64,000 bases of DNA from Mucilaginibacter gossypii. GTDB lineage: Bacteria; Bacteroidota; Bacteroidia; Sphingobacteriales; Sphingobacteriaceae. Numbering within the stretch: position 1 is the stretch's first letter; every line of letters begins with the position of its first letter. A program made the position numbers and the translations under genes. Where the stretch lies: positions 1 to 64,000 of the forward strand of contig NZ_FNCG01000020.1 in the NCBI RefSeq assembly GCF_900100945.1, in the 5' to 3' direction. This document shows positions 1-64,000 of this stretch, piece by piece. The notes under the pieces were generated by a model. The model was not told where the DNA came from. It saw only the letters and a list, made by a program, of their open reading frames with translations, and did not search any database.

Positions 1-2
1 CT

Positions 3-284
3 ATTGTAACGGACGGCTTTGGTGGATATGCCGGTTTAAATAAAATATTCCGTGAACATCAGGTATTAAACAAGGAAAAAGAAGAGTATGCCCGGGGAGA
101 GTATCACACCAATACGATTGAGGGCTTTTGGACATTGTTAAAACGGGGGATATATGGTCAATACCATAAAGTATCGCTCAGACATTTGCAATCATACCTG
201 AATGAGTTCACATTTAAATATAACAATAGAGGCAATAACCAGGTGTTTAACTTTTTAATTAACAAAATGGCTACTGCCTCTTGA
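3..284 (+). CDS. IS1595-family (ISXO2-like) transposase, C-terminal part cut by window edge
   Basis: The reading frame is open from the window edge to a TGA at 282-284 (93 residues). It carries the IS1595/ISXO2 transposase C-terminus: VTDGFGGY near the start, then HTNTIEGFW with the catalytic-type Glu, then LLKRGIYGQYHKVS and a closing FKYNNR. This family catalyses cut-and-paste transposition through a DDE/DDN-type catalytic core. The first part of the gene lies outside the window, so it cannot be judged whether the copy is intact. No terminal inverted repeat of the element could be identified with confidence downstream; the sequence runs directly into a palindromic repeat at 295. Confidence 0.85.
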   Translation: MVTDGFGGYAGLNKIFREHQVLNKEKEEYARGEYHTNTIEGFWTLLKRGIYGQYHKVSLRHLQSYLNEFTFKYNNRGNNQVFNFLINKMATAS

Positions 285-294
285 TGGGCTATTA

Positions 295-392
295 CTCTTG
301 AGAGGGGGCGCGGAGGGAAGAGCGATAGCAGGGGTGTGTTTCTGCGATTGGCTTATCAAAGCATAAACACACCCCTCCGCCCCCTCTCAAGA
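295..392. repeat. Palindromic repeat next to the IS end (family H-like)
   Basis: The left arm ctcttgagagggggcg (295-310) is matched by cgccccctctcaagag at the right end (377-392). Inner arms gggtgtgtt and aacacaccc extend the inverted repeat. The element fills most of the gap between the transposase and the cyclophilin gene and has no coding character. It resembles the other cccctct-type repeats at 2201 and 53515. Confidence 0.75.
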
Positions 393-489
393 GGGGAATC
401 GCACATTTCCCAGCTTTTTACCCCTTTAATTGATCCCGAGGAGGGAATTAGAAGATTCGGAACAAATAATCTATCTTCATCAATAAAAA

Positions 490-526
490 AATCAACGCAA
501 TCAGCGAAATCGAAAACAATCAACGG
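490..526. repeat. Short repeat word of family I
   Basis: This stretch holds aatcagcgaaatcgaaaac followed by aatcaacgg. The same words occur at 43047-43153 and 43691-43723 around the GxxExxY gene. It lies just upstream of the cyclophilin start. Confidence 0.45.
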
Positions 527-532
527 CCATAC

Positions 533-1243
533 ATGAAGAAACTTTTTACCCTAAGCATTCTTTTATTAACCTTTACAGCCGCGTTTGCCGGGCCGCCTAA
601 AAATCAGTATGTGCGTATCCATACGGTTTATGGCGATTGTATCCTTCGCCTGTATAATGAAACGCCTTTGCACCGCGATAACTTTATCAAACTAACCAAA
701 AAGGGATTTTATAATGGTACGCTGTTTCACCGCGTGATCCAGAATTTCATGATCCAGGGCGGCGACCCGGATTCAAAAGACCCGGTAAAAGCAAAACCCG
801 GCGCTGAACTGGGCAATGGCGATGTGGGTTATACCCTCCCGGCCGAATTTCGCGACAGCTTGTTTCATAAACGCGGCGTACTTGCTGCCGCCCGTGATGA
901 TAATCCCAAAAAAGAGTCGAGCGGCTGCCAGTTTTATATTGTGGAAGGCAAACGCTTTACCGACGGCAAACTGGATACACTGGAAAATACCCGGCTTAAA
1001 GGCCGCAAGATCCCGGCATGGCAGCGGGAATGGTATAAATCAGTCGGCGGTTCGCCACACCTTGATCAAAATTATACCGTTTTTGGCGAGGTTGTTTCAG
1101 GGATTGATATAGTTGATAGGATTGCTGCCGTAAAAAAGGATGCCAATGATCGTCCCAATGCTGATGTGCCTATGACGGTTGAGTTGCTAAGCAAAAAGGA
1201 ATGCAGGCAGTTGGATGCTATTCTTTTTCCCGCAAAAAAATAA
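533..1243 (+). CDS. Secreted cyclophilin-type peptidyl-prolyl cis-trans isomerase
   Basis: A 236-residue protein that catalyses cis-trans isomerisation of X-Pro bonds, assisting folding of exported proteins. Residues 1-19 form a signal peptide ending AFA, so the enzyme is expected in the periplasm. Cyclophilin hallmarks are present: FHRVI at 65-69 (catalytic-type Arg67), IQGGDPD near 74-80, and FGEV at 184-187. A lysine-rich insert of about 35 residues (about 144-178) separates the core from the FGEV strand and is longer than in minimal bacterial cyclophilins. The start ATG directly precedes the signal peptide. The gene stands alone between two repeats. Confidence 0.93.
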   Translation: MKKLFTLSILLLTFTAAFAGPPKNQYVRIHTVYGDCILRLYNETPLHRDNFIKLTKKGFYNGTLFHRVIQNFMIQGGDPDSKDPVKAKPGAELGNGDVGYTLPAEFRDSLFHKRGVLAAARDDNPKKESSGCQFYIVEGKRFTDGKLDTLENTRLKGRKIPAWQREWYKSVGGSPHLDQNYTVFGEVVSGIDIVDRIAAVKKDANDRPNADVPMTVELLSKKECRQLDAILFPAKK

Positions 1244-1246
1244 AAA

Positions 1247-1370
1247 GTTGTCTTTTCGACCGAAGGGAGAAATCTTATACGCCATGCAAATTAAACTATA
1301 CTGGGCGTATAAGGTTTCTCTTTCGCCCCGTCGCTAAGACCCCGTCTCTGCTCTATCGAAATGACAATTT
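1247..1370. repeat. Palindromic repeat family B, copy 1
   Basis: The outer arms are gttgtcttttcgac at 1247 and tcgaaatgacaa near 1356. The inner arms are gagaaatcttatacgcc (1267-1283) and gggcgtataaggtttctc (1303-1320). A second copy with the same architecture is at 33447-33600. The element fills the gap between the cyclophilin gene and xth. Confidence 0.85.
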
Positions 1371-1431
1371 TGTTGTAATTTCGTGATTTTAAATCGCAGT
1401 TAATTCCGAAATCGAACATCCGAAATCTCAA

Positions 1432-2199
1432 ATGAAAATACTTACATATAACGTTAATGGTATCCGTTCGGCAATAAACAAGGGTTGGCTGGCCTGGCTG
1501 CAAGCTACTGACGCCGATGTTGTTTGTTTGCAGGAGATTAAAGCCACGCCAGATGTATTGACTGATCTGGGTTTGGTAGATCAGATGGGCTATCAGCACT
1601 ACTGGTTCCCGGCCGAAAAGAAAGGCTACAGCGGAACAGCCATTTTTACCAAAATATTGCCCAAGCATATTGAGTACGGCTGTGGTATTCCTGACTTTGA
1701 TCGTGAAGGGCGCTGCATCCGAGTTGACTTTGATGAGGTTTCGGTGATGAGCGTTTATTTTCCATCGGGTTCAAGCGGTGACGACCGGCAGGTTTTTAAA
1801 TACCGTTTTTTAGATGAGTTTGGCAAGTACCTTACCCTGCTTAAAGTGGAGCGCCCTAACCTGGTGGTTTGCGGCGACTATAACATTTGTCACCGCCCTA
1901 TTGATATTCACAATCCAAAATCAAACGCCAACTCATCGGGCTTTTTACCGGAGGAACGTGAATGGATGGAGAACTTTATTGAAGGCGGATTTATAGATAC
2001 CTTCCGCCACCTGAACAAAGAACCGCATAATTATACCTGGTGGAGCTTCCGCGCCGGATCACGCGGTAAAAACTTAGGCTGGCGTATTGATTACGCCATG
2101 GCCAGCACCCCGCTTGAAGATAAGATCCGCCGCGCGGCCATATTGCCGGAGGCCAAGCACTCCGATCATTGCCCGGTATTGCTGGAATTGGAGTTTTAA
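1432..2199 (+). CDS. xth: Exodeoxyribonuclease III (AP endonuclease family)
   Basis: A 255-residue, full-length member of the EEP/exonuclease III family. It nicks DNA at abasic sites and removes 3' blocking groups in base excision repair in the cytoplasm. Visible motifs: NVNGIRS at 8-14, LQEIK with metal-binding Glu35, GDYN at 148-151 with Asp149 and Asn151, WWSFR and WRIDYAMAS in the C-terminal part, and SDHCPV with catalytic-type Asp245 and His246. The ATG at 1432 lies right after a 'tccgaaatctc' repeat-like tract. It is monocistronic; the next gene is on the opposite strand. Confidence 0.96.
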   Translation: MKILTYNVNGIRSAINKGWLAWLQATDADVVCLQEIKATPDVLTDLGLVDQMGYQHYWFPAEKKGYSGTAIFTKILPKHIEYGCGIPDFDREGRCIRVDFDEVSVMSVYFPSGSSGDDRQVFKYRFLDEFGKYLTLLKVERPNLVVCGDYNICHRPIDIHNPKSNANSSGFLPEEREWMENFIEGGFIDTFRHLNKEPHNYTWWSFRAGSRGKNLGWRIDYAMASTPLEDKIRRAAILPEAKHSDHCPVLLELEF

Positions 2200-2200
2200 G

Positions 2201-2234
2201 CCCCTCTAAATCTCCCCTGAAGGGGAGACTTTAA
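2201..2234. repeat. Short palindrome family H, copy 1
   Basis: cccctctaaatctcccctg followed by aaggggagacttt begins one base after the xth stop codon. A near-identical copy lies at 53515-53548, immediately upstream of thiL. Confidence 0.75.
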
Positions 2235-2248
2235 GAAATATTAAAAAA

Positions 2249-2337
2249 ATGTCATTGCGAGCGTAGCGCGGCAATCGCACGGAAGCATATACGCCCTGTA
2301 TAGCTACGCGATTGCCGCGCTACGCTCGCAATGACAT
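2249..2337. repeat. REP-like palindrome family A, copy 1
   Basis: atgtcattgcgagcgtagcg at the left end is mirrored by cgctacgctcgcaatgacat at the right end, with a second pair (gcggcaatcgc / gcgattgccgc) inside and a loop of about 25 bases. It sits between the convergent xth and porX genes. A diverged copy is at 56965-57060. Confidence 0.88.
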
Positions 2338-2345
2338 TAATGGGT

Positions 2346-3899
2346 TTACTTAGGCCCGTAAGTAACCACCGGTACTATCATTTCCTCTAACGAGATCCCT
2401 CCGTGCTGGAAAGTTTCATTATAGAAATTCACAAAGTGGTTGTAGTTGTTCGGGTATACGAAATAGCTGTCTTCCTTGGCAAAAACAAAGCTTGAGCTAA
2501 TGTGCAGCCTTGGCAGCATGGCATCATGCGGGTTGCGGATATGGAAAACCTCCTTGGCATTATAGTTAAGGTTTTTGCCTTGTTTATAGCGCAGGTTGGT
2601 GTTAGTGTTCCTGTCGCCCACAATTTTGCTCGGGTTTTTTACGCGGATGGTACCATGATCGGTAGTAATGATAACACGTACCTGTTTTTGTGCGAGATAT
2701 TTCAGCAGGTCGAACAACGGGGAGTGCTCAAACCACGACAGGGTTAATGAACGGTAAGCAGCATCATCACTTGCCAGCTCGCGGATCATCTGCATATCTG
2801 TACGGGCATGCGAAAGCATATCCACAAAGTTATATACCACCACGTTAAGCTCGTTGTTCATGAGGTTATTCACCGACTCATTCAGCGCGCGGCCTTCGTC
2901 AATATTCAGGATCTTATGGTATGAGTGTTTGCAATCCTTTCGCAGCACACGTTTCAGGTGGTCGGCTAAAAACTCGGCTTCGTACAAGTTCTTGCCGCCT
3001 TCATCCTCGTCGTTTTGCCACATAGATGGATAGCGGCGCTCCATATCCAAAGGCATCAGCCCCGAAAAAATGGAATTACGGGCGTATTGCGTAGCTGTTG
3101 GCAGGATACTATAATAAGTGTCCTCTTCCTCCAGTCTGAAATATTCGGAAATAATTGGGTTAATGATCTTAAACTGATCATACCGCAGGTTATCTATCAA
3201 TATAAAAAACAAAGGCCCTTTGCCATCCAGCTTAGGGAATACCTTCTTTTTAAATAACTGCGGCGATGAGATTGGCGCCAGGTCCGGGTTTTTGATCCAG
3301 TTAAGGTAGTTGCGCTCCACAAACTTGCAAAACTGCATATTTGCTTCTGCCTTTTGCAGCGTCAGGATCTCGTGCATGCCGGCATCTTCCAGCTTTTCCA
3401 GCTCAAGCTCCCAGTAGATCAGTTTCTTGTAAACGTCAACCCATTCCTGGTGGCTCAGGTTTTCGTTAAGGGTCATGCCCAGTGTACGGAAATCCATCTG
3501 GTAGGCCATGGTGGTTTTTTCGGTAACGAGGCGTTTGTTTTCGGTCAGTTTTTTTATAGTAAGCAGGATTTGCTTAGGGTGTACCGGCTTAATCAGGTAG
3601 TCGTCTATTTTTGAACCGATGGCATCTTCCATCAGGTACTCTTCCTCATTTTTGGTGATCAGCACAATGGGCACATCATTGTTGATGTTCTTGATCTGCT
3701 GCAGAGTTTCCAGGCCGGTAAGGCCGGGCATGTTCTCATCCAGGAAAACCAGGTCGAAATAATTGTTCTTAAAAGAGTCGACGGCGTCGTAGCCATTGGT
3801 AACAGTGGTTACTTTATAGCCCTTTTCGCCCAGGAAAAGTATATGTGGTCTTAGCAGGTCAATTTCGTCATCGGCCCATAAAATGGTGGTGTCTTGCAT
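2346..3899 (-). CDS. porX: PorX: response regulator with PglZ/alkaline phosphatase-like effector domain
   Basis: A 517-residue protein with a receiver domain at about 1-125 and a PglZ-type phosphatase domain over roughly residues 200-517. The receiver has the acidic pair Asp10/Asp11, phospho-acceptor Asp54 in VFLDENMPG and the conserved Lys in DYLIKPVHP. PorX is the partner of the sensor PorY and regulates the type IX secretion system, reported to act through the sigma factor SigP. The PglZ domain shows LIDNLRYDQ, TATQYARNS and TTDHGTIRV, consistent with metal-binding positions. No porY is in the window. The start ATG is preceded by repeat family G. Confidence 0.93.
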   Translation of the reverse strand: MQDTTILWADDEIDLLRPHILFLGEKGYKVTTVTNGYDAVDSFKNNYFDLVFLDENMPGLTGLETLQQIKNINNDVPIVLITKNEEEYLMEDAIGSKIDDYLIKPVHPKQILLTIKKLTENKRLVTEKTTMAYQMDFRTLGMTLNENLSHQEWVDVYKKLIYWELELEKLEDAGMHEILTLQKAEANMQFCKFVERNYLNWIKNPDLAPISSPQLFKKKVFPKLDGKGPLFFILIDNLRYDQFKIINPIISEYFRLEEEDTYYSILPTATQYARNSIFSGLMPLDMERRYPSMWQNDEDEGGKNLYEAEFLADHLKRVLRKDCKHSYHKILNIDEGRALNESVNNLMNNELNVVVYNFVDMLSHARTDMQMIRELASDDAAYRSLTLSWFEHSPLFDLLKYLAQKQVRVIITTDHGTIRVKNPSKIVGDRNTNTNLRYKQGKNLNYNAKEVFHIRNPHDAMLPRLHISSSFVFAKEDSYFVYPNNYNHFVNFYNETFQHGGISLEEMIVPVVTYGPK

Positions 3900-3914
3900 A
3901 ATATGTATATTAAA

Positions 3915-4046
3915 TTTCTGAATCAGAATTTTCAGAATTTAAAAACTTTCAGAATGATCCGGTATAAGGTTAAATGCTTTTCAAATATCAATTTTTTACC
4001 ATTAAATTCTGTGAATCCTAAAATTCTATGAATTCTGATTCAGACA
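3915..4046. repeat. Palindromic repeat family G
   Basis: tttctgaatcagaattttca near the left end is mirrored by ttctgattcagaca at the right end, with degenerate 'aaattctgtgaatcctaaa' repeats between. It occupies the divergent gap between porX and the HD-domain gene. Confidence 0.75.
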
Positions 4047-4123
4047 GTAAACCCCAAATAGATGCTTTTGTTGTTATTCAGTAAAGGTATTAACAAAATT
4101 TAACAAACCTGTCGCGCTTATTT

Positions 4124-4131
4124 TACCTTTG
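4124..4131 (+). promoter_or_regulatory. Bacteroidota-type -7 element for the HD-domain gene
   Basis: TACCTTTG is an exact match to the TAnnTTTG consensus, 30 bases before the start codon. No clear -33 TTG is seen at the usual spacing, so the call is moderate. Confidence 0.45.
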
Positions 4132-4161
4132 TTTTACATTTTTGCACTTACATAAGCAGCA

Positions 4162-5394
4162 TTGAATAAAAAGAAAATAATTAACGACCCGGTTTACGGT
4201 TTTATCAGTATCCCAACCGAACTGATCTTTGACCTCATATCCCATCCGTACTTTCAGCGGTTACGCTATATCAAGCAACTGGGCATGACGCACCTGGTTT
4301 ATCCCGGCGCACTGCACACCCGTTTTCATCATGCTTTGGGCTCCATGTACCTGATGGATACCGCGCTTGAAACATTGCGAAGCAAAGGCCACCAGATCTC
4401 TGCCGAAGAGGAAGAAGCGGTTACCATTGCCATATTATTGCATGATATTGGCCACGGCCCATTTTCTCACGCTTTGGAAAATACCATTATTGATGGCATT
4501 GCCCATGAAGATATTTCATCAATGCTGATGAATAAGCTTAATGCCCGGTTTGAGGGTAAGCTTACCATGGCCATTGATATTTTTAATGATACCTATCCGC
4601 GTAAGTTTTTACATCAACTGGTATCCAGTCAGCTGGATATGGACAGGCTGGATTACCTTAATCGCGACAGTTTCTTCACCGGTGTATCCGAAGGGGTGAT
4701 CAGTTCCGAGCGCATCATTAAGATGCTCAATGTTAAAGACGATCATGTGGTTGTTGACGAAAAAGGCATTTACTCGATAGAGAAATTTTTGATTGCCCGC
4801 CGTCTGATGTACTGGCAGGTTTACCTGCATAAAACAGTGATAGCGGGCGAGGAGGTGTTAACCAAGATCTTCAGGCGCGGCCGCGAACTGATTTCGCAGG
4901 GTAAGGAACTATTTGCTACTCCGGCCCTGCTGCATTTTTTAAAGAACCGCATCAGCCGGGATGCTTTCATGAACGAGGACCATCACCTGGAAACTTTTGC
5001 ATGTTTGGATGATACCGATATTATGGCATCGGTAAAAGTGTGGGCATATCATCCCGACCTGGTACTTTCTCATCTTTGCAAAAACCTGGTGCAGCGTAAC
5101 CTTTTCAGGGTTGATATTACCAATGAATGCCCCGATGAAGCTTTTGTTGAAAGCCTCCGCCAAAAGGCGATGGAAAAGTATGGCGTTAGTTATGAAGATG
5201 CTGCGGCCTACTTTGTGTTTACCACATCTATCCGCAACAACGCTTATAACCAAAACGATGGCAACATTGGTATATTAATGAAGAATGGCGAGGTAAAGGA
5301 TATTGCCGCCGCCAGCGACAACTCAAACCTGGTAGCTTTGGCCAAAACGGTGAAAAAATATATCCTGTGTTATAATAAGGAGTTGTTGAATTAA
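4162..5394 (+). CDS. HD-domain phosphohydrolase (dNTPase/SAMHD1-like)
   Basis: A 410-residue cytoplasmic protein of the HD superfamily related to dNTP triphosphohydrolases; the substrate cannot be fixed from sequence. Metal-site motifs are complete: HTRFHHALG at 52-60 (His52, His56), LLHDIGHGPFSH at 92-103 (HD pair 94/95), and DMDRLDYLNRD near 160 with the fourth-ligand-type Asp. The start is a TTG at 4162; no upstream in-frame ATG exists, and the first residues NKKKIINDPVYGF match the usual N-terminus of this family. The gene is monocistronic and followed by repeat family C. Confidence 0.88.
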   Translation: MNKKKIINDPVYGFISIPTELIFDLISHPYFQRLRYIKQLGMTHLVYPGALHTRFHHALGSMYLMDTALETLRSKGHQISAEEEEAVTIAILLHDIGHGPFSHALENTIIDGIAHEDISSMLMNKLNARFEGKLTMAIDIFNDTYPRKFLHQLVSSQLDMDRLDYLNRDSFFTGVSEGVISSERIIKMLNVKDDHVVVDEKGIYSIEKFLIARRLMYWQVYLHKTVIAGEEVLTKIFRRGRELISQGKELFATPALLHFLKNRISRDAFMNEDHHLETFACLDDTDIMASVKVWAYHPDLVLSHLCKNLVQRNLFRVDITNECPDEAFVESLRQKAMEKYGVSYEDAAAYFVFTTSIRNNAYNQNDGNIGILMKNGEVKDIAAASDNSNLVALAKTVKKYILCYNKELLN

Positions 5395-5408
5395 CAGGCG
5401 GTTTTCAC

Positions 5409-5507
5409 TGTAGAGACGCATAATTGCGTCTCCCGCATGCAGGTTACGGCAGTTCGAGATTGGCAAAGCGATCTGTCCTAAAGGAGACGCAATTATGCGT
5501 CTCTACA
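5409..5507. repeat. Palindromic repeat family C, copy 1
   Basis: tgtagagacgcataattgcg at the left end is mirrored by cgcaattatgcgtctctaca at the right end, with a middle of about 50 bases. The second copy is at 19951-20050. It could form a long hairpin in RNA downstream of the HD-domain gene. Confidence 0.85.
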
Positions 5508-5547
5508 TAAAAAGGCATTGTGGATAAATGCCGGAAATGTGCACTGG

Positions 5548-5695
5548 CCGCGTTAGGAATTGTAGTGTAAAGCCCGCAGTGAGGGTTGGAATTACGGGTT
5601 GGGCAAGCGAGGACTTGGAACGGAAAGCCCGGCCGCAGGCAACGCCCCTATTTAAGAGAGCGATAAAACAATGGCGTCGTACTTTGGATTTTAAC
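5548..5695. other. GC-rich non-coding block of unknown identity
   Basis: This block is richer in G and C than the surrounding intergenic DNA. It contains nested complementary words such as gcccgcag with cgggttgggc, and agcccggccgcaggcaacgc. An open frame on the minus strand across it has no recognisable protein character. The block could be a structured RNA or another dispersed repeat. It lies between repeat family C and the lpxD promoter. Confidence 0.35.
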
Positions 5696-5804
5696 AAATA
5701 GCAAAACGAAACCGATATACATCTGCGACAAATGAAGAAATGGTGAAAAATAAAACGCGTTGACAGTCAAAACTTTTTAACGCGTGTTCATAACTCATTA
5801 ATAA

Positions 5805-5835
5805 TTTGTTGCTTCAATTTTAACATTTAAATTTG
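5805..5835 (+). promoter_or_regulatory. Promoter of the lpxD operon (TTTG-N19-TAAATTTG)
   Basis: TTTG at 5805-5808 is separated by 19 bases from TAAATTTG at 5828-5835. Both parts fit the Bacteroidota housekeeping promoter. The start ATG of lpxD is at 5840, so transcription would begin at or within a few bases of the start codon. Confidence 0.7.
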
Positions 5836-5839
5836 CCCG

Positions 5840-6889
5840 ATGCAATTTACCGCTCATGATATAAGTTTACTGCTCAACGGAACTGTAGAAGGCGATCCTT
5901 CGGCAACTGTTAGCCAGCTTGCCAAGATAGAGGAAGCCGGAGCCGGCAGCCTTTCTTTTTTGGCCAACCCTAAGTATGAGCAGTTTCTGTATACTACCAA
6001 CGCCTCCATTGTTATTGTTAATAATGATCAGCAGTTAACGGAGCCCGTAAAAGCTACACTGATCAGGGTTGAAAACGCTTACAGCGCGTTCACTGTCCTG
6101 CTTGACAAGTACAACACTTTCAGGCTTGATAAAAAAGGAATTGAACAGCCAAGCTTTATCCATCCCACAGCACAGGTAGGGGCGGGCGTTTATATCGGCG
6201 CGTTTGCCTATATCGGCCAAAATGCAAGCATCGGCGATAATTGTAAGATCTATCCAAACGTTAATGTTGGCGATAATGCAACCCTTGGCAATAATGTAAC
6301 ACTGTTTGCAGGGGCTACAGTTTACTTTGATTGCGTTATTGGCAACAATGTGATAGTGCATTCAGGAGCGGTAATAGGCAGTGATGGCTTTGGCTTTGCC
6401 CCTAACCCCGATGGTACTTACACCAAAATTGCACAGATTGGTAACGTAATATTGGAAGACGACGTTGAAGTGGGTTCAAATACTACTATCGACAGGGCAA
6501 CCATGGGTTCGACCACAGTGCGCAAAGGCGCGAAAATTGACAACCTGATCCAGATAGCCCACAATGTGGAAATTGGTGCGCATACTGTAATTGCAGCACA
6601 GTCGGGCATTTCGGGCAGTACCAAAATTGGCGAAAGGGTTGTAATTGGCGGCCAGGTTGGTTTTGCCGGTCACCTCAATATTGCTAACGGATCGCAGTTT
6701 TCGGCCCAGACGGGGATAAACGGCTCTATAACAGAAGAAGGTAAGGCATGGGGGGGCTCTCCATATATGCCATATAAAGATTACCTTCGTGCCCACGCTA
6801 AGCTGCGAAAGCTGCCGGAGCTTGACCGCAAGGTGTACGAGCTTGAAAAATTAATTGAAGAACTACGTAAAGGCAAGGTAAGCGAATAG
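5840..6889 (+). CDS. lpxD: UDP-3-O-(3-hydroxyacyl)glucosamine N-acyltransferase
   Basis: A 349-residue protein of full family length. It transfers a 3-hydroxyacyl chain from ACP to the 2-amino group in the third step of lipid A synthesis in the cytoplasm. The N-terminal substrate-binding domain (1-105) is followed by a left-handed beta-helix of hexapeptide repeats (about 106-330). Catalytic-type His241 lies in IQIAHNVEIGAH, and SDGFGFAPN (181-189) is a family signature. The C-terminus is a short helical segment ending in KGKVSE. It is the first gene of lpxD-lpxC/fabZ-lpxA, 21 bases before lpxC/fabZ. Confidence 0.97.
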   Translation: MQFTAHDISLLLNGTVEGDPSATVSQLAKIEEAGAGSLSFLANPKYEQFLYTTNASIVIVNNDQQLTEPVKATLIRVENAYSAFTVLLDKYNTFRLDKKGIEQPSFIHPTAQVGAGVYIGAFAYIGQNASIGDNCKIYPNVNVGDNATLGNNVTLFAGATVYFDCVIGNNVIVHSGAVIGSDGFGFAPNPDGTYTKIAQIGNVILEDDVEVGSNTTIDRATMGSTTVRKGAKIDNLIQIAHNVEIGAHTVIAAQSGISGSTKIGERVVIGGQVGFAGHLNIANGSQFSAQTGINGSITEEGKAWGGSPYMPYKDYLRAHAKLRKLPELDRKVYELEKLIEELRKGKVSE

Positions 6890-6910
6890 CCTTAGCCTGT
6901 AAATTTAAAT

Positions 6911-8317
6911 ATGAACGTTAAACAAAGAACTATTAAAGCGCCGGTTTCGGTATCAGGAACAGGCTTACACACCGGACAAAGCGTTACAATGACCTTTAAT
7001 CCCGCCCCTGAAAACCACGGTTATAAATTCAGGAGGATTGATATTCCCGGTGCGCCAATTATTGATGCCGATGTTGATAACGTGAGTGATACCTCACGCG
7101 GAACATCTATAAGCCAGAACGGTGCTACAGTAAATACTGTTGAGCACGTGCTGGCCGCTTTGGTTGGGCTTGAAGTTGATAACCTGCTGATTGATCTTGA
7201 TGGCCCCGAAACTCCCATTATGGATGGCAGCTCGATACAGTTTGTTGATGTAATAACCGAAGTTGGGCTGGTTGAACAGGATGCCGACCGCGAATACTAT
7301 CATATTCCCTATAACATTCACTACTCTGAACCTGAGCGTAAGGTTGAAATGGTTGCCATGCCTTTGGATGATTACCGTTTTACCTGTATGGTCGATTATA
7401 ACTCGCAGGTGCTGGGCAGCCAGCATGCCAGTATCTCAACTATTGGCGAGTTTAAAAAAGAAATTGCTTCATGCCGTACCTTCTGCTTTTTGCACGAGCT
7501 GGAAATGTTGCTAAAGCATGACCTGATTAAAGGCGGCGATCTGAACAATGCCATCGTGGTTGTTGATAAAGATGTTGACCAGGAAGAACTTGATCACCTG
7601 GCCAAGCTGTTTAACCGCAAGGATATCAATGTTGCCCCGCAGGGCATTTTAAATAATATTGAACTTCGCCACCAAAACGAGCCGGCACGCCACAAACTGT
7701 TGGATATGATAGGCGATTTGGCGCTGGTTGGCGTGCCGCTTAAAGGGCACATCATGGCCGCAAGGCCAGGCCATGCGGCTAACGTTGCCTTTGCTAAAAA
7801 GATCAAAGCGCTCATCAAAAAGGAAAAAAGCCGTAAGCAGGTAAAAACTTATGACCTGAACGCCAAACCGGTTTTTGATACGGTGGAAATTATGGGCATG
7901 CTGCCTCACCGTCAGCCTTTCCTGATGATCGACAAGATCCTGGAGCTTACTAAAAGCCACGTTGTAGGGTGTAAAAACGTAACCATTAACGAGGAGTTTT
8001 TTAAAGGCCATTTCCCCGGCGCGCCAATCTTCCCCGGTGTATTACAAATTGAGGGTATGGTGCAAACCGGCGGCATCCTGGTGTTAAACACGGTTCCCGA
8101 TCCGCAAAACTACCTTACCCTGTTCCTGAAAATCGAGAACGCCCGCTTTAAAAGCAAAGTAGTTCCCGGCGATACCATTATTTATATTTGCGACCTGATT
8201 GCCCCCATCCGCCGCGGCATAGCTACCATGAAAGGTATAGGCATGGTGGGCGACCGTGTTGTTGTTGAGGCCGAACTGATGGCTCAAATTGTAAAAGTAA
8301 AAGAATCTGAAGCATGA
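6911..8317 (+). CDS. lpxC/fabZ: Bifunctional LpxC deacetylase / FabZ hydroxyacyl-ACP dehydratase
   Basis: A 468-residue fusion. Residues 1 to about 305 are the zinc-dependent LpxC deacetylase, with TVEH (Glu78, zinc-type His79), HKLLDMIGD (His261, Asp265) and the GHIMAARPGH motif (279-288). Residues about 322-468 are FabZ, with the GHFPGAPIFPG motif (catalytic-type His367) and LQIEGM (Glu381). LpxC performs the committed lipid A step. FabZ dehydrates 3-hydroxyacyl-ACP and competes for the same acyl pool. Fusion of the two is a known trait of Bacteroidota. The last four bases overlap the lpxA start (ATGA), indicating coupled translation. Confidence 0.97.
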   Translation: MNVKQRTIKAPVSVSGTGLHTGQSVTMTFNPAPENHGYKFRRIDIPGAPIIDADVDNVSDTSRGTSISQNGATVNTVEHVLAALVGLEVDNLLIDLDGPETPIMDGSSIQFVDVITEVGLVEQDADREYYHIPYNIHYSEPERKVEMVAMPLDDYRFTCMVDYNSQVLGSQHASISTIGEFKKEIASCRTFCFLHELEMLLKHDLIKGGDLNNAIVVVDKDVDQEELDHLAKLFNRKDINVAPQGILNNIELRHQNEPARHKLLDMIGDLALVGVPLKGHIMAARPGHAANVAFAKKIKALIKKEKSRKQVKTYDLNAKPVFDTVEIMGMLPHRQPFLMIDKILELTKSHVVGCKNVTINEEFFKGHFPGAPIFPGVLQIEGMVQTGGILVLNTVPDPQNYLTLFLKIENARFKSKVVPGDTIIYICDLIAPIRRGIATMKGIGMVGDRVVVEAELMAQIVKVKESEA

Positions 8318-9099
8318 TCCAGCCATTAGCATACATCCATCCACAGGCCAAAATTGCCGATAACGTGGTAATTGAACCATTCGTTACCATCCATAAGGAT
8401 GTTGAAATTGGCGAAGGTACCTGGATCGGCTCCAACTCCGTAATTATGGATGGCGCCCGCATAGGTAAAAATTGCCGGATATTCCCCGGCGCGGTTGTAT
8501 CCGCCCCGCCGCAGGATTTAAAATATAAAGGCGAGCAAAGCACCGTAACCATTGGCGACAACACCACTATACGTGAGTGTGTTACCCTTAACCGCGGTAC
8601 CGCCCTTGATAAAAATACCACCACCATTGGCAGCAACTGCCTGCTGATGGCTTATGTACACGTAGCGCATGATTGTGTTATTGGCGATAACGTAATTGTT
8701 GCCAACGCCGTGCAATTGGCAGGCCACATTACGGTTTATGATTACGCTTTCATCGGCGGCTCATCTGCCGTGCACCAGTTTGTTGAAATCGGCGCGCATA
8801 GCATGATCTCGGGCGGTTCATTGGTACGTAAAGACGTTCCCCCGTTTACCAAGGCTGGTCGCGAACCGCTATCATATGTAGGTATCAACTCTGTAGGCTT
8901 GCGCCGCAGGGGATTTTCGGCTGCTACAATAGCCGAAATCCAGGAGATCTACCGGATCATATTCCTCAAAAAATATAATGTAACCAAAGCGCTTGATATC
9001 ATCGAGGCCGAGTTTACCCCCAGTGTAGAACGCGATGAGATCATCAACTTCCTGCAAAACTCACAACGCGGTATCATGAAAGGGTTTGGGAATACCTAA
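8314..9099 (+). CDS. lpxA: UDP-N-acetylglucosamine O-acyltransferase
   Basis: A 261-residue protein of usual LpxA length. It attaches the 3-O-hydroxyacyl chain to UDP-GlcNAc in the first lipid A step. A left-handed beta-helix of hexapeptide repeats (about 5-185) is followed by a helical C-terminal domain. Catalytic-type His119 is in VHVAHDCVIGD, and the acyl-chain region IGGSSAVHQF is present. It is the third gene of the lipid A operon, overlaps lpxC/fabZ by four bases and is followed by a 28-bp perfect inverted repeat. Confidence 0.97.
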   Translation: MIQPLAYIHPQAKIADNVVIEPFVTIHKDVEIGEGTWIGSNSVIMDGARIGKNCRIFPGAVVSAPPQDLKYKGEQSTVTIGDNTTIRECVTLNRGTALDKNTTTIGSNCLLMAYVHVAHDCVIGDNVIVANAVQLAGHITVYDYAFIGGSSAVHQFVEIGAHSMISGGSLVRKDVPPFTKAGREPLSYVGINSVGLRRRGFSAATIAEIQEIYRIIFLKKYNVTKALDIIEAEFTPSVERDEIINFLQNSQRGIMKGFGNT

Positions 9100-9108
9100 A
9101 TGGCTGGA

Positions 9109-9215
9109 AGTCCATGGTCCATAGTCGATAGTCCATGGATTTCCGAAACAATTGCCGTGGCCCTGCATTCATTAACGCAAAACGGCTATGGACTATCGAC
9201 TATGGACCATGGACT
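9109..9215. repeat. Inverted repeat with perfect 28-bp arms (family D)
   Basis: The arms 9109-9136 and 9188-9215 are perfect reverse complements over 28 bases, containing the words gtccatggtcc and tggactatcgac. The 51-base middle has no coding character. It sits between lpxA and the ABC ATPase gene. Further tggactat-like words follow on the right up to 9230. Confidence 0.9.
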
Positions 9216-9235
9216 ATTGACTATCGACTAAAAAA

Positions 9236-9856
9236 ATGACCATCACCCTCAAAGACATCGGCCGCCGCTTTAACCGCGACTGGATTTTCAGGGGAGTGGA
9301 TTATACCTTTACTTCCGGCGAGTCATATGCTATCCTTGGCCCAAACGGTTCCGGGAAATCAACCTTACTGCAGGTTTTAAATGGGAGCCTTTCGCCTTCT
9401 ACAGGTAAAATTGAATTTGCTAACGAAGGAAAACCGGTTGAAATAGATACCGTTTTTACTCATTTAAGCCTGGCTGCTCCCTATCTTGAGCTGATAGAAG
9501 AGTTTACCATGAGCGAGATGGTCGACTTTCATTTTAAATTTAAAAGCTTTAAACCGGGTATAGATAAAGAAACGGTTATCGCGCTGCTTAACCTCCCTAA
9601 AAGTGCCAATAAGCTTATCAAATACTTTTCATCGGGCATGAAACAGCGCCTTAAGCTGGCCCTTGCTTTTTGTGCAGATACGCCCATGCTTATGCTCGAT
9701 GAGCCCACCTCCAACCTCGATACTCAGGGCGTTGATTGGTACCTAAGCCTCGTACAACAATTCGCCGAAGGCCGGCTTACCATAGTATGCTCCAATCAGG
9801 AGCATGAGTATGGCTTCTGTAATCACAGGTTAAGCATTGTGGATTATAAAAGTTAG
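9236..9856 (+). CDS. ABC transporter ATP-binding protein
   Basis: A 206-residue single nucleotide-binding domain. Walker A GPNGSGKST is at 35-43, the signature is YFSSGMKQRLKLA (SSGMKQ variant of LSGGQ) and Walker B is MLMLDEPTSNLD. The C-terminal SNQEHEYGFCNHRLSI holds the His-switch region. No permease gene is adjacent, so it may pair with a distant membrane subunit or serve as a stand-alone ATPase. Its substrate is not apparent. It lies between the lipid A operon and efp on the same strand but is separated from both by repeats. Confidence 0.88.
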   Translation: MTITLKDIGRRFNRDWIFRGVDYTFTSGESYAILGPNGSGKSTLLQVLNGSLSPSTGKIEFANEGKPVEIDTVFTHLSLAAPYLELIEEFTMSEMVDFHFKFKSFKPGIDKETVIALLNLPKSANKLIKYFSSGMKQRLKLALAFCADTPMLMLDEPTSNLDTQGVDWYLSLVQQFAEGRLTIVCSNQEHEYGFCNHRLSIVDYKS

Positions 9857-10046
9857 ATGTGAGACGTTAGATTTGAGATTTGAGACAATGCAAATCGGAT
9901 ATCTATTCATAGATATTGTGAATGTACAAAGGATTGAAAAAGCTCAAATCTCACGTCTGATATCTCATATCTGTTTTATACATAACCCTTTAAATGTGGC
10001 TGCAGAGTAGAAAATCTCAAATCTAACGTCTCAAATCTCAAATCAA
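9857..10046. repeat. Cluster of inverted gatttgaga / tctcaaatc repeats (family E)
   Basis: gagacgttagatttgagatt on the left is mirrored by ctcaaatctaacgtctcaaa on the right, with a third related arm, ctcaaatctcacgtctgat, in the middle. Related words (tagatgtgagatattagatg) recur near 44126. The cluster fills the gap between the ABC ATPase and the efp promoter. Confidence 0.75.
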
Positions 10047-10051
10047 ATTCC

Positions 10052-10059
10052 TAAGTTTG
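10052..10059 (+). promoter_or_regulatory. -7 element of efp
   Basis: TAAGTTTG matches TAnnTTTG exactly and lies 18 bases before the efp start codon. A -33 TTG is not evident; the upstream sequence is repeat family E. Confidence 0.5.
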
Positions 10060-10076
10060 CGCCTCAATATTATTTT

Positions 10077-10640
10077 ATGGCTAAGGCATCAGATGTTAAA
10101 AATGGAAATGTACTTCGCTTCAACGGCGAATTAGTTCAGGTTGAGGAGTTTTTACACCGTACCCCGGGCAACTTACGCGCGTTTTACCAGGCCCGTATGC
10201 GCAACGTTAAATCAGGTAAACTGGTTGAATACCGTTTCCGTACCGATGAAGAGGTTGACATAGCCCGCGTTGAAACCAATGATTATCAATACCTGTATGA
10301 CGAAGGTGATTCATTAGTAGTAATGGACAACACTACATACGATCAGCATAACGTACCAAAGGCATTATTTGGCCCGGCAGTTAAATTTTTGAAAGAAGGC
10401 ATGAACGTAATTGTTGCCTTCGAAAGCGACGAGCCCATCATGGGTTCTATACCGGGCTCGGCCGAGCTGGAAATCACTTACACCGAGCCAGCCGTTAAAG
10501 GTGATACTTCAAGCGGTGCTTTGAAAAATGCCACCGTTGAAACCGGCGCGGAGATCCGTGTACCGTTATTCATCAACATTGGCGATAAAGTTAAAGTTGA
10601 TACCGCTACCGGCGCTTACGTTGAGCGTGTAAAAGGTTAA
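10077..10640 (+). CDS. efp: Translation elongation factor P
   Basis: A 187-residue, full-length EF-P with the usual three beta-domains. It binds between the ribosomal P and E sites and relieves stalling at consecutive prolines. The N-terminal KOW-like domain holds the tip loop HRTPGNLRAF (27-36). The position that is a modified Lys in E. coli (PGKGQAF) reads Asn32. The C-terminus has TYTEPAVKGDTSSG and the closing GDKVKVDTATGAYVERVKG. It is transcribed alone and followed by a strong bidirectional terminator. Confidence 0.97.
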   Translation: MAKASDVKNGNVLRFNGELVQVEEFLHRTPGNLRAFYQARMRNVKSGKLVEYRFRTDEEVDIARVETNDYQYLYDEGDSLVVMDNTTYDQHNVPKALFGPAVKFLKEGMNVIVAFESDEPIMGSIPGSAELEITYTEPAVKGDTSSGALKNATVETGAEIRVPLFINIGDKVKVDTATGAYVERVKG

Positions 10641-10673
10641 TCCACCGGCCCTCAAAGGGTAGGAAACAGATAT

Positions 10674-10717
10674 AAACCAGGAAGAGGTTTCGTTTTCACG
10701 AAACCTCTTCCTGGTTT
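10674..10717. terminator. Strong bidirectional intrinsic terminator between efp and dacB
   Basis: A perfect 19-bp stem (10674-10692 with 10699-10717) with a six-base loop ttttca; the arms contain ccaggaagaggtttcg. A-rich and T-rich flanks allow it to act for both convergent genes. Confidence 0.88.
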
Positions 10718-10762
10718 TAGCCCCGCTCATGTCGTACTTGTTTCGGGATCATTATAGAGGGA

Positions 10763-12109
10763 TTAAAACTTATCATGTATATACGTCATTATCCTAACCA
10801 TCTCATCTCTTACTTCGCGGGTTGGCCGGGTAAAATTATTGTTCATGAATGCAAAAGCCAGGCGTTTGCCTTTGCGGGTAACTATGTAGCCGCTTTGGTT
10901 ATGATTGTTGCTTAACGATCCGGTTTTTGCCCAAACAAAAGGATGCCCGTTATCGGTTTTATAGGCGCTTTTAATTGTACCCGCTACGCCGCCTATCGGC
11001 ATCATGCTATGTAACAGGTTTTCATCTTTCACCTCGTCCTGAATTTTGAGCAGCAGGGCTACAAGGTCTCTGGGGGTAAACAAATTATACCGCGACAATC
11101 CCGAGCCATCAACCCATTGCGGCACATCGGGCAAGTCATTCAAAAAATGTGTTTTTGAGTAATTGATCACCGAATCAGTACTGAGGGTATTAAACTTTAC
11201 CGACGAGCACACCAGCAGCAATTGTTCGGCAATAAAATTATCGCTCGGCTGCAGCATCCGCCGGTAAACGGAATCGGCATTGGTATTATAAATAACCCGC
11301 GCATCCGCAGCCATTGGTTCCTGCAATAAGGACACCTGCTTTTTGAGTGTATCCTGCAGCAGGGCCATGGTAAGCTGCAGGCTTGTTTTCCATGGGATTT
11401 CCTGTTTATAATTTGGGGGGATCACCCCGGCAGGGTACACAAAGTTATTGCTGATAAAATCGCGCTTAACTTTAAACTGTGCCGGGCGATAATTAATATC
11501 GGCATTTAAAAACCGTTTTAGATATTGGGGCCTTACCTGCATGTTACCGTCATTATCTGCGTAAAGCCGGGCAACGTTATCTTCAATAGGCAGGGCGGTT
11601 ATTTCGGCCTGATAATAATCATTGTAATCGTCCCAGCCCCATCCTGCACCAAAAAACTCACCTGTATAGTTACCGGGCGAATAAAAAAGGTGTTTACTGC
11701 TACTCTTCAAAAAGTTAAGCCCATTTACTCCTTTCAAATCGCTGTGCAGGAAAGAAGGGTCGCCGGTACCCCAAAATATCAGCGAATCTCCGCGGGTTTG
11801 ATAACGCAATGCCGGGATAGAATCGCCAAGCATTTTCAAACAGGTGTAAAAAGTAAAAAGCTTGGTATTGGATGCCGGGGTAAAGTATTTATCGGCGTTT
11901 AATTCATATATCATTTTATGCTCGTCCAAATCATAAAGGGCGAAACCGGTAAAGTGATCATTAACAATCTGCGAATGCTTAAAAAGCTTTTTAACCTTTC
12001 GTTTTTTTATGGAATGGGCATAAACAATATCACGACAAAGGGATAAAACACAAACAATTAACAGAAATGAAATTGTTGACTTTCGCATAATAAAATAATT
12101 TTTTAACAA
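10763..12109 (-). CDS. dacB: D-alanyl-D-alanine carboxypeptidase/endopeptidase (PBP4 family)
   Basis: A 448-residue periplasmic penicillin-binding protein that trims or cleaves peptidoglycan cross-links. The catalytic triad motifs are SNTK (Ser80, Lys83), SDN in PSDNFIAEQLL, and KTG in WAKTGSLSN. A signal sequence covers about residues 8-31 (FLLIVCVLSLC...VYA). The Met at residue 8 (12088) may be the true start because it begins the typical MRKSTISFLL signal. It is convergent with efp and divergent from the aspartyl protease gene. Confidence 0.92.
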   Translation of the reverse strand: MLKNYFIMRKSTISFLLIVCVLSLCRDIVYAHSIKKRKVKKLFKHSQIVNDHFTGFALYDLDEHKMIYELNADKYFTPASNTKLFTFYTCLKMLGDSIPALRYQTRGDSLIFWGTGDPSFLHSDLKGVNGLNFLKSSSKHLFYSPGNYTGEFFGAGWGWDDYNDYYQAEITALPIEDNVARLYADNDGNMQVRPQYLKRFLNADINYRPAQFKVKRDFISNNFVYPAGVIPPNYKQEIPWKTSLQLTMALLQDTLKKQVSLLQEPMAADARVIYNTNADSVYRRMLQPSDNFIAEQLLLVCSSVKFNTLSTDSVINYSKTHFLNDLPDVPQWVDGSGLSRYNLFTPRDLVALLLKIQDEVKDENLLHSMMPIGGVAGTIKSAYKTDNGHPFVWAKTGSLSNNHNQSGYIVTRKGKRLAFAFMNNNFTRPTREVRDEMVRIMTYIHDKF

Positions 12110-12147
12110 ATAAATCTCGTAAATTTAATATACCAACTATAACCACT

Positions 12148-13398
12148 TTGTTACACAAGTTATATTATAAAATACGCCATCCGGGAGCATTGTGGCTGGC
12201 ATTTGTGTTAACATTTTGCCTTACAACCACAGCCCGGGCCCAGTACTTTGATCTTGATGTGCATAAAAAAAAGGTGAATATCCCGTTTAAACTGGAACGG
12301 AACCTGATGATCATTCAACTTAAGATCAACAACAAAGGGCCCTTTAACTTTATATTGGATACCGGCGTAGGTCTCATGATCATAACCGATCCTAAATTAG
12401 CCGATTCTATCAGTATTCCTAATAAACGTACATTAAAAATCCCGGGACTTGGCGAAGGGGAGGATTCTGAAGCTTATGTAACCTCAACCTTAGATGTTGC
12501 CATACCGGGACTGGTTAGCTATGATGTTGCGGCTGCCATATTAAAAAAAGATCTCTTTAACCTTTCGGGTTACGCAGGCATGCCCATTCATGGGTTACTG
12601 GGCTACGAGTTTTTTAACAACCTGGCCGTAAAGATCAGTTTCCAGGACAGCGTAGTTACCGTTTGCAGGCCCAAAGACCTCAAACCCTTCAGAAAAGCGA
12701 ATAAGATCCCCCTGTCTGTCGAAGACAGGAAAGCCTATGTGGATGCGCGGGTTATAATGCCAGGCATAGCACCCATTAATACAAAGCTGGTTGTTGACCT
12801 TGGCGCAGGGCACCCGGTATCAATTGAACGTTATATCAAAACCTATGGCCTTCCGCAAAAATTTATTGCTTCGGCCAACCTCGGCATTGGCTTAAACGGA
12901 CCAATAAACGGCTTTATAAGCCGGATGGACGAATTCAGTTTAGGTAAATTCAGGATGAAAAGAGTAATAGCTTCATTTCCTGATGATAGCAATAACCAAA
13001 TCAATCTGTCGGTGAAGCGCGATGGAAACCTTGGCGTTGGGATCTTAAAGCGATTTACCGTTATTCTTGATTATCCGGATAGTGCCATGTATTTAAAACC
13101 CGGCCCAACCTATAACGATCCGTTTGAGCATGACATGAGCGGCCTTGAGTATTATGCCGCAGGCGACCACCTCGACAAGATTGTTATCAGCCGCGTAGAG
13201 CCCGGTTCGGCAGCCGATGAAATTGGCCTTGAGCGCGACGACGAGATCATATCGGTAAATTTTAAACCCGTTTCAAAAATGAACCTCCAGGATATTGATG
13301 AAATACTCAAATCAAAGGATGATAGAAGCCTGCTGCTTGAGGTGTACCATGACAAACGGGTTGATAAAGTTGTACTGACATTAAAACGCAGGATATAA
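12148..13398 (+). CDS. Secreted aspartyl protease-like protein with PDZ domain
   Basis: A 416-residue protein with a TTG start and a signal segment at about residues 14-31. The first retropepsin-like half has FILDTGVG (Asp71-Thr-Gly). The second half has VVDLGAG, where the usual Asp-Thr/Ser-Gly reads Asp217-Leu-Gly. A C-terminal PDZ domain (about 325-416) includes VEPGSAADEIGLERDDEI. It resembles the aspartyl protease-PDZ proteins common in Bacteroidota; its substrate is unknown. It lies just upstream of the large zinc protease on the same strand, with a 96-base gap. Confidence 0.85.
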   Translation: MLHKLYYKIRHPGALWLAFVLTFCLTTTARAQYFDLDVHKKKVNIPFKLERNLMIIQLKINNKGPFNFILDTGVGLMIITDPKLADSISIPNKRTLKIPGLGEGEDSEAYVTSTLDVAIPGLVSYDVAAAILKKDLFNLSGYAGMPIHGLLGYEFFNNLAVKISFQDSVVTVCRPKDLKPFRKANKIPLSVEDRKAYVDARVIMPGIAPINTKLVVDLGAGHPVSIERYIKTYGLPQKFIASANLGIGLNGPINGFISRMDEFSLGKFRMKRVIASFPDDSNNQINLSVKRDGNLGVGILKRFTVILDYPDSAMYLKPGPTYNDPFEHDMSGLEYYAAGDHLDKIVISRVEPGSAADEIGLERDDEIISVNFKPVSKMNLQDIDEILKSKDDRSLLLEVYHDKRVDKVVLTLKRRI

Positions 13399-13494
13399 TT
13401 AGTAATACCTGTAAAATTATTATTGATAAAACACTTTGCAGCTAAAAAAAACCTGTTTTTTATATAAGTTTACGGTTTAAACTATTTTTAATAA

Positions 13495-16137
13495 ATGAAA
13501 AAACATCCGTTGCCGGGTATTTATTTACGCGGCTCAGTATTGGCACTTGCGGTTTTGGCGGGCTCTTGCGCTGCCAGGAAGCAAGCTGCAAACCCAAGCC
13601 TTACCCTAAAAACCATTACCACACCAGGCGGAACCGTTGCGACAGCAACAACCGGAACCCCCAAAAAGGAAGGTATTAAAAAGTTTAGCGACCTTATTCC
13701 CGCTAAAACAAAGGCTGATAGCGGCCTTTTTAATACTTATAAAGTTGATGGCAAATATTACTACGAAATACCCGATTCATTAATTAACCGCGAAATGCTG
13801 GTGGTTACCCGTTTTGTAAAAACACCGGGCGGCCTCAAAACATTTGGCCAGCAATATGGCGGCGAAGAAATTAACAACCAGGTTTGGAAATGGGAAAAGC
13901 ACGATAAGCAGGTATTTATCCGGGTGCCCAGCTATTCGTTACGTGCCGATAGCACCAGCGATATGTACCAATCGGTTAAAAACTCAAACCTTGATGCTAT
14001 ACTGGCCTCCTTTGAGGTAAAAGCCTTTAACAAAGACACTACCGGCGTTTTAATTGATGTTACAGATTTTTACAATGGCGATATTGCCGCTATTGGTTTA
14101 TCTGATGATATCAAAAAGGCTTATAAAACCATGGGGGTTGATAACTCTCGTTCCTATATCGACACCATTAAAAGCTTCCCGATAAATATTGAGGCGCGCA
14201 CACTAAAAACCTACCGCGCCGGCGAGTCGCCAACTGACAACAGTAATGCAGCCATTACATTTGAGTTGAACACCTCCATGCTTTTACTGCCCAAAGTCCC
14301 GATGAAAGCCCGGATTATGGACCCGCGCGTGGGCTTTTTTGGCCAGCGCCAAACAGATTATGGCACCAATGCTCAAAAAGCCTTAGTAACAGCCTATATT
14401 CACCGCTGGAGGTTAGAGCCTAAAGACCCCATTGCTTATGCCAAAGGCGAGCTGGTTGAACCCAAAAAGCAAATTGTGTTTTATATTGATCCGGCTACAC
14501 CTAAAAAGTGGGTAACTTATTTAATACAGGGCGTAAACGACTGGCAAAAAGCGTTTGAAGCTGCCGGTTTTAAAAATGCCATAACCGCTAAAGAAGCCCC
14601 AACGGCAAAACAGGACCCACAATTTAGCACCGAAGATGCCCGCTACAGCGTGATCAGGTATTTTGCATCGGATGTAGAAAACGCTTATGGCCCCCACGTG
14701 GCCGATCCGCGCAGCGGCGAGATCCTGGAAAGCCATGTTGGCTGGTACCACAACGTGATGCAGCTATTGCGCGATTGGTACCTGATCCAAACAGCAGCGG
14801 TAAACCCCAAAGCCCGCCACGCACAATTTGCTGACGATCAAATGGGCGAGCTGATCCGTTTCGTATCATCGCATGAAGTTGGTCATACTTTAGGTTTGCC
14901 ACACAACTTTGGCTCAAGCTACGCTTACCCTGTTGATTCACTACGCTCAAAAACCTTCACCGATACACATGGTACCGCACCTTCCATTATGGATTATGCC
15001 CGCTTTAACTACATAGCCCAACCCGGCGATGGCGTTACGCACCTGTATCCGCAAATTGGCGAGTACGATAACTGGGCGATAAAATGGGGTTATACCTGGT
15101 TCGCGGGCAATAAAACGCCGGAGCAGGAAAAGGAAACATTAGCCGTGTGGACCAACAAGAATGCCGGCAACCCGGTTTATTATTTCGGCCGCCAGGGCAC
15201 CACTATCGATCCCCGCCTGCAAAATGAAGATTTGGGTGATAATGCCATGAAGGCCAGCGCCTATGGTATTGCCAACCTGAAACGGATTTTGCCAAACCTC
15301 GAAAAATGGTCGTACAAAAAAGATGAGGACTATGCCGATCTTAATGAATTATATAATGAAGTTTTAGGTCAGTATTACCGTTACATGGGGCATGTTACCA
15401 CCAACATTGGCGGCATGAACGAAAACTTTAAAACATATGATCAAAAAGGTGCGGTTTATGATTTTGTGAACAAAGAACGCCAGCGCGAAGCCGCTTTGTT
15501 TTTAAACCAGCAATTATACACAACCCCGTTATGGCTAATTAACAAAGCCGAATTGGCTAAGTTTGATAACGGTGTTATGATAAACCGTATTAAAGCCATG
15601 CAGGTTTCATTGCTAGGCAATGAGTTAAACCCTTCAAGGCTGGCGCGGATGTATGACAATGAGGCCAAAAACGGCGCTAATGCCTATACCGTTGCGCAGT
15701 TATTAACCGATTTACATACAGGCATATTCGGCACAACCAAACCCGACGGCTATCAGCGCAACCTGCAAAGGGGCTATATCGAAAACCTGAAGAACCTGTT
15801 AAATACAGATGCAAGCTTCGCGTTCCCTGGTGTATCAAGTGCGCAGCTGGCAAGCTGGGGCTTTACTCCAATCAACATCGCATTGTCTGACATCAGGCCC
15901 ATGGTACGTGCCGAATTAAAGAAAATTGATACCGGCCTGCCAAAAGGCGGCGATGCAATAACCGCAGCTCATTATGCCGACCTTCACCTCAGGATAAAGG
16001 AAGCCCTTAATCCAACAAGGCCGGTTGTAAATATTGCAGGGGGAATGATTAGGGGTATAAACACCCCCAACCAGGATATACTGAATGAAAAAACAGGAAG
16101 TATGAACTGCTGGCCACGCACCAATGTTGAAAACTAA
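13495..16137 (+). CDS. Zinc-dependent metalloprotease lipoprotein (DUF5117/DUF5118 type)
   Basis: An 880-residue protein, typical length for these large Bacteroidota metzincin-like proteases. The lipobox LAGSC puts the acylated Cys at residue 25, so it is membrane-anchored. The zinc site HEVGHTLGLPH starts at His460, and the Met-turn candidate SIMDYARFNY follows about 35 residues later. The N-terminal region matches the DUF5118/DUF5117 layout (KKFSDLIPAKTK, LFNTYKVDGKYYYEIPD). The substrate is unknown. It is preceded by the PDZ aspartyl protease gene and ends at an intrinsic terminator. Confidence 0.9.
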   Translation: MKKHPLPGIYLRGSVLALAVLAGSCAARKQAANPSLTLKTITTPGGTVATATTGTPKKEGIKKFSDLIPAKTKADSGLFNTYKVDGKYYYEIPDSLINREMLVVTRFVKTPGGLKTFGQQYGGEEINNQVWKWEKHDKQVFIRVPSYSLRADSTSDMYQSVKNSNLDAILASFEVKAFNKDTTGVLIDVTDFYNGDIAAIGLSDDIKKAYKTMGVDNSRSYIDTIKSFPINIEARTLKTYRAGESPTDNSNAAITFELNTSMLLLPKVPMKARIMDPRVGFFGQRQTDYGTNAQKALVTAYIHRWRLEPKDPIAYAKGELVEPKKQIVFYIDPATPKKWVTYLIQGVNDWQKAFEAAGFKNAITAKEAPTAKQDPQFSTEDARYSVIRYFASDVENAYGPHVADPRSGEILESHVGWYHNVMQLLRDWYLIQTAAVNPKARHAQFADDQMGELIRFVSSHEVGHTLGLPHNFGSSYAYPVDSLRSKTFTDTHGTAPSIMDYARFNYIAQPGDGVTHLYPQIGEYDNWAIKWGYTWFAGNKTPEQEKETLAVWTNKNAGNPVYYFGRQGTTIDPRLQNEDLGDNAMKASAYGIANLKRILPNLEKWSYKKDEDYADLNELYNEVLGQYYRYMGHVTTNIGGMNENFKTYDQKGAVYDFVNKERQREAALFLNQQLYTTPLWLINKAELAKFDNGVMINRIKAMQVSLLGNELNPSRLARMYDNEAKNGANAYTVAQLLTDLHTGIFGTTKPDGYQRNLQRGYIENLKNLLNTDASFAFPGVSSAQLASWGFTPINIALSDIRPMVRAELKKIDTGLPKGGDAITAAHYADLHLRIKEALNPTRPVVNIAGGMIRGINTPNQDILNEKTGSMNCWPRTNVEN

Positions 16138-16165
16138 TCTGGCACACCCCTTAAAAATCCTTCTT

Positions 16166-16198
16166 AAAATCCTGCCCTATTTGTAGGGTGGGATTTTT
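16166..16198 (+). terminator. Intrinsic terminator of the zinc protease gene
   Basis: A 14-pair stem including G-U pairs (aaaatcctgcccta with tagggtgggatttt) closes a tttg loop and is followed by a T-rich tract. It starts 29 bases after the stop codon. Confidence 0.8.
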
Positions 16199-16272
16199 AT
16201 TTTATGGATTTATTTAAACAAAACGCTGATGACTTAAAACAATTATAAGGCAGGGTGTGAAAAGCCCTTTGC

Positions 16273-16545
16273 CTATTTAAGCTGGCTTATATTTTCAAAG
16301 AAAGCAACCTGCAAATCAAGCAGCGACTTCACGTTTATTTTTTCGCCGTAAGCATCAAAACATAAAAATTTTGTTAACTCGGGCCTGTTTTTCTTCGATT
16401 TTTCGAAAAAATTAAAGGTTTCAAAAAAATAATGGTTGGTTGTAACATGGCTTTTACTATTTGTTTGCGATGTATTCAGCCTAAAACCGATCGTATCGAT
16501 CCATTTGTGCACTTTTGAATGCAGCGAGTTTCCAATATTGTTCAT
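16273..16545 (-). CDS. Small hypothetical protein
   Basis: A 90-residue open frame, soluble, rich in Lys, Asn and Phe, without signal peptide or membrane segment. No family is recognised. Its A+T-rich sequence is unlike the flanking genes, which may mean recent acquisition or a spurious frame. It is isolated between two terminators of plus-strand transcripts. No convincing promoter element was seen. Confidence 0.45.
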   Translation of the reverse strand: MNNIGNSLHSKVHKWIDTIGFRLNTSQTNSKSHVTTNHYFFETFNFFEKSKKNRPELTKFLCFDAYGEKINVKSLLDLQVAFFENISQLK

Positions 16546-16982
16546 AGGTTAATGTTTGGTTTAAGTATAACGAAATTTCATGCCACAATGTTACTATCAT
16601 ATAAATTCATTTTAAACAATAGTTTATTTCTTGTGTGGATTATTAACGCATCAATAGCATTATTTGGTATTTGCTGCAACAAATATTGAAACTAATTATT
16701 CACATATTCGTAATAAACCTAAAAACATCCAAACGTAGCTCATTGAGCACTCCCCGCCGCTTATAATTGACTGACTGATCTTTATAACAACCACAAGGCC
16801 GGAGACCCCGGCCTTTTTTGCGTAATAATTTGTAACAATAATATGATTGATAAGCAATTACAGGCCTAATGTGTAACAATAATATATTGATTAGGCTTTT
16901 AGCAAATTTTAAGTTGAACATTTGCAGTTCAATTGCGTCTATATACACACAAAAACAATAATTGCACGCCGAAAAAACGTTT
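16546..16982. other. Intergenic region with an orphan terminator
   Basis: No coding frame of substance is visible here. The notable feature is a plus-strand terminator at 16795-16819 with no plus-strand gene upstream back to 16137, where that gene already has its own terminator. The rest is A+T-rich and leads into the barrel gene. Confidence 0.5.
16795..16819 (+). terminator. Orphan intrinsic terminator
   Basis: aaggccgg pairs with ccggcctt around a five-base loop and is followed by six Ts. It can function only in the plus direction. No gene it would serve is visible, so a short RNA transcript starting after about 16550 is possible. Confidence 0.7.
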
Positions 16983-19937
16983 ATGAAACCCCTATTTCTT
17001 ATTTTAAGTTTTACCCTGTTATTTGCCTTTGGTTCCAACGCTCAAACGGGGCGGGAGGTAAAGGGAACTGTCGTTGATTCCACTAAGCTTTCCTTACCCG
17101 GAAGTAGCGTTAAGCTGGTTTCAAATGCCGGTGATAGCACCATCGCTATTGCCGATGCAGCCGGTAAGTTTTCGTTCCCGGTAGTAAAGGGCAACAAACT
17201 AACCCTTACCATTTCGTCAATCGGTTTCACCGCAATAAAAAAACATTACTCGCTTGATGCCGGGAGCCAACCGGTTGACCTTGGCCCGATAGTTTTAAAA
17301 ACCGAAACCAATATGCTTAACCAGGTTACCATCGTAGGTGTTAACCCGGTGATATTAAAAGAGGATACTACCGAATATAAAGTAAGCGCATATCCTGTAC
17401 GCGAAAATGCTCCTGTTGAAGACGTGTTAAAGAAACTGCCCGGCGTTGATGTAGATAAAGACGGCAACGTAACCGCACAGGGCAAATCGGTGACCAAAGT
17501 AAGGGTTAACGGAAAGGATTTTTTTGGGGGTGATGTTAAAACAGCAACCAAGAACCTGCCTGCCGATGTGGTTGAAAGTATCCAGGTAATTGACGACTAC
17601 GGCGACCAGGCTAACCTTACCGGCATCAAAACCGGCGAACCGGACAAGATCCTGAACATCACCATTCGTAAAGACAAAAACCACGGTTATTTTGGGCAGG
17701 CTACTGCCGGCGATGGCGAAGATTTTTTACCCAAAGCCCCGGGCATAACCAATGCCAACCGCTATATAGGCGATCTGAAATTTTTTAACTTCAATAATGA
17801 ACAGCAGATAGCCGTATTGGGAACTATTAACAATACCAACGTAAATACATTTACCTATGGCAGCGCCACCGGAGGTGGGGGAGGTGGTTTCGGGGGAGGC
17901 GGTGGCGGCAGGGGCAATGCATTGCGTGGCTCAAGCAGCTCAACAACCAGCGCAAACGGCATCACCAACGCGCACGCCATTGGTGCCAACTTCCGCGATC
18001 AGTGGGGTAAAACACTCTCTGTTTACGGAAGTTACAGCTATACTGATAATACTACCAACACCATTAGCTCATCTATCCAAACCAACAACGTTCAGTCACC
18101 AAGTATAAGTACGCAAAAAAGCGATCAAACAGATAATCCTATTAACCATCGTTTTAATTTTAACCTCGAGTGGAAACCCGATACCATTAATTACTTAAAA
18201 GTTGTACCGAACTTCACCTACTCGAGCACTAATACTAATGCTAATGAATCCGTATCATCAACTATCGGCGGAATAACCAACTCGTCATACACCTCATTGT
18301 CGCACAGCGATGGCACAACGCCAGGCTACGGTATTAACGCCTTGTATAATCACCGCTTTAACGGGCATGGCCGCAACCTGAGCATTAACATCAGCGCTAA
18401 TACGTCAAAAACATCGCAGTTCGATAATCCAACTTATGATTATGCCGATGGCGCACCCCGCCAGGCGCCTGCCAATCAGCAAACTTATACCGATAGCCGC
18501 GTAACCAGCTTTGGTACAAACATCTCGTATCTGGAGCCAATAAGTAAAAGGGGGTATTTGGAGCTTAATTATGCATTTAACCGCTCAAACACCACAAGCG
18601 ACAGGGAAACCGATACGCTCAGTACCGCCAATACATATGACCATTACGACAGGTTGAGCAATAACTATAAATACAATTTTACCACCAACCGCGTTGGCCT
18701 GAACTATCGCTTTATCGAAAAGAAATACAACGTTACTTTGGGTATTGGCGTACAACCGGCCGCATTAAACGGCCTCAATCTTAAAAACGATTCGGCTACG
18801 CACGTAACCACGTTTAACGTGATCCCAACCGCTCGTTTCAGCTATAATTTTTCGAGGGGAAAAGCTTTAAACTTCCTGTATAACGGATCAAGCAACCAGC
18901 CTACATTTAGCCAGTTGCAGCCCGTTATTGATTTCACAAACGCGCTTTACCCGGTACAGGGTAACCCTAACCTGAAGCCGGAACTTGCCAATAACTTTTC
19001 ATTGAGATATAATAATTTCAGTTTCCAAACCGGCAATATTTTCTTTACCAATTTCAACTTTACCGCAACACAAAATAAAATAGTACAAAACACTATTTCT
19101 TATCCCCGCAAATTTAGTAAGGCGGTGTTAGCAGCAGATCCATCGTTAAAAAGCTTTGAGGGCACCAATCTTACCAACTATTTAAATGCGGATGGTTACT
19201 ATTCGGGCACTGCTAACGTGGTATACGCCAAGCCGTGGGCCCAGCGTAAGTTTACCCTGCAATTTAATAGCGCCTTGACTTACACCAATGGTGTGGCATT
19301 CTCAAACAGCATCGATAGTAATAATGTTGCCGCATCAGCTGCTCCATTAAAAAACATAGCCAAAAACCTCAACTTTACCCCCGGTTTAAAATTCAGGGTA
19401 AATATTGTTGATGTTATTGATGCAGAGGCAAGCAGCAGCTATGGCATCAATAAAACAACCAACTCTATCCATAGTACGCTTATTGATGGCAGCTCAAACT
19501 TCCGCACGTTAAATTTAGGGCTGGCCGGCAAAAATTATTTCTGGAAAGACTGGACGCTGAGCTATGATTTTACCCGTACTGTAAATTATGGATATGACCC
19601 AAGTCTTGGTATTAAAAACCCTAACATTCTGAATACTTACGTTGAACGCCGCTTTTTGAAAGATCACCGCGCAACTATTCGCTTGGCAGCATATGATCTT
19701 TTCAACCAAAACACAGGTTATACATCGGTTGTAAATGGCAATATAACTACGCAATCTACCGTAAACAGGCTTGGGCGTTACTACTTGCTAACATTCACAC
19801 TTCGTTTACAAAAATTTGCAGGCAAGGCCCCGGATCAGCAACCCGGCCAGCGCAGGTTTAACCGCGATGGCGGAGGTCCGGGTGGACCCGGCGGCGGGCC
19901 AGGAGGAGGTGGCCCGGGCGGTCCTGGTTCTTTCTAA
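16983..19937 (+). CDS. Outer-membrane beta-barrel protein with CarboxypepD_reg-like N-terminus (paralogue 1)
   Basis: A 984-residue protein, taking the ATG at 16983 that opens a signal peptide ending SNAQ; an upstream TTG frame would add 7 residues. A carboxypeptidase regulatory-like domain (about 25-115) is followed by a plug-like region (LKKLPGVDVDKDG, GKDFFGGDVKTATKNLP) and a long barrel of the OMP_b-brl_3 type. Two low-complexity Gly segments stand out: one near 17873-17930 inside the barrel region and a Gly/Pro-rich tail at the C-terminus. It resembles TonB-dependent receptors but no SusD partner is present. The ligand is unknown. The plug-like region is clearly related to the minus-strand gene at 21790-24486. 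Confidence 0.85.
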   Translation: MKPLFLILSFTLLFAFGSNAQTGREVKGTVVDSTKLSLPGSSVKLVSNAGDSTIAIADAAGKFSFPVVKGNKLTLTISSIGFTAIKKHYSLDAGSQPVDLGPIVLKTETNMLNQVTIVGVNPVILKEDTTEYKVSAYPVRENAPVEDVLKKLPGVDVDKDGNVTAQGKSVTKVRVNGKDFFGGDVKTATKNLPADVVESIQVIDDYGDQANLTGIKTGEPDKILNITIRKDKNHGYFGQATAGDGEDFLPKAPGITNANRYIGDLKFFNFNNEQQIAVLGTINNTNVNTFTYGSATGGGGGGFGGGGGGRGNALRGSSSSTTSANGITNAHAIGANFRDQWGKTLSVYGSYSYTDNTTNTISSSIQTNNVQSPSISTQKSDQTDNPINHRFNFNLEWKPDTINYLKVVPNFTYSSTNTNANESVSSTIGGITNSSYTSLSHSDGTTPGYGINALYNHRFNGHGRNLSINISANTSKTSQFDNPTYDYADGAPRQAPANQQTYTDSRVTSFGTNISYLEPISKRGYLELNYAFNRSNTTSDRETDTLSTANTYDHYDRLSNNYKYNFTTNRVGLNYRFIEKKYNVTLGIGVQPAALNGLNLKNDSATHVTTFNVIPTARFSYNFSRGKALNFLYNGSSNQPTFSQLQPVIDFTNALYPVQGNPNLKPELANNFSLRYNNFSFQTGNIFFTNFNFTATQNKIVQNTISYPRKFSKAVLAADPSLKSFEGTNLTNYLNADGYYSGTANVVYAKPWAQRKFTLQFNSALTYTNGVAFSNSIDSNNVAASAAPLKNIAKNLNFTPGLKFRVNIVDVIDAEASSSYGINKTTNSIHSTLIDGSSNFRTLNLGLAGKNYFWKDWTLSYDFTRTVNYGYDPSLGIKNPNILNTYVERRFLKDHRATIRLAAYDLFNQNTGYTSVVNGNITTQSTVNRLGRYYLLTFTLRLQKFAGKAPDQQPGQRRFNRDGGGPGGPGGGPGGGGPGGPGSF

Positions 19938-19950
19938 GGGATAGTATTTT

Positions 19951-20050
19951 TGTAGCGACGCATAATTGCGTCTTCCGCAGGACAAGCGATTTCAATAGCG
20001 TCTTAGCTACCGTAAATTGCAGGCTGGAGACGCAATTATGCGTATCTACA
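19951..20050. repeat. Palindromic repeat family C, copy 2
   Basis: tgtagcgacgcataattgcg at the left is mirrored by cgcaattatgcgtatctaca at the right. It is the partner of the copy at 5409-5507. It lies between the convergent barrel and esterase genes and could act as a two-way terminator. Confidence 0.85.
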
Positions 20051-20091
20051 TTCAAAACTGTCGTTTTTAAACGGCCTCTACTGTAAGCAAC

Positions 20092-21606
20092 CTATCTGGG
20101 CCCGTACTGCAATGCGTAGGGAATTGGCGAGATCTTCTTTTTGGCGATATTATCGGGGGTTACGTACACCAAATCAAGCTTACGGCCACCTTCTTTTTGA
20201 AAGTATTCTATCCGAAGGGGATAAAATCCCTTTTTTAGAGGAGCAATGTATGACCGTTGTATATCGGCATCGTGCAAACCATCAAGGTCAATGATTAGCT
20301 TGTCATTCAGGTATACTTTGCAGCCATCATCTGATCCCAATCCAAAAATATAATAACCGTCTTGTTTAACTTCAAATTGCCCAACCATCACTACGCCGAA
20401 ATTGTTTTGGCGGGGGAGTTTATTGATATCAAAAGTGCTATCGGCCGTGCCCTCTTTAACCGGTTTTAGCGCCTTAAAGTCGGGCAGTTTATCCCACTGA
20501 CCTTCATAATAGGCGTAATGAAAACCGCCGGGCTTGTAGTTTTTCCTGAGTGGTTTTGCGGGCAGGTAAGTGCCCTCCCTGAAATCGCCGCTGGTGCTCT
20601 TGTCAAATTTAGGACGGCTGGCAATCTGTCTCAAGGTAACTTTTGCAGGGCCGGATAGTTCTATTTCGGGTTTTGCAAACGGCGATGTAACCAATGGCTG
20701 CGAGCCATCGAATGTATAATGCACTTTTGTGGTATCATTAAAATACCAGATTTTTATGGGCTTATTCTTTAACACAATCCCGCCGGAGGGGTGAAACTCA
20801 AGTGGCTTACCGCCGTAGTCGTTATAGGCAAACCTCAGCCCATCATAAAAGTTTTTTAGCCGTACAGTGCCATGCGATTCGGCGGGGTAAGCTTTTACCA
20901 CCCATTCAAAACCTGCCGGCGCACCTTTTTTCAGCAGGCTGTCCATGGCATTAATCTTCATTTCCTTCATGCCCCGTCCTTCCCGGCCGCCTATGTAAAG
21001 CGCTTTCTCCTTACCTGCAAGCGAAGGCAGCTTCTCTTTAACCTGCTTAAGCATCACTCCATTATCCCACCAATAACTTGGATCACCGGCAATATAATTG
21101 CTGAAGAGCTGCGGCTCGTTCAGTAAAGCATAAGTAACAAACACACCGCCGAAAGAGTGGCCGAAAAGGGTATTATCACCATCAGAAGGATAGGTTTTAT
21201 CAATATAAGGAATCAGCTCCTCTTTAAAAAACTTTAGAAATTTGTCAGCCCCGCCCGATGTTTTATTTCCGTTATTATGGGTGGGCAAAAAATCTCTATC
21301 ACGGTCAACATTCAGTAGCCCGACAATTATCATTGGCGGCATGGTGTGTTCATCAAAAATAAAATGCTGGATATCGCGCCCTAATTTTATATTCCAGTCG
21401 TCAATGATGTACAATACATCATATTTGGTTGCCGAACCGGCTTTATAGCCATCGGGCAATATTACCTGGATAACCCGTTTCTCATTTAATATAACCGAAT
21501 TGATGGAATCGCGTTTACCGGGCAGGTCCTGCGCCGCAGCGCGTCCTGACAAGCTAAATATTAATGCGATGGTAAAGGATAGAAAAAGGTAGGTCCTGTT
21601 CTTCAT
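20092..21606 (-). CDS. Secreted alpha/beta-hydrolase esterase with C-terminal PA14 domain
   Basis: A 504-residue protein with a signal peptide (1-25, ending RAAA). The catalytic domain (about 30-265) is of the Fes/esterase D type, with nucleophile elbow GHSFGG (Ser151) and a His candidate in AESHGT near 248. A middle beta-domain (about 275-345) resembles a chitobiase-type C-terminal module (YTFDGSQP). The last 150 residues form a PA14-like domain (FGLGSDDGCKVYLNDKLIID), often a carbohydrate-binding module. The natural substrate could be a sugar ester or a siderophore-like ester. It lies between two paralogous outer-membrane barrels. Confidence 0.86.
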   Translation of the reverse strand: MKNRTYLFLSFTIALIFSLSGRAAAQDLPGKRDSINSVILNEKRVIQVILPDGYKAGSATKYDVLYIIDDWNIKLGRDIQHFIFDEHTMPPMIIVGLLNVDRDRDFLPTHNNGNKTSGGADKFLKFFKEELIPYIDKTYPSDGDNTLFGHSFGGVFVTYALLNEPQLFSNYIAGDPSYWWDNGVMLKQVKEKLPSLAGKEKALYIGGREGRGMKEMKINAMDSLLKKGAPAGFEWVVKAYPAESHGTVRLKNFYDGLRFAYNDYGGKPLEFHPSGGIVLKNKPIKIWYFNDTTKVHYTFDGSQPLVTSPFAKPEIELSGPAKVTLRQIASRPKFDKSTSGDFREGTYLPAKPLRKNYKPGGFHYAYYEGQWDKLPDFKALKPVKEGTADSTFDINKLPRQNNFGVVMVGQFEVKQDGYYIFGLGSDDGCKVYLNDKLIIDLDGLHDADIQRSYIAPLKKGFYPLRIEYFQKEGGRKLDLVYVTPDNIAKKKISPIPYALQYGPR

Positions 21607-21789
21607 AATGAGGGAGGTTTGATTACAGGTAAGACTATGCCTTGATAAAGATAGTTACAACACGCCGGCAAAAAACAGCGAATGGCTCTTTTTACATAGC
21701 TAAAAGCAGAATGCACAAAGCCTAAATCTTAATTCACTGATTATTAGATGCTATACAGCTTAACACAGTTCCTTTAATTTTTCCGACAT

Positions 21790-24486
21790 TTATTTAGTGC
21801 TTAGCTTATTGAACTTAACACTGTAAGTAATCAGGAAATATCGCTTCAATGTATTGTTTTGCACATCGTTAACCGAATTGGTGTTAATGTAACGGTACAC
21901 GCTCACGTTTTGATTAAAGAGATCATAAACGGAAAGTTTAAGTTCTCCCCGATCTTTTTTTAGCATTTGCAGGGCCAGGGACGAGCTCACTACGTCAACT
22001 CCTTTTTTAAAGCCTGCCGCAACCTGGCTGTTATAATTAAAATCCTGCCTGGTTTCCCAGATGATTTTTTTAGGGAACCTTACCACCAGGCTGTTGCTTA
22101 TATTGTAGGTAGCTACCCTGATACTCCTGAAATCGTCATAATGATATTTGGAGTTCGATTGGTTAAAACCAACGGCGGTATTCAGGTCAATCACATCTTT
22201 CCAGTTAACATTAATATTTTCACGCAATCCATATGCAACAGTATTTTGCCAGCCTTCCACATTATTCAGCAAATTAAGGTTTTGGTAATAGTTGCCGTAA
22301 AAATTAGCTGATGTGCCGAGCTGCCAGTCTTTTATCTTTTTAAACCCTTTAGAGACACCAACTGAAAAATTATAGCTCGGCCTGCCATCGCGGTTAACGG
22401 TAGTACTATTTTGCACCCCGTCTGAGCGAATGGTTTGCTGTGAAATTGCCATGTTTTTTTGCGAAGAAATGTTGCCGTACGAGTAAATACCCAGCTGACT
22501 GTTATTAAAGTATTTGAAAAAATTAAAGTAATAGGTATTGCTTATGCCAGGCCTCAAATTTGGATTACCTGTATAGCTGTACAACGGGCTATAAACAATA
22601 GTAATAGGCTGCAGGTTTGATACCCCCGGCTGGTTAACACGGCGCTCGTAACTCAAAAATATTCCATAAGCTTCGATACGAATTGTTGGCAACAGGAAAA
22701 AATAATTTTGAACAAGCCTGCTGGTCGCGAAATTGTTATTGATCTGCTGCCATTGGGTGTTAAGCCCGGCGATGATTTGTGTGTTTTTATTGAGCTGATA
22801 AGTGATCCCCGGTTTAATATTCTCGGTCCACAGATCACGTTTAAGGTCGGAGCTTTGATTAGTGAGCAGCGAATCAAAGCCGCCTGTTTTACGGTCGAAG
22901 GTAAAAACCTGGTCGCTGGTTTTATTATATATGCCCGATGTGATAACATCAACAATAAGCTTTTTGGTTAGCGGGTATCGGTAACTAAAATCGAGATTGC
23001 CCGAAGCATTGTTTGATGTGCGGGTAGATAACCTATGCAAGCTATCTGATAATTCCGGGCGTTGATAATTAACCACATCATTATTATTGAAATTGTTATT
23101 GTGGTTAGGATTAATGCTCAGGTTATGCGAGATAGTGAACGACTCCTTGCTTTTGTTCTTAGATCGTTTATGAAAATAAAAGCTTTGGTTAAATTGCGTT
23201 GAATGCCCGTCGCCCACAGAGCCTGATACCGATTTATTCACTGGCATATCAAAATTATTTGAAGTATTGCCCAACGACGAGGAGCTGCTATTATTAGAAT
23301 TATAACTTAATGATGGATTATAGCGCAGGTTCCGGATAGTATCAGGCTTCCACTCCACAAGTCCGCTTATAGTGTGCGTATGATTGTTTGCATACCTGCT
23401 GCTTGAAGCACGGGTTAACAGCGTTGTATCTTTCAGAAATTGCTGCTGAAAATTGGCTGATTCAATTTTGTTGTTCCGCTGTGTATAAAAATATTGCAGG
23501 TTAAGCTTTAGCTTTTCGCCATAGTTTTGGTTAAGGTTAAACCCTCCGGACGTAATTTTTTCAATGCCGCCGCCCCAGTTTCGGCCACCATTAAAGGATG
23601 TGTTACCCCCGCTGCGGTCAAAACCACCCTCGGCATTAAGCTCATCGCGAGAGAACGCGGTATGATTTAGGTTATTGCTTAACCCAATAAGGCTTACCTG
23701 CAAAGTATCCCGAAACATATTGAACAATCCACCGGCCTCGTACCTGTCGCGCGAACCCAGACCTCCGAATACCTTGCCGAAAACGCTTTTCTTAATGGCC
23801 TTTTTAAGTTTGATGTTAATGATCTTCTGTACCTGGGTTTCACTTACCAAATGATCGGGGTCATTCTCCCGGTCGTCATAAACCTGAACCTGCGCAACAA
23901 TGGCCGCATCCAAATTTTTGGTGGCGATCTTAGGGTCCGAACCAAAAAACTGCTTGCCATCAATCAACAGTTTGCTTACCTGTTTCCCGTTAACGGTAAT
24001 GGTTCCGTCGCCATCTATTTGTACGCCGGGAAGCTTTTTAAGCAATTCTTCAACGGCGGCATTGGGGCGGGTTTTGAAAGCGGCAGCATCAAATTCAATG
24101 GTATCTTTTTTTACTTTTACTGGCACCCGCTCTGCACGTACCACCACTTCCTTAAGCATTTTACTGCTGAGTGTAACGTTGCCCAAATCAATTATATCGC
24201 CTTTTTTAAAATTAAAATTATGGATATAGTTTTGATACCCGGCATAGGAAATAACCAGGCGTACCTGTTTATCAACCGGTAGGCGCTGTAATTCAAAATC
24301 CCCGTTCTTTTTACTGAGGGTATAAGCTATCAGAGAGGTATCTTTCAGGTCGACAACGGCAACAGTACTCAACTCAAGAGCTTGCGTATTCAGGGAATCG
24401 GTGACCTTCCCTTTTATTGTGGCCTTTTGGGCAAAGGCCCCGGAAAACAGGCATAACAGTATCAATGAAAAAAAGATGGTTTTCAT
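21790..24486 (-). CDS. Outer-membrane beta-barrel protein with CarboxypepD_reg-like N-terminus (paralogue 2)
   Basis: An 898-residue protein with a signal peptide (1-19, ending GAFA). The N-terminal carboxypeptidase regulatory-like domain (about 20-110) is followed by a plug-like stretch (LLKKLPGVQIDGDG, GKQFFGSDPKIATKNLDA) and a long barrel rich in Asn and aromatic residues. The closing strand YFLITYSVKFNKL ends near the C-terminus. It belongs to the same OMP_b-brl_3 type as 16983-19937. It lies 183 bases upstream of the esterase gene on the same strand. The ligand is unknown. Confidence 0.85.
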   Translation of the reverse strand: MKTIFFSLILLCLFSGAFAQKATIKGKVTDSLNTQALELSTVAVVDLKDTSLIAYTLSKKNGDFELQRLPVDKQVRLVISYAGYQNYIHNFNFKKGDIIDLGNVTLSSKMLKEVVVRAERVPVKVKKDTIEFDAAAFKTRPNAAVEELLKKLPGVQIDGDGTITVNGKQVSKLLIDGKQFFGSDPKIATKNLDAAIVAQVQVYDDRENDPDHLVSETQVQKIINIKLKKAIKKSVFGKVFGGLGSRDRYEAGGLFNMFRDTLQVSLIGLSNNLNHTAFSRDELNAEGGFDRSGGNTSFNGGRNWGGGIEKITSGGFNLNQNYGEKLKLNLQYFYTQRNNKIESANFQQQFLKDTTLLTRASSSRYANNHTHTISGLVEWKPDTIRNLRYNPSLSYNSNNSSSSSLGNTSNNFDMPVNKSVSGSVGDGHSTQFNQSFYFHKRSKNKSKESFTISHNLSINPNHNNNFNNNDVVNYQRPELSDSLHRLSTRTSNNASGNLDFSYRYPLTKKLIVDVITSGIYNKTSDQVFTFDRKTGGFDSLLTNQSSDLKRDLWTENIKPGITYQLNKNTQIIAGLNTQWQQINNNFATSRLVQNYFFLLPTIRIEAYGIFLSYERRVNQPGVSNLQPITIVYSPLYSYTGNPNLRPGISNTYYFNFFKYFNNSQLGIYSYGNISSQKNMAISQQTIRSDGVQNSTTVNRDGRPSYNFSVGVSKGFKKIKDWQLGTSANFYGNYYQNLNLLNNVEGWQNTVAYGLRENINVNWKDVIDLNTAVGFNQSNSKYHYDDFRSIRVATYNISNSLVVRFPKKIIWETRQDFNYNSQVAAGFKKGVDVVSSSLALQMLKKDRGELKLSVYDLFNQNVSVYRYINTNSVNDVQNNTLKRYFLITYSVKFNKLSTK

Positions 24487-24994
24487 CCAGGTTTAGGTGC
24501 AGACAGGTAAGGTTAATTAATAAATTGTGTTATAGGTGATGTAGGGCCGTGGTAATTAGGAAACTTAAATCATGAGGTAGTTATAGGGTTTAGATGTCAG
24601 CATGTTGGTTAATTAACGTTTAAAGCATAACACTACTCCCCCTTGCTTAACCACTACATCCATAACCCCGTAGGCAGCATTATATGCTATAAATGTGCTC
24701 TAATAACATGAAAGCAGCGTTAATATTGCCTGATATGCTACAAAAAGGGGAGATATTTAGGTATTGTAACATTGATTTTACCAAAGTGCCCTTTTTCCCG
24801 ATGCCATGCAGAATAAAATTATTCCTTTCTCCGCGTTGTTTTTTTGCGATATAAACATCAAACCAAATAAAGAAATATAAACGCGATAAAAATCAAACAT
24901 GGCCGCAATAAAATTTTGCCAATCCCGTTTTTAAACTAATATTGTGCAAGTAATATTATTTTGTACCGAATTAATTACCTAAAACCATAACATT
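24487..24994. other. Divergent intergenic region, no gene seen
   Basis: 508 bases between a minus-strand barrel gene and a plus-strand membrane-protein gene. It is A+T-rich without long open frames. It must hold both promoters; a near-consensus TATTTTG lies about 30 bases before the start at 24995. No repeat family of the window was recognised in it. Confidence 0.45.
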
Positions 24995-25402
24995 ATGAAA
25001 GCAGCAGAAACCTACAAATCCATTTATGTAACGTTTTACAGGTGGAATGTTAAAAACTTTGGTCACGGCGGATTGCCAAAAGCCAACGCCCTTTTTGGAG
25101 CAAGCTTTTTGATGATCATTTTGCTGGCCATTTTAGTAAGTGTTGCACAGTTATTTTTAACCGCCGGCTGGTTTCAGTTAAGTCCGGTATCCGGCTTAAT
25201 GATATTACTGGGTGCCACAGGCGCGTTTGTGCTTAATTATTTTGTATTGCTGAACAGCCGCTACTTTAAAAAGGTGAATGCCGCGTTTGCACGCATCAGC
25301 AAACACAATCCCAATACGTGGTCAATAATGCTGATGGTTTGTGTGGTTGTTTCCTGCACCATGCTGCTGGTTGTTTGCCAGGCCGGAACATTTTTAAGAT
25401 GA
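24995..25402 (+). CDS. Small integral membrane protein of unknown function
   Basis: 135 residues with three predicted membrane spans at about 33-57, 66-87 and 109-130. A soluble, basic N-terminus contains NFGHGG. No family was recognised. The start ATG is well placed after an A-rich leader, and an intrinsic terminator follows 26 bases after the stop, so it is probably a single-gene unit. Confidence 0.7.
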   Translation: MKAAETYKSIYVTFYRWNVKNFGHGGLPKANALFGASFLMIILLAILVSVAQLFLTAGWFQLSPVSGLMILLGATGAFVLNYFVLLNSRYFKKVNAAFARISKHNPNTWSIMLMVCVVVSCTMLLVVCQAGTFLR

Positions 25403-25428
25403 GATTAAACAATGTGATTATAAGAAGG

Positions 25429-25456
25429 CCCGCCGGTACCGGCGGGTTTTTTGTTT
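25429..25456 (+). terminator. Intrinsic terminator
   Basis: The perfect palindrome cccgccggtaccggcggg is followed by a run of Ts. It ends the transcript of the small membrane protein gene. Confidence 0.88.
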
Positions 25457-25523
25457 TATATAGTCCCGCTTTATCACTTCATCAAAATTCTATATCTTTC
25501 GCTTCAATTAAACTTTTATCACT

Positions 25524-27062
25524 GTGTTGGTTAAAACTTTTGGAAGCGCGGTTTATGGGATACAGGCTATTACCATAACAGTTGAGGTGAATATTGCATC
25601 GGGCACAAAATATTTCATTGTGGGCCTGCCCGATGTGGCTGTAAAAGAAAGTTATTTCAGGATAGAATCGGCGTTAAAAAACTGCGGTTTCAGGATGCCC
25701 CGCCAGCAGGTAGTGGTTAATATGGCCCCGGCCGATATCAAAAAAGAGGGTTCTTCCTATGATCTTACTATCGCCACTGGCGTATTAGCCGCATCCGGCC
25801 AGATAGAACCTGAAACCCTTGATAAATTCATCATCATGGGCGAGCTTTCGCTTGATGGAAGCCTCCAGCCAATAAAAGGCGCTTTGCCCATAGCCATACA
25901 AGCCCGTAAAGATGGCTTTAAAGGTTTTATTCTCCCTAAACAAAACGCTCGTGAAGCAGCCATTGTTAACGACCTTGAAGTTTACGGCGTTGAAAGCATT
26001 AAAGACGTAGTGGGCTTTTTCAACGGCACATCCGAACTTAAGCCCGAAATAGTAAACACCCGCGAAGAATTTTACGACAGCCTCTGCAATTACGACAGCG
26101 ATTTCAGCGAAGTAAAAGGCCAGGAAAATATTAAGCGCGCCTTAGAGATTGCCGCAGCCGGCGGCCATAACGTGATCCTGATCGGTCCGCCCGGAGCAGG
26201 TAAAACCATGCTGGCCCGGAGGCTGCCCTCTATTTTGCCGCCCCTAAGCTTATATGAATCGTTAGAAACCACCAAGATCCATTCGGTGGCAGGCAAACTT
26301 GCCGCTGCCGATGCGCTGGTAACCATTCGTCCGTTCAGGAGCCCTCACCATACCATTAGCGATGTAGCTTTGGTAGGAGGGGGAAGCAACCCTGCCCCCG
26401 GCGAAATTTCTTTGGCCCATAACGGCGTTTTATTTTTAGATGAACTGCCCGAATTTAAACGCAGCGCGTTGGAGGTAATGCGCCAGCCGTTGGAAGAGCG
26501 CCGGGTAACCATATCACGCGCTAAATTTACGGTAGATTATCCCAGCAGCTTCATGTTGGTGGCAAGTATGAACCCCTGCCCATGCGGATATTATAACCAT
26601 CCCGAAAAAGAATGTATTTGCCCGCCGGGCATGGTGCAAAAATACCTGAGCAAAATTTCCGGCCCGCTGCTGGACAGGATAGACCTGCACGTAGAGGTAA
26701 CGCCGGTTAACTTCAGCGAACTATCGTCCGACCGCGCTGCCGAAAAAAGCGAACTCATCCGCGAACGGGTGATCAGGGCAAGGGAAATCCAGGTAGAGCG
26801 TTTCGGCAACCGTCCCGATCTGCATGCCAACGCACAAATGAGCCCTCAAATGGTTCGCGACCTGTGCAAGATCAACGCGGCCGGCCAAACCCTGCTCAAA
26901 AAAGCCATGGAAAAACTTGGCCTATCGGCAAGGGCTTATGACAGGATCCTCAAAGTATCCCGCACTATTGCTGATCTTTCCGGAAGTGAGGAAATTAAGC
27001 TGGAGCATTTGGCTGAGGCTATACATTTCAGGAGTTTGGATAGAGAGGGCTGGGCGGGGTAA
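25524..27062 (+). CDS. comM: YifB/ComM-family Mg-chelatase-like AAA+ ATPase
   Basis: A 512-residue protein of usual family length with a GTG start. The N-terminal ChlI-type Lon-like domain (about 1-165) is followed by the AAA+ core with Walker A GPPGAGKT at about 221-228, the Walker B-region motif [12 protein letters not shown], and a Cys cluster ([18 protein letters not shown]). ComM is a branch-migration helicase that helps integrate incoming DNA during natural transformation; whether this host is competent is unknown. No other competence gene is adjacent. It is followed after 12 bases by a small zinc-ribbon-like gene. Confidence 0.93.
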
Positions 27063-27074
27063 AGGAGATTTATT

Positions 27075-27440
27075 ATGGGATTCTTTAATATTTTAAAAAC
27101 GGAAACTACTTGCAGCAACTGTAGTAAGCCCTTTCCTGTTTACATCCAATTTAAGTTTGGTCACACAAGACAACTTGAATATCAATTGGGGGATAAGTTG
27201 TACTGGGACGAAGGTGGAAAATGGCGTACCAATGATGTTGGAAGACCAAATTTACCGGCCGTTAATGTGTACGGAAGTTTTGGCCATGAAATATGCCCCA
27301 ATTGCTCTTATCTTAATGAGGCGGAGTTTGATATAAGGATGGAATTTGATACTATAATCAGTGTTAAGTCGATGACCGATTATAAAAATTATCTTGACTA
27401 TGAAGAGGGGGATGGATGTTATTACGAAGTGAATGATTAA
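27075..27440 (+). CDS. Hypothetical protein with paired CxxC motifs
   Basis: 121 residues, acidic, without signal peptide. Two Cys pairs, TCSNCSKPF (about 13-21) and ICPNCSYL (about 73-80), suggest a zinc ribbon. The start is preceded by aggag at 27062-27066, overlapping the end of comM, so it may be co-transcribed. No family was recognised. It begins a run of small genes with lower G+C. Confidence 0.65.
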   Translation: MGFFNILKTETTCSNCSKPFPVYIQFKFGHTRQLEYQLGDKLYWDEGGKWRTNDVGRPNLPAVNVYGSFGHEICPNCSYLNEAEFDIRMEFDTIISVKSMTDYKNYLDYEEGDGCYYEVND

Positions 27441-27498
27441 TTAACGTCCTATCGCAAGTATAGAGAGCGACAAAGAGAGTAAAGCCCTCAACAGATTA

Positions 27499-27879
27499 AT
27501 GAATACATTTCTCGATTATATTTTTTACAGAACAGCAGAACTCTTCTTCAAAAGGTATGGAAGAAGGGGGTTCGCGGGAATTTCTATTATTTCCGCATCG
27601 CAAACATTTGCAATAAGCTCGTCAATCTTAATAATATTTCCTTTCATTACCACCCAGTCAATCAAATACTACTACGGCGCAATTACATACGCTGAAATAA
27701 TAATTTATGGATCGTTACTATATATAAATCATCGCAAATATTCAGGGAAATATAACAAAATAAGATTTGTGTGGCGTGATGAAGCAGCTGAAGAAAGATT
27801 TCGCAAGGGTATTTTAGTATTCATTTCCTTAGTGTTCCCGCTCATATTATATGCAATATTATGTAAGGTTATCCATTAA
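27499..27879 (+). CDS. Small membrane protein of unknown function
   Basis: 126 residues with probable membrane spans near 31-52, 58-76 and 103-122 and a charged loop between (NHRKYSGKYNKIRFVWRDE). No family was recognised. It follows the CxxC protein gene by 58 bases on the same strand and shares its A+T-rich composition. Confidence 0.6.
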   Translation: MNTFLDYIFYRTAELFFKRYGRRGFAGISIISASQTFAISSSILIIFPFITTQSIKYYYGAITYAEIIIYGSLLYINHRKYSGKYNKIRFVWRDEAAEERFRKGILVFISLVFPLILYAILCKVIH

Positions 27880-27952
27880 ACCTCACCCTCTGGCGCAAGT
27901 ATGAAGGGGTGGCAATGTGTGAAAAGGCTACTTATGCCAAATATTAGAAAAT

Positions 27953-28375
27953 ATGAGTACCAAATACAAATTTCACGATCAGGATAAATTATACTTTGTA
28001 AGCTTTTCTGTTGTGTATTGGATAGAACTTTTCATAAGAAATGAATACAAACAGGTATTGCTTGACAGTTGGAGGCATTGTCAAAAGCATAAGGGTCTTG
28101 AAATATATGGATGGTGTATCATGACCAGCCACGTTCACATGATTATTGGAAGCAACAGTAATAAATTGGAGGATATATTGCGTGATATGAAAAAACACAC
28201 CGCAGCGATATTACGAAGTACAATTGAAAACAATCCTATTGAAAGCCGAAAGGAATGACTTTTATGGATGATGAAACGCGCCGGAACGAAAAATAGCAAT
28301 AACGAAAAGTTTCAATTATGGCAACAAGACAATCATCCCATTATGCTGTTTAACCATAAAGTATTGCGCCAGTAA
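27953..28375 (+). pseudogene. REP-associated tyrosine transposase (RAYT), nonsense-interrupted and 3'-truncated
   Basis: The frame begins with a Y1-transposase fold typical of Bacteroidota RAYTs: VSFSVVYWIELF, then the HUH motif in MTSHVHMIIGS, then ILRDMKKHTAAIL. A TGA at 28256-28258 stops it after ESRKE. The same frame then continues with LLWMMKRAGTK, FQLWQQDNHPIML and FNHKVLRQ before a TAA at 28373-28375. The TGA sits where the family normally has Trp (EWLLWMM), so one TGG-to-TGA change explains the first stop. The usual remainder after VLRQ is missing. RAYTs mobilise REP-type palindromes, and this window is rich in such palindromes. Confidence 0.85.
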
Positions 28376-28437
28376 CAAACTGCTTAAAACAGCGCTGAAA
28401 AACTATGGCCTTAAGAAGTTTTTAACATATAAACTAC

Positions 28438-28878
28438 ATGACAACCAAACCTTTACTCCTTATCACTATCGCAGCACTAACAATCTTTGTGAGCTCCTGC
28501 AAAACCTATTACATGCCTGTTGGGACTTTCCTGGAGCAGGTGCCAACCCTGGAAACGGTGAATTTAAGACAGGTTACCGCCCAGGACCCTCTTGGGCATA
28601 AGCATACCTATAGTGTTTATCCTATTGATTCGATTAAATGTTTCGATAAAGACGGAACTTCTTATAAGTTAAAGAACGGGCCATCTATTGAAATACGTTT
28701 TACAGATATCAATGGCAAGCGATCAACCTTTTACTTCGACCGCACCTGGGTTATCCAGGATTCTGTTATCGGTGTTCAGTCAAAGATCCTTTCACTGAAA
28801 AAAGCAATACCGGTAAGTACGATCAAGACAATTGAAGTACAGGATGGGCGAAAAAAATACAAATACATTAACCAGTAG
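28438..28878 (+). CDS. Small lipoprotein of unknown function
   Basis: 146 residues. The signal peptide ends in the lipobox-like FVSSC, giving Cys21 as the acylated residue. The mature part is a small beta-rich domain with DKDGTSYKLKNGPSIEIRF and FDRTWVIQDS. No family was recognised. It lies directly downstream of the truncated RAYT. Confidence 0.7.
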   Translation: MTTKPLLLITIAALTIFVSSCKTYYMPVGTFLEQVPTLETVNLRQVTAQDPLGHKHTYSVYPIDSIKCFDKDGTSYKLKNGPSIEIRFTDINGKRSTFYFDRTWVIQDSVIGVQSKILSLKKAIPVSTIKTIEVQDGRKKYKYINQ

Positions 28879-29443
28879 GCCAATATAAAGCTGGCCCACA
28901 CAACAGTCGATTCGGAATTTAATCAAAACAATTCATTTGCCGGCGAGGCCGGGGTTGATACCCGGCACGGGCAAATTGGGTTATGCAGCTTAGCAGTTTA
29001 CCTGCAAAACTTTAAGCCATACAGCCAACTGTACTATTATATTAAATAGCCGGTTAACTTAAAAGAAGCATGGCCCGCGGTTGCTGCCAATTGGAAATTT
29101 GTTAACCCTGCCATATACATGATCGCAATGCGTATGATCGCGATACATTTTTTGATGTGATGGCGGGCAATTTACCTGTAGTGGTTGGGTAGTTTCAGTC
29201 TTATCAGGCTGACAAACTATCGTAGCTTGTTTTTTCATAACGAATCCCCCTGTTTAGATTATACTGATAATTGGTATAATAAATTTAACTATAAAAGCAC
29301 TTATTTACAATAGCTTTTATCAGAAAAATAATATTAAAAAAATTACGGCCAACCTCGAAGGTGCAAGCAGCTACTGCCCGCAGGCAAACCCTGCATATTT
29401 GCGCCAGCAAAGGAAAAAATCACTTGTGGCATCTTAGATAAAT
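28879..29443. other. Long gene-free region, possibly with decayed coding remnants
   Basis: About 565 bases without an intact gene. A short stem ccggg-gttgata-cccgg lies near 28950, and a direct repeat of atgatcgc words near 29119-29146. One short frame near 29140-29190 reads DRDTFFDVMAGNLPVVV, which faintly resembles a phosphoesterase-type segment but is too short to name. The region may be a scar of deletions next to the RAYT remnant. Confidence 0.4.
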
Positions 29444-29481
29444 AAACGGCCGGAGCAAATAATATATACTCCGGCTGTTTA
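29444..29481 (-). terminator. Intrinsic terminator of the GH30-GH5 operon
   Basis: aaacggccggag pairs with ctccggctgttt around a 14-base loop, 23 bases past the stop of the GH5 gene on the minus strand. The T tract is short. Confidence 0.65.
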
Positions 29482-29503
29482 AATAAGTATAGCGTACCTG
29501 TAT

Positions 29504-31306
29504 TTATTTCCCTTTCCAAAACTGCAGATAATGCAGGTTGTACCCTCCGTTGTTAGCTAATACCTTTATTTTGTTGCTCCCGGCTTTTAAAACAATGTTT
29601 TTTACAGCAATAACCTGCCATTTTTTTAGCCCGCCTGTGTTGGGCACTGCCACTTCTTTTGCCTGGGTTATATTATTAACTAAAACAGATAGCTTGGCAT
29701 CATCGGTGGCGGATGCTACTTTGAGGCTAAGGGAGTATACGCCCGGTATTTTAACCTGTATGGTGTACTGTGTCCATTCGTTGGTTTCAATATGATCTAC
29801 ATAGTAACTTTCATACTTCGTAGAATCTTTGCTGATATCAACGCCGTCGTTCCGGTAAACATGGCCTTTGTTCCCAACACCCGGTTTACCCGAAGTATGA
29901 TAGTCGGCTGTATCGGTGTCAAAATAAGCAGAGCCATTGCGGCCCAGGTCATAATCAACAGCATTGATCACGGGGCCGTTGCCAATCCTGTTGGCTTTAA
30001 AGGGCTTGGTAACGCTTGTATGCGGCTGCCTGAAAATAGCATCGATGACATCATGATGGATAATGGTATTTTCTAATTTAGCATACGTAGCTAGCTCAAG
30101 GGTGCCGCTATAAGTATTGCTCTCGTTAGGTTTATTCCTGCCGGTGTTCAGGTACCTCGCCACATCATCATAGTTCAGATTTGAACGGATCTCCATCGGG
30201 TTGTTGATGCCCAATTTTTTCAATGGCCATAATGACCAGCCAATGTTATTTTTTTCTAATAAGCCGATAGCTTCAGTAAGCCAGGTATTTGAGTTTTCGC
30301 CGGTTTCGCCTAACCATACGGGAATATTATACTGGTCGCGTGTTTTTACGATATGATCAACAGACTTCTGATCGTTAAAATTCCAGTACTTATGAAAGCT
30401 CAGCACCATGTTTTTATCCCACTGGGGTAAAATACCGTTATAGTTATTGCCCCAACCGTTGCCCTCAATAATAATAATGTGTTTTTTATCTACCTCGCGA
30501 ATGGCAGCAGTAATATCAACCATCAGTTTTCTTAGCGGACCGTTTGTTTTTTCCTTCAGTCCGTTTTTATCATTTTGAGGATCGTCAAAACCCCAGTTTG
30601 GCTCGTTGATGATATCATAAGCACCTATATAAGGCTCGTTTTTATACCGTTCGGCCAGTTTACGCCAAAGGGCTATGGTTTTTTGTTTATTAGCCTCGCT
30701 GTCCCAAAGCGATGGTTTGTCCGGGTCGCGGTCGGAGATGTTGAGGTCGTTGCCTTGTCCGCCGGGGGCGGCATGCAGGTCAAGGATTAGGTACATGTGG
30801 TTTGCTTTACACCAGGACAGCAGACCGTCGGTCATTTTAAACCCTTTATCCAGCCAGGTGTTTTTACCGGCAACGGGCTCCTTATCAACCGGCAAGGTGT
30901 AAAGGTTATAATGCATTGGCAGGCGGATAGAATTAAATCCCCAGCGTTTCATCGAATCTACATCAATTTTGCGGGTATTATTGGCCAGCCAGGTATCATA
31001 AAACTCCTTAGTTTCGGCCGGGCCCATTAGCTCTTCAAACCTTTCGCGAATGCGGTACTGCCGGCTGTCTTTGTTAATGTGCAGCATATAGCCTTCCTGC
31101 AGCATCCATCCCCCTAAACCCATCCCTCGCAGCAATACATTCTGCCCCTTTTCATCAACTATTTTTTTGCCTTCGGCTTTTAAAAAGCCTGTTTGCGCAT
31201 TTCCTTGTAACGAGACAAATAACGCCGGGACCGCGGCCAGCAAAGCCTTAATTCTTGAGCTCACCTTTATATTTTTTATTAACGATGTTAACATGTTGTT
31301 GTGCAT
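29504..31306 (-). CDS. GH5-family glycoside hydrolase with C-terminal CBM-like domain
   Basis: A 600-residue exported enzyme; the signal region ends near residue 38 (SLQGNAQ). The (beta/alpha)8 catalytic domain (about 40-390) has the GH5 acid/base Glu235 in DIINEPNW and nucleophile Glu334 in VWLGETGENS. FNSIRLPMHY and LDLHAAPGGQ are typical of the exo-beta-1,3-glucanase-like branch. The C-terminal 150 residues (about 450-600) look like a CBM6/CBM35-type beta-sandwich ending LHYLQFWKGK. It lies 24 bases downstream of the GH30 gene and is probably its operon partner. Beta-glucan is the likely substrate class. Confidence 0.9.
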   Translation of the reverse strand: MHNNMLTSLIKNIKVSSRIKALLAAVPALFVSLQGNAQTGFLKAEGKKIVDEKGQNVLLRGMGLGGWMLQEGYMLHINKDSRQYRIRERFEELMGPAETKEFYDTWLANNTRKIDVDSMKRWGFNSIRLPMHYNLYTLPVDKEPVAGKNTWLDKGFKMTDGLLSWCKANHMYLILDLHAAPGGQGNDLNISDRDPDKPSLWDSEANKQKTIALWRKLAERYKNEPYIGAYDIINEPNWGFDDPQNDKNGLKEKTNGPLRKLMVDITAAIREVDKKHIIIIEGNGWGNNYNGILPQWDKNMVLSFHKYWNFNDQKSVDHIVKTRDQYNIPVWLGETGENSNTWLTEAIGLLEKNNIGWSLWPLKKLGINNPMEIRSNLNYDDVARYLNTGRNKPNESNTYSGTLELATYAKLENTIIHHDVIDAIFRQPHTSVTKPFKANRIGNGPVINAVDYDLGRNGSAYFDTDTADYHTSGKPGVGNKGHVYRNDGVDISKDSTKYESYYVDHIETNEWTQYTIQVKIPGVYSLSLKVASATDDAKLSVLVNNITQAKEVAVPNTGGLKKWQVIAVKNIVLKAGSNKIKVLANNGGYNLHYLQFWKGK

Positions 31307-31330
31307 TTAAATTTTCTAAACCGGTTTATA

Positions 31331-32734
31331 TTACCAGATATACGTTCCAACCGAACCTTTATCAAGTTTAACAGCTAATACTTTTCCCTGGTACTGGATG
31401 TTAAAATCCTGCGCGCCATCGCTGGTGTTCGCTACGATAAGTACTTTTTTGCCATCGGGGGTTTTGAAAGCCACATTAGGTAAAGTATCCATATTGTTTG
31501 ATGCAATACGTACTGAACCCGGACGTACAAATTTGGAAGCATGAGCAATTGAATAATAAGCGATGTTCTTCTTTACTTGGTTTTTATCAATGGTAACGGC
31601 GCCCTGGCACATTGGGCAGCCACCCCTGTCGGTGTAGGGCTTATATTCAGGGTCGGCGGCAAGGTTCCATTCCAGTACATTGCGGCTCCAGTTACGGGTT
31701 GCGCCAATAATAAGGCTTTTTACCGGCCAGGCAATGTTGATAGTACTTTGATTTTCGGGCTCAACGGTCATCTGCTCGGTAAAGTAAATATTTTTATCAG
31801 GATGGGCGTTGTGCACATCGGTAAGGGCCGAGATATCGCCGCCATACAGATGAAAGCCTGAACCATCCACATATTTACGGGCAGCCGGATCGTTCAATAT
31901 CGAAATAGGGTAGTCAGGCCTGTCGGCATTATGATCGTAAACAATGATCTTTGTTTTGATACCTGCAGCCTTAAACGCTGGGCCAAGGTTGTTTTTGATA
32001 AAGTCGGCTTCGTCGGGCGCAACCATCAGCAAGCTGGGGTTATTGCCTGGGTGTAATGGCTCGTTTTGAATGGTGATGGCATCAATATTAATTCCATTGG
32101 CCTTCATTGCCTGGATATATTTAACCAGGTAGTTAGCATACACCGGGTAACAATCGGGTTTTAATCTGCCGCCGCGGGTATCATTATTGGTTTTCATCCA
32201 GGCCGGCGGCGACCATGGCGAACCCAACACCTTGATTGCCGGATTAATTGCCAGGATCTGTTTCATTACCGGGATCACATCGGTTTTATCCGGTCCAAGG
32301 TTAAAATGTTTTAACGTTGGATCTGTCTGGCCTTTGGGCATATCATCATAGGAGAATACTTTGTCGTTCAGATCGGATGCACCAATACTCAGCCTTAAAT
32401 AACTGATGCCAATATCATTCCCCGTAACCGCAAAAAGATTTTTAAGCAGCGCGGCCCGACTGTCGGCACCCATACGGATGATGTGCATAGCGCTGCCCCC
32501 GGTTAATGCAAATCCAAACCCGTCTATCGGCTGGTAATGTTGCTTATCATTAACAGTAATAGTAGTGCCGCCGGCGTTCCCGGTTTTAAAAATAAGCGGC
32601 TCCTTTTGCTGCTCAAAAAGTGCCGATCTGTCGGCCCGGGTAAGCCATAAGCTTGCCTTTGTTTGCGCGTTTATTGCAGCAGCCGGGCCAAGCAGCATGG
32701 CGCCCAATAAAATCGATTTGATTTGCGTATTCAT
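31331..32734 (-). CDS. GH30-family glycoside hydrolase
   Basis: A 467-residue exported enzyme with a signal peptide ending INAQ (residue 24). The family entry motif IDGFGFALTGGSA is at 70-82, the acid/base Glu225 in ITIQNEPLHPG and the nucleophile Glu320 in IYFTEQM. A beta-sandwich C-terminal extension completes the usual GH30 layout. The family includes glucosylceramidase and endo-beta-1,6-glucanase; the latter fits a soil Bacteroidota and the neighbouring GH5 enzyme. It is the first gene of a two-gene operon. No SusC/SusD pair or regulator is adjacent. Confidence 0.92.
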   Translation of the reverse strand: MNTQIKSILLGAMLLGPAAAINAQTKASLWLTRADRSALFEQQKEPLIFKTGNAGGTTITVNDKQHYQPIDGFGFALTGGSAMHIIRMGADSRAALLKNLFAVTGNDIGISYLRLSIGASDLNDKVFSYDDMPKGQTDPTLKHFNLGPDKTDVIPVMKQILAINPAIKVLGSPWSPPAWMKTNNDTRGGRLKPDCYPVYANYLVKYIQAMKANGINIDAITIQNEPLHPGNNPSLLMVAPDEADFIKNNLGPAFKAAGIKTKIIVYDHNADRPDYPISILNDPAARKYVDGSGFHLYGGDISALTDVHNAHPDKNIYFTEQMTVEPENQSTINIAWPVKSLIIGATRNWSRNVLEWNLAADPEYKPYTDRGGCPMCQGAVTIDKNQVKKNIAYYSIAHASKFVRPGSVRIASNNMDTLPNVAFKTPDGKKVLIVANTSDGAQDFNIQYQGKVLAVKLDKGSVGTYIW

Positions 32735-33008
32735 GAAACAGGATTTACAGGTTTATTTGTTGATAACAGGAATTAATAAGGCTGTTAAAATTGGATAAGT
32801 AAAAATATTACTGTTTTTAATAAAACGTAGTAATTAATCGGTTACAAAGTCAATAATTAGATTTTGCAGTGATTAAGAAGTAGTTTACGCATGGAGTTAA
32901 TTTAAAGCAGGGCGATATAAAGTCTTATTTAAACGGGCAAATTTAATTTTCAATTTAAAACATTTGTTTTTATGAAAAGATTCCTATAAATTCACATACA
33001 ACTATCCA

Positions 33009-33380
33009 ATGAATACTCCATCTAAAAAAATTGTCATATTTGATGACGACGAGGACATACTTTCTATTTGCAGTTATATTTTGGAGGAACAAGGGTGGGA
33101 AGTGCACACATTTAGCGACTGCAATAACATTGTTGAAAAAGTTTCGGGCATCTTGCCTGATGTGATCATGATGGATAACTGGATCCCCGATTCGGGCGGA
33201 ATCATTGCCACGCAAACCCTCAAAAAAACCGAAGGACTTAAAGAAATACCGGTAATTTACTTTTCGGCAAACAGCGATATCCAGATCCTGGCCAATCATG
33301 CCGGCGCCCAAAGCTATTTAGCCAAACCATTTGACCTTGAAGACCTGGAAAAGGTGATCAACAGAGTGATAGCAGCGTAG
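33009..33380 (+). CDS. Single-domain response regulator
   Basis: 123 residues, a receiver domain only. The acidic cluster is Asp12-Asp14, the phospho-acceptor is Asp56 in VIMMDNWIP, and the conserved Lys is in SYLAKPFD near 107. Without an output domain it probably acts by protein contact, as in CheY-like relays. No histidine kinase gene is adjacent. Confidence 0.88.
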   Translation: MNTPSKKIVIFDDDEDILSICSYILEEQGWEVHTFSDCNNIVEKVSGILPDVIMMDNWIPDSGGIIATQTLKKTEGLKEIPVIYFSANSDIQILANHAGAQSYLAKPFDLEDLEKVINRVIAA

Positions 33381-33446
33381 GTGAGATAAACCCGAGTTGC
33401 GGCTTATCGTATATCTGTATTCTTTAATCTTACTAAAATAAATTCA

Positions 33447-33600
33447 GTTGTCATTTCGACAAACCAAGCGGGTAATGTACGGGCGTGAGGAGAAATCTTA
33501 TACGCCAGCCCTAAATCAGATGTAGCGGCCCTGCTTGGTGTATAAGATTTCTCTTTCGCCCCGGCGCTCATGGCCCACGTGCTCCATCGAAATGACAATT
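33447..33600. repeat. Palindromic repeat family B, copy 2
   Basis: The outer arms are gttgtcatttcgac (33447-33460) and tcgaaatgacaa near 33588. The inner arms are gagaaatcttatacgcc (33490-33506) and ggtgtataagatttctc (33537-33553). It has the same architecture as 1247-1370 and lies between the convergent response regulator and M1 peptidase genes. Confidence 0.88.
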
Positions 33601-33690
33601 TTCTTTTTATTTAAAAGAGGGATATAAACGATAGCATTTTTTTAGTCTATAACAAGACAGAAGACACAAAATCCCCCCTTTAAAACGCTT

Positions 33691-35271
33691 CTATCTTTTT
33701 TCCTCAAACGATGCCAGCAGGTTTATATTCGGGTCCACCTTAACATCTGCCGGTTTGGCTTTTACCCGGAAACGGGCTGTTGTCGATTTCTCTTTTACCG
33801 GCACGGTTAACAGCTGCCCGTCAACAGACACCTCCAGCGGCAAATTGTAAACATAGGCCTGGTTTTGGGTTACATTTATGGTAATGTAACCATCCTTTTC
33901 ATTATACTTCCAGCTAACCGCCAAATTTGGGTGCCCGGCGTTGCGTAGCCATTGCGTAAAAAACTGTTTCAGGTCTTTGCCGCTGGTTTGTTCCATTACC
34001 CGCCTCAAATCATCAGTATTGGCATTGCTGCCCTGGTATTTTGAATAATAGTTTCTTACCCCTTTCCAAAAAACATCATCGCCCAGTTTGCGCCGCAGCA
34101 TGTGCAGCACCCAACCGCCTTTTTCGTAACTATTGGCATTAAGCAGCTGCATAAATTTTGTTTTAACAGCGGTATCAACCACGGGCGTTAAACGCTCCTT
34201 TTCAAAATCCAGCACTTTTTTACGCTGGCCGATAAGGCGTGTTTTTAAGGTATCGGCCCCGTATTTATTTTCGAGATAAAGATTGGTCATATAAGTAGCA
34301 AAGCCTTCACTTAACCAAAGGTGGCCAAAGCTTTTCTCGCTGGCGCCATCGCCAAACCACTGGTGGGCAATTTCATGCGCCATTAGTTCTTCTATATCCG
34401 GACTTTTAACCGACTCTTCAAAGTAGAATATGGCACTGGCATTTTCCATACCGCCAAAAATGGTTTTCGACTGCACGTTGGCCAATTTTTCGTAGCTGTA
34501 AGGGCCAACATTTTTTATAAAGTAGGGGAGAATGTTTTTAGCTACAGCATAGCTTTTAAACCCCACCTCTTTACTTTCCGGAAAAACATAGGTAAAAACC
34601 GGGATTCCGTTAACATCACCGGGGCGGTCAACTGCAAACTCAGCTACGCCTATAACCATTACTTTGGTAGGCAGCGCAACGGCTTCAACCCAATGGGTTA
34701 GTTTGAGCTTTCCGTCGAGTTGCTTTTCTTCGGTTTGCAGGCCGTTTGATACCACCTGGTAATGATCGGGCGCGGTTACAATAAAATCAACCGTGGCTTT
34801 GTCGGCAATATTATCAACGCAGGGCAGCCAGTTATGGGCCCGGTTAGGCCAGTTATCACCAAAAAAAGTACGGTGTCCGAATGCGTTGGTCGAGATGATC
34901 AACCCATCGGCCGGGATGCCGCTGTAACTTATCGTATAATCGCGGGTGTTCCCTTTATAGGCCCGGGTATTGATCTTTAGCTGTTCGCCATCCTGGGTAA
35001 ACTTTACCGGCTTCCCGTTTTCGGTTACAGCCGATACCAGCATGCCTTTACCCTCAGCATTCTTTTTCACCAGGTCGAGGCTAAACCCTTCCGCGCCGTT
35101 CAAAAACCTTATCGAAACCGTGGCCTTTCCCTCTATATTATTATCGGCGTCATTAAGTTTAATATCAAACGTATAATGTTTAACATCAATCTGCGCCCCT
35201 GGAACCTGGGCAAATGCCGGCATGGTAAACAGGGCCGGTAACAATAAAAGAACAAAAAATATCCTGCGCAT
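33691..35271 (-). CDS. M1-family zinc aminopeptidase, secreted
   Basis: A 526-residue protein with a signal peptide ending PAFA (residue 21). The zinc site HEIAHQWFGD begins at His299, with the third ligand-type Glu322 in SEGFATY. The exopeptidase motif reads GGMENA (273-278). It lacks the long C-terminal domain of larger M1 enzymes, in line with the short Bacteroidota secreted forms. It removes N-terminal residues from peptides in the periplasm or outside the cell. The gene is monocistronic. Confidence 0.92.
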   Translation of the reverse strand: MRRIFFVLLLLPALFTMPAFAQVPGAQIDVKHYTFDIKLNDADNNIEGKATVSIRFLNGAEGFSLDLVKKNAEGKGMLVSAVTENGKPVKFTQDGEQLKINTRAYKGNTRDYTISYSGIPADGLIISTNAFGHRTFFGDNWPNRAHNWLPCVDNIADKATVDFIVTAPDHYQVVSNGLQTEEKQLDGKLKLTHWVEAVALPTKVMVIGVAEFAVDRPGDVNGIPVFTYVFPESKEVGFKSYAVAKNILPYFIKNVGPYSYEKLANVQSKTIFGGMENASAIFYFEESVKSPDIEELMAHEIAHQWFGDGASEKSFGHLWLSEGFATYMTNLYLENKYGADTLKTRLIGQRKKVLDFEKERLTPVVDTAVKTKFMQLLNANSYEKGGWVLHMLRRKLGDDVFWKGVRNYYSKYQGSNANTDDLRRVMEQTSGKDLKQFFTQWLRNAGHPNLAVSWKYNEKDGYITINVTQNQAYVYNLPLEVSVDGQLLTVPVKEKSTTARFRVKAKPADVKVDPNINLLASFEEKR

Positions 35272-35368
35272 AGCCGTGGTTCAGTTTGTTTTGTACTGCA
35301 ACAAAGCTAATAAAAACAAGCTGTTATCCGCCTTTCCCGGCTATTTGGTTTATTACATTTTTACATTG

Positions 35369-36292
35369 CTAAAACGTTACATTAACCCCTGTGGTGAACA
35401 AAAAGTAAAGTCCGTTCATTTTGGTGTTTTTTACATAATCAACCTGGTTAAATGGCTTGATGAGGTACGGCGTAAAGAGGATTTGCCACTTGTTAATAGT
35501 ATAGGTTAAAGGCAACGATCCGCTGAAAGCAAGCAGCTTATATTGCCTTACCTCGCGCTGGTTTTGCTGCGTTACCGTTTGCGTTATGATAGTTTGCTTT
35601 GGCTGACTGGGAAACAGGATATTAATAGGTGTTTGCTGCTGGGGCTGCTCTATCGAGCGGGTAACCTGCGATTCGGTATAATAAGTTTGGTAGAAAGATT
35701 GTGTACCGGCATAAAGCGTGGCGGTAGGAGTAACTTTTAGCCCGCTTTTTTTATCCACGCCTGTTTTCAGGGCAAAAATTTCTTTTGATAATTCGGCCGT
35801 ATTAACAACGTCGTTGCTGTTATTTTTATTAAACCTATAGCTGATGCCCGCGGTAAATTTTACAATATCATCCGGATTGGCATACAGCTGCCCGTCAAGC
35901 GTGGCATTAAATGAAGAAAGTATAATGGGACTGCTCTTGGTGATGAAATATTTGGTGGCCGATACATTGCCTCCATAATACCGTTTTGCATCAAACGCGA
36001 AAACATAGCCCGGTGTAACGCTAAGGCCCTCGGTGCCCGATTTGGAGCCATTAAGATCAAAATAGCCGATAGCACTTACAAAAAAGCCCTGCTTGCTAAC
36101 TAATGTAACCGAGGGAAGAAGCACCGGGACACTGCTTTCATCGCGCCGGCCGGCATAGGTAAGGTTTGAAAGATATTGCAAACCCGCATTTACAAACAAC
36201 TCTTTTGTTTTTGCCGCGGTATCAGGTTTTTGCTGGGCATAAACCGCAGGGCTGGTCAAAGCCAGCAGCAGGATAAGTTTAAGTTTTTTCAT
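35369..36292 (-). CDS. Putative outer-membrane protein, unknown function
   Basis: 307 residues with a signal peptide ending AVYA (residue 19). The mature part has many alternating hydrophobic strands and closes with YFLFTTGVNVTF, an aromatic-terminated strand typical of outer-membrane barrels. Gln-rich stretches lie near residue 215-245. No family was recognised. It is 79 bases from a palindromic terminator that also faces the preceding gene. Confidence 0.7.
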   Translation of the reverse strand: MKKLKLILLLALTSPAVYAQQKPDTAAKTKELFVNAGLQYLSNLTYAGRRDESSVPVLLPSVTLVSKQGFFVSAIGYFDLNGSKSGTEGLSVTPGYVFAFDAKRYYGGNVSATKYFITKSSPIILSSFNATLDGQLYANPDDIVKFTAGISYRFNKNNSNDVVNTAELSKEIFALKTGVDKKSGLKVTPTATLYAGTQSFYQTYYTESQVTRSIEQPQQQTPINILFPSQPKQTIITQTVTQQNQREVRQYKLLAFSGSLPLTYTINKWQILFTPYLIKPFNQVDYVKNTKMNGLYFLFTTGVNVTF

Positions 36293-36321
36293 AGCTAATG
36301 TTGAATAAAAAAAGTGCGGAT

Positions 36322-36353
36322 AATCAAAAAGGCCGGTACCGGCCTTTTTGATT
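36322..36353. terminator. Perfect palindromic terminator
   Basis: A 32-base perfect palindrome: aatcaaaaaggccggt and its complement, with A/T flanks on both sides. It terminates the minus-strand low-complexity protein gene before the next gene begins at 36292. Confidence 0.88.
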
Positions 36354-36371
36354 TAATGTATGTAAATACTA

Positions 36372-37115
36372 TTACTGTTTGGTAGCGCTCAGTTTGGCTG
36401 AACTCTTGCCCGAAGTTTTAACAGTAACGCTTTTCTTTCCCGCCTTTACAGCAGTACTGGAAGCGCTGCTATTTGAGAACCCTGTATTTAGCTTTTTAGA
36501 GCCCGCTGCCACGTTACCTGTGCTGTTCAGGTTACCGGACGAGGTAACACTCACATTTTTGCTAACAGCATCGGCGCTATTACCCGCGGCCACTGCAGTT
36601 TTACCTGTAGTTGTTGTAGCGCCAGCCCTTAAAGCGGTAGCATTGCTGCTTACTTTTTCGGTAGTGTTAGCAGCAACACCTTCGGTTGTGGTTAATGCTT
36701 TTTCGCCTGTTGCTGTTACTCCGGTTGCATTCACAGTACCTGCGGCTGAGGTATTGCTGCTAACACCGGCTTGTGCAGCTGTTGTACCTGCCGTAGCATT
36801 TACGGTTGAGGTAACGTTGCTGTTAACATTAGCGGCCTCACTGGTGGCAACGCCTGTTACGGCGTGGTTGGTGGTAGCCTGGGTTTGAGCGGCCGTCCGC
36901 GCTGCTACGTTTTGAGCCTGTGTGGCAGCCTGGTTGGTTACGGTTGAGGTTGTGTTAACCGCTTTTTGCGCTATAGATGCAGCATTCACTGTTGGCGTAG
37001 CTACCCGCGTAGCTATTTTGGTAGCGGTAGTTGCTCCAAGATTAACCTGGGCCGAACCAACTTTAAAAGCAAATAACGCAGCGGTCAATAAAACGGGTTT
37101 AATTAACTTTTTCAT
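36372..37115 (-). CDS. Low-complexity Ala/Thr/Ser/Val/Asn-rich secreted protein
   Basis: 247 residues from the ATG at 37115, which opens a clear signal peptide ending KVGSAQ; a longer frame up to 37295 has no such signal. The mature part of about 224 residues is nearly all Ala, Thr, Ser, Val, Asn and Gly with scattered Lys. It has no Cys, Trp or Tyr, one Phe and one Pro. Repeated short words (AATxA, TxVNAT, SSNTSA) lack a fixed period. It is probably disordered or fibrous in the periplasm or outside the cell. No family was recognised. It is transcribed alone, with a terminator downstream. Confidence 0.75.
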   Translation of the reverse strand: MKKLIKPVLLTAALFAFKVGSAQVNLGATTATKIATRVATPTVNAASIAQKAVNTTSTVTNQAATQAQNVAARTAAQTQATTNHAVTGVATSEAANVNSNVTSTVNATAGTTAAQAGVSSNTSAAGTVNATGVTATGEKALTTTEGVAANTTEKVSSNATALRAGATTTTGKTAVAAGNSADAVSKNVSVTSSGNLNSTGNVAAGSKKLNTGFSNSSASSTAVKAGKKSVTVKTSGKSSAKLSATKQ

Positions 37116-37302
37116 GATTAGTTTTTTAGTTATTAATATGTGAGGGAGGGGTAAACTTAAGCCCTCATCTGTTCGCTGTAGTAAATCAAAGTAAGTGCCA
37201 TTGCACAGTAAATGACATTTTAATGACTTCAATTCGCAAAAGGTGTGAAATTGTGTATAATAAATTATACATATGTTCATTTTGTTCGTCAGCAAAGGAG
37301 CA

Positions 37303-37342
37303 AAAAAACGTCCCTTGTTTTTAGCAAGAGACGTTCTTTTTA
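37303..37342 (-). terminator. Intrinsic terminator of ffh
   Basis: aaaaaacgtc pairs with gacgttctttttt-like sequence, with inner cttg/caag pairs around a tttttag loop. It lies 16 bases past the ffh stop in the minus direction. Confidence 0.72.
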
Positions 37343-37357
37343 TAAGTTATACCTACC

Positions 37358-38686
37358 TTACATTTTAGGCATCCTGCGCATCATGTTGGCCATAGCAGCG
37401 GGATTGCTCATTTGCTTCATCACTTTCTTCATATCATCAAACTGCTTCATTAGGCGGTTAACTTCCTGTAAATCGGTGCCCGAACCTTTGGCTATGCGGT
37501 TACGGCGGCTTTGATTAATGGTTTCAGGGTTAGCTTTTTCAAACGGGGTCATAGATTGAATAATGGCCTCTATCGCTTTAAACGCATTATCATCAACCTC
37601 AACATCCTTCATCATTTTGCCCACGCCCGGTATCATGCCCATCAGATCTTTCATGTTACCCATTTTCTTGATCTGCTGGATCTGGCCGTAAAAGTCGTTA
37701 AAGTCGAACTTGTTTTTGCGGATCTTCTTCTGTAGCTCGGCTGCCTCTTTCTCGTCAAACTGCTGCTGGGCGCGTTCAACCAACGACACCACGTCGCCCA
37801 TGCCCAGGATCCTTGATGCCATACGATCGGGGTGGAAAACGTCAAGCGCTTCCATCTTTTCGCCGGTACCAATAAACTTGATAGGCTTATTAACAACCGA
37901 TTTGATAGAAAGGGCCGCACCACCGCGGGTGTCACCATCCAGCTTGGTTAATACCACACCAGTAAAATCAAGGCGGTCATTGAACACTTTAGCAGTATTC
38001 ACAGCATCCTGACCGGTCATGGAGTCAACCACAAACAGGATCTCGTGTGGTTTTACGGCATCTTTTACCTGCTCAATCTCCACCATCATGGCCTCGTCAA
38101 TAGCCAAACGGCCGGCGGTGTCAATAATCACCACGTTATTCCCGTTCTGCTTAGCCTGGGCTATACCTTCGCGGGCAATAGCAACCGGGTCTTTCGAGTC
38201 GCGATTGGCATACACCGGGATACCTATTTGCTGGCCTAAAACCTCCAGCTGATCAATAGCCGCCGGACGGTAAATATCATCAGCAACCAGTAATGGTTTT
38301 TTATTGCGTTGTGTTTTTAAGTAATTGGCAAGCTTACCTGTGAAGGTTGTTTTACCAGCACCATTCAAGCCGGCAATAAGGATGATGGTAGGAGTAGCTG
38401 GAAAATTCAGATCGGCTGTGGTACCGCCCATCAACGCGGTAAGCTCATCGTTCATGAGCTTGGTAAGCAGCTGGCCTGGCGAAATAGATGTTAATACATT
38501 ATTACCAAGCGCCTTTTGCCTCACATCATCGGTAAATGCTTTGGCGGTTTTATAATTAACGTCGGCATCAAGAAGGGCCTTGCGAATCTCCTTCATGGTT
38601 TCGGCCACGTTTATTTCAGTAATAGTTCCCTGACCCTTCAGGACCTTGAACGCCCTATCGAGTTTATCCGAAAGATTTTCAAACAT
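37358..38686 (-). CDS. ffh: Signal recognition particle protein Ffh (SRP54)
   Basis: A 442-residue, full-length Ffh. The N domain (1-85) is followed by the G domain with P-loop GLNGAGKTT at 106-114, DTAGR near 191 and TKLDGDTRGGAALS. The methionine-rich M domain (about 300-442) ends MANMMRRMPKM. With 4.5S RNA it binds signal sequences of nascent inner-membrane proteins and docks at FtsY. The gene is single, with its own -7 element and terminator. Confidence 0.97.
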   Translation of the reverse strand: MFENLSDKLDRAFKVLKGQGTITEINVAETMKEIRKALLDADVNYKTAKAFTDDVRQKALGNNVLTSISPGQLLTKLMNDELTALMGGTTADLNFPATPTIILIAGLNGAGKTTFTGKLANYLKTQRNKKPLLVADDIYRPAAIDQLEVLGQQIGIPVYANRDSKDPVAIAREGIAQAKQNGNNVVIIDTAGRLAIDEAMMVEIEQVKDAVKPHEILFVVDSMTGQDAVNTAKVFNDRLDFTGVVLTKLDGDTRGGAALSIKSVVNKPIKFIGTGEKMEALDVFHPDRMASRILGMGDVVSLVERAQQQFDEKEAAELQKKIRKNKFDFNDFYGQIQQIKKMGNMKDLMGMIPGVGKMMKDVEVDDNAFKAIEAIIQSMTPFEKANPETINQSRRNRIAKGSGTDLQEVNRLMKQFDDMKKVMKQMSNPAAMANMMRRMPKM

Positions 38687-38721
38687 TATATTAAAAAACT
38701 TTAATCTTTTTTATAAGAATG

Positions 38722-38729
38722 CAAAGGTA
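38722..38729 (-). promoter_or_regulatory. -7 element of ffh
   Basis: Read on the minus strand, TACCTTTG matches TAnnTTTG exactly, 36 bases before the ffh start codon. A -33 TTG at the usual spacing is not evident. Confidence 0.5.
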
Positions 38730-38779
38730 TGATTTTGAACTATATTAACTTGTCTCATCCCATTGTTTATTCCAAAATA

Positions 38780-38809
38780 AAGCCGGCCCTGTTTTTAATA
38801 AGGCCGGTT
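38780..38809 (-). terminator. Intrinsic terminator of the DUF3078 gene
   Basis: agccggcc pairs with ggccggtt, including one G-U pair, around a 13-base loop. A T-rich tract follows in the minus direction. It lies about 28 bases past the stop codon. Confidence 0.72.
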
Positions 38810-38836
38810 CAATTGTATTATTTGTTCAAGACTGTA

Positions 38837-39859
38837 CTACGGAAACCGGTACAACATCCCCAACCCAATACCTTCATAACCCTGCGCGCTATCGGATGTA
38901 TGTTTATCATACAACAGCGTTCCGTTTACCGTTGCACTAATTAACCTGTTCACTTTAGCTGTTAGCGTTAAATCAACACGGTGGGTAATAAATTTTGGCG
39001 ATTGGGCATAAGGGATAAACAACGCGTAACGGGTATTTAAGTGAATGTTTTTGGCTATATCTTTATCCAGCAACGCAACAACCTGGAACGCAAGATCGTT
39101 TTTCACGGTTTTTAACGTATCCACACCGTAGTTATCTTTTTGATATTTGTGGATGGCCTGATCAAGTACAAAAGTTTGTCTTGCAGTACCGGTACCCAAA
39201 CGCAAATCGAACCAACTTTTTGGCTTATACTCAAAACCGACCGATTCGGTAAGATAACCTGGCGACATAAAGTTTGAAATATATTGCTGATCAAATTTTC
39301 CATTCCCCATATCAACATAATTGAAACCTTTATCAAATTGCGACTCAAAGGTTAACGAACCGAAGAAGTACCAGCTTTTTGATAATTGAGACGCTACTTT
39401 GTTATCAAAATAAATACGGTCCTGCGTTTTACGTTTGCCCTGTCCCTTATTTTTTGATACGCCGTAAGTAAGGTTAAGCTCGGATACGTAACTGAAAGGC
39501 GCTTTGTTATATTCGGTATGATAAATAAAATTTGAACCTAATGCCACCGCGCTTACGCCACCCGCCGCATAATTGCTGCTAAATGCCGACTGGCTAAAGT
39601 TCAGCCCGAATGTGATTACCTTTTTCCAGTAGTTTACTTTATAATCGAGCATGGTAACAGGTACCATTTCGCGCTGGATCTGTATGGGGCGAACCCGGGT
39701 GGGGATGGCGTTTTTGCGGGAATTTATCCGGTATTTATTAAGTACGGCAGTGTCTATTTTAACACTATCTTTTTTCAGGGTATCTGTTTGTGCTTTTGCT
39801 GATAAAACGCACGTGACTGATAATGCGAGTATTAGTAATCCCGGTTTTGTTTTTAACAT
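38837..39859 (-). CDS. DUF3078-family outer-membrane-type protein
   Basis: 340 residues from the ATG at 39859, which opens a signal peptide ending LSAKA; an upstream frame adds 16 residues without signal character. The protein shows the DUF3078 pattern: NYWKKVITFGLNFSQ, SSNYAAGGVSAVALGSNF and LTFESQFDKGFNY. Alternating strands and a C-terminal GLGMLYRFP suggest a small outer-membrane barrel. The function of the family is unknown. Confidence 0.85.
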   Translation of the reverse strand: MLKTKPGLLILALSVTCVLSAKAQTDTLKKDSVKIDTAVLNKYRINSRKNAIPTRVRPIQIQREMVPVTMLDYKVNYWKKVITFGLNFSQSAFSSNYAAGGVSAVALGSNFIYHTEYNKAPFSYVSELNLTYGVSKNKGQGKRKTQDRIYFDNKVASQLSKSWYFFGSLTFESQFDKGFNYVDMGNGKFDQQYISNFMSPGYLTESVGFEYKPKSWFDLRLGTGTARQTFVLDQAIHKYQKDNYGVDTLKTVKNDLAFQVVALLDKDIAKNIHLNTRYALFIPYAQSPKFITHRVDLTLTAKVNRLISATVNGTLLYDKHTSDSAQGYEGIGLGMLYRFP

Positions 39860-40005
39860 AGTAAACAAATTAAAGCAAAAATCTCCTTTTTTACCCACAA
39901 TAAACAAAAATGTTGCTTCAGGGTTTAGTCTGGCAAACGACTTTTGGGCAAAAATATCGGAATTTTCGGATATTAAAATGAACCTTGTATTAAGGTTTAT
40001 CTGTC

Positions 40006-40776
40006 TTATTCACGGCCAAGATCCTTCTTGCTGTCATCGGGCGTAACAAGCGGAGTAAGGGAATACGGCCGTTTCTTATACTTTAAAAAACGATTGAGGT
40101 TGGTTTTAATGGAGGCTATAAATTCATAGTCGCTTGCCGTTTTCACCAAATAATAGCCGGGACGGTACCGTAACATGAAGTCGGTGAGCTGCTGATCTTT
40201 TAAATTGGTTATGGCGCCAACATAAGTTCGGTTAAAACGATAGTCAATAACACTTTGCTGATAGTCTTTTTCAATAGTTTCGCGCAGGCGGGCAGCATTG
40301 CGGCCGCTGCGGCTTAATGAATTGTAAAGCGCGTCGATACTTAAGCCAGCACCGCCCGGCCCAAAGCTCAGCAGGTCCTTATTATTAAGCGGGCCGAAGA
40401 TTTTGGTATAATCGTTTTTGGTTGCAGCCAGCCGTTTTTGCGGGTTAAGCAGGGTATCACGCACGATAACTTCTTTAAGCTGTATGGCTGTGCGCTTCAT
40501 ATAAACCGCCAGTGATTCGCCGCCTTGCACTTTCAATGTATCGGGATGATGATCTGATTTTGTAAAAACAAGCACATCGCCGGGTTGGGCTTCTATCTTG
40601 AATTCACCTTTAAAAGTATTGTAAATTGATTTGCCGGTGGTGATGTTCTGTACATTAACTTTGGCAATGCGGTCTTTGCTGTCTTTATCAAACACAACCC
40701 CATCCACGGTTTTTTGCTGGGCAAAAACTTTAGTTGCGGTCAGGGCCAAACATATTAAAAGCGTCCACAGTTTCAT
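40006..40776 (-). CDS. CarboxypepD_reg-like domain protein, secreted
   Basis: 256 residues from the ATG at 40776, which opens a signal peptide ending KVFA. The N-terminal third is a carboxypeptidase regulatory-like domain (DGVVFDKDSKDRIAKVNV through LKEVIVRD), as found at the start of TonB-dependent receptors, but no barrel follows. The rest is helical and basic (RSGRNAARLRETIEKDYQQ). The role is unknown; it may anchor or sense at the outer membrane. Confidence 0.78.
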   Translation of the reverse strand: MKLWTLLICLALTATKVFAQQKTVDGVVFDKDSKDRIAKVNVQNITTGKSIYNTFKGEFKIEAQPGDVLVFTKSDHHPDTLKVQGGESLAVYMKRTAIQLKEVIVRDTLLNPQKRLAATKNDYTKIFGPLNNKDLLSFGPGGAGLSIDALYNSLSRSGRNAARLRETIEKDYQQSVIDYRFNRTYVGAITNLKDQQLTDFMLRYRPGYYLVKTASDYEFIASIKTNLNRFLKYKKRPYSLTPLVTPDDSKKDLGRE

Positions 40777-40844
40777 TGAGGATGCAAAAATACGTGTTGC
40801 ACAGCGGGTGATCATACAATTTAACAACAATTAACCTTTAGAGG

Positions 40845-40936
40845 AAAGAGCCAAGATACCAGGAGTCAAGAATCAAGATAAATATTCGGTGATAACTAAT
40901 CTCAAATTCTCTTGACTCTTGTTGTCTTGATTCTCT
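40845..40936. repeat. Inverted repeat family F
   Basis: ggagtcaagaatcaagat on the left is mirrored in pieces by cttgactc and cttgattctc on the right. The right end includes the stop codon of the LysM glucosaminidase gene. Confidence 0.65.
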
Positions 40937-41771
40937 ATTTTACGACAACAAGCTTCTGGCCAATTTTAATGCCATTGTCGCTCATACTGTTTAATGCTTT
41001 CAGGTCATCAACAGTTATTCCAAAACGCTTGGATATGTTGTATAGTGTATCGCCCTGTTTTACGGTGTAGATCTTATCGTCGGGCGGGGTTTTGGAAAGG
41101 GTATCCTGAACAGGTTTGCCAATGCTATCGTTGATCTGAGATAACACACGGTCTTCCCGTTTAATTTTAGCAATCTCGCCTTCGGGGCGGTCGTACTGAT
41201 CGAGGTTATATTTTACAATAATATTGATAAGCAACTGCGGATACTTAGGATTAGTAGCATAACCCGCCTTTTTCAATCCATAAGCCCAGCCTTCGTAATC
41301 GTTCTTATCCAGTTCAAAAAGTTTAGCGTAATTTTTACGTTTTAAAAACGCCGAGTGGTCACGGAAGGAATCTTCCGGGTTATCATAAACGCGGAAGCAA
41401 TCATTCACGTTATCGTCATCCTTATAATAGCTTTTGCCGGTCCAGTCGCTGGTGCATTTTATGCCGAAGTGGTTGTTGGCATATTTGGCCAGGTCACTAT
41501 TGCCCGCGCCCGATTCAAACAAGCCCTGCGCCAGGGTAATACTGGCCGGGATACCATACTGGTTCATTTCCTGGATGGCGATGGCCTTGAAGCGGTCAAT
41601 ATATTCTAACGAGTTGTATGACCGGTAATTGGCAATAGCGTCCTTGTTGGCTTTTTGGATATTGCTGTTATTGCGTTTGGCATCTCGGTTTGATACTGTA
41701 GTGGTTTTTTTGCGGGCAGAGCATGAACTGAGGCAAACTACAGCAATGAACAGGTATATGGTTTTTCGCAT
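40935..41771 (-). CDS. Glucosaminidase lipoprotein with C-terminal LysM domain
   Basis: 278 residues. The lipobox CLSSC places the acylated Cys at residue 17. The FlgJ/GH73-type glucosaminidase domain (about 55-200) has ASITLAQGLFESGAGNS with the catalytic-type Glu, and NNHFGIKC. The LysM domain (about 233-278, YTVKQGDTLYNISKRFG) binds peptidoglycan. It is the third gene of an operon with a shorter paralogue and an O-methyltransferase upstream. It probably trims peptidoglycan from the outer-membrane side. Confidence 0.9.
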   Translation of the reverse strand: MRKTIYLFIAVVCLSSCSARKKTTTVSNRDAKRNNSNIQKANKDAIANYRSYNSLEYIDRFKAIAIQEMNQYGIPASITLAQGLFESGAGNSDLAKYANNHFGIKCTSDWTGKSYYKDDDNVNDCFRVYDNPEDSFRDHSAFLKRKNYAKLFELDKNDYEGWAYGLKKAGYATNPKYPQLLINIIVKYNLDQYDRPEGEIAKIKREDRVLSQINDSIGKPVQDTLSKTPPDDKIYTVKQGDTLYNISKRFGITVDDLKALNSMSDNGIKIGQKLVVVK

Positions 41772-41832
41772 GAGGCTTAAATCTTATTATGTGGCATATA
41801 ACCAGGGCCAAATTAAGATTTTATAAACGTAA

Positions 41833-42375
41833 TTATTGCTGTTTAGTTGTTGCGTCGGCCAATTGCGTTTGGTTTGCCGGATTTTCATCCAGGTCATTGA
41901 GGTTATACCTGTTAATGATACCTAAAACCTGCGATGCCCATCTGCGGCTACCGGCATAACCGGCACGCTGAATACCTTTTGCCCATCCTTTATAATCATA
42001 ATGGGTAAGCGCGTCGGCCAGGTGGCTAAACTGCTTGCGCTCGGTCATGATACGTGCAAAGTCCTGGAACGAGTCAAAAACCGAATCGTATCTTTTATAA
42101 GAGGTGCGAACTTTTTTGTTGTGTTTGGTATAAACTACGGTATTGTAACCTTTTACTCCAAACTGATTATTAAGGTTTTGTGCTATGGTGCTGTTGCCGC
42201 AGCCCGATTCATGCATGGCTACACCTAAAACGATGCTTGCCGGGATCCCGGTTTCGTGCATGATCTTAATGGCATCATCTTTGAACTTTTCAATGTAAGA
42301 TTGTGAGGTATTTTTCTGTGCTGAAGCAGCTAATGTTGAAATCAACAGTGTTGTAATCAGTAAGATTTTCTTCAT
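41833..42375 (-). CDS. Secreted glucosaminidase (FlgJ/GH73-like)
   Basis: 180 residues with a signal peptide ending AASA (residue 19). The glucosaminidase domain has ASIVLGVAMHESGCGNS with the catalytic-type Glu, and NNQFGVKG. It lacks a LysM domain, unlike its downstream neighbour, and is clearly its paralogue. The start lies three bases after the stop of the O-methyltransferase gene, so both are translated from one mRNA. Confidence 0.9.
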   Translation of the reverse strand: MKKILLITTLLISTLAASAQKNTSQSYIEKFKDDAIKIMHETGIPASIVLGVAMHESGCGNSTIAQNLNNQFGVKGYNTVVYTKHNKKVRTSYKRYDSVFDSFQDFARIMTERKQFSHLADALTHYDYKGWAKGIQRAGYAGSRRWASQVLGIINRYNLNDLDENPANQTQLADATTKQQ

Positions 42376-42378
42376 AAT

Positions 42379-43017
42379 TTATTTTTTTCTGATAACCAGC
42401 AGCCCATCGCGTACCGGCAGGATCAATTTTTCTATCCTGCTATCAACAGCTATCTGGTCATTTAGTTTGCGGATTCCTTCAGTATCGGCATCTTTTTCGG
42501 TGCCGTACACCTTTCCTTTCCACAAAACGTTATCAATTATTATTAATCCTCCGGATCTGACTTTGTCAAAAACTAATTGAAAGTAAGTATAATTATTCTT
42601 TTTATCGGCATCTATAAACACCAAATCAAAAACATCCTCCTGTAAATCAGCAATAACGGCCTCTGCCTGCCCAAAATGCAGCTTTATTTTGTTTTCAACA
42701 TTTGTTAGTTTAAGATGTGAAGTGATGATCTCCTCCATTTCGCGATTAACCTCAATGGTGTGGAGGATGCCGTCGTCGGCCAAACCTTCGGCCAGGCAAA
42801 TAGCCGAGTAGCCTGTATAGGTACCTATCTCCAGGATGCGCTTAGGCTGCACCATTTTGCTTAAAAAACTAAGCAGCCTGCCCTGGTAATGCCCCGATAG
42901 CATGTTAGGTTTTAACACCTTGATATGCGTTTCGCGGTTGAGCTTTTTAAGCACCTCCGGCTCCGGGTCGCAATGGTCATCTAAGTAAGCCAGTAAGGCA
43001 TTAGGGAGAATATCCAT
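42379..43017 (-). CDS. O-methyltransferase (class I SAM-dependent, family 3)
   Basis: 212 residues of the bacterial YrrM/caffeoyl-CoA-type family. The SAM motif ILEIGTYTGYSAICLAEGL (about 61-79) is followed by HTIEVN, VFIDADKKNNY and NVLWKGKV. These motifs include the metal-binding Asp and Asn positions. The substrate is unknown. It is the first gene of an operon with two glucosaminidases, but its link to cell-wall turnover is only contextual. A -7 element lies directly before the start codon. Confidence 0.92.
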   Translation of the reverse strand: MDILPNALLAYLDDHCDPEPEVLKKLNRETHIKVLKPNMLSGHYQGRLLSFLSKMVQPKRILEIGTYTGYSAICLAEGLADDGILHTIEVNREMEEIITSHLKLTNVENKIKLHFGQAEAVIADLQEDVFDLVFIDADKKNNYTYFQLVFDKVRSGGLIIIDNVLWKGKVYGTEKDADTEGIRKLNDQIAVDSRIEKLILPVRDGLLVIRKK

Positions 43018-43022
43018 GGGGG

Positions 43023-43030
43023 CAAAGATA
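43023..43030 (-). promoter_or_regulatory. -7 element abutting the O-methyltransferase start
   Basis: Read on the minus strand, TATCTTTG matches TAnnTTTG exactly and ends five bases before the ATG at 43017. Transcription would start at or very near the start codon. No clear -33 TTG is visible. Confidence 0.5.
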
Positions 43031-43046
43031 CACCGTTGATGGGAAT

Positions 43047-43153
43047 GATTACGCTGATTTCGTTGATTTATTTTGTAAGTTATTGATTTTTAGAATGATT
43101 TATTACTACCAGAACCGTTGATTCTTATTGATTATGTTGATTTCGCTGATTTG
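43047..43153. repeat. Repeat family I, left flank of the GxxExxY gene
   Basis: It contains gattacgctgatttcgttga at 43047 and gattatgttgatttcgctga from 43130. Inverted copies of the same words lie on the right side of the GxxExxY gene at 43691-43723. Confidence 0.65.
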
Positions 43154-43227
43154 CCTTTCACTTGAAGAATAATTTTTTTGCCTGATTTTTCTCTGATTTT
43201 AATAGTTTTATAGCATAACCTTATCAA

Positions 43228-43647
43228 ATGAAAGATCTAATTAATAATACCTATAAACACTCTGAGCTTACCGGTAAAATTATTGGTTGTGCAATGAAAG
43301 TTCATTCAATCTTAGGCAACGGTTTTCAGGAAGCTATTTACCAACGAAGTTTGGAGATCGAACTGCACAAACAAGGGTTGCTGTTTTCCCGGGAGCTTGA
43401 AATGGTTATCTTTTATGATGAAATAGAGGTAGGCAGAAGGCGAGTTGATTTTTTAGTAGATGAAAAAGTTATGGTAGAACTCAAAGCTGTATCCAAACTT
43501 GAAGATATTCATCTCGCTCAAGTATTAAACTATCTCGAAGCTTATAAACTCGAAACCGGACTTCTTATTAATTTCGGATCCAAAAGCTTAGAGTTTAAAC
43601 GCATTACCAACGAATATAAACTTGCACGACAGCAAAACAAATCATAA
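43228..43647 (+). CDS. GxxExxY protein (PDDEXK_3-like)
   Basis: 139 residues. The family motif reads GNGFQEAIYQRSL (Gly-x-x-Glu-x-x-Tyr). A nuclease-fold-like core follows: EVGRRRVDFLVDEKVMVELKA, with Asp and Glu-x-Lys in the spacing of PD-(D/E)xK enzymes. The biological role is unknown; the family is common and often multicopy in Bacteroidota. It stands alone between ruvX and the O-methyltransferase and is bracketed by inverted family I repeats. Confidence 0.92.
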   Translation: MKDLINNTYKHSELTGKIIGCAMKVHSILGNGFQEAIYQRSLEIELHKQGLLFSRELEMVIFYDEIEVGRRRVDFLVDEKVMVELKAVSKLEDIHLAQVLNYLEAYKLETGLLINFGSKSLEFKRITNEYKLARQQNKS

Positions 43648-43690
43648 AAAGTCACGAGCAATCAAAAAAAATCATTAACTAAGAGGTAGA

Positions 43691-43723
43691 CAAATCAGCG
43701 AAATCAACGCCATCAAAATAATC
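43691..43723. repeat. Repeat family I, right flank of the GxxExxY gene
   Basis: caaatcagcgaaatcaacgc continues to ataatct and is the reverse complement of the left-flank words. It overlaps the last codons of ruvX. Confidence 0.65.
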
Positions 43724-44126
43724 TACGGTCCATCCAACTCTGCAACAATATCACCGCCGATATCGTATCCACCAACTCCTTATTCTGCCGGTTCTTTTTA
43801 TTCATCCCACTCTGAGCGATAGTTGCTGATGCCATTTTTGAGGTAAAACGCTCGTCAACCATTTCAATCGGGGTTTCGGGGAATGTTTTCTTTAACAGGT
43901 TCACAAAGCCTTTTACATGAATGGCCGATTGCGAAGGGGTATTATCCATCTGCTTTGGTTCGCCTACGATAAAGCGCTCCACTTGTTCTGTTTGCAGGTA
44001 TTTTTTTAAAAACTCGATGATATTATTGGGGTGGATATTATCAAGCCCGGTAGCGATGATCTGCAGAGGATCAGTAACCGCAATGCCGATGCGCTTGGTT
44101 CCATAATCAAAAGCCATTATTCTCAT
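43713..44126 (-). CDS. ruvX: Putative pre-16S rRNA nuclease / RuvX (YqgF family)
   Basis: 137 residues, full family length. The RNase H-like fold shows MRIMAFDYGTKRIGIAVTD with catalytic-type Asp7, IVGEPKQMDNTPS, VDERFTS and a closing DTISAVILLQSW. The enzyme is linked to maturation of 16S rRNA and earlier to Holliday junctions. The 3' end overlaps the repeat beside the GxxExxY gene. Confidence 0.93.
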   Translation of the reverse strand: MRIMAFDYGTKRIGIAVTDPLQIIATGLDNIHPNNIIEFLKKYLQTEQVERFIVGEPKQMDNTPSQSAIHVKGFVNLLKKTFPETPIEMVDERFTSKMASATIAQSGMNKKNRQNKELVDTISAVILLQSWMDRRLF

Positions 44127-44281
44127 TTAGATGTGAGATATTAGATGTGAGACCTGAGATTCCATTCGGTAAAGATAACGCAACTAAGATGAAACCAAGC
44201 CTACAAAAGATCCTTTCATAAATAAAGCAACCTCGTTTCCTGTGTAAATCCGAAATCCCAATTCCGAAATCCAAAATCAAA
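44126..44281. repeat. Short degenerate repeats (families E and 'tccgaaatc')
   Basis: The left part has tagatgtgagatattagatg, as at 9857-10046. The right part has atccgaaatcccaattccga, also seen just before xth at 1411-1430. The tract separates the divergent ruvX and holB genes. Confidence 0.5.
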
Positions 44282-44298
44282 TTACTATTTTGCACCAA

Positions 44299-45444
44299 AT
44301 GCAGTTTAAAGAAATAGTAGGACAGGAAGCAACAAAGCAACGATTGCTTAACACGGTGAGCGAGAACCGGGTAAGCCATGCGCAATTATTTTTAGGCCCC
44401 GAAGGATCGGGCAGCCTGGCGCTTGCTGTTGCCTATGCCCAGTACCTATCCTGCGAAGACAAGCAGCCCGGCGACTCATGCGGGGCATGCTCTTCCTGCC
44501 GGAAATACCAGAAACTGATGCATCCAGACCTGCATTTTTCTTACCCTTTCTTTGCAAAACATAAAGATGATACAGCGCTTACTTTTATTGAGCAATGGCG
44601 CGGCGCTTTAACGGCTAACCCATATTTAAGCCTGGACATATGGCGCGGATACCTGGATGCCGAAAATAAACAGGCCAATATCAATATTGCCGAATGTCAC
44701 CAGATCATTAAAAAACTAAGCTTTAAGCCTTTTGAATCGGAATATAAGATCCTGATCCTCTGGTTGCCCGAATACCTCGATAAAGAGGGGAATGCTTTGC
44801 TTAAAATTATTGAAGAACCGCAGCCTAATACACTGTTTTTATTAGTAGCCCAAAACCAGGATCAAATCCTGAACACCATATTATCCCGTACGCAGCTGGT
44901 TAAAATACCCGCTTTGGAGTACGATGAAATTAAAGAACATTTAATAAGTGCGCATCACCAAACCGAAGAAGCCGCTGCCGAAATAGCTTATTTGAGCAAT
45001 GGCAACATGACCGAAGCTTTGGCCATGCTGCAGCAGGACAACAAAAGCTACCACGAGCTGTTTGTGCAATGGCTACGCTATTGCTTTGGCAATAAAGGTA
45101 TTGAGGTGATGGCTTTTGTGGAGCAGTTTGCCAAAATGGGGCGCGAAAACCAAAAAAACTTTTTGCGTTACGGTACCAGCTTTATCCGCGAGTGCTGTTT
45201 ACTCATTGCCGGGGCGGGTAGCCTGGTACATTTACCGGCAAAGGAACTGGATACGGCTCAAAAAATGAGCGGTGTATTGAGTATAGGCAAATCGCAAATG
45301 ATTATTGATGAGCTGGAAAAAGCACATTATCATGTGGAGCGCAACGCTAATCCCAAAATCTTATTTTTAGATGTATCTTTACAAATTATTAAAATACTAA
45401 TAAATAAAAATGTCCCTGCGGGGAATCAATATATGCCAAGTTAA
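44299..45444 (+). CDS. holB: DNA polymerase III clamp-loader subunit delta'
   Basis: 381 residues from the ATG at 44299; a TTG three codons upstream is less likely. The AAA+ fold has a degenerate P-loop, GPEGSGSLA at 33-41 with Ser at the usual Lys position, as expected for a delta' that does not hydrolyse ATP. The zinc module has Cys52, Cys61, Cys64 and Cys67. LIIEEPQPNTLFLL and LSRTQLVKIP complete the family signature. It is the first gene of holB-ricT-gldH. Confidence 0.93.
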   Translation: MQFKEIVGQEATKQRLLNTVSENRVSHAQLFLGPEGSGSLALAVAYAQYLSCEDKQPGDSCGACSSCRKYQKLMHPDLHFSYPFFAKHKDDTALTFIEQWRGALTANPYLSLDIWRGYLDAENKQANINIAECHQIIKKLSFKPFESEYKILILWLPEYLDKEGNALLKIIEEPQPNTLFLLVAQNQDQILNTILSRTQLVKIPALEYDEIKEHLISAHHQTEEAAAEIAYLSNGNMTEALAMLQQDNKSYHELFVQWLRYCFGNKGIEVMAFVEQFAKMGRENQKNFLRYGTSFIRECCLLIAGAGSLVHLPAKELDTAQKMSGVLSIGKSQMIIDELEKAHYHVERNANPKILFLDVSLQIIKILINKNVPAGNQYMPS

Positions 45445-45446
45445 TT

Positions 45447-46943
45447 ATGGGATGTGGAAGTTGCTCAACAGGTGGCGGATGTTCGCCTGCGGGCTGCAAA
45501 AGTAACGGCAGTTGCCTTACTAATGGTTGCAGCAAATTAGATGTTTACGATTGGCTGTCGCATATGGACATGCCGACTAACTATAAGCCTTTTCAGGTTA
45601 TTGAAGTTAAGTTTAAAGGCTCGCGCAAGGAGTTTTATTTAAACAACGATAATATTTACCTCGAAGCCGGCGAACTGGTGGCTGTTGAAGCAACCACTGG
45701 TGGCTATGATATTGGCCATGTTTCGCTTACCGGCGAACTGGTGCGCATGCAAATGGTAAAACGCCATGTAAAGGAAGCCGATGTTGTAAAAAAGATCTAC
45801 CGTAAAGCTACCGTTGCCGATGTTGACAAATGGAAAGCTGCCAAGGATATGGAATGGGAAACCATGCACAAATCGCGCAAGCTGGCGCTTGACCTTAACC
45901 TGAGCATGAAGCTGAGCGATGTGGATTACCAGGGCGATAAAACCAAGGCTACATTTTATTATACGGCCGAAGGCCGCGTTGATTTCAGGGAACTGATCAA
46001 GAAAATGGCCGAAACTTTCCGCATCCGTATCGAGATGAGGCAGATTGGCATGAGGCAGGAAGCAAGCCGTTTAGGCGGCATAGGTTCATGCGGCCGCGAG
46101 CTTTGCTGCTCAACATGGCTTACCGATTTTAAAACCGTATCTACTTCGGCAGCCCGCTATCAAAACCTTTCATTAAATACGCTGAAACTGGCCGGCCAGT
46201 GCGGCAAGCTGAAATGCTGCCTTAACTACGAGCTGGATACTTACATGGATGCCTTAAAATACATCCCTGATAATGTAAACACCCTTAAAACCCAAAAAGG
46301 GGATGCCCGCCTGCAAAAAACCGACATCTTTAAAAAAATAATGTGGTTTAGCTACCCGGGAGAAGAATCATGGGTGCCACTACCCATAAAAAAGGTTAAA
46401 GAGATTCAGCAGCAGAATAAAGATGGTGTGATCCCCGAAGACCTTGGTGAAATTGTTGAAGTTGAAACACCAGCGGCAAAAGCGCTCGATTACGAAAACG
46501 TGGTTGGCCAGGATAGTCTTACCCGCCTCGACGAACGGCGCAACAACAATAAAAAGAAGAACAAAAACCGCAATAAAAACCAGAAACCCGGAGGCCAGGC
46601 GCAAGCCGAGGGCAAACCGGCCCAGCAGCAGCCTCAGCAGGGATCGGGTAATCCGCAGGAAAAACCGGCACAGCAGCCGCGTCCTGAAGGAAACCGCCAG
46701 CCGCAAAACAATAACAGACCCCAGGGTAACAGGCCTCCGCAGCAAAACAGACCCCAGGGAGAGGGCCGGCCTCAAGGCGAAGCCAAACCTCTGAGAGAAC
46801 CGAGACCACAGGGGGAACCGAGGCCACAAGGCGAAGGAAAACCACAGGGTGAAGGGAGCGGGAATAACAACAGGCGCCGCAGGCCAAACCGCCCAAACCG
46901 TAATAATAATAACGACAATAATCAACAGGCAAAACCTGAATGA
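45447..46943 (+). CDS. ricT: PSP1-domain protein (RicT-like) with long low-complexity tail
   Basis: 498 residues. The N-terminus has a Cys-rich stretch (CGSCSTGGGCSPAGCKSNGSC). The PSP1 domain (about 110-250) includes RIEMRQIGMRQEASRLGGIG, CGRELCCSTW and CGKLKCCLNYE. The family is known from the RicT (YaaT) subunit of an RNase Y regulatory complex in Bacillus and binds Fe-S clusters. From about residue 370 the protein is a Lys/Asn then Gln/Pro/Gly/Arg-rich tail with PQGE and RPQ repeats, probably disordered and possibly RNA-binding. It starts two bases after holB and overlaps gldH. Confidence 0.9.
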   Translation: MGCGSCSTGGGCSPAGCKSNGSCLTNGCSKLDVYDWLSHMDMPTNYKPFQVIEVKFKGSRKEFYLNNDNIYLEAGELVAVEATTGGYDIGHVSLTGELVRMQMVKRHVKEADVVKKIYRKATVADVDKWKAAKDMEWETMHKSRKLALDLNLSMKLSDVDYQGDKTKATFYYTAEGRVDFRELIKKMAETFRIRIEMRQIGMRQEASRLGGIGSCGRELCCSTWLTDFKTVSTSAARYQNLSLNTLKLAGQCGKLKCCLNYELDTYMDALKYIPDNVNTLKTQKGDARLQKTDIFKKIMWFSYPGEESWVPLPIKKVKEIQQQNKDGVIPEDLGEIVEVETPAAKALDYENVVGQDSLTRLDERRNNNKKKNKNRNKNQKPGGQAQAEGKPAQQQPQQGSGNPQEKPAQQPRPEGNRQPQNNNRPQGNRPPQQNRPQGEGRPQGEAKPLREPRPQGEPRPQGEGKPQGEGSGNNNRRRRPNRPNRNNNNDNNQQAKPE

Positions 46944-47422
46944 AACGGGCTTTAAATATCATTTACCCGGCAGCATTATTATTAGTAACCATGTTTGCCG
47001 GTTCCTGTACGGATCCGAACAGGATCATTGATACCAACACCGAGATTGCCGATCATAACTGGTCGTACGTTAACCGCGTAAACTTTGATGTTAAAATTGA
47101 TGATGAAAAAGTTGCCTATAACCAATACCTTAATTTACGGGTTACGGGCAACTATAAGTACTCCAACATTTTTGTATTGGTTAATCAAATCTCGCCCGAT
47201 AAAAAAACGCATACTACGCGTTTTGAAGTAAAGCTGGCCAATCCCGATGGCGAATGGCTGGGCAAGGGGTCAGGTAACCTTTACAGCTACCAGGTGCTTT
47301 TGCGCAAAGATTATCATTTCCCCACAAAAGGCATTTACCGTTTTCAGATAGAACAAAACATGCGTGATAACCCCCTTCATGAAATCAGCGATGTAGGGTT
47401 AAGGATAGAGAAAGCCCAATAA
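46940..47422 (+). CDS. gldH: Gliding motility lipoprotein GldH
   Basis: 160 residues. The lipobox FAGSC gives acylated Cys23. The mature part matches GldH: DHNWSYVNRVNFDVKI, YSNIFVLVNQISPDKK and DYHFPTKGIYRFQIEQNMR. GldH is required for gliding in Flavobacterium and is retained in many non-gliding Bacteroidota, where its role is less clear. Its ATG overlaps the ricT stop (ATGA), so the two are coupled. porX elsewhere in the window also belongs to the type IX system. Confidence 0.92.
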   Translation: MKRALNIIYPAALLLVTMFAGSCTDPNRIIDTNTEIADHNWSYVNRVNFDVKIDDEKVAYNQYLNLRVTGNYKYSNIFVLVNQISPDKKTHTTRFEVKLANPDGEWLGKGSGNLYSYQVLLRKDYHFPTKGIYRFQIEQNMRDNPLHEISDVGLRIEKAQ

Positions 47423-47428
47423 TTTATA

Positions 47429-47809
47429 CTAAGGGATATTATAGGTAACGGTAACCGAGCCATGCGTCAACACTTCTCTGTCGGTATCCTGTACAACTAT
47501 TTTATCATTGTCGTAAATTCTGTAAGTTACGGTATTGCTAACGTCTGATGCAACAACCAGGGTTACCTGGTCGTTTTGATTCAATGTAGCAGTATAGTTG
47601 TATGATGATCCTTTTGCAACAGCTTTCGCATCAACTATTTTAGGGCTGCTATCCGTTGTTTTATATTCAGATAATGAAACATTAAAGGCATCTGCAGCGC
47701 TTACCGTAACTTTTATAGTGTGGGGCTGCGGTGGTTGATCTGTGCTCTTTTTTGAGCAGGACACAAACAACAAGCTTATTAATATCCCATAAATCAATTG
47801 CTTCATCAT
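47429..47809 (-). CDS. Small lipoprotein, unknown function
   Basis: 126 residues (or 125 if the second Met is used). The signal peptide ends in lipobox LFVSC. The mature part is a Ser/Thr-rich Ig-like beta-domain of about 100 residues (HTIKVTVSAADAFNVSLSEY ... SVTVTYNIP). No family was recognised. It converges on gldH with a six-base gap. Confidence 0.72.
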   Translation of the reverse strand: MMKQLIYGILISLLFVSCSKKSTDQPPQPHTIKVTVSAADAFNVSLSEYKTTDSSPKIVDAKAVAKGSSYNYTATLNQNDQVTLVVASDVSNTVTYRIYDNDKIVVQDTDREVLTHGSVTVTYNIP

Positions 47810-47908
47810 TGTTTTTTATTTGTGAATATCCTTAATTTATACCAGCGAACAAAATCTTAATAATAAAACAGAAACGTATAACTACCCGTTAAGCCTTAAA
47901 CATCACCC

Positions 47909-48139
47909 ATGAAAAAATTAACCATCCTTACATTTTTAGCTGCTTCAATAGCTTTTGCATCCTGTCATAGCGCCGATAAAAATAACCGCCAAAACGATAC
48001 CAGCGTGACCCAAAGTAGCGGCGGCCCTGCCGATTCAACAAAAACTTCAACAGCCCGAAACACCGACACTACAACTAATTCAGCAGACACCACTACGCTT
48101 GGTGCTGATACCGATTCGGCTGTGCATCCGGTGCATTAA
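47909..48139 (+). CDS. Very small Thr/Asp/Ser-rich lipoprotein
   Basis: 76 residues. The signal peptide ends in IAFASC, so Cys19 is probably acylated. The mature 58 residues are nearly all Thr, Asp, Ser, Ala and Asn, with a DTTT-type repeat and no hydrophobic core. It is probably a disordered surface or periplasmic peptide. Similar low-complexity lipoproteins occur in this order but no function is known. Confidence 0.65.
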   Translation: MKKLTILTFLAASIAFASCHSADKNNRQNDTSVTQSSGGPADSTKTSTARNTDTTTNSADTTTLGADTDSAVHPVH

Positions 48140-48243
48140 TACCGGCTGATCACTATTTCTTTTGTTCATGATTAAACTAAGAATTAGCTGATCAGTCTAC
48201 CTTCAGGAGTTTGCTTTTTTGTTGCCTTTAACTTTTTTATTAA

Positions 48244-49671
48244 ATGAAATACCTAAACCTATCTTTTCTTATCATCTTTTTTCCCTTAGTGTTATCAGCC
48301 CAAACTAATAATACTATAGCAACGCCCCGAATTGATAAACGTGTAGAATTGCTGAGCATTGTTTTCCGTTTAGCGGGTAACGAAGAATACAATACACCTG
48401 ACAATGTTAAATACGTTGCGGATATTCATAAGCATCTTGATAAATTTATTGACCATCCGCTCATTAAATACGCCCGGGAACTGAGGGACAGCAGCGGCGT
48501 TAGCTACGATGCTGTTATGTCAATGGCCGTTCATTTGAATGAACCACCGGCATTAGAACCATTAGTACCTTTTTCAGTCTCTTTACCAGACAAAAGGTGG
48601 ACCCTGGAAAGCGCTGTAAAATTCACTGCCCTATTAAAGCAATTTTATAAAGACGCCGACTTCGATGGGTTTTTCCATGCCCATTTAGCTGATTATGCTA
48701 TAGCCGAAAGTCGCTTTAATGCCCTGTTTAAAAAGCTGGATGTATCCTGGTATTATAAATTTTATGGTAAAGCGCCGGCCGAAAATTTCAATATCATCAT
48801 AGGATTTGGAAATGGCGGAGGAAACTACGGGCCACATGTTTATTTAAACGATCATACCAAAAAAGTATATGCAATTATTGGTTCTGGTACTTTTGATGAG
48901 CAAGGCTTACCTACTTATGACGCGGCATCTTATCTGCCTACATTGATCCACGAGTTTAACCACTCTTTTATCAATTATCTTACCGATAATTATGAAAGCC
49001 AATTGAGAGATGCGGGTGCGCTTATTTACGAAAAGGAGCGCACAAAAATGCGAAAACAAGCTTATGGCGAGTGGAAAACAATGATGAACGAAGCTTTAGT
49101 AAGGGCATCAGTAATCAGTTACCTGAAAACCCATAATACCGATACATTGGTGGCCGAACAAGAGCTTAAGCAGCAGTTGGCCAGAGGTTTTGTTTGGATG
49201 CGGCCATTGGTTAATTTACTTGGTAAATATCAATCAAACAGAAAAACTTATCCTACACTTGAAAGCTTTATGCCTGCTATTGTCGTCTTTTACAATAAAT
49301 TGGCGCCAAATATCAGTTTTTACGATGACGACTATCAGCAACATTGTGCCCGGGTAATAGCAGTAAGGCCTTTCAAAAACGGCGATACTACGATAAGGGC
49401 CAACACAACTGAAATTATATTTGATTTTGATAAAAAATTGGATGGCATAAAGTACTTTTTTGGCCCGGGAGCCAGGGGTATAGATCATTATCCTAAGTCG
49501 GCAAAATTTACCTTTGCTAATGATAACAAAAGCATTATTATGAAAGTGAGTCTGAAGCCTAATACCGAATACCAGATAAATATTACCGGCGGTATGATGC
49601 GGGCAAGCGATGGCTATGCTGTACAAAACTATATCCTGAATTTTAAAACAGAAAATAATCCCATTCCTTAA
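48244..49671 (+). CDS. DUF4932-type putative metallopeptidase, secreted
   Basis: 475 residues with a signal peptide ending VLSAQ (residue 20). The zinc-site-like motif HEFNHSFINY lies near residue 238. The N-terminal pattern RVELLSIVFRLAGNEEY is typical of DUF4932. The C-terminal 110 residues look like an Ig-like/SbsA-type domain (TTEIIFDFDKKLDGI, LKPNTEYQINITGG). Peptidase activity is inferred from HExxH only; the substrate is unknown. It stands between a tiny lipoprotein gene and rmuC. Confidence 0.85.
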   Translation: MKYLNLSFLIIFFPLVLSAQTNNTIATPRIDKRVELLSIVFRLAGNEEYNTPDNVKYVADIHKHLDKFIDHPLIKYARELRDSSGVSYDAVMSMAVHLNEPPALEPLVPFSVSLPDKRWTLESAVKFTALLKQFYKDADFDGFFHAHLADYAIAESRFNALFKKLDVSWYYKFYGKAPAENFNIIIGFGNGGGNYGPHVYLNDHTKKVYAIIGSGTFDEQGLPTYDAASYLPTLIHEFNHSFINYLTDNYESQLRDAGALIYEKERTKMRKQAYGEWKTMMNEALVRASVISYLKTHNTDTLVAEQELKQQLARGFVWMRPLVNLLGKYQSNRKTYPTLESFMPAIVVFYNKLAPNISFYDDDYQQHCARVIAVRPFKNGDTTIRANTTEIIFDFDKKLDGIKYFFGPGARGIDHYPKSAKFTFANDNKSIIMKVSLKPNTEYQINITGGMMRASDGYAVQNYILNFKTENNPIP

Positions 49672-49749
49672 TTCACTTGCCTTTCTTGATTAACTTTATT
49701 AGTATTTATAAAATTTTATGTTTTACTTTACTAATATTTTTATCAATAA

Positions 49750-51120
49750 ATGACTGGTATTATATTAGTATTTGTATCCCTGATCATCCTGCTGATTGCA
49801 GTTTTTCTATTCCTGAAAAAACCAAAAGCAGTTGAGCTGATCTCGGCCGAAGAGTTGAGCAAACTCCGATATGAGCATGATCAGCTTAAAATTTTATTAG
49901 CCAAAGCCGAGGAAAAATCAAACGGTTTAGTTGCTGAAAAAGAAAGCATTACCAACTTTTTAAAGGAGGAAAAGAATCGTCTTATTGACGAGCTTTTATA
50001 CGAGCGCACCCAGTTGGCACAGGCCAATCAATCCTTAGAAAGTGCCCGGGCCTACTATAAATCGCAGCAGGAGAAACTGCAGGAGCAAAAGGCCGAAATA
50101 GAGCAGATCCGCACCCAATTTCAGCGCGAATTTGAAAATGTGGCCGAAAAACTGCTTAAAGAAAAATCGAAGGAATTTACTGATATCAACCGGAGTAATT
50201 TGGATGTCATCCTTAACCCGTTAAAGGAAAACCTGAAAGCATTTGAGGATAAAGTTGAGAAAGTTTACAACATGGAAGCCGCTGAACGGAACACCCTGAA
50301 AGGGGTGATCACGCAGCTGATGGACCTCAACAAACAGATTAGCGATGAGGCCCAAAATCTTACCAAAGCACTTAAAGGCGATAACAAAAAACAAGGTAAC
50401 TGGGGCGAGGTAATTTTGGAGCGGGTACTGGAACGCTCAGGCCTCGTCAGAGACCAGGAATACCGCATCCAAGCCGCCATCCAGTCCACCGACGGCACAA
50501 GATATCAACCAGATGTGATCATCGACCTACCCGATGAAAAGCACCTGATTATCGACTCCAAAGTATCTCTAATTGCGTACGAAAAGTTGGTTAACGCCGA
50601 TACCGAGGAAGATCGAAAACTATTTGCCAAAGCCCATGTGGAATCTATCCGCGGGCATGTTGCCGGACTCTCAGCCAAAAAGTATCACGATTTATATAAG
50701 ATCAATTCGCCCGATTTTGTGCTGCTTTTTGTGCCGATAGAATCCTCCTTCAGTATAGCGGTGCAACTGGATGGCGAGCTCTTTAATTATGCCTGGGACA
50801 GGAAAGTGGTAATTGTTAGTCCGTCGACATTGCTAGCTACCCTGCGTACCATTGCCAGTATGTGGAAACAGGAACGCCAAAACCGCAATGTATTGGAAAT
50901 AGCCCGTTTAAGCGGCGATATGTATGATAAGTTTGTTGGTTTTTTAAGTGATATGGACAGCATTGGCAAAAACATTAACCAAACACAATCGGCTTATAAT
51001 AACGCCATCAGTAAATTATCGGAGGGTAGGGGCAACCTGACTACTACCGCCGAAAAGATCAAAAAGTTGGGAGCAAAAGCAGATAAGCAGATAGATCAGA
51101 AATATATTGGGGATGAGTAA
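49750..51120 (+). CDS. rmuC: DNA recombination protein RmuC
   Basis: 456 residues. An N-terminal membrane anchor (about 2-24) and a coiled coil (about 30-140) are followed by the RmuC core with NWGEVILERVLERSG, DVIIDLPDEKHLIIDSKV and VPIESSFSIAVQ. The family is nuclease-related and suppresses certain inversions in E. coli. The stop codon directly abuts that of the convergent gene at 51121. Confidence 0.94.
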   Translation: MTGIILVFVSLIILLIAVFLFLKKPKAVELISAEELSKLRYEHDQLKILLAKAEEKSNGLVAEKESITNFLKEEKNRLIDELLYERTQLAQANQSLESARAYYKSQQEKLQEQKAEIEQIRTQFQREFENVAEKLLKEKSKEFTDINRSNLDVILNPLKENLKAFEDKVEKVYNMEAAERNTLKGVITQLMDLNKQISDEAQNLTKALKGDNKKQGNWGEVILERVLERSGLVRDQEYRIQAAIQSTDGTRYQPDVIIDLPDEKHLIIDSKVSLIAYEKLVNADTEEDRKLFAKAHVESIRGHVAGLSAKKYHDLYKINSPDFVLLFVPIESSFSIAVQLDGELFNYAWDRKVVIVSPSTLLATLRTIASMWKQERQNRNVLEIARLSGDMYDKFVGFLSDMDSIGKNINQTQSAYNNAISKLSEGRGNLTTTAEKIKKLGAKADKQIDQKYIGDE

Positions 51121-51981
51121 TTAAAGCTCGTTAACAACTGCCAGATATGATGCGTTGGCGGATGCATTTGCTTTAAAAGTTATCCCCTCCATTATCATGG
51201 ACAGATTAAAATTTATATTGCTAACCATGCTACTCATGTAATTTTGTTTGATACTATAAACAAGTTTGCCGCTTCCTTTACCGTTACCACTAATAGTTAC
51301 CTCTGCTCCGTTTGTAGTAGTCTTCAAATCCATAGCCATCGATTGATCTATATCGAAATTTGCTATATCATTATTAACAGATATGAGTTTATAAACAAGC
51401 TTTATATTCATTTGCATATTGGTAAAGCCGGGTACGGGCATTGCCATGGGTATTTCCTGCGTAAAAGTCTCGCCAATTTTCATTGGCTTATCCGGAAATT
51501 GTAGTTTGTTACTGATGTTATTGATAATAGCAGTAACAGCTGATTTTATCTTTTCGTCTGTATTTTTTCCGGATACCGAATCGATATGTATTTTGCCCTC
51601 CGGCGACCCCGTTCCATAAAAAATTCGGTCTTTCAAAGGATCCGGGGTTTCAATCTGCTTCCCATTAAAATTCATTACCGACGGCATTCCCCAAAATGTC
51701 ATCGTAAAAGGAAAAGAATTATCGCTATTTAGTTTTCCTGTAACTAAATCTAAATCATGACCATTATGCCCGGTTATGGTCGCTGGCAATTTCGTATTTT
51801 TCTTTATTTCGGCTATACTTGCTTCATCACCTACGGCGTCCATCTCCATTTTAAGATCAGTTACCATTTTCACATGATATTTATGAAGCGACTTATATTT
51901 TATCTTAAAAATGGCTGAGTTTTGAGCAAAGCTTTTAGCTATAGTGAATAATAAAACACATGAGATTATGTATTTTTTCAT
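51121..51981 (-). CDS. Secreted protein of unknown function
   Basis: 286 residues with a signal peptide ending AKSFA (residue 19). The mature part has repeated two-strand patterns (KYHVKMVTDLKMEMDA, GETFTQEIPMAMPVPG) and a Met-rich middle. It resembles DUF6263-like periplasmic proteins, but the match is not certain. It converges on rmuC with no gap. Confidence 0.7.
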   Translation of the reverse strand: MKKYIISCVLLFTIAKSFAQNSAIFKIKYKSLHKYHVKMVTDLKMEMDAVGDEASIAEIKKNTKLPATITGHNGHDLDLVTGKLNSDNSFPFTMTFWGMPSVMNFNGKQIETPDPLKDRIFYGTGSPEGKIHIDSVSGKNTDEKIKSAVTAIINNISNKLQFPDKPMKIGETFTQEIPMAMPVPGFTNMQMNIKLVYKLISVNNDIANFDIDQSMAMDLKTTTNGAEVTISGNGKGSGKLVYSIKQNYMSSMVSNINFNLSMIMEGITFKANASANASYLAVVNEL

Positions 51982-52017
51982 TTTAAAAGATTTAGGTTTG
52001 ATTTAAAAATAAAGTTT

Positions 52018-52464
52018 TTATCTATTAGTGTTTTTCCTGTTAAACCACCAATCTGCCTGTTTGGTAAACATCAGCGCCCAACCCCATAGTTCAACAATGA
52101 TCTCGGCGAGGGTTAAAATGATGAGATAAACCGGCATTTCTATAGCTTTTTTGGAAGCCGAACTATCATGTAAAATTCCGAAACTATACAGCAATGACGA
52201 TCCCAGGAAAAAAACATTCAGCAATATCAAAACCGAAAGGATGATCCGGGCCCATTTCTTTCCTTCGCCGGTAACAAAGATCAAAAAGCCGACAGCGACG
52301 AATACAAACAGGATGGCCGAAAAATTGAAACCGTCCAGGTAATTATTCAACGTTTGGATCAGCAAGCCCAGGTAAAGCAATAAAATTCCCTTCACAAAAG
52401 CCCCGGGCGGTCTCCCATCGGGATGATTGTTGAGGTAAAATTTATCGAAAATATCCTGCAGCAT
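52018..52464 (-). CDS. Four-span membrane protein of unknown function
   Basis: 148 residues with hydrophobic spans near 23-40, 48-66, 72-95 and 108-131, and an N-terminal soluble stretch (FYLNNHPDGRPPGAFVKG). No family was recognised. It overlaps the thiL stop by one base, so translation is probably coupled; a link to thiamine is not shown. Confidence 0.75.
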   Translation of the reverse strand: MLQDIFDKFYLNNHPDGRPPGAFVKGILLLYLGLLIQTLNNYLDGFNFSAILFVFVAVGFLIFVTGEGKKWARIILSVLILLNVFFLGSSLLYSFGILHDSSASKKAIEMPVYLIILTLAEIIVELWGWALMFTKQADWWFNRKNTNR

Positions 52465-53510
52465 TATTCGGATTTTTTAAACGCGTTCCAGCCCTGGGCC
52501 TTCAATTCATGTACGGTACCGCTTTTAGTGATCAGGTTACAGCCGGCCGATGGTTCGGTGATGTAGCCGATGATGCTGATATCCATTTTAAATTTGATCT
52601 TATCATAATCGGCCTGCTTCACGGTAAACAATAATTCATAATCTTCCCCACCGCTGAGCGCGCAAATAGTAGGATCGAGGTTGAACTCACGGGCTGTTTC
52701 AAACGTCATCGGGTCGAGCGGGATCTTCTCTTCGTACAGGTTACACCCCTTGTTGCTTTGCTTACAGATATGTAATAACTCTGAAGCCAAACCATCAGAT
52801 ACGTCGATCATCGCGGTTGGTTTTACTTCGATGCTTTTCAGCAATTCCACCACATCCCGGCGGGCTTCGGGTTTTAACTGACGTTCCACGATGTAATCTT
52901 TTCCTTCCAGATCCGGCTGAATATTAGGATTTTCCAGGTAGATCAGCTTTTCCCGCTCCAGCAGTTGCAGGCCGGTATAAGCACCTCCCAAATCTCCGGA
53001 TACACAAATTAGGTCGCCTTCTTCGGCACCGTTACGGTACACAATGTCAGCTTCATCAGCATATCCGATAGAGGTTACGCTGATCACCAGTCCCTGCTTT
53101 GACGATGTTGTATCTCCGCCGATCAAATCCACATTATATTTTTCACAGGCGATATAAATCCCCTGGTAAAGCTCCTCAATGGCTTCGAGCGGAAATTTGC
53201 TCGACATGCCGATAGACACAGTAACCTGCGACGCTATTCCATTCATCGCATAAATGTCACTCAGGTTTACCTGTATCGCTTTGTAACCCAAATGCTTAAG
53301 CGGCGTGTACGCCAAATCAAAATGGATCCCTTCCAACAGCATATCCGTACTCACCAGCACTTTTTTACCAGCGAAATCAAGTACAGCTGCATCGTCGCCG
53401 ACTCCTTTTTTTGAGCTTTCGTTAGTAAGCTTAATATTTTTTGTAAGGTGACCGATAAGGCCAAATTCGCCAAGCTCCTCTAAATTGGTTCTATCCTGAT
53501 TTTCAAACAT
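52464..53510 (-). CDS. thiL: Thiamine-monophosphate kinase
   Basis: 348 residues, full length for ThiL. It phosphorylates thiamine monophosphate to thiamine diphosphate, the last step of de novo synthesis. The AIRS-like fold shows GDDAAVLD near 37-44, STDMLLEGIHFDL, LIGGDTTSSK, SGDLGGAYTGLQ and MIDVSDGLASEL. No TPP riboswitch was seen upstream; the start is preceded directly by a short family H palindrome. It is followed by a coupled membrane-protein gene. Confidence 0.95.
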   Translation of the reverse strand: MFENQDRTNLEELGEFGLIGHLTKNIKLTNESSKKGVGDDAAVLDFAGKKVLVSTDMLLEGIHFDLAYTPLKHLGYKAIQVNLSDIYAMNGIASQVTVSIGMSSKFPLEAIEELYQGIYIACEKYNVDLIGGDTTSSKQGLVISVTSIGYADEADIVYRNGAEEGDLICVSGDLGGAYTGLQLLEREKLIYLENPNIQPDLEGKDYIVERQLKPEARRDVVELLKSIEVKPTAMIDVSDGLASELLHICKQSNKGCNLYEEKIPLDPMTFETAREFNLDPTICALSGGEDYELLFTVKQADYDKIKFKMDISIIGYITEPSAGCNLITKSGTVHELKAQGWNAFKKSE

Positions 53511-53514
53511 ATTA

Positions 53515-53548
53515 GCCCCTCTAAATCTTCCCTAAAAGGGAGACTTTT
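53515..53548. repeat. Short palindrome family H, copy 2
   Basis: gcccctctaaatcttcccta followed by aaagggagactttt repeats the sequence at 2201-2234. It ends four bases from the thiL start codon. Confidence 0.75.
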
Positions 53549-53550
53549 AA

Positions 53551-53963
53551 ATTTACATTTTTATACATCTTAGGCCGCAACCCGCTTTACACCTTCCGCC
53601 GAAGGCGGGAAATTTTTTTTACACTTTTTTCTCACATACCAACCAAATCAGTTGACCATCGAAAAACGGACGACAAATATATTGACTCCAGCCTCCCTTC
53701 GGCTTTTATACTTTTTAACAACAATGTGGATAACCCAAGTTTTCGGGCCGCTACCTTTATACCTTATATCCGCCTTTGGCGGAAAATTTTTTTACGATTT
53801 TCAGCCTTTTTACAAGCAAGAAGGCACTTTTACACCAAAAATACCTTCAATTTAATTCCTCCCGGTTTTCCACAATTCCCCAGTTTATAACTTCCTGATC
53901 AAGGCCATCCAACCGATCAAAAAATCGGTGAAATCAACCCGTAATCGGTGTAGTCTCAAAGAA
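53551..53963. other. Gene-free A+T-rich region with two GC hairpins and DnaA-box matches
   Basis: About 410 bases between thiL and nadA. Two small GC stems, ccgccgaaggcgg (53596-53608) and ccgcctttggcgg (53770-53782), are each followed by a run of Ts. TGTGGATAA at 53725-53733 is the reverse of the perfect DnaA box TTATCCACA, and TTTTCCACA at 53866-53874 also fits TTWTNCACA. The open frame across it lacks protein character. Confidence 0.5.
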
Positions 53964-54962
53964 CTATAATCCCAGCTGCGCCGAAATCTCAAGCATGCGC
54001 TCAATCGGTTTTACTGCTTTTTCAATTATATGCTGTGGTACAGTTACCTCAGGTGTTTCATTTTTCAAACACAGGTATAACTTTTCCAGTGTGTTACGCT
54101 TCATGTGCGGGCAATCGTTGCATGCGCAGTTGTTATTTGGCGGTGCCGGAATAAATATTTTATCCGGGTTTTCCTTTTGCATCTGGTGTAAAATGCCCGA
54201 TTCTGTTGCTACTATAAATTCCTTGTCCTGGTGGCTACCGGCATATTTTAAAATTCCGGTTGTTGAACCAACATAATCGGCCATTTCCAATATAACATCC
54301 TCACATTCAGGATGTGCTAACAACTTTGCACCCGGATGGCGTTCTTTCAGTTTGGTGATCTTTTCTCTCGAAAATATCTCATGAACCATACAGGCCCCAT
54401 TCCACAATACCAGGTCTCGACCGGTTTTTTTGGCTACATACGCGCCAAGGTTTTTATCAGGTCCGAAAATGATCTTCTGATCCTTCGGTAAGCTCTCTAC
54501 AATCTGCACAGCGTTGCTTGATGTACAAACAATGTCAGTTAAAGCTTTCAATTCGGCCGTACAGTTTACATAAGTGATCACCAGGTGATCGGGATAGTTT
54601 TCCTTAAACTTTTTAAACAAGTGTGGCGGACAACTATCTGCTAATGAACAACCTGCCTTCATATCCGGCAGTAAAACCTTCTTGGTTGGCGACAGTATCT
54701 TGGCAGTTTCGGCCATGAAATGTACGCCTGCAAAAACAATGATATCGGCATCCGTTTTGGCGGCTTGTTGAGATAATCCCAAACTATCGCCAATGTAATC
54801 GGCAATATCCTGGATATCGCCATCCTGGTAATAGTGCGCCAGGATCACCGCATTTTTTTGCTTTTTTAATTTTTCAATTTCCGCGAAAAGATCAAGCGTC
54901 GGATCAATTTCTTCATCCACGTATCCTTTCAGATTTATTTCTTCGAAGGTATTCATTTCCAC
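53964..54962 (-). CDS. nadA: Quinolinate synthase
   Basis: 332 residues. NadA condenses iminoaspartate with dihydroxyacetone phosphate to quinolinate, the second step of de novo NAD synthesis. It uses an oxygen-sensitive [4Fe-4S] cluster; ligand-type cysteines are in [25 protein letters not shown] and [35 protein letters not shown] near 40-60 is the family signature. It is divergent from nadB across a 401-base region. Confidence 0.96.
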
Positions 54963-55363
54963 AATTCAATTAATAACAACTAATTTTTAAATTAAAAAGA
55001 ACTATTGTTTATTAGGGTGTTGGTAATGTGCAAAAGTCGGAGTAATTTTTGTTTTAAAAGTTAGTTTTCACAATTTATTAACACTTATAAACATTTATCC
55101 ACCAAAAAGCATGCTGATTTTTAGATAGGTATGACAATCAATTTTTATTTGAAAAAGTTTTATGTTAATATTTTCAGGGTTGACAAAATGTTAGCTTTAT
55201 GACTAAAGTGTCGTAAAAGTCGCTCAAAAAATATTGATATTCGACCTGAGAAAGGGAGTTATACACACTGTAAACTATTTTTCACTTTTTGTTTACATAA
55301 ACTTAACAGGTTATACAGCTGTTATTAACATTAGTACTACTTTTACACACATTCATCTAAAAT
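54963..55363. promoter_or_regulatory. nadA-nadB divergent control region with inverted repeat and DnaA-box matches
   Basis: A very A+T-rich 401 bases. TGTAAAC (55269-55275) and GTTTACA (55291-55297) form an inverted repeat with a 15-base spacer, a possible operator for both nad genes. TTATACACA (55259-55267) and TTTTACACA (55341-55349) both fit TTWTNCACA, and TTATCCACC (55095-55103) differs by one base. The region must hold both promoters. It may instead, or in addition, be part of a replication origin. Confidence 0.5.
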
Positions 55364-56956
55364 ATGACCCGAAATGTTGATTTCCTTGTAGTGGGTTCAG
55401 GGATAGCCGGATTAAGTTTTGCGCTCAAAGCCGCGAAGCATGGTAAGGTACTGATAGTTACAAAATCTAACGAAGACGAATCCAACACCAAATATGCCCA
55501 GGGGGGCGTTGCGGTGGTTGTGGATAAAAAAGAAGATTCTTTTGAAAAACACATCCAGGACACCTTAATAAGTGGCGACGGGCTTTGCGACCGCGAAGTT
55601 GTTGAAGCCGTTGTTAAGGAGGGTCCCGAGCGGATCAATGAGATTATTGATTACGGAACCAATTTCGACAAGACCAATGAGGGTGTTTATGACCTGGCTA
55701 AAGAGGGGGGACACTCCGAGTTTCGTGTGTTACATTACAAAGATGTAACCGGCTGGGAGATAGAGCGTTCGCTTTTAGAGGAAATTCATAAAAATCCTAA
55801 TATTGAGATACTTACGCATTATTTTGCTGTTGATTTAATAACGCAGCACCATTTGGGCGAGTTGGTAGGTAAATCAAGTACTGATATCACCTGTTTCGGG
55901 ATTTATGCGTTTAATACCGAAACTAAGATTGTAGAGAAGATCTTATCTAAAGTTACGGTAATGGCTGCTGGTGGTGCCGGACATATTTACGCGGTTACCA
56001 CAAATCCAACAATCGCTACTGGTGATGGTATTGCTATGGTTTATCGTGCTAAAGGTAAAGTACGTAATATGGAGTTCATGCAATTCCATCCAACAGCTTT
56101 GTATAATCCCGGCGAATATCCCTCTTTTCTGATATCTGAGGCTGTACGCGGTTTTGGCGGCGTGTTAAAGCGCACTAACGGTGAAGAGTTTATGCAAGAG
56201 TATGACGAGCGTAAATCTTTGGCACCCCGTGATATAACGGCAAGGGCTATTGATGCCGAGATCAAAAAATCGGGCGAAGACTTTGTTTATTTAGATGTAA
56301 GGCACCGCAGTAAAAAAGATATCCTGAACCATTTTCCTAATATTTATGCAAAATGCCTGGAGATTGGTATCGATATGACCAAGGATATGATTCCCGTTGC
56401 GCCGGCTTGTCATTATATGTGCGGCGGTATAATGGTTGATCATGTTGGGCAATCGTCTATATTAAGGTTGTATGCCTGCGGAGAATGTTCGTCAACAGGC
56501 CTGCATGGCGCTAATCGTTTGGCTTCAAATTCTTTATTGGAGGCGTTGGTTTTTGCACACAGGATCTACGAAGACGCAATTAAGAATTTCGAAAATAATG
56601 TAATCCCCGATAATATCCCGGATTGGGATGAGAAGGGGGTGCAGCTGTCAAACGAAGATATCCTGGTTACCCACAACGTACGCGAAATGCAGAAGCTGAT
56701 GAATGACTACGTAGGTATCGTTCGTTCGGATTTCAGGCTGGACAGGGCCTTACGCAGGTTGAAATTATTATACGAGGAAACTGAAGATTTCTATAAGAAA
56801 ACCAAGCTATCGGTTAAACTTTGCGAGCTGCGTAACCTGATCCAGGTATCGTTTATTGTCGTAAAATCGGCTATGTTGCGTAAGGAAAGCAGGGGATTAC
56901 ATTATACTACTGATTATCCAGAGCATGCTGAGCAGGTGCAAGATACGGTGTTTTAG
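55364..56956 (+). CDS. nadB: L-aspartate oxidase
   Basis: 530 residues. NadB oxidises aspartate to iminoaspartate for NadA, using FAD. The dinucleotide fold VVGSGIAGLSFAL starts at residue 10. TKYAQGGVAVV, HPTALYN, SLAPRDITARAID and GANRLASNSLLEALVFAHR are the typical fumarate reductase/aspartate oxidase motifs. The C-terminal helical domain is complete. It is divergently transcribed from nadA and followed by a REP-like palindrome and a tRNA gene. Confidence 0.96.
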   Translation: MTRNVDFLVVGSGIAGLSFALKAAKHGKVLIVTKSNEDESNTKYAQGGVAVVVDKKEDSFEKHIQDTLISGDGLCDREVVEAVVKEGPERINEIIDYGTNFDKTNEGVYDLAKEGGHSEFRVLHYKDVTGWEIERSLLEEIHKNPNIEILTHYFAVDLITQHHLGELVGKSSTDITCFGIYAFNTETKIVEKILSKVTVMAAGGAGHIYAVTTNPTIATGDGIAMVYRAKGKVRNMEFMQFHPTALYNPGEYPSFLISEAVRGFGGVLKRTNGEEFMQEYDERKSLAPRDITARAIDAEIKKSGEDFVYLDVRHRSKKDILNHFPNIYAKCLEIGIDMTKDMIPVAPACHYMCGGIMVDHVGQSSILRLYACGECSSTGLHGANRLASNSLLEALVFAHRIYEDAIKNFENNVIPDNIPDWDEKGVQLSNEDILVTHNVREMQKLMNDYVGIVRSDFRLDRALRRLKLLYEETEDFYKKTKLSVKLCELRNLIQVSFIVVKSAMLRKESRGLHYTTDYPEHAEQVQDTVF

Positions 56957-56964
56957 TATAAAAT

Positions 56965-57060
56965 ATGTCATTGCGAGCGTAGCGTGGCAATCTCGTAGTA
57001 AATGCATATTCAACAAGCATAGCTACGAGATTGCTTCGTCGTTCCTTCTCGCAATGACAT
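56965..57060. repeat. REP-like palindrome family A, copy 2
   Basis: atgtcattgcgagcgtagcg at the left end is mirrored by the diverged gttccttctcgcaatgacat at the right end, with an inner pair caatctcgta / tacgagattg. It lies between nadB and the tRNA-Gly gene, 21 bases before the tRNA 3' end. Confidence 0.88.
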
Positions 57061-57081
57061 AAAAGAAAGCATTTTTGAAGA

Positions 57082-57153
57082 GCGAAAAACGGGATTCGAA
57101 CCCGCGGCCTTCAGTTTGGGAAACTGACGCTCTACCGACTGAGCTATTTTCGC
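57082..57153 (-). tRNA. tRNA-Gly(CCC)
   Basis: Read on the minus strand, a 72-base cloverleaf is complete: acceptor GCGAAAA/TTTTCGC, D arm GCTC-AGTCGGTA-GAGC, anticodon arm TCAGT-TTCCCAA-ACTGA, variable AGGCC and T arm with TTCGAAT. The loop places CCC at the anticodon, decoding GGG. CCA is not encoded after the acceptor. Confidence 0.95.
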
Positions 57154-57228
57154 TTATTTTGTATTCAAACATAAATAAAATTATTCAAATCAATAATCCA
57201 CTAAATCAATAATTCACTAATTAAAGAT

Positions 57229-57741
57229 ATGCCTGTAATTCTGCCTGTAAAAGATAAAAACCCGGTTTGGGGTAAGGATTGTTTTATTGCCGAAAACTGT
57301 ACTATAGTAGGGGATGTGGTTATGGGTGATAATTGTTCGGTGTGGTTTAATGCCGTTATCCGTGGGGATGTACATTATATAAAAATTGGTAATAACACCA
57401 ATATCCAGGATGGTGCAGTGATCCACGCTACCTATTTAAGAGCGCCAACTAACATTGGTAGCAGTGTTTCTATAGGACATAATGCGCTTGTACACGGCTG
57501 TACTTTACATGATCATACATTGGTTGGCATGGGTGCAATTGTGATGGATCACGTGGTTGTAAATGAGTTTGTGATCATTGCTGCAGGTGCTGTTGTATTG
57601 GAAAATACGATATGCGAATCAGGCTATTTATATGCCGGCATCCCTGCAAAAAAAATAAAGCCCCTTACTGATGAGCAAAGGGCTATGTTGAAGCAGTTGC
57701 CTCAAAATTATATCATGTATTCGGGCTGGTTTAAGGAGTAA
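57229..57741 (+). CDS. Gamma-class carbonic anhydrase-like protein
   Basis: 170 residues forming a left-handed beta-helix of hexapeptide repeats (about 10-140). Zinc-ligand-type His residues appear in VIHATY, SIGHNALVHG and the DHTL region, as in gamma carbonic anhydrases and the related YrdA/PaaY proteins. Carbonic anhydrase activity in this family is often not shown. It converges on the Ig-like lipoprotein gene and overlaps its end by 11 bases. Confidence 0.9.
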   Translation: MPVILPVKDKNPVWGKDCFIAENCTIVGDVVMGDNCSVWFNAVIRGDVHYIKIGNNTNIQDGAVIHATYLRAPTNIGSSVSIGHNALVHGCTLHDHTLVGMGAIVMDHVVVNEFVIIAAGAVVLENTICESGYLYAGIPAKKIKPLTDEQRAMLKQLPQNYIMYSGWFKE

Positions 57742-59371
57742 CCCTTTCTTTTGGAATAGTCACCGGCTCCTCCGCTTCCCAGTTTGGCCTCAGGGTGATG
57801 AGCTTTTCATTTAGCCAGATATTTTCGGGTTGTCGCTTCAACCTCACGTTCCCGCTATCCCATTTACCGTTTTTATTTTCGTCGTAAATAATCCTCACAT
57901 AGTATTTAGCGGCCAGAATTCCTTTATATACCAATGAAGTGTTTTTGGTTATAGGGTCGCTTTGAATTAACTTTTTGTCTTCGCTTAACAACTCAACTAC
58001 ATATGCTTTGGCCGTGTCGGGTACAGTTAGTTTTACTGTGAGCTGGCTGTAATTATCCAGTTTATTGATCTGGAATTTTTTGGACAGGCGTTTGTTTTTA
58101 TCGCCATAAATATCCGTCAATGCGCCTTCATTCAATACCAACTCATATTTACTGCTTTCCCGCCATCTGTATTTTAAATTAAGCAATTTGTAATTGCCCG
58201 TATCTTTTTGGATGGTGTAATCGCTTGTAGCTACAGAATCTTCGTTTAAGGTAATTTGCGATTGGTCGAAGTTTTCGATAGGGATGCTTGCCGTGATCAT
58301 CAAATTGCCGCCGGGTTTTAATTTACTGTCATTACCCATGTTATAGCTTGTTGTTACAACACGTGTAAAGCTTTCATTTTTACGTTTAAGCTGATAGATG
58401 GTATCTATAGGCTTGCCCTTGTCAAATATGGCTACACGCAGGGAGTCGAAGTTCATATTACGCAGATAAACAGATGCTGTATCTTTTGTACGTGAAAACG
58501 ATACCTGTTTTCTATCATCCACATTGGCAGGGTAAATCACTTTAATGGCCGGCTGTGTTAGCCCCTTGTTAAATACCAATAATAGCTTACCATCAGTATC
58601 AAAACGTTTTTCGGATACCCTGAATTTTTCAGGATCCTGTTTGAATAAGTTTAACTGGACATTAGAAGTATCCGCCCGAAGATGAATGGGTTTTTTCAGG
58701 AAAGCGATCAACTCTTCGTCGCGGTTAAAAATTTTATCCGGACTTGCTTCTTTTAGGGCATAGATGCGATAGTCATCTTCCCTTAAATTATTCAAAGCGA
58801 AATTTCCTGATGAATCGGTGAGGGCAAAAATAGACGGCTTCTTTTTTCCGAAGAGAGTGTCCTGCTTCACCGGGAAAATAAATACCAGTACATCTTTCTC
58901 TTTTTCCTGGGTGAGCGTATTGGTTACCGTACCGCTGATGCTTAATGAATCGATATGGCTGCCGGTAGAAAAAACATAAGTGAAATTTTTCAGGATGTTA
59001 CTTTCATTCACATCTTGTATTGACTTTCCAAAGTTGATAACGTAGGTAGTATTTTTTTGAAGGCTGTCTTTAAACTCAATTTTTAGTTTTCTTTTGTTTG
59101 ATGAATACTCGGGGGGCTTCTCCATGGCCGGGCTCATGCTGATCTCCTGGTAAGCGTTAGTAAGTTTGATGAATTCGTCAAATTCCAGGTCGATTTGTTT
59201 GGCGACAAAATTCCGGGTTTTATTTCCGGGAATTGCCTTCACCAATTTTGGCGGGGTTTGGTCGCGTGGCCCTCCTTGCGGTGGTTGTTGGGCTGCGCAT
59301 CCAAAAATGAATAAAACAATAAAAATCAGTATTGAATTTTTGTAAAAAATAGCCGTTTTTGTGTTTAACAT
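57731..59371 (-). CDS. Ig-like (SbsA_Ig) domain lipoprotein
   Basis: 546 residues. The lipobox FIFGC gives acylated Cys25, followed by the typical QQPPQGGPRDQTPPKLVKAIP linker. An N-terminal SbsA-type Ig-like domain (about 40-135) is followed by several beta-domains (CNA-like, TDSSGNFALNNLREDDYRIYALKE) and the closing DENKNGKWDSG motif. The architecture is widespread in Bacteroidota and the role is unknown. The 3' end overlaps the convergent carbonic anhydrase-like gene. Confidence 0.85.
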   Translation of the reverse strand: MLNTKTAIFYKNSILIFIVLFIFGCAAQQPPQGGPRDQTPPKLVKAIPGNKTRNFVAKQIDLEFDEFIKLTNAYQEISMSPAMEKPPEYSSNKRKLKIEFKDSLQKNTTYVINFGKSIQDVNESNILKNFTYVFSTGSHIDSLSISGTVTNTLTQEKEKDVLVFIFPVKQDTLFGKKKPSIFALTDSSGNFALNNLREDDYRIYALKEASPDKIFNRDEELIAFLKKPIHLRADTSNVQLNLFKQDPEKFRVSEKRFDTDGKLLLVFNKGLTQPAIKVIYPANVDDRKQVSFSRTKDTASVYLRNMNFDSLRVAIFDKGKPIDTIYQLKRKNESFTRVVTTSYNMGNDSKLKPGGNLMITASIPIENFDQSQITLNEDSVATSDYTIQKDTGNYKLLNLKYRWRESSKYELVLNEGALTDIYGDKNKRLSKKFQINKLDNYSQLTVKLTVPDTAKAYVVELLSEDKKLIQSDPITKNTSLVYKGILAAKYYVRIIYDENKNGKWDSGNVRLKRQPENIWLNEKLITLRPNWEAEEPVTIPKERVTP

Positions 59372-59486
59372 AGTTTTTAGGCGATATAAGCGATTTTTAT
59401 GTTTTTATGAGAAGTACTATTAAAAATTAAAAATAATTGATTTTAAAGGACTTTTTATAATTAATTAATTATCAGATATTTACGTT

Positions 59487-61349
59487 TTATCTCGATACAT
59501 GAACCATCAAAACTGAAATATCGGAGGGTGAAACGCCCGAAATTCTTGAAGCCTGGCCCAAAGTGCGTGGTTTTATCCTCATCAATTTTTCGCGTGCTTC
59601 TTTGGAGAGCGATACCAACGTGTGATAATCAAAATTTGGATTGATCTCGCGGTCTTCCATTTTTTTCATCCGGTCTACTATCTCCATCTCCTTGATGAAA
59701 TAACTCTCATATTTGATTTTTATTTCAGCCTGCTCAATAGTTTCTTTATCGTAGGCCGAAAGTAACTCGGCTAAAGGGGCGTCGGCTTTTTTAAGATCAT
59801 TAAAGGTTACCTGTGGGCGGCTCAGCAAATTGAATAGTTTGGTGCTTTGCGCAAGCGGACTCGTACCCAACTCTTCCATCAGGGTATTAACTGTTGATGG
59901 ATCGATGGACTTGCTTTTGGTATAAGCCACAATATCATCAGAGTTTTTTATCTTTTGATTTACTTTTTCTAAACGCTCGTCGCTGATCAATCCTAATTCA
60001 TGACCCATAGGAGAGAGCCTGATATCTGCATTATCCTGGCGCAATAACAGGCGATGTTCTGCCCTTGATGTAAACATGCGGTAAGGTTCTTCGGTACCTT
60101 TAGTTACCAGGTCATCTATTAAAACACCGATGTACGATTCTGCTCTTTTCAGGATCAATTCATGTTTATCATTAATTTTTTGGTGAGCGTTGATGCCTGC
60201 AATGAAGCCTTGAGACGCCGCTTCTTCGTAACCGGTAGTGCCGTTGATCTGGCCGGCGAAGTAAAGGTTGCTGATCTGTTTAGTTTCTAAGGTTAAACCT
60301 AATTGTGTAGGAGGGAAGAAATCGTACTCAATGGCGTAACCCGGCCTGAACATTTTAGCGTTCTCAAAACCCGGAATCTTGGTGAGTGCTTTGTATTGTA
60401 CATCCTCAGGCAAGGAGGTGGAGAAACCATTTACGTAGATCTCAACAGTATTTAAACCTTCCGGTTCAACAAAAATCTGGTGGCGATCTCGCTCGGCAAA
60501 CCTGTTAATTTTATCTTCAATTGAAGGGCAATAACGGGGACCTAAACCTTTGATCCGACCGGTAAACATCGGTGATCTTTCAAAGCCTTCTTTCAACGTT
60601 TCGTGTACATCGGTATTGGTATAGGTGATCCAGCAGCAGCGCTGTTCTTCTATACAAGGTACATCGGTAAAGGAAAATTTGCCTCTTACTGGGTCGCCCC
60701 ACTGCTCTTCCATCAAGCTGTAGTTAAGGCTTCGGCCATCCACGCGGGGTGGGGTACCGGTCTTCATTCTACCTGCTTCAAAGCCCAACTCAACCAATTG
60801 CTCGGTTAAACCGGTAGCAGCTTTTTCACCTGTACGGCCTCCGCCAAATCTTTTTTCGCCTATATGGATCACGCCATTCAGGAAGGTTCCATTAGTTAAT
60901 ACAACAGCATCCGCTTCAATTTCGATACCGATAGAGGTACGAACACCTGCTACGGTATTGTTTTTTACAAGCAGAGAGGTTACGGTGTCCTGCCAAAAAT
61001 CAACATTAGGGGTGCGTTCTAATGATAAACGCCACTCTTCGGCAAACCGCATACGGTCGCTTTGAGCACGCGGGCTCCACATTGCGGGGCCTTTTGATTG
61101 ATTAAGCATCCTGAACTGGATAGATGTTTTATCAGTTATAATGCCCGAATATCCACCCAAAGCATCTATCTCCCGCACTATTTGTCCCTTAGCAACACCA
61201 CCCATGGCGGGGTTACAACTCATCTGTGCAATGGTACCCATATTCATGGTTATCAGCAAAACTGATGAACCCAAATTAGCAGCGGCAGCGGCAGCTTCAC
61301 AGCCTGCGTGCCCGGCACCTACTACTATTACATTATATTTCTTAAACAT
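59487..61349 (-). CDS. mnmG: tRNA U34 carboxymethylaminomethyl synthase subunit MnmG (GidA)
   Basis: 620 residues, full length. With MnmE it installs the cmnm5 group on U34 of certain tRNAs using FAD, 5,10-methylene-THF and glycine. The FAD fold [12 protein letters not shown] starts at residue 10. [45 protein letters not shown] and the C-terminal helical domain ([18 protein letters not shown]) are present. The gene is often near oriC and parS in bacteria; here two parS-like sites lie just upstream. Confidence 0.97.
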
Positions 61350-61435
61350 TTTATCCTCCTTGTTCCACTTTTGGTAAGTCTTGAGTCGCAGATTTTAAGT
61401 ATTATGTTGACTTAATGGTTCTTCAATTCAAGATT

Positions 61436-61451
61436 TGTTCCACGTGGAACT
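61436..61451. promoter_or_regulatory. parS-like centromere site 1
   Basis: TGTTCCACGTGGAACT contains the perfect 14-bp palindrome GTTCCACGTGGAAC. This matches the ParB-binding parS class, whose Bacillus form is TGTTTCACGTGAAACA. It lies 87 bases upstream of the mnmG start. Confidence 0.75.
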
Positions 61452-61534
61452 TTAATTTTATTTTCGCCGATTTTCTCGTTGGCGCTTTTAACTTACTGCT
61501 TAGAATTTTAGACTTAGATACAAAATTACCTTAA

Positions 61535-61780
61535 TTAAACAGATGTTCCACGTGGAACTCTGAATAATGATATTAAAGCCACAAACCCCCAAACGCCCTC
61601 TAATACCACGAAAGGGTAGAAGTTTACTATGTATGATGCATAGCAACAGGTGCCTGCGCCAATAAGGTTTAAAAGGCTGTAAAGCTTGCTTTCGGTAGGT
61701 AGTTTCTTAGTTAAATTTAACAGAAACGCTATTAAAAGTATAATTACACCTATTGATGCTATAATATCCGATGCTTTCAT
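61535..61780 (-). CDS. CBU_0592-like small membrane protein
   Basis: 81 residues with hydrophobic spans near 3-22, 32-52 and 54-72; GAGTCCYASYIVNFYPFVVLEG matches the CBU_0592 family pattern. The start ATG at 61780 overlaps the stop of the ABC-F gene in TAATG, a sign of translational coupling, so the longer frame starting at 61813 is less likely. Function is unknown. A parS-like site is embedded in its last codons. Confidence 0.8.
   Translation of the reverse strand: MKASDIIASIGVIILLIAFLLNLTKKLPTESKLYSLLNLIGAGTCCYASYIVNFYPFVVLEGVWGFVALISLFRVPRGTSV
61544..61559. promoter_or_regulatory. parS-like centromere site 2
   Basis: This is the identical 16-mer TGTTCCACGTGGAACT, 108 bases from site 1. 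It lies inside the 3' end of the small membrane protein gene and encodes part of its last residues (VPRGT). Confidence 0.75.
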
Positions 61781-63645
61781 TATCCTTCGTTTAGCTCCGT
61801 TAATTCCATCCAACGGGCGCTTTTATCGTCCAGTTGTTTATTTAAAATATCTATTTGCTTTAATAAATCATCAAGCTTTTTAGGATCGATGCCTGAAGCG
61901 TTTAATTGTTCGTTTTTGTCTTTGATTGTTGCTTCAATAGTGTTGATTTCGCCTTCAATACTCTCCAGTTCCTTTGTTTCTTTAAAGCTCAGTTTACTTT
62001 TTTTAGCTACGGGAGTTTGAGTTTGTGCAACAGGAGCGGGTTTTTTTGCTTGTTGTTTTGCTTCTTCCAGTTCAAGCCTGTATGACGAATAATTACCATT
62101 AAAGATGCGTACATGGCCCTTTTCTTCCATAATGAAAAGCTGGTCGGTTAGCTTATCTAACAAATACCTGTCGTGCGATACCATCATCAATACACCTCCG
62201 TAGTTGGTTAAAAATTCTTCCAATACGTTTAAGGTATCGATATCCAGGTCATTGGTAGGCTCATCCAGTATGAGGAAGTTAGGGTTCTTCATCAGGATGC
62301 TCATCAATTGCAGGCGTTTCTTTTCACCGCCGCTTAGTTTGGATATAAAACCATACTGCTTGGCAGGAGGGAAGAGGAACAACGTAAGTAATGCGGAAGC
62401 CGAAATAGTTTTACCGTCGGCCATGGTAATAAATTCTGCTACGTTTTTTACAATATCAATTACACGCTCATCTTCCTTAAAAGTAATCCCTGCCTGGTGG
62501 AAATAGCCTATTACTGTGGTTTCTCCTTTAACTACAGTTCCTTTATCTGGTTGTAAGGCACCGGTAATGATATTTAACAGGGTAGATTTACCGCTGCCAT
62601 TTTTCCCGGCCAAACCAATTCTGTCGCCTTTTTTAAATATATAACTGAAATTATTGATATAAGTGTTACCGTTGAATGATTTATACAGGTGATCCATTTC
62701 CATGATCTTATTACCCTGGCGCGCTGTTTTAACGCTCAGCTCGACTTTGTCACGGATTCCGCCCTTCTTTGTTTTTTCTTCCAGGTCGTAATAAGCATCA
62801 ATACGTGCTTTAGACTTAGTACCACGTGCCTGGGGCTGGCGGCGCATCCATTCCAGCTCCTTCCTCAAAAGGTTGGAGTTTCTTTGAAATGCTGCTTCGT
62901 CTGCCGCTTCACGCTCGGCTTTCTTTTCAAGATAATAGCCGTAGCTGCCATTGTACGGTTGAATTTTGCCCCTATCAATCTCTAATATCTCATTACATAC
63001 GTTATCCAGGAAATACCTGTCGTGCGTAACCATCAATATGGTTTTGTTGCCTTCGGTCAGTAATTTCTCCAGCCATTCTATCGTATCAATATCCAGGTGG
63101 TTGGTAGGCTCATCCAGTATATAAACCTCTGGGTCTTCAATAAGCAGCTTGGCTAAAGCTAAGCGTTTCTTTTGCCCGCCCGATAGGGTAGTGATATGCT
63201 GATTGAGATGATGTATATCTAACCTGCCTAAAATAGTTTTGATCTTGTACTCATACTCCCAGGCATCAACCTCGCTCATCTCTTCCATTACCTTTTCAAT
63301 GGCTTTGGTATTTTCCGGATCGTTCTCCATCAGTTCCTCATACCTGCGGATGAGCTGCTGCTGTACATCATCAGCATGAAATATATAATCGCTGATAGTA
63401 ACCGCGTTTTTAAAGTTTGGGTCCTGCTCCAGGTAACCCATATTAAGGTCACGGGCTTGCACTACTTTACCTTCGGTAGGCTTTATAGTGCCTCCTAATA
63501 TTTTTAGAAGGGTAGATTTGCCGGCACCATTAACGCCTACAAGCGCAACCTTACGGCCACGGTTAATACCTATGGTTACATTTTTAAATAACCAGTTGTC
63601 ATGAAATTGATGGCCAAGGTTCTCGGCAGAAAGATAAGTACTCAC
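61780..63645 (-). CDS. ABC-F family ATPase (Uup/Ydif-like)
   Basis: 621 residues with two ABC domains and no membrane part. The first has Walker A GVNGAGKST (about 37-45), signature TLSGGQKKRLALA and Walker B VYILDEPTNHLD. The second has GKNGSGKST, KLSGGEKKRLQLM and FLILDEPTNDLD. An interdomain linker of about 70 residues and a C-terminal coiled coil (about 550-621) match the Uup/YdiF branch. ABC-F proteins act on ribosomes; this one may resolve stalled complexes. It is translationally coupled both upstream (4-base overlap) and downstream. Confidence 0.93.
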   Translation of the reverse strand: MSTYLSAENLGHQFHDNWLFKNVTIGINRGRKVALVGVNGAGKSTLLKILGGTIKPTEGKVVQARDLNMGYLEQDPNFKNAVTISDYIFHADDVQQQLIRRYEELMENDPENTKAIEKVMEEMSEVDAWEYEYKIKTILGRLDIHHLNQHITTLSGGQKKRLALAKLLIEDPEVYILDEPTNHLDIDTIEWLEKLLTEGNKTILMVTHDRYFLDNVCNEILEIDRGKIQPYNGSYGYYLEKKAEREAADEAAFQRNSNLLRKELEWMRRQPQARGTKSKARIDAYYDLEEKTKKGGIRDKVELSVKTARQGNKIMEMDHLYKSFNGNTYINNFSYIFKKGDRIGLAGKNGSGKSTLLNIITGALQPDKGTVVKGETTVIGYFHQAGITFKEDERVIDIVKNVAEFITMADGKTISASALLTLFLFPPAKQYGFISKLSGGEKKRLQLMSILMKNPNFLILDEPTNDLDIDTLNVLEEFLTNYGGVLMMVSHDRYLLDKLTDQLFIMEEKGHVRIFNGNYSSYRLELEEAKQQAKKPAPVAQTQTPVAKKSKLSFKETKELESIEGEINTIEATIKDKNEQLNASGIDPKKLDDLLKQIDILNKQLDDKSARWMELTELNEG

Positions 63646-64000
63646 GATAGTTGTTTTATTTTATCCGACTCGTATATAAATACACCAGTCGTTTGTTTTT
63701 TTGATTGTAGATACATGGCCATGGCAACGGTTGAGGCATCAATGCTGTGGTATTTTTTCCAGCTTCCAAAAAGCAATGGATTTATAACTTTCATTAAGCC
63801 GTTTAAAAACTTTTCCATTGGTCGGCTTTCCTGCCTGTCGCCGGCTAAAAAAGATGGCCTGTAAATATGAATAGCGGGGATACCCGTAGCTGTGATATCA
63901 GCTTCAGTTTCTCCTTTAGTTTTCGTATAAAAATTAGCACCATTTATATCGGCTCCAATGGAGGATACCAAATGATATTGTTCAAGCCCGTTTTGCTTAG
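63642..64000 (-). CDS. NAD(P)-binding Rossmann-fold protein, C-terminal part cut by window edge
   Basis: The frame is open to the window edge. It contains GLEQYHLVSSIGAD, an active-site-like YTKTKGETE (Tyr-x-x-x-Lys) and IHIYRPSFLAGDR, which match the atypical SDR / NmrA-HTATIP2-like oxidoreductases that act as NAD(P)H-binding epimerase-like proteins. The N-terminal GxxGxxG part lies beyond the edge. Its stop overlaps the ABC-F start by four bases, so both are in one operon. Confidence 0.85.
   Translation of the reverse strand, partial: KQNGLEQYHLVSSIGADINGANFYTKTKGETEADITATGIPAIHIYRPSFLAGDRQESRPMEKFLNGLMKVINPLLFGSWKKYHSIDASTVAMAMYLQSKKQTTGVFIYESDKIKQLS

Follow-up and report, generated by a model that had tools for sequence, protein, structure and literature searches.

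The gene dnaA usually marks the bacterial replication origin, and parS sites often lie near oriC; both associations are common and neither is defining. To our knowledge, the origins of Bacteroidota are little worked out. The closest described arrangement is the basal unwinding system (BUS) of Bacillus subtilis, which consists, in the passages of PMC6669920 and PMC8287927 that deal with it, of DnaA-boxes 6/7 and DnaA-trios, and to which distal boxes deliver DnaA (PMC6669920). The rule given in the PMC8287927 passage asks for three or more N-A-N triplets at 0-16 b from a box that has at most two mismatches to TTATCCACA. Two Ori-Finder predictions also bear on the present locus. In Mariniflexile litorale, Ori-Finder 2022 placed oriC beside mnmG, at a distance from dnaA, according to the text of PMC11278836, whose figure legend labels oriC and ter the opposite way. 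In Pedobacter sp. Hv1, oriC was predicted at contig 12, 65,484-65,930 (447 b), in a passage that gives no flanking genes (PMC4683228).

We analysed a window of 64,000 b, positions 1-64000 of the 115,923-b contig C26 of a Mucilaginibacter genome (7.1 Mb in 45 contigs), and conclude that the gap separating nadA from the divergent nadB (54963-55363; gap B) is very probably the chromosomal replication origin, oriC. The conclusion was reached by computation: the skew switches there, boxes are enriched, the gap is conserved, parS is linked to it, dnaA is absent, and no other 400 b of the window are as unstable. The preliminary description had proposed an origin in gap B and in the gap between AIRS and nadA (gap A) together; because gap A is not conserved, the proposal is narrowed to gap B, for which skew, box density and the location of dnaA speak.

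Like the B. subtilis BUS, as far as the cited passages describe it, gap B has two abutting 9-mers, a short spacer and repeated N-A-N triplets, with A+T-rich DNA beyond the triplets and distal boxes in the same gap; the 13 b that separate the outer box from the first triplet are the most common spacer length in the passage of PMC8287927. Unlike the BUS, gap B is not beside dnaA, Mucilaginibacter and Pedobacter have a degenerate inner box, only one of the four triplets is the consensus 5'-TAG-3', and the module is known here from sequence alone. The 447 b of the Pedobacter sp. Hv1 oriC is close to the 444-445 b of the nadA/nadB gap in five named Pedobacter loci, and by length and genus it is probably the homologous gap, the passage of PMC4683228 naming no neighbours. 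M. litorale, in the part of PMC11278836 that treats its oriC, likewise has a Bacteroidota origin away from dnaA, and mnmG is also close here, 4.1 kb from gap B and beside parS; it differs in that its oriC gap is at mnmG and not between nadA and nadB. Because these passages of PMC4683228 and PMC11278836 predict comparable origins, we place gap B within a known type of site, chromosomal oriC, of which it is a well-supported new example. No description of a nadA/nadB origin for Mucilaginibacter was found in the literature searched, and DoriC may well list one.

The cumulative G-C minimum of the 115,923-b contig fell at 54980, inside gap B, and an equally deep V appeared in 1.1% of trials in which 1-kb blocks were shuffled. 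A second local dip was seen at about 64 kb. Because the genome is a draft, skew was also sampled in five single-contig chromosomes of relatives (G013, G011, G153, G144 and G034), at 20 evenly spaced 20-kb stretches each, and fitted with a two-level square wave whose arms each had to span 30-70% of the genome, an approach that resolves to about 2.5% of the genome. The best change-point interval contained nadB in four of the five (G013, the nadB of which is 99% identical to that of the window, G011, G153 and G144), where it covered 0.98-0.02 of the genome from nadB. A change point at dnaA fitted worse than one at nadB in G013, G011 and G153 (dnaA at 0.171, 0.751 and 0.136, respectively); in G144 dnaA is 9 kb from nadB, and the two are inseparable at the resolution of the sampled skew. 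GC skew, which the preliminary description had named as a check and which was run here in part, thus points to gap B.

Against this stands G034, in which the best change point lay 0.03-0.07 from nadB and dnaA (0.067) fitted better than nadB. The fitted origin moves away from nadB in this genome because one stretch (C1:5120906-5140905; L080) has a skew of -0.059 in an arm expected to be positive, possibly an inversion or an acquired island; the local 20-kb skew minimum of G034 is nevertheless 13 b before nadB. When the limit on arm length was lifted, in three genomes, the best change points were 0.00 (G013), 0.05 (G034) and 0.10 (G011); nadB came second in G011, and it is the 30-70% arms that move the best change point there to nadB. 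What speaks most against an origin between nadA and nadB is the misfit of G034 together with the result for G011 without the arm limit. Local 20-kb minima were dropped as a general test, being too noisy because they fell between -400 and +25 of the nadB start in 9 of 20 same-genus regions and elsewhere in the other 11. Gene-strand bias was also dropped as support, as no leading-strand excess was found around 55 kb (18/35 ORFs on the left, 17/42 on the right). Two further single-contig genomes, G109 and G110, have records (C1 in each case) that seem to be cut inside nadB, because the match to nadB starts as late as residue 28 in the one and residue 93 in the other, near the record end; perhaps the record start was set at the skew minimum.

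The domain IV stretch of the genome's own DnaA, GGRDHSTV, resembles the usual one, so ordinary boxes are expected. The preliminary description listed four exact TTWTNCACA matches in the two gaps, at 53725, 53866, 55259 and 55341, and a near match at 55095. All of these are real, the last with one mismatch, but the exact matches number five, the one at 55027-55035 having been overlooked. Nor are there only three others in the window, as had been noted: 10 lie outside the two gaps, including those that flank the cluster at 53139, 55519 and 56551. The total of 15, against 7.84 expected, was reached in 2 of 100 shuffles; the motif is somewhat over-represented in the entire window. In dinucleotide shuffles, gap A had 2 matches against 0.10 expected (P 0.0035), gap B 3 exact matches against 0.17 (P 0.0005), and the two together 5 against 0.27, a count that none of 2000 shuffles equalled. 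Comparison gaps of the same genome, namely the other gaps of at least 60 b in the window and those in 18 further stretches, averaged 0.15 matches per kb (n=241, 59.8 kb), and four gaps in the genome sample, gaps A and B among them, held two or more. The shuffles and the 241-gap average therefore show a density above chance and not normal for gaps of such composition, an outcome that the preliminary description had left open. Its term A+T-rich suits gap B and is less apt for gap A (39.5% GC).

Gap A was ruled out as part of the origin core. It was 2% aligned in the 16 same-genus relatives outside the four closest, though both flanking genes align, and its two boxes are both kept in just the four closest of 20 (G017, G013, G027 and G031). 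Other features of this area include a dispersed repeat at 53511-53560, matched over 32-49 b at 86-94% identity in 10 other places of the genome, with one copy at 2199-2232 of the window. At 53595-53619 and again at 53769-53793 a short GC-rich palindrome precedes a T run (CCGCC..GGCGG-AAATTTTTTT); it is either terminator-like or another dispersed element.

Gap B, in contrast to gap A, was 94% aligned and on average 67% identical in the same 16 relatives, and measured about 401-414 b in all 20 of the same genus. The parS gap was 55% aligned, and the 115-b gap beside mnmG (59372-59486) was as conserved as gap B (99% aligned, 73% identical); the profile is uninformative for gaps between non-conserved genes, such as 47810-48243. 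Across 35 aligned gaps, six box-like sites had at most two mismatches in at least 75% of the gaps, equalled by 1 of 200 shuffled motifs, and four had at most one mismatch in at least half, equalled by none of 200. By the strictest count, one site had at most one mismatch in at least 75%, and 8 of 200 shuffled motifs did as well. Strict boxes fall to one or none in the gap of many relatives, and five Pedobacter loci have no strict box between -420 and nadB. The box inside nadB at 55519 is also kept, though it could equally reflect conserved coding (Val-Asp-Lys).

A candidate unwinding module is found on the minus strand of gap B (55035-55002), where TTTTGCACA and TTACCAACA abut and are followed by CCCT, the triplets AAT AAA CAA TAG and A+T-rich DNA. 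It conforms to the box, spacer and triplet pattern given in the passage of PMC8287927. By that pattern gap B holds 11 candidates from six boxes, A+T-rich DNA satisfying the triplet rule easily; the module at 55035-55002 accounts for the two candidates that rank highest in triplet number. In an alignment across six genus groups (20 sequences, groups weighted equally), the most conserved 12-mers were, in order, 55003-55014, 54968-54979 and 55012-55023, the first with a conservation of 0.910 against a gap mean of 0.618. What supports the candidate module, as judged from these alignments, is that the top-ranked candidate is also the most conserved stretch of the gap. In 6 Sphingobacterium loci the inner-box position reads TTTTCCACA, and in many Mucilaginibacter species the pair reads TTTTAAACA/TAACTAACA, which would fail the published limit of two because these have 3 and 4 mismatches to TTATCCACA.

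The module was anchored in 51 of 66 loci (wrongly so in L171, L156 and L160, and shifted in register in G024 and L145), and in the 15 unanchored loci the block is present with one or a few changes. A degenerate pattern of inner box and triplets matched its own genome perfectly only at gap B, which is so by construction; the next match had two mismatches, and the reversed pattern gave a similar number of weak matches. When the whole window was compared by blastn with seven nadA/nadB gaps of the Sphingobacterium group, three matches were obtained, in three of the seven gaps, all within 54965-55086. The conserved block stands 339-363 b from nadB in 13 of 14 non-Mucilaginibacter loci, in 6 of which nadA is 1.8-3.5 kb away; the block pattern missed L171 and matched further places in 7 of the 14. 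Five Sphingobacterium loci have the block 362-363 b from nadB and nadA 1.9-3.5 kb away. Gap B probably carries the widely distributed unwinding module.

We infer the following course for DnaA binding, unwinding at the module and firing in vivo. DnaA made from the distant dnaA gene would bind the conserved boxes of gap B, and on the minus strand the abutting pair at 55035-55018 would seed a DnaA filament. This filament would cross the 4-base spacer onto the triplets (55013-55002) and pull open the A+T-rich stretch that runs towards nadA. The plus-strand boxes at 55075, 55259, 55322 and 55341 may deliver more DnaA, as the distal boxes of B. subtilis do according to the passage of PMC6669920. Helicase would then be loaded, two forks would leave, one through nadA and one through nadB, and ParB, loaded on the two parS sites 6 kb away in the direction of nadB, would segregate the new origins.

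Table. Features of the probable origin region and its surroundings (window coordinates; counts out of 35 refer to aligned gaps)
Feature	Position	Strand	Remarks
AIRS/nadA gap (gap A), at most accessory	53511-53963	.	two exact boxes (53725 -, 53866 +), not conserved
DnaA-box match in gap A	53725-53733	-	TTATCCACA; exact TTWTNCACA
DnaA-box match in gap A	53866-53874	+	TTTTCCACA; exact TTWTNCACA
nadA (quinolinate synthase), left flank of probable origin	53964-54962	-	PF02445, 433 bits
Probable oriC core: nadA/nadB divergent intergenic gap (gap B)	54963-55363	.	401 b, 25.7% GC
Candidate A+T-rich unwinding element	54964-55013	.	least stable 50-mer of the gap (fourth in window); overlaps triplets
Four DnaA-trio-like triplets, AAT AAA CAA TAG, central A	55002-55013	-	
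4-base spacer CCCT, inner box to triplets	55014-55017	-	
DnaA-box-like 9-mer of candidate module, inner	55018-55026	-	TTACCAACA; 2 mismatches
DnaA box of candidate module, outer	55027-55035	-	TTTTGCACA; at most 2 mismatches to TTATNCACA in 32/35
Conserved DnaA-box-like site	55075-55083	+	TTATTAACA; at most 2 mismatches in 35/35, at most 1 in 21/35
Near box of the preliminary description	55095-55103	+	TTATCCACC; absent from the conserved sites
DnaA box	55259-55267	+	TTATACACA; exact TTWTNCACA; at most 1 mismatch in 21/35
Conserved DnaA-box-like site	55322-55330	+	TTATTAACA; at most 1 mismatch in 26/35
DnaA box, ends 14 b before nadB	55341-55349	+	TTTTACACA; exact TTWTNCACA; at most 1 mismatch in 30/35
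nadB (L-aspartate oxidase), right flank of probable origin	55364-56956	+	context + FAD_binding_2 / Succ_DH_flav_C
Exact box inside nadB	55519-55527	-	TTATCCACA; same place (+155) in 15/20 same-genus relatives
parS site 1	61436-61451	.	TGTTCCACGTGGAACT
parS site 2	61544-61559	.	TGTTCCACGTGGAACT

The parS-like pair of the preliminary description (61436 and 61544) is real, and the two sites, 6 kb from gap B, are the only parS of the genome at up to one mismatch. In all 20 same-genus relatives parS was found 5.9-8.2 kb from the nadB start, and in each of 12 genomes searched apart every parS 14-mer was less than 15 kb from nadB. An order-wide search found the motif in 121/121 genomes; among the matches listed, which cover 36 of the 121 (35 with nadB, G163 having no nadB match at the E-value used), parS was less than 20 kb from nadB and on the same contig in 35/35. 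These listed matches lay mostly 4-8 kb from nadB, those of G105 and G127 at 13-15 kb; parS was on the nadA side in G127 and G134.

We also compared 80 named loci, some of which are from the same genomes as the G-numbered set. Among the 52 with nadB identity of at least 70%, nadA was divergent upstream in 49, the other 3 having less than 250 b of upstream sequence, and parS was found in 44, downstream of nadB in 43 and on the nadA side in one (L143). Seven of the 8 without parS have less than 5.5 kb of downstream sequence, and L153 has 7.6 kb. Because the 28 loci with nadB identity of at most 63% show neither parS nor nadA in their flanks (some of which are very short), the nadA/nadB/parS arrangement looks specific to Sphingobacteriaceae. 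In L143, a 27,890-b contig of Mucilaginibacter sp. OK283, four parS lie 5.8-6.3 kb away on the nadA side, either through a local inversion or as a matter of assembly.

The location of dnaA, another check named in the preliminary description and run here in part, agreed with an origin away from this gene. In the present genome dnaA is not on the origin contig but on contig C41 (C41:349275-349760), and the three 20-kb stretches around it had mean skews of +0.037, +0.053 and +0.060, with no switch, and 0.05-0.15 boxes per kb. The genome's single ParB_N match (114076-114354) is also on C41, about 235 kb from dnaA. In the single- or two-contig Mucilaginibacter genomes examined, dnaA was 165 kb (G026) to 1.46 Mb (G002) from nadB, and in four complete genomes of the Pedobacter group g26 (G153, G116, G147 and G159) about 0.87-1.0 Mb, the values for G116 and G159 being based on rounded lengths. 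Among the six complete genomes of the Sphingobacterium group g25, dnaA was 9-11 kb from nadB in three (G144, G152 and G060; exact distances), and in G095, G117 and G136 dnaA and nadB are both near record ends.

Other readings of gap B have to be weighed against these data. Its conservation could reflect a bidirectional promoter and regulatory region for nadA and nadB, serving the control of NAD biosynthesis, with incidental box matches. The two genes belong to one pathway and both start at the gap, which must hold both promoters, and the short neighbouring gap 59372-59486 is similarly conserved. Promoters are surely present in gap B too, and the promoter and origin roles are compatible. As a full account, however, regulation is very unlikely: it leaves the skew minimum, the parS linkage and the near-constant length unexplained, gap A and the parS gap align far less well (2%, between two conserved genes, and 55%), and the block is held near nadB in 13 of 14 non-Mucilaginibacter loci. 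A nadA promoter is disfavoured as the cause of the block, whose spacing is maintained relative to nadB and not to nadA. A conserved leader RNA or small RNA in gap B, which a long conserved non-coding stretch might suggest, is scarcely credible. Rfam gave no match at E<=1, and the consensus fold of 15 sequences reached just -2.9 kcal/mol over 412 columns, with two-sided change in 0 of 15 pairs; a leader RNA was ruled out on the Rfam result and the weak fold.

The origin might also lie elsewhere near parS and mnmG, for example in 59372-59486 or 61350-61779, with gap B acting as a DnaA-binding reservoir like datA or DARS. The second skew dip at about 64 kb would suit such a position, as would the oriC next to mnmG predicted for Mariniflexile, of the Flavobacteriaceae (in the text of PMC11278836), and the least stable 100 b of the window (59392-59491); moreover, the skew of relatives resolves just to about 2.5% of the genome. 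We nevertheless consider this very unlikely, as the contig skew minimum is at 54980 and not in the parS/mnmG area, no TTWTNCACA match occurs between 56560 and 64000, and the box-rich conserved module sits in gap B. That the origin is instead at dnaA on C41, the default of much annotation, has in its favour the fit of G034 and the start of several complete records at dnaA. It appears extremely unlikely given the positive skew without a switch and the low box density around dnaA, the worse fit at dnaA in G013, G011 and G153, and the absence of parS around dnaA in a genome-wide search allowing up to one mismatch. No homology of gap B to plasmid origins was found in 72,556 plasmid records.

With gap B as oriC, the simplest reading of the distances is that nadA, nadB and parS remained beside the origin and dnaA departed from its neighbourhood in the lines of Mucilaginibacter and Pedobacter, the direction being taken without a tree. 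On balance, though with considerable reserve, we favour the following history for Sphingobacteriaceae: the origin has kept its place between nadA and nadB, parS lying a few kb off; dnaA, adjacent in Sphingobacterium, has left in Mucilaginibacter and Pedobacter; a single module of some 60 b forms the core and can be recognised across genera that share little other non-coding sequence; and several Sphingobacterium origin gaps have grown to 1.9-3.5 kb, apparently non-coding and partly tandem-repeated. This suggests that an origin can be separated from dnaA and yet keep parS nearby. Several complete records of the family start at dnaA, here not likely the origin. A 400-b origin with a 34-b module would provide the zero point for work on replichores, growth rate (peak-to-trough) and strand bias in Mucilaginibacter and Pedobacter; it could also serve as a target for DnaA assays beyond the usual model organisms and as a basis for building replicating vectors.

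The long gaps were seen in five Sphingobacterium loci (L178, L180, L181, L182 and L206; 1.9-3.5 kb, 24-28% GC), where the approximately 450 b adjoining nadB keep the module and boxes. An Rfam scan of the gaps in L182, L178 and L206 gave no match. The gap of L182 contains no ORF of at least 80 aa wholly inside and carries a 154-b tandem repeat in 2.2 copies. In L187 (Ca. Sphingobacterium stercoripullorum), 8 exact boxes occur in 1755 b, and the block of the unwinding module seems to be duplicated within one origin gap, at -1562 and -339 from nadB.
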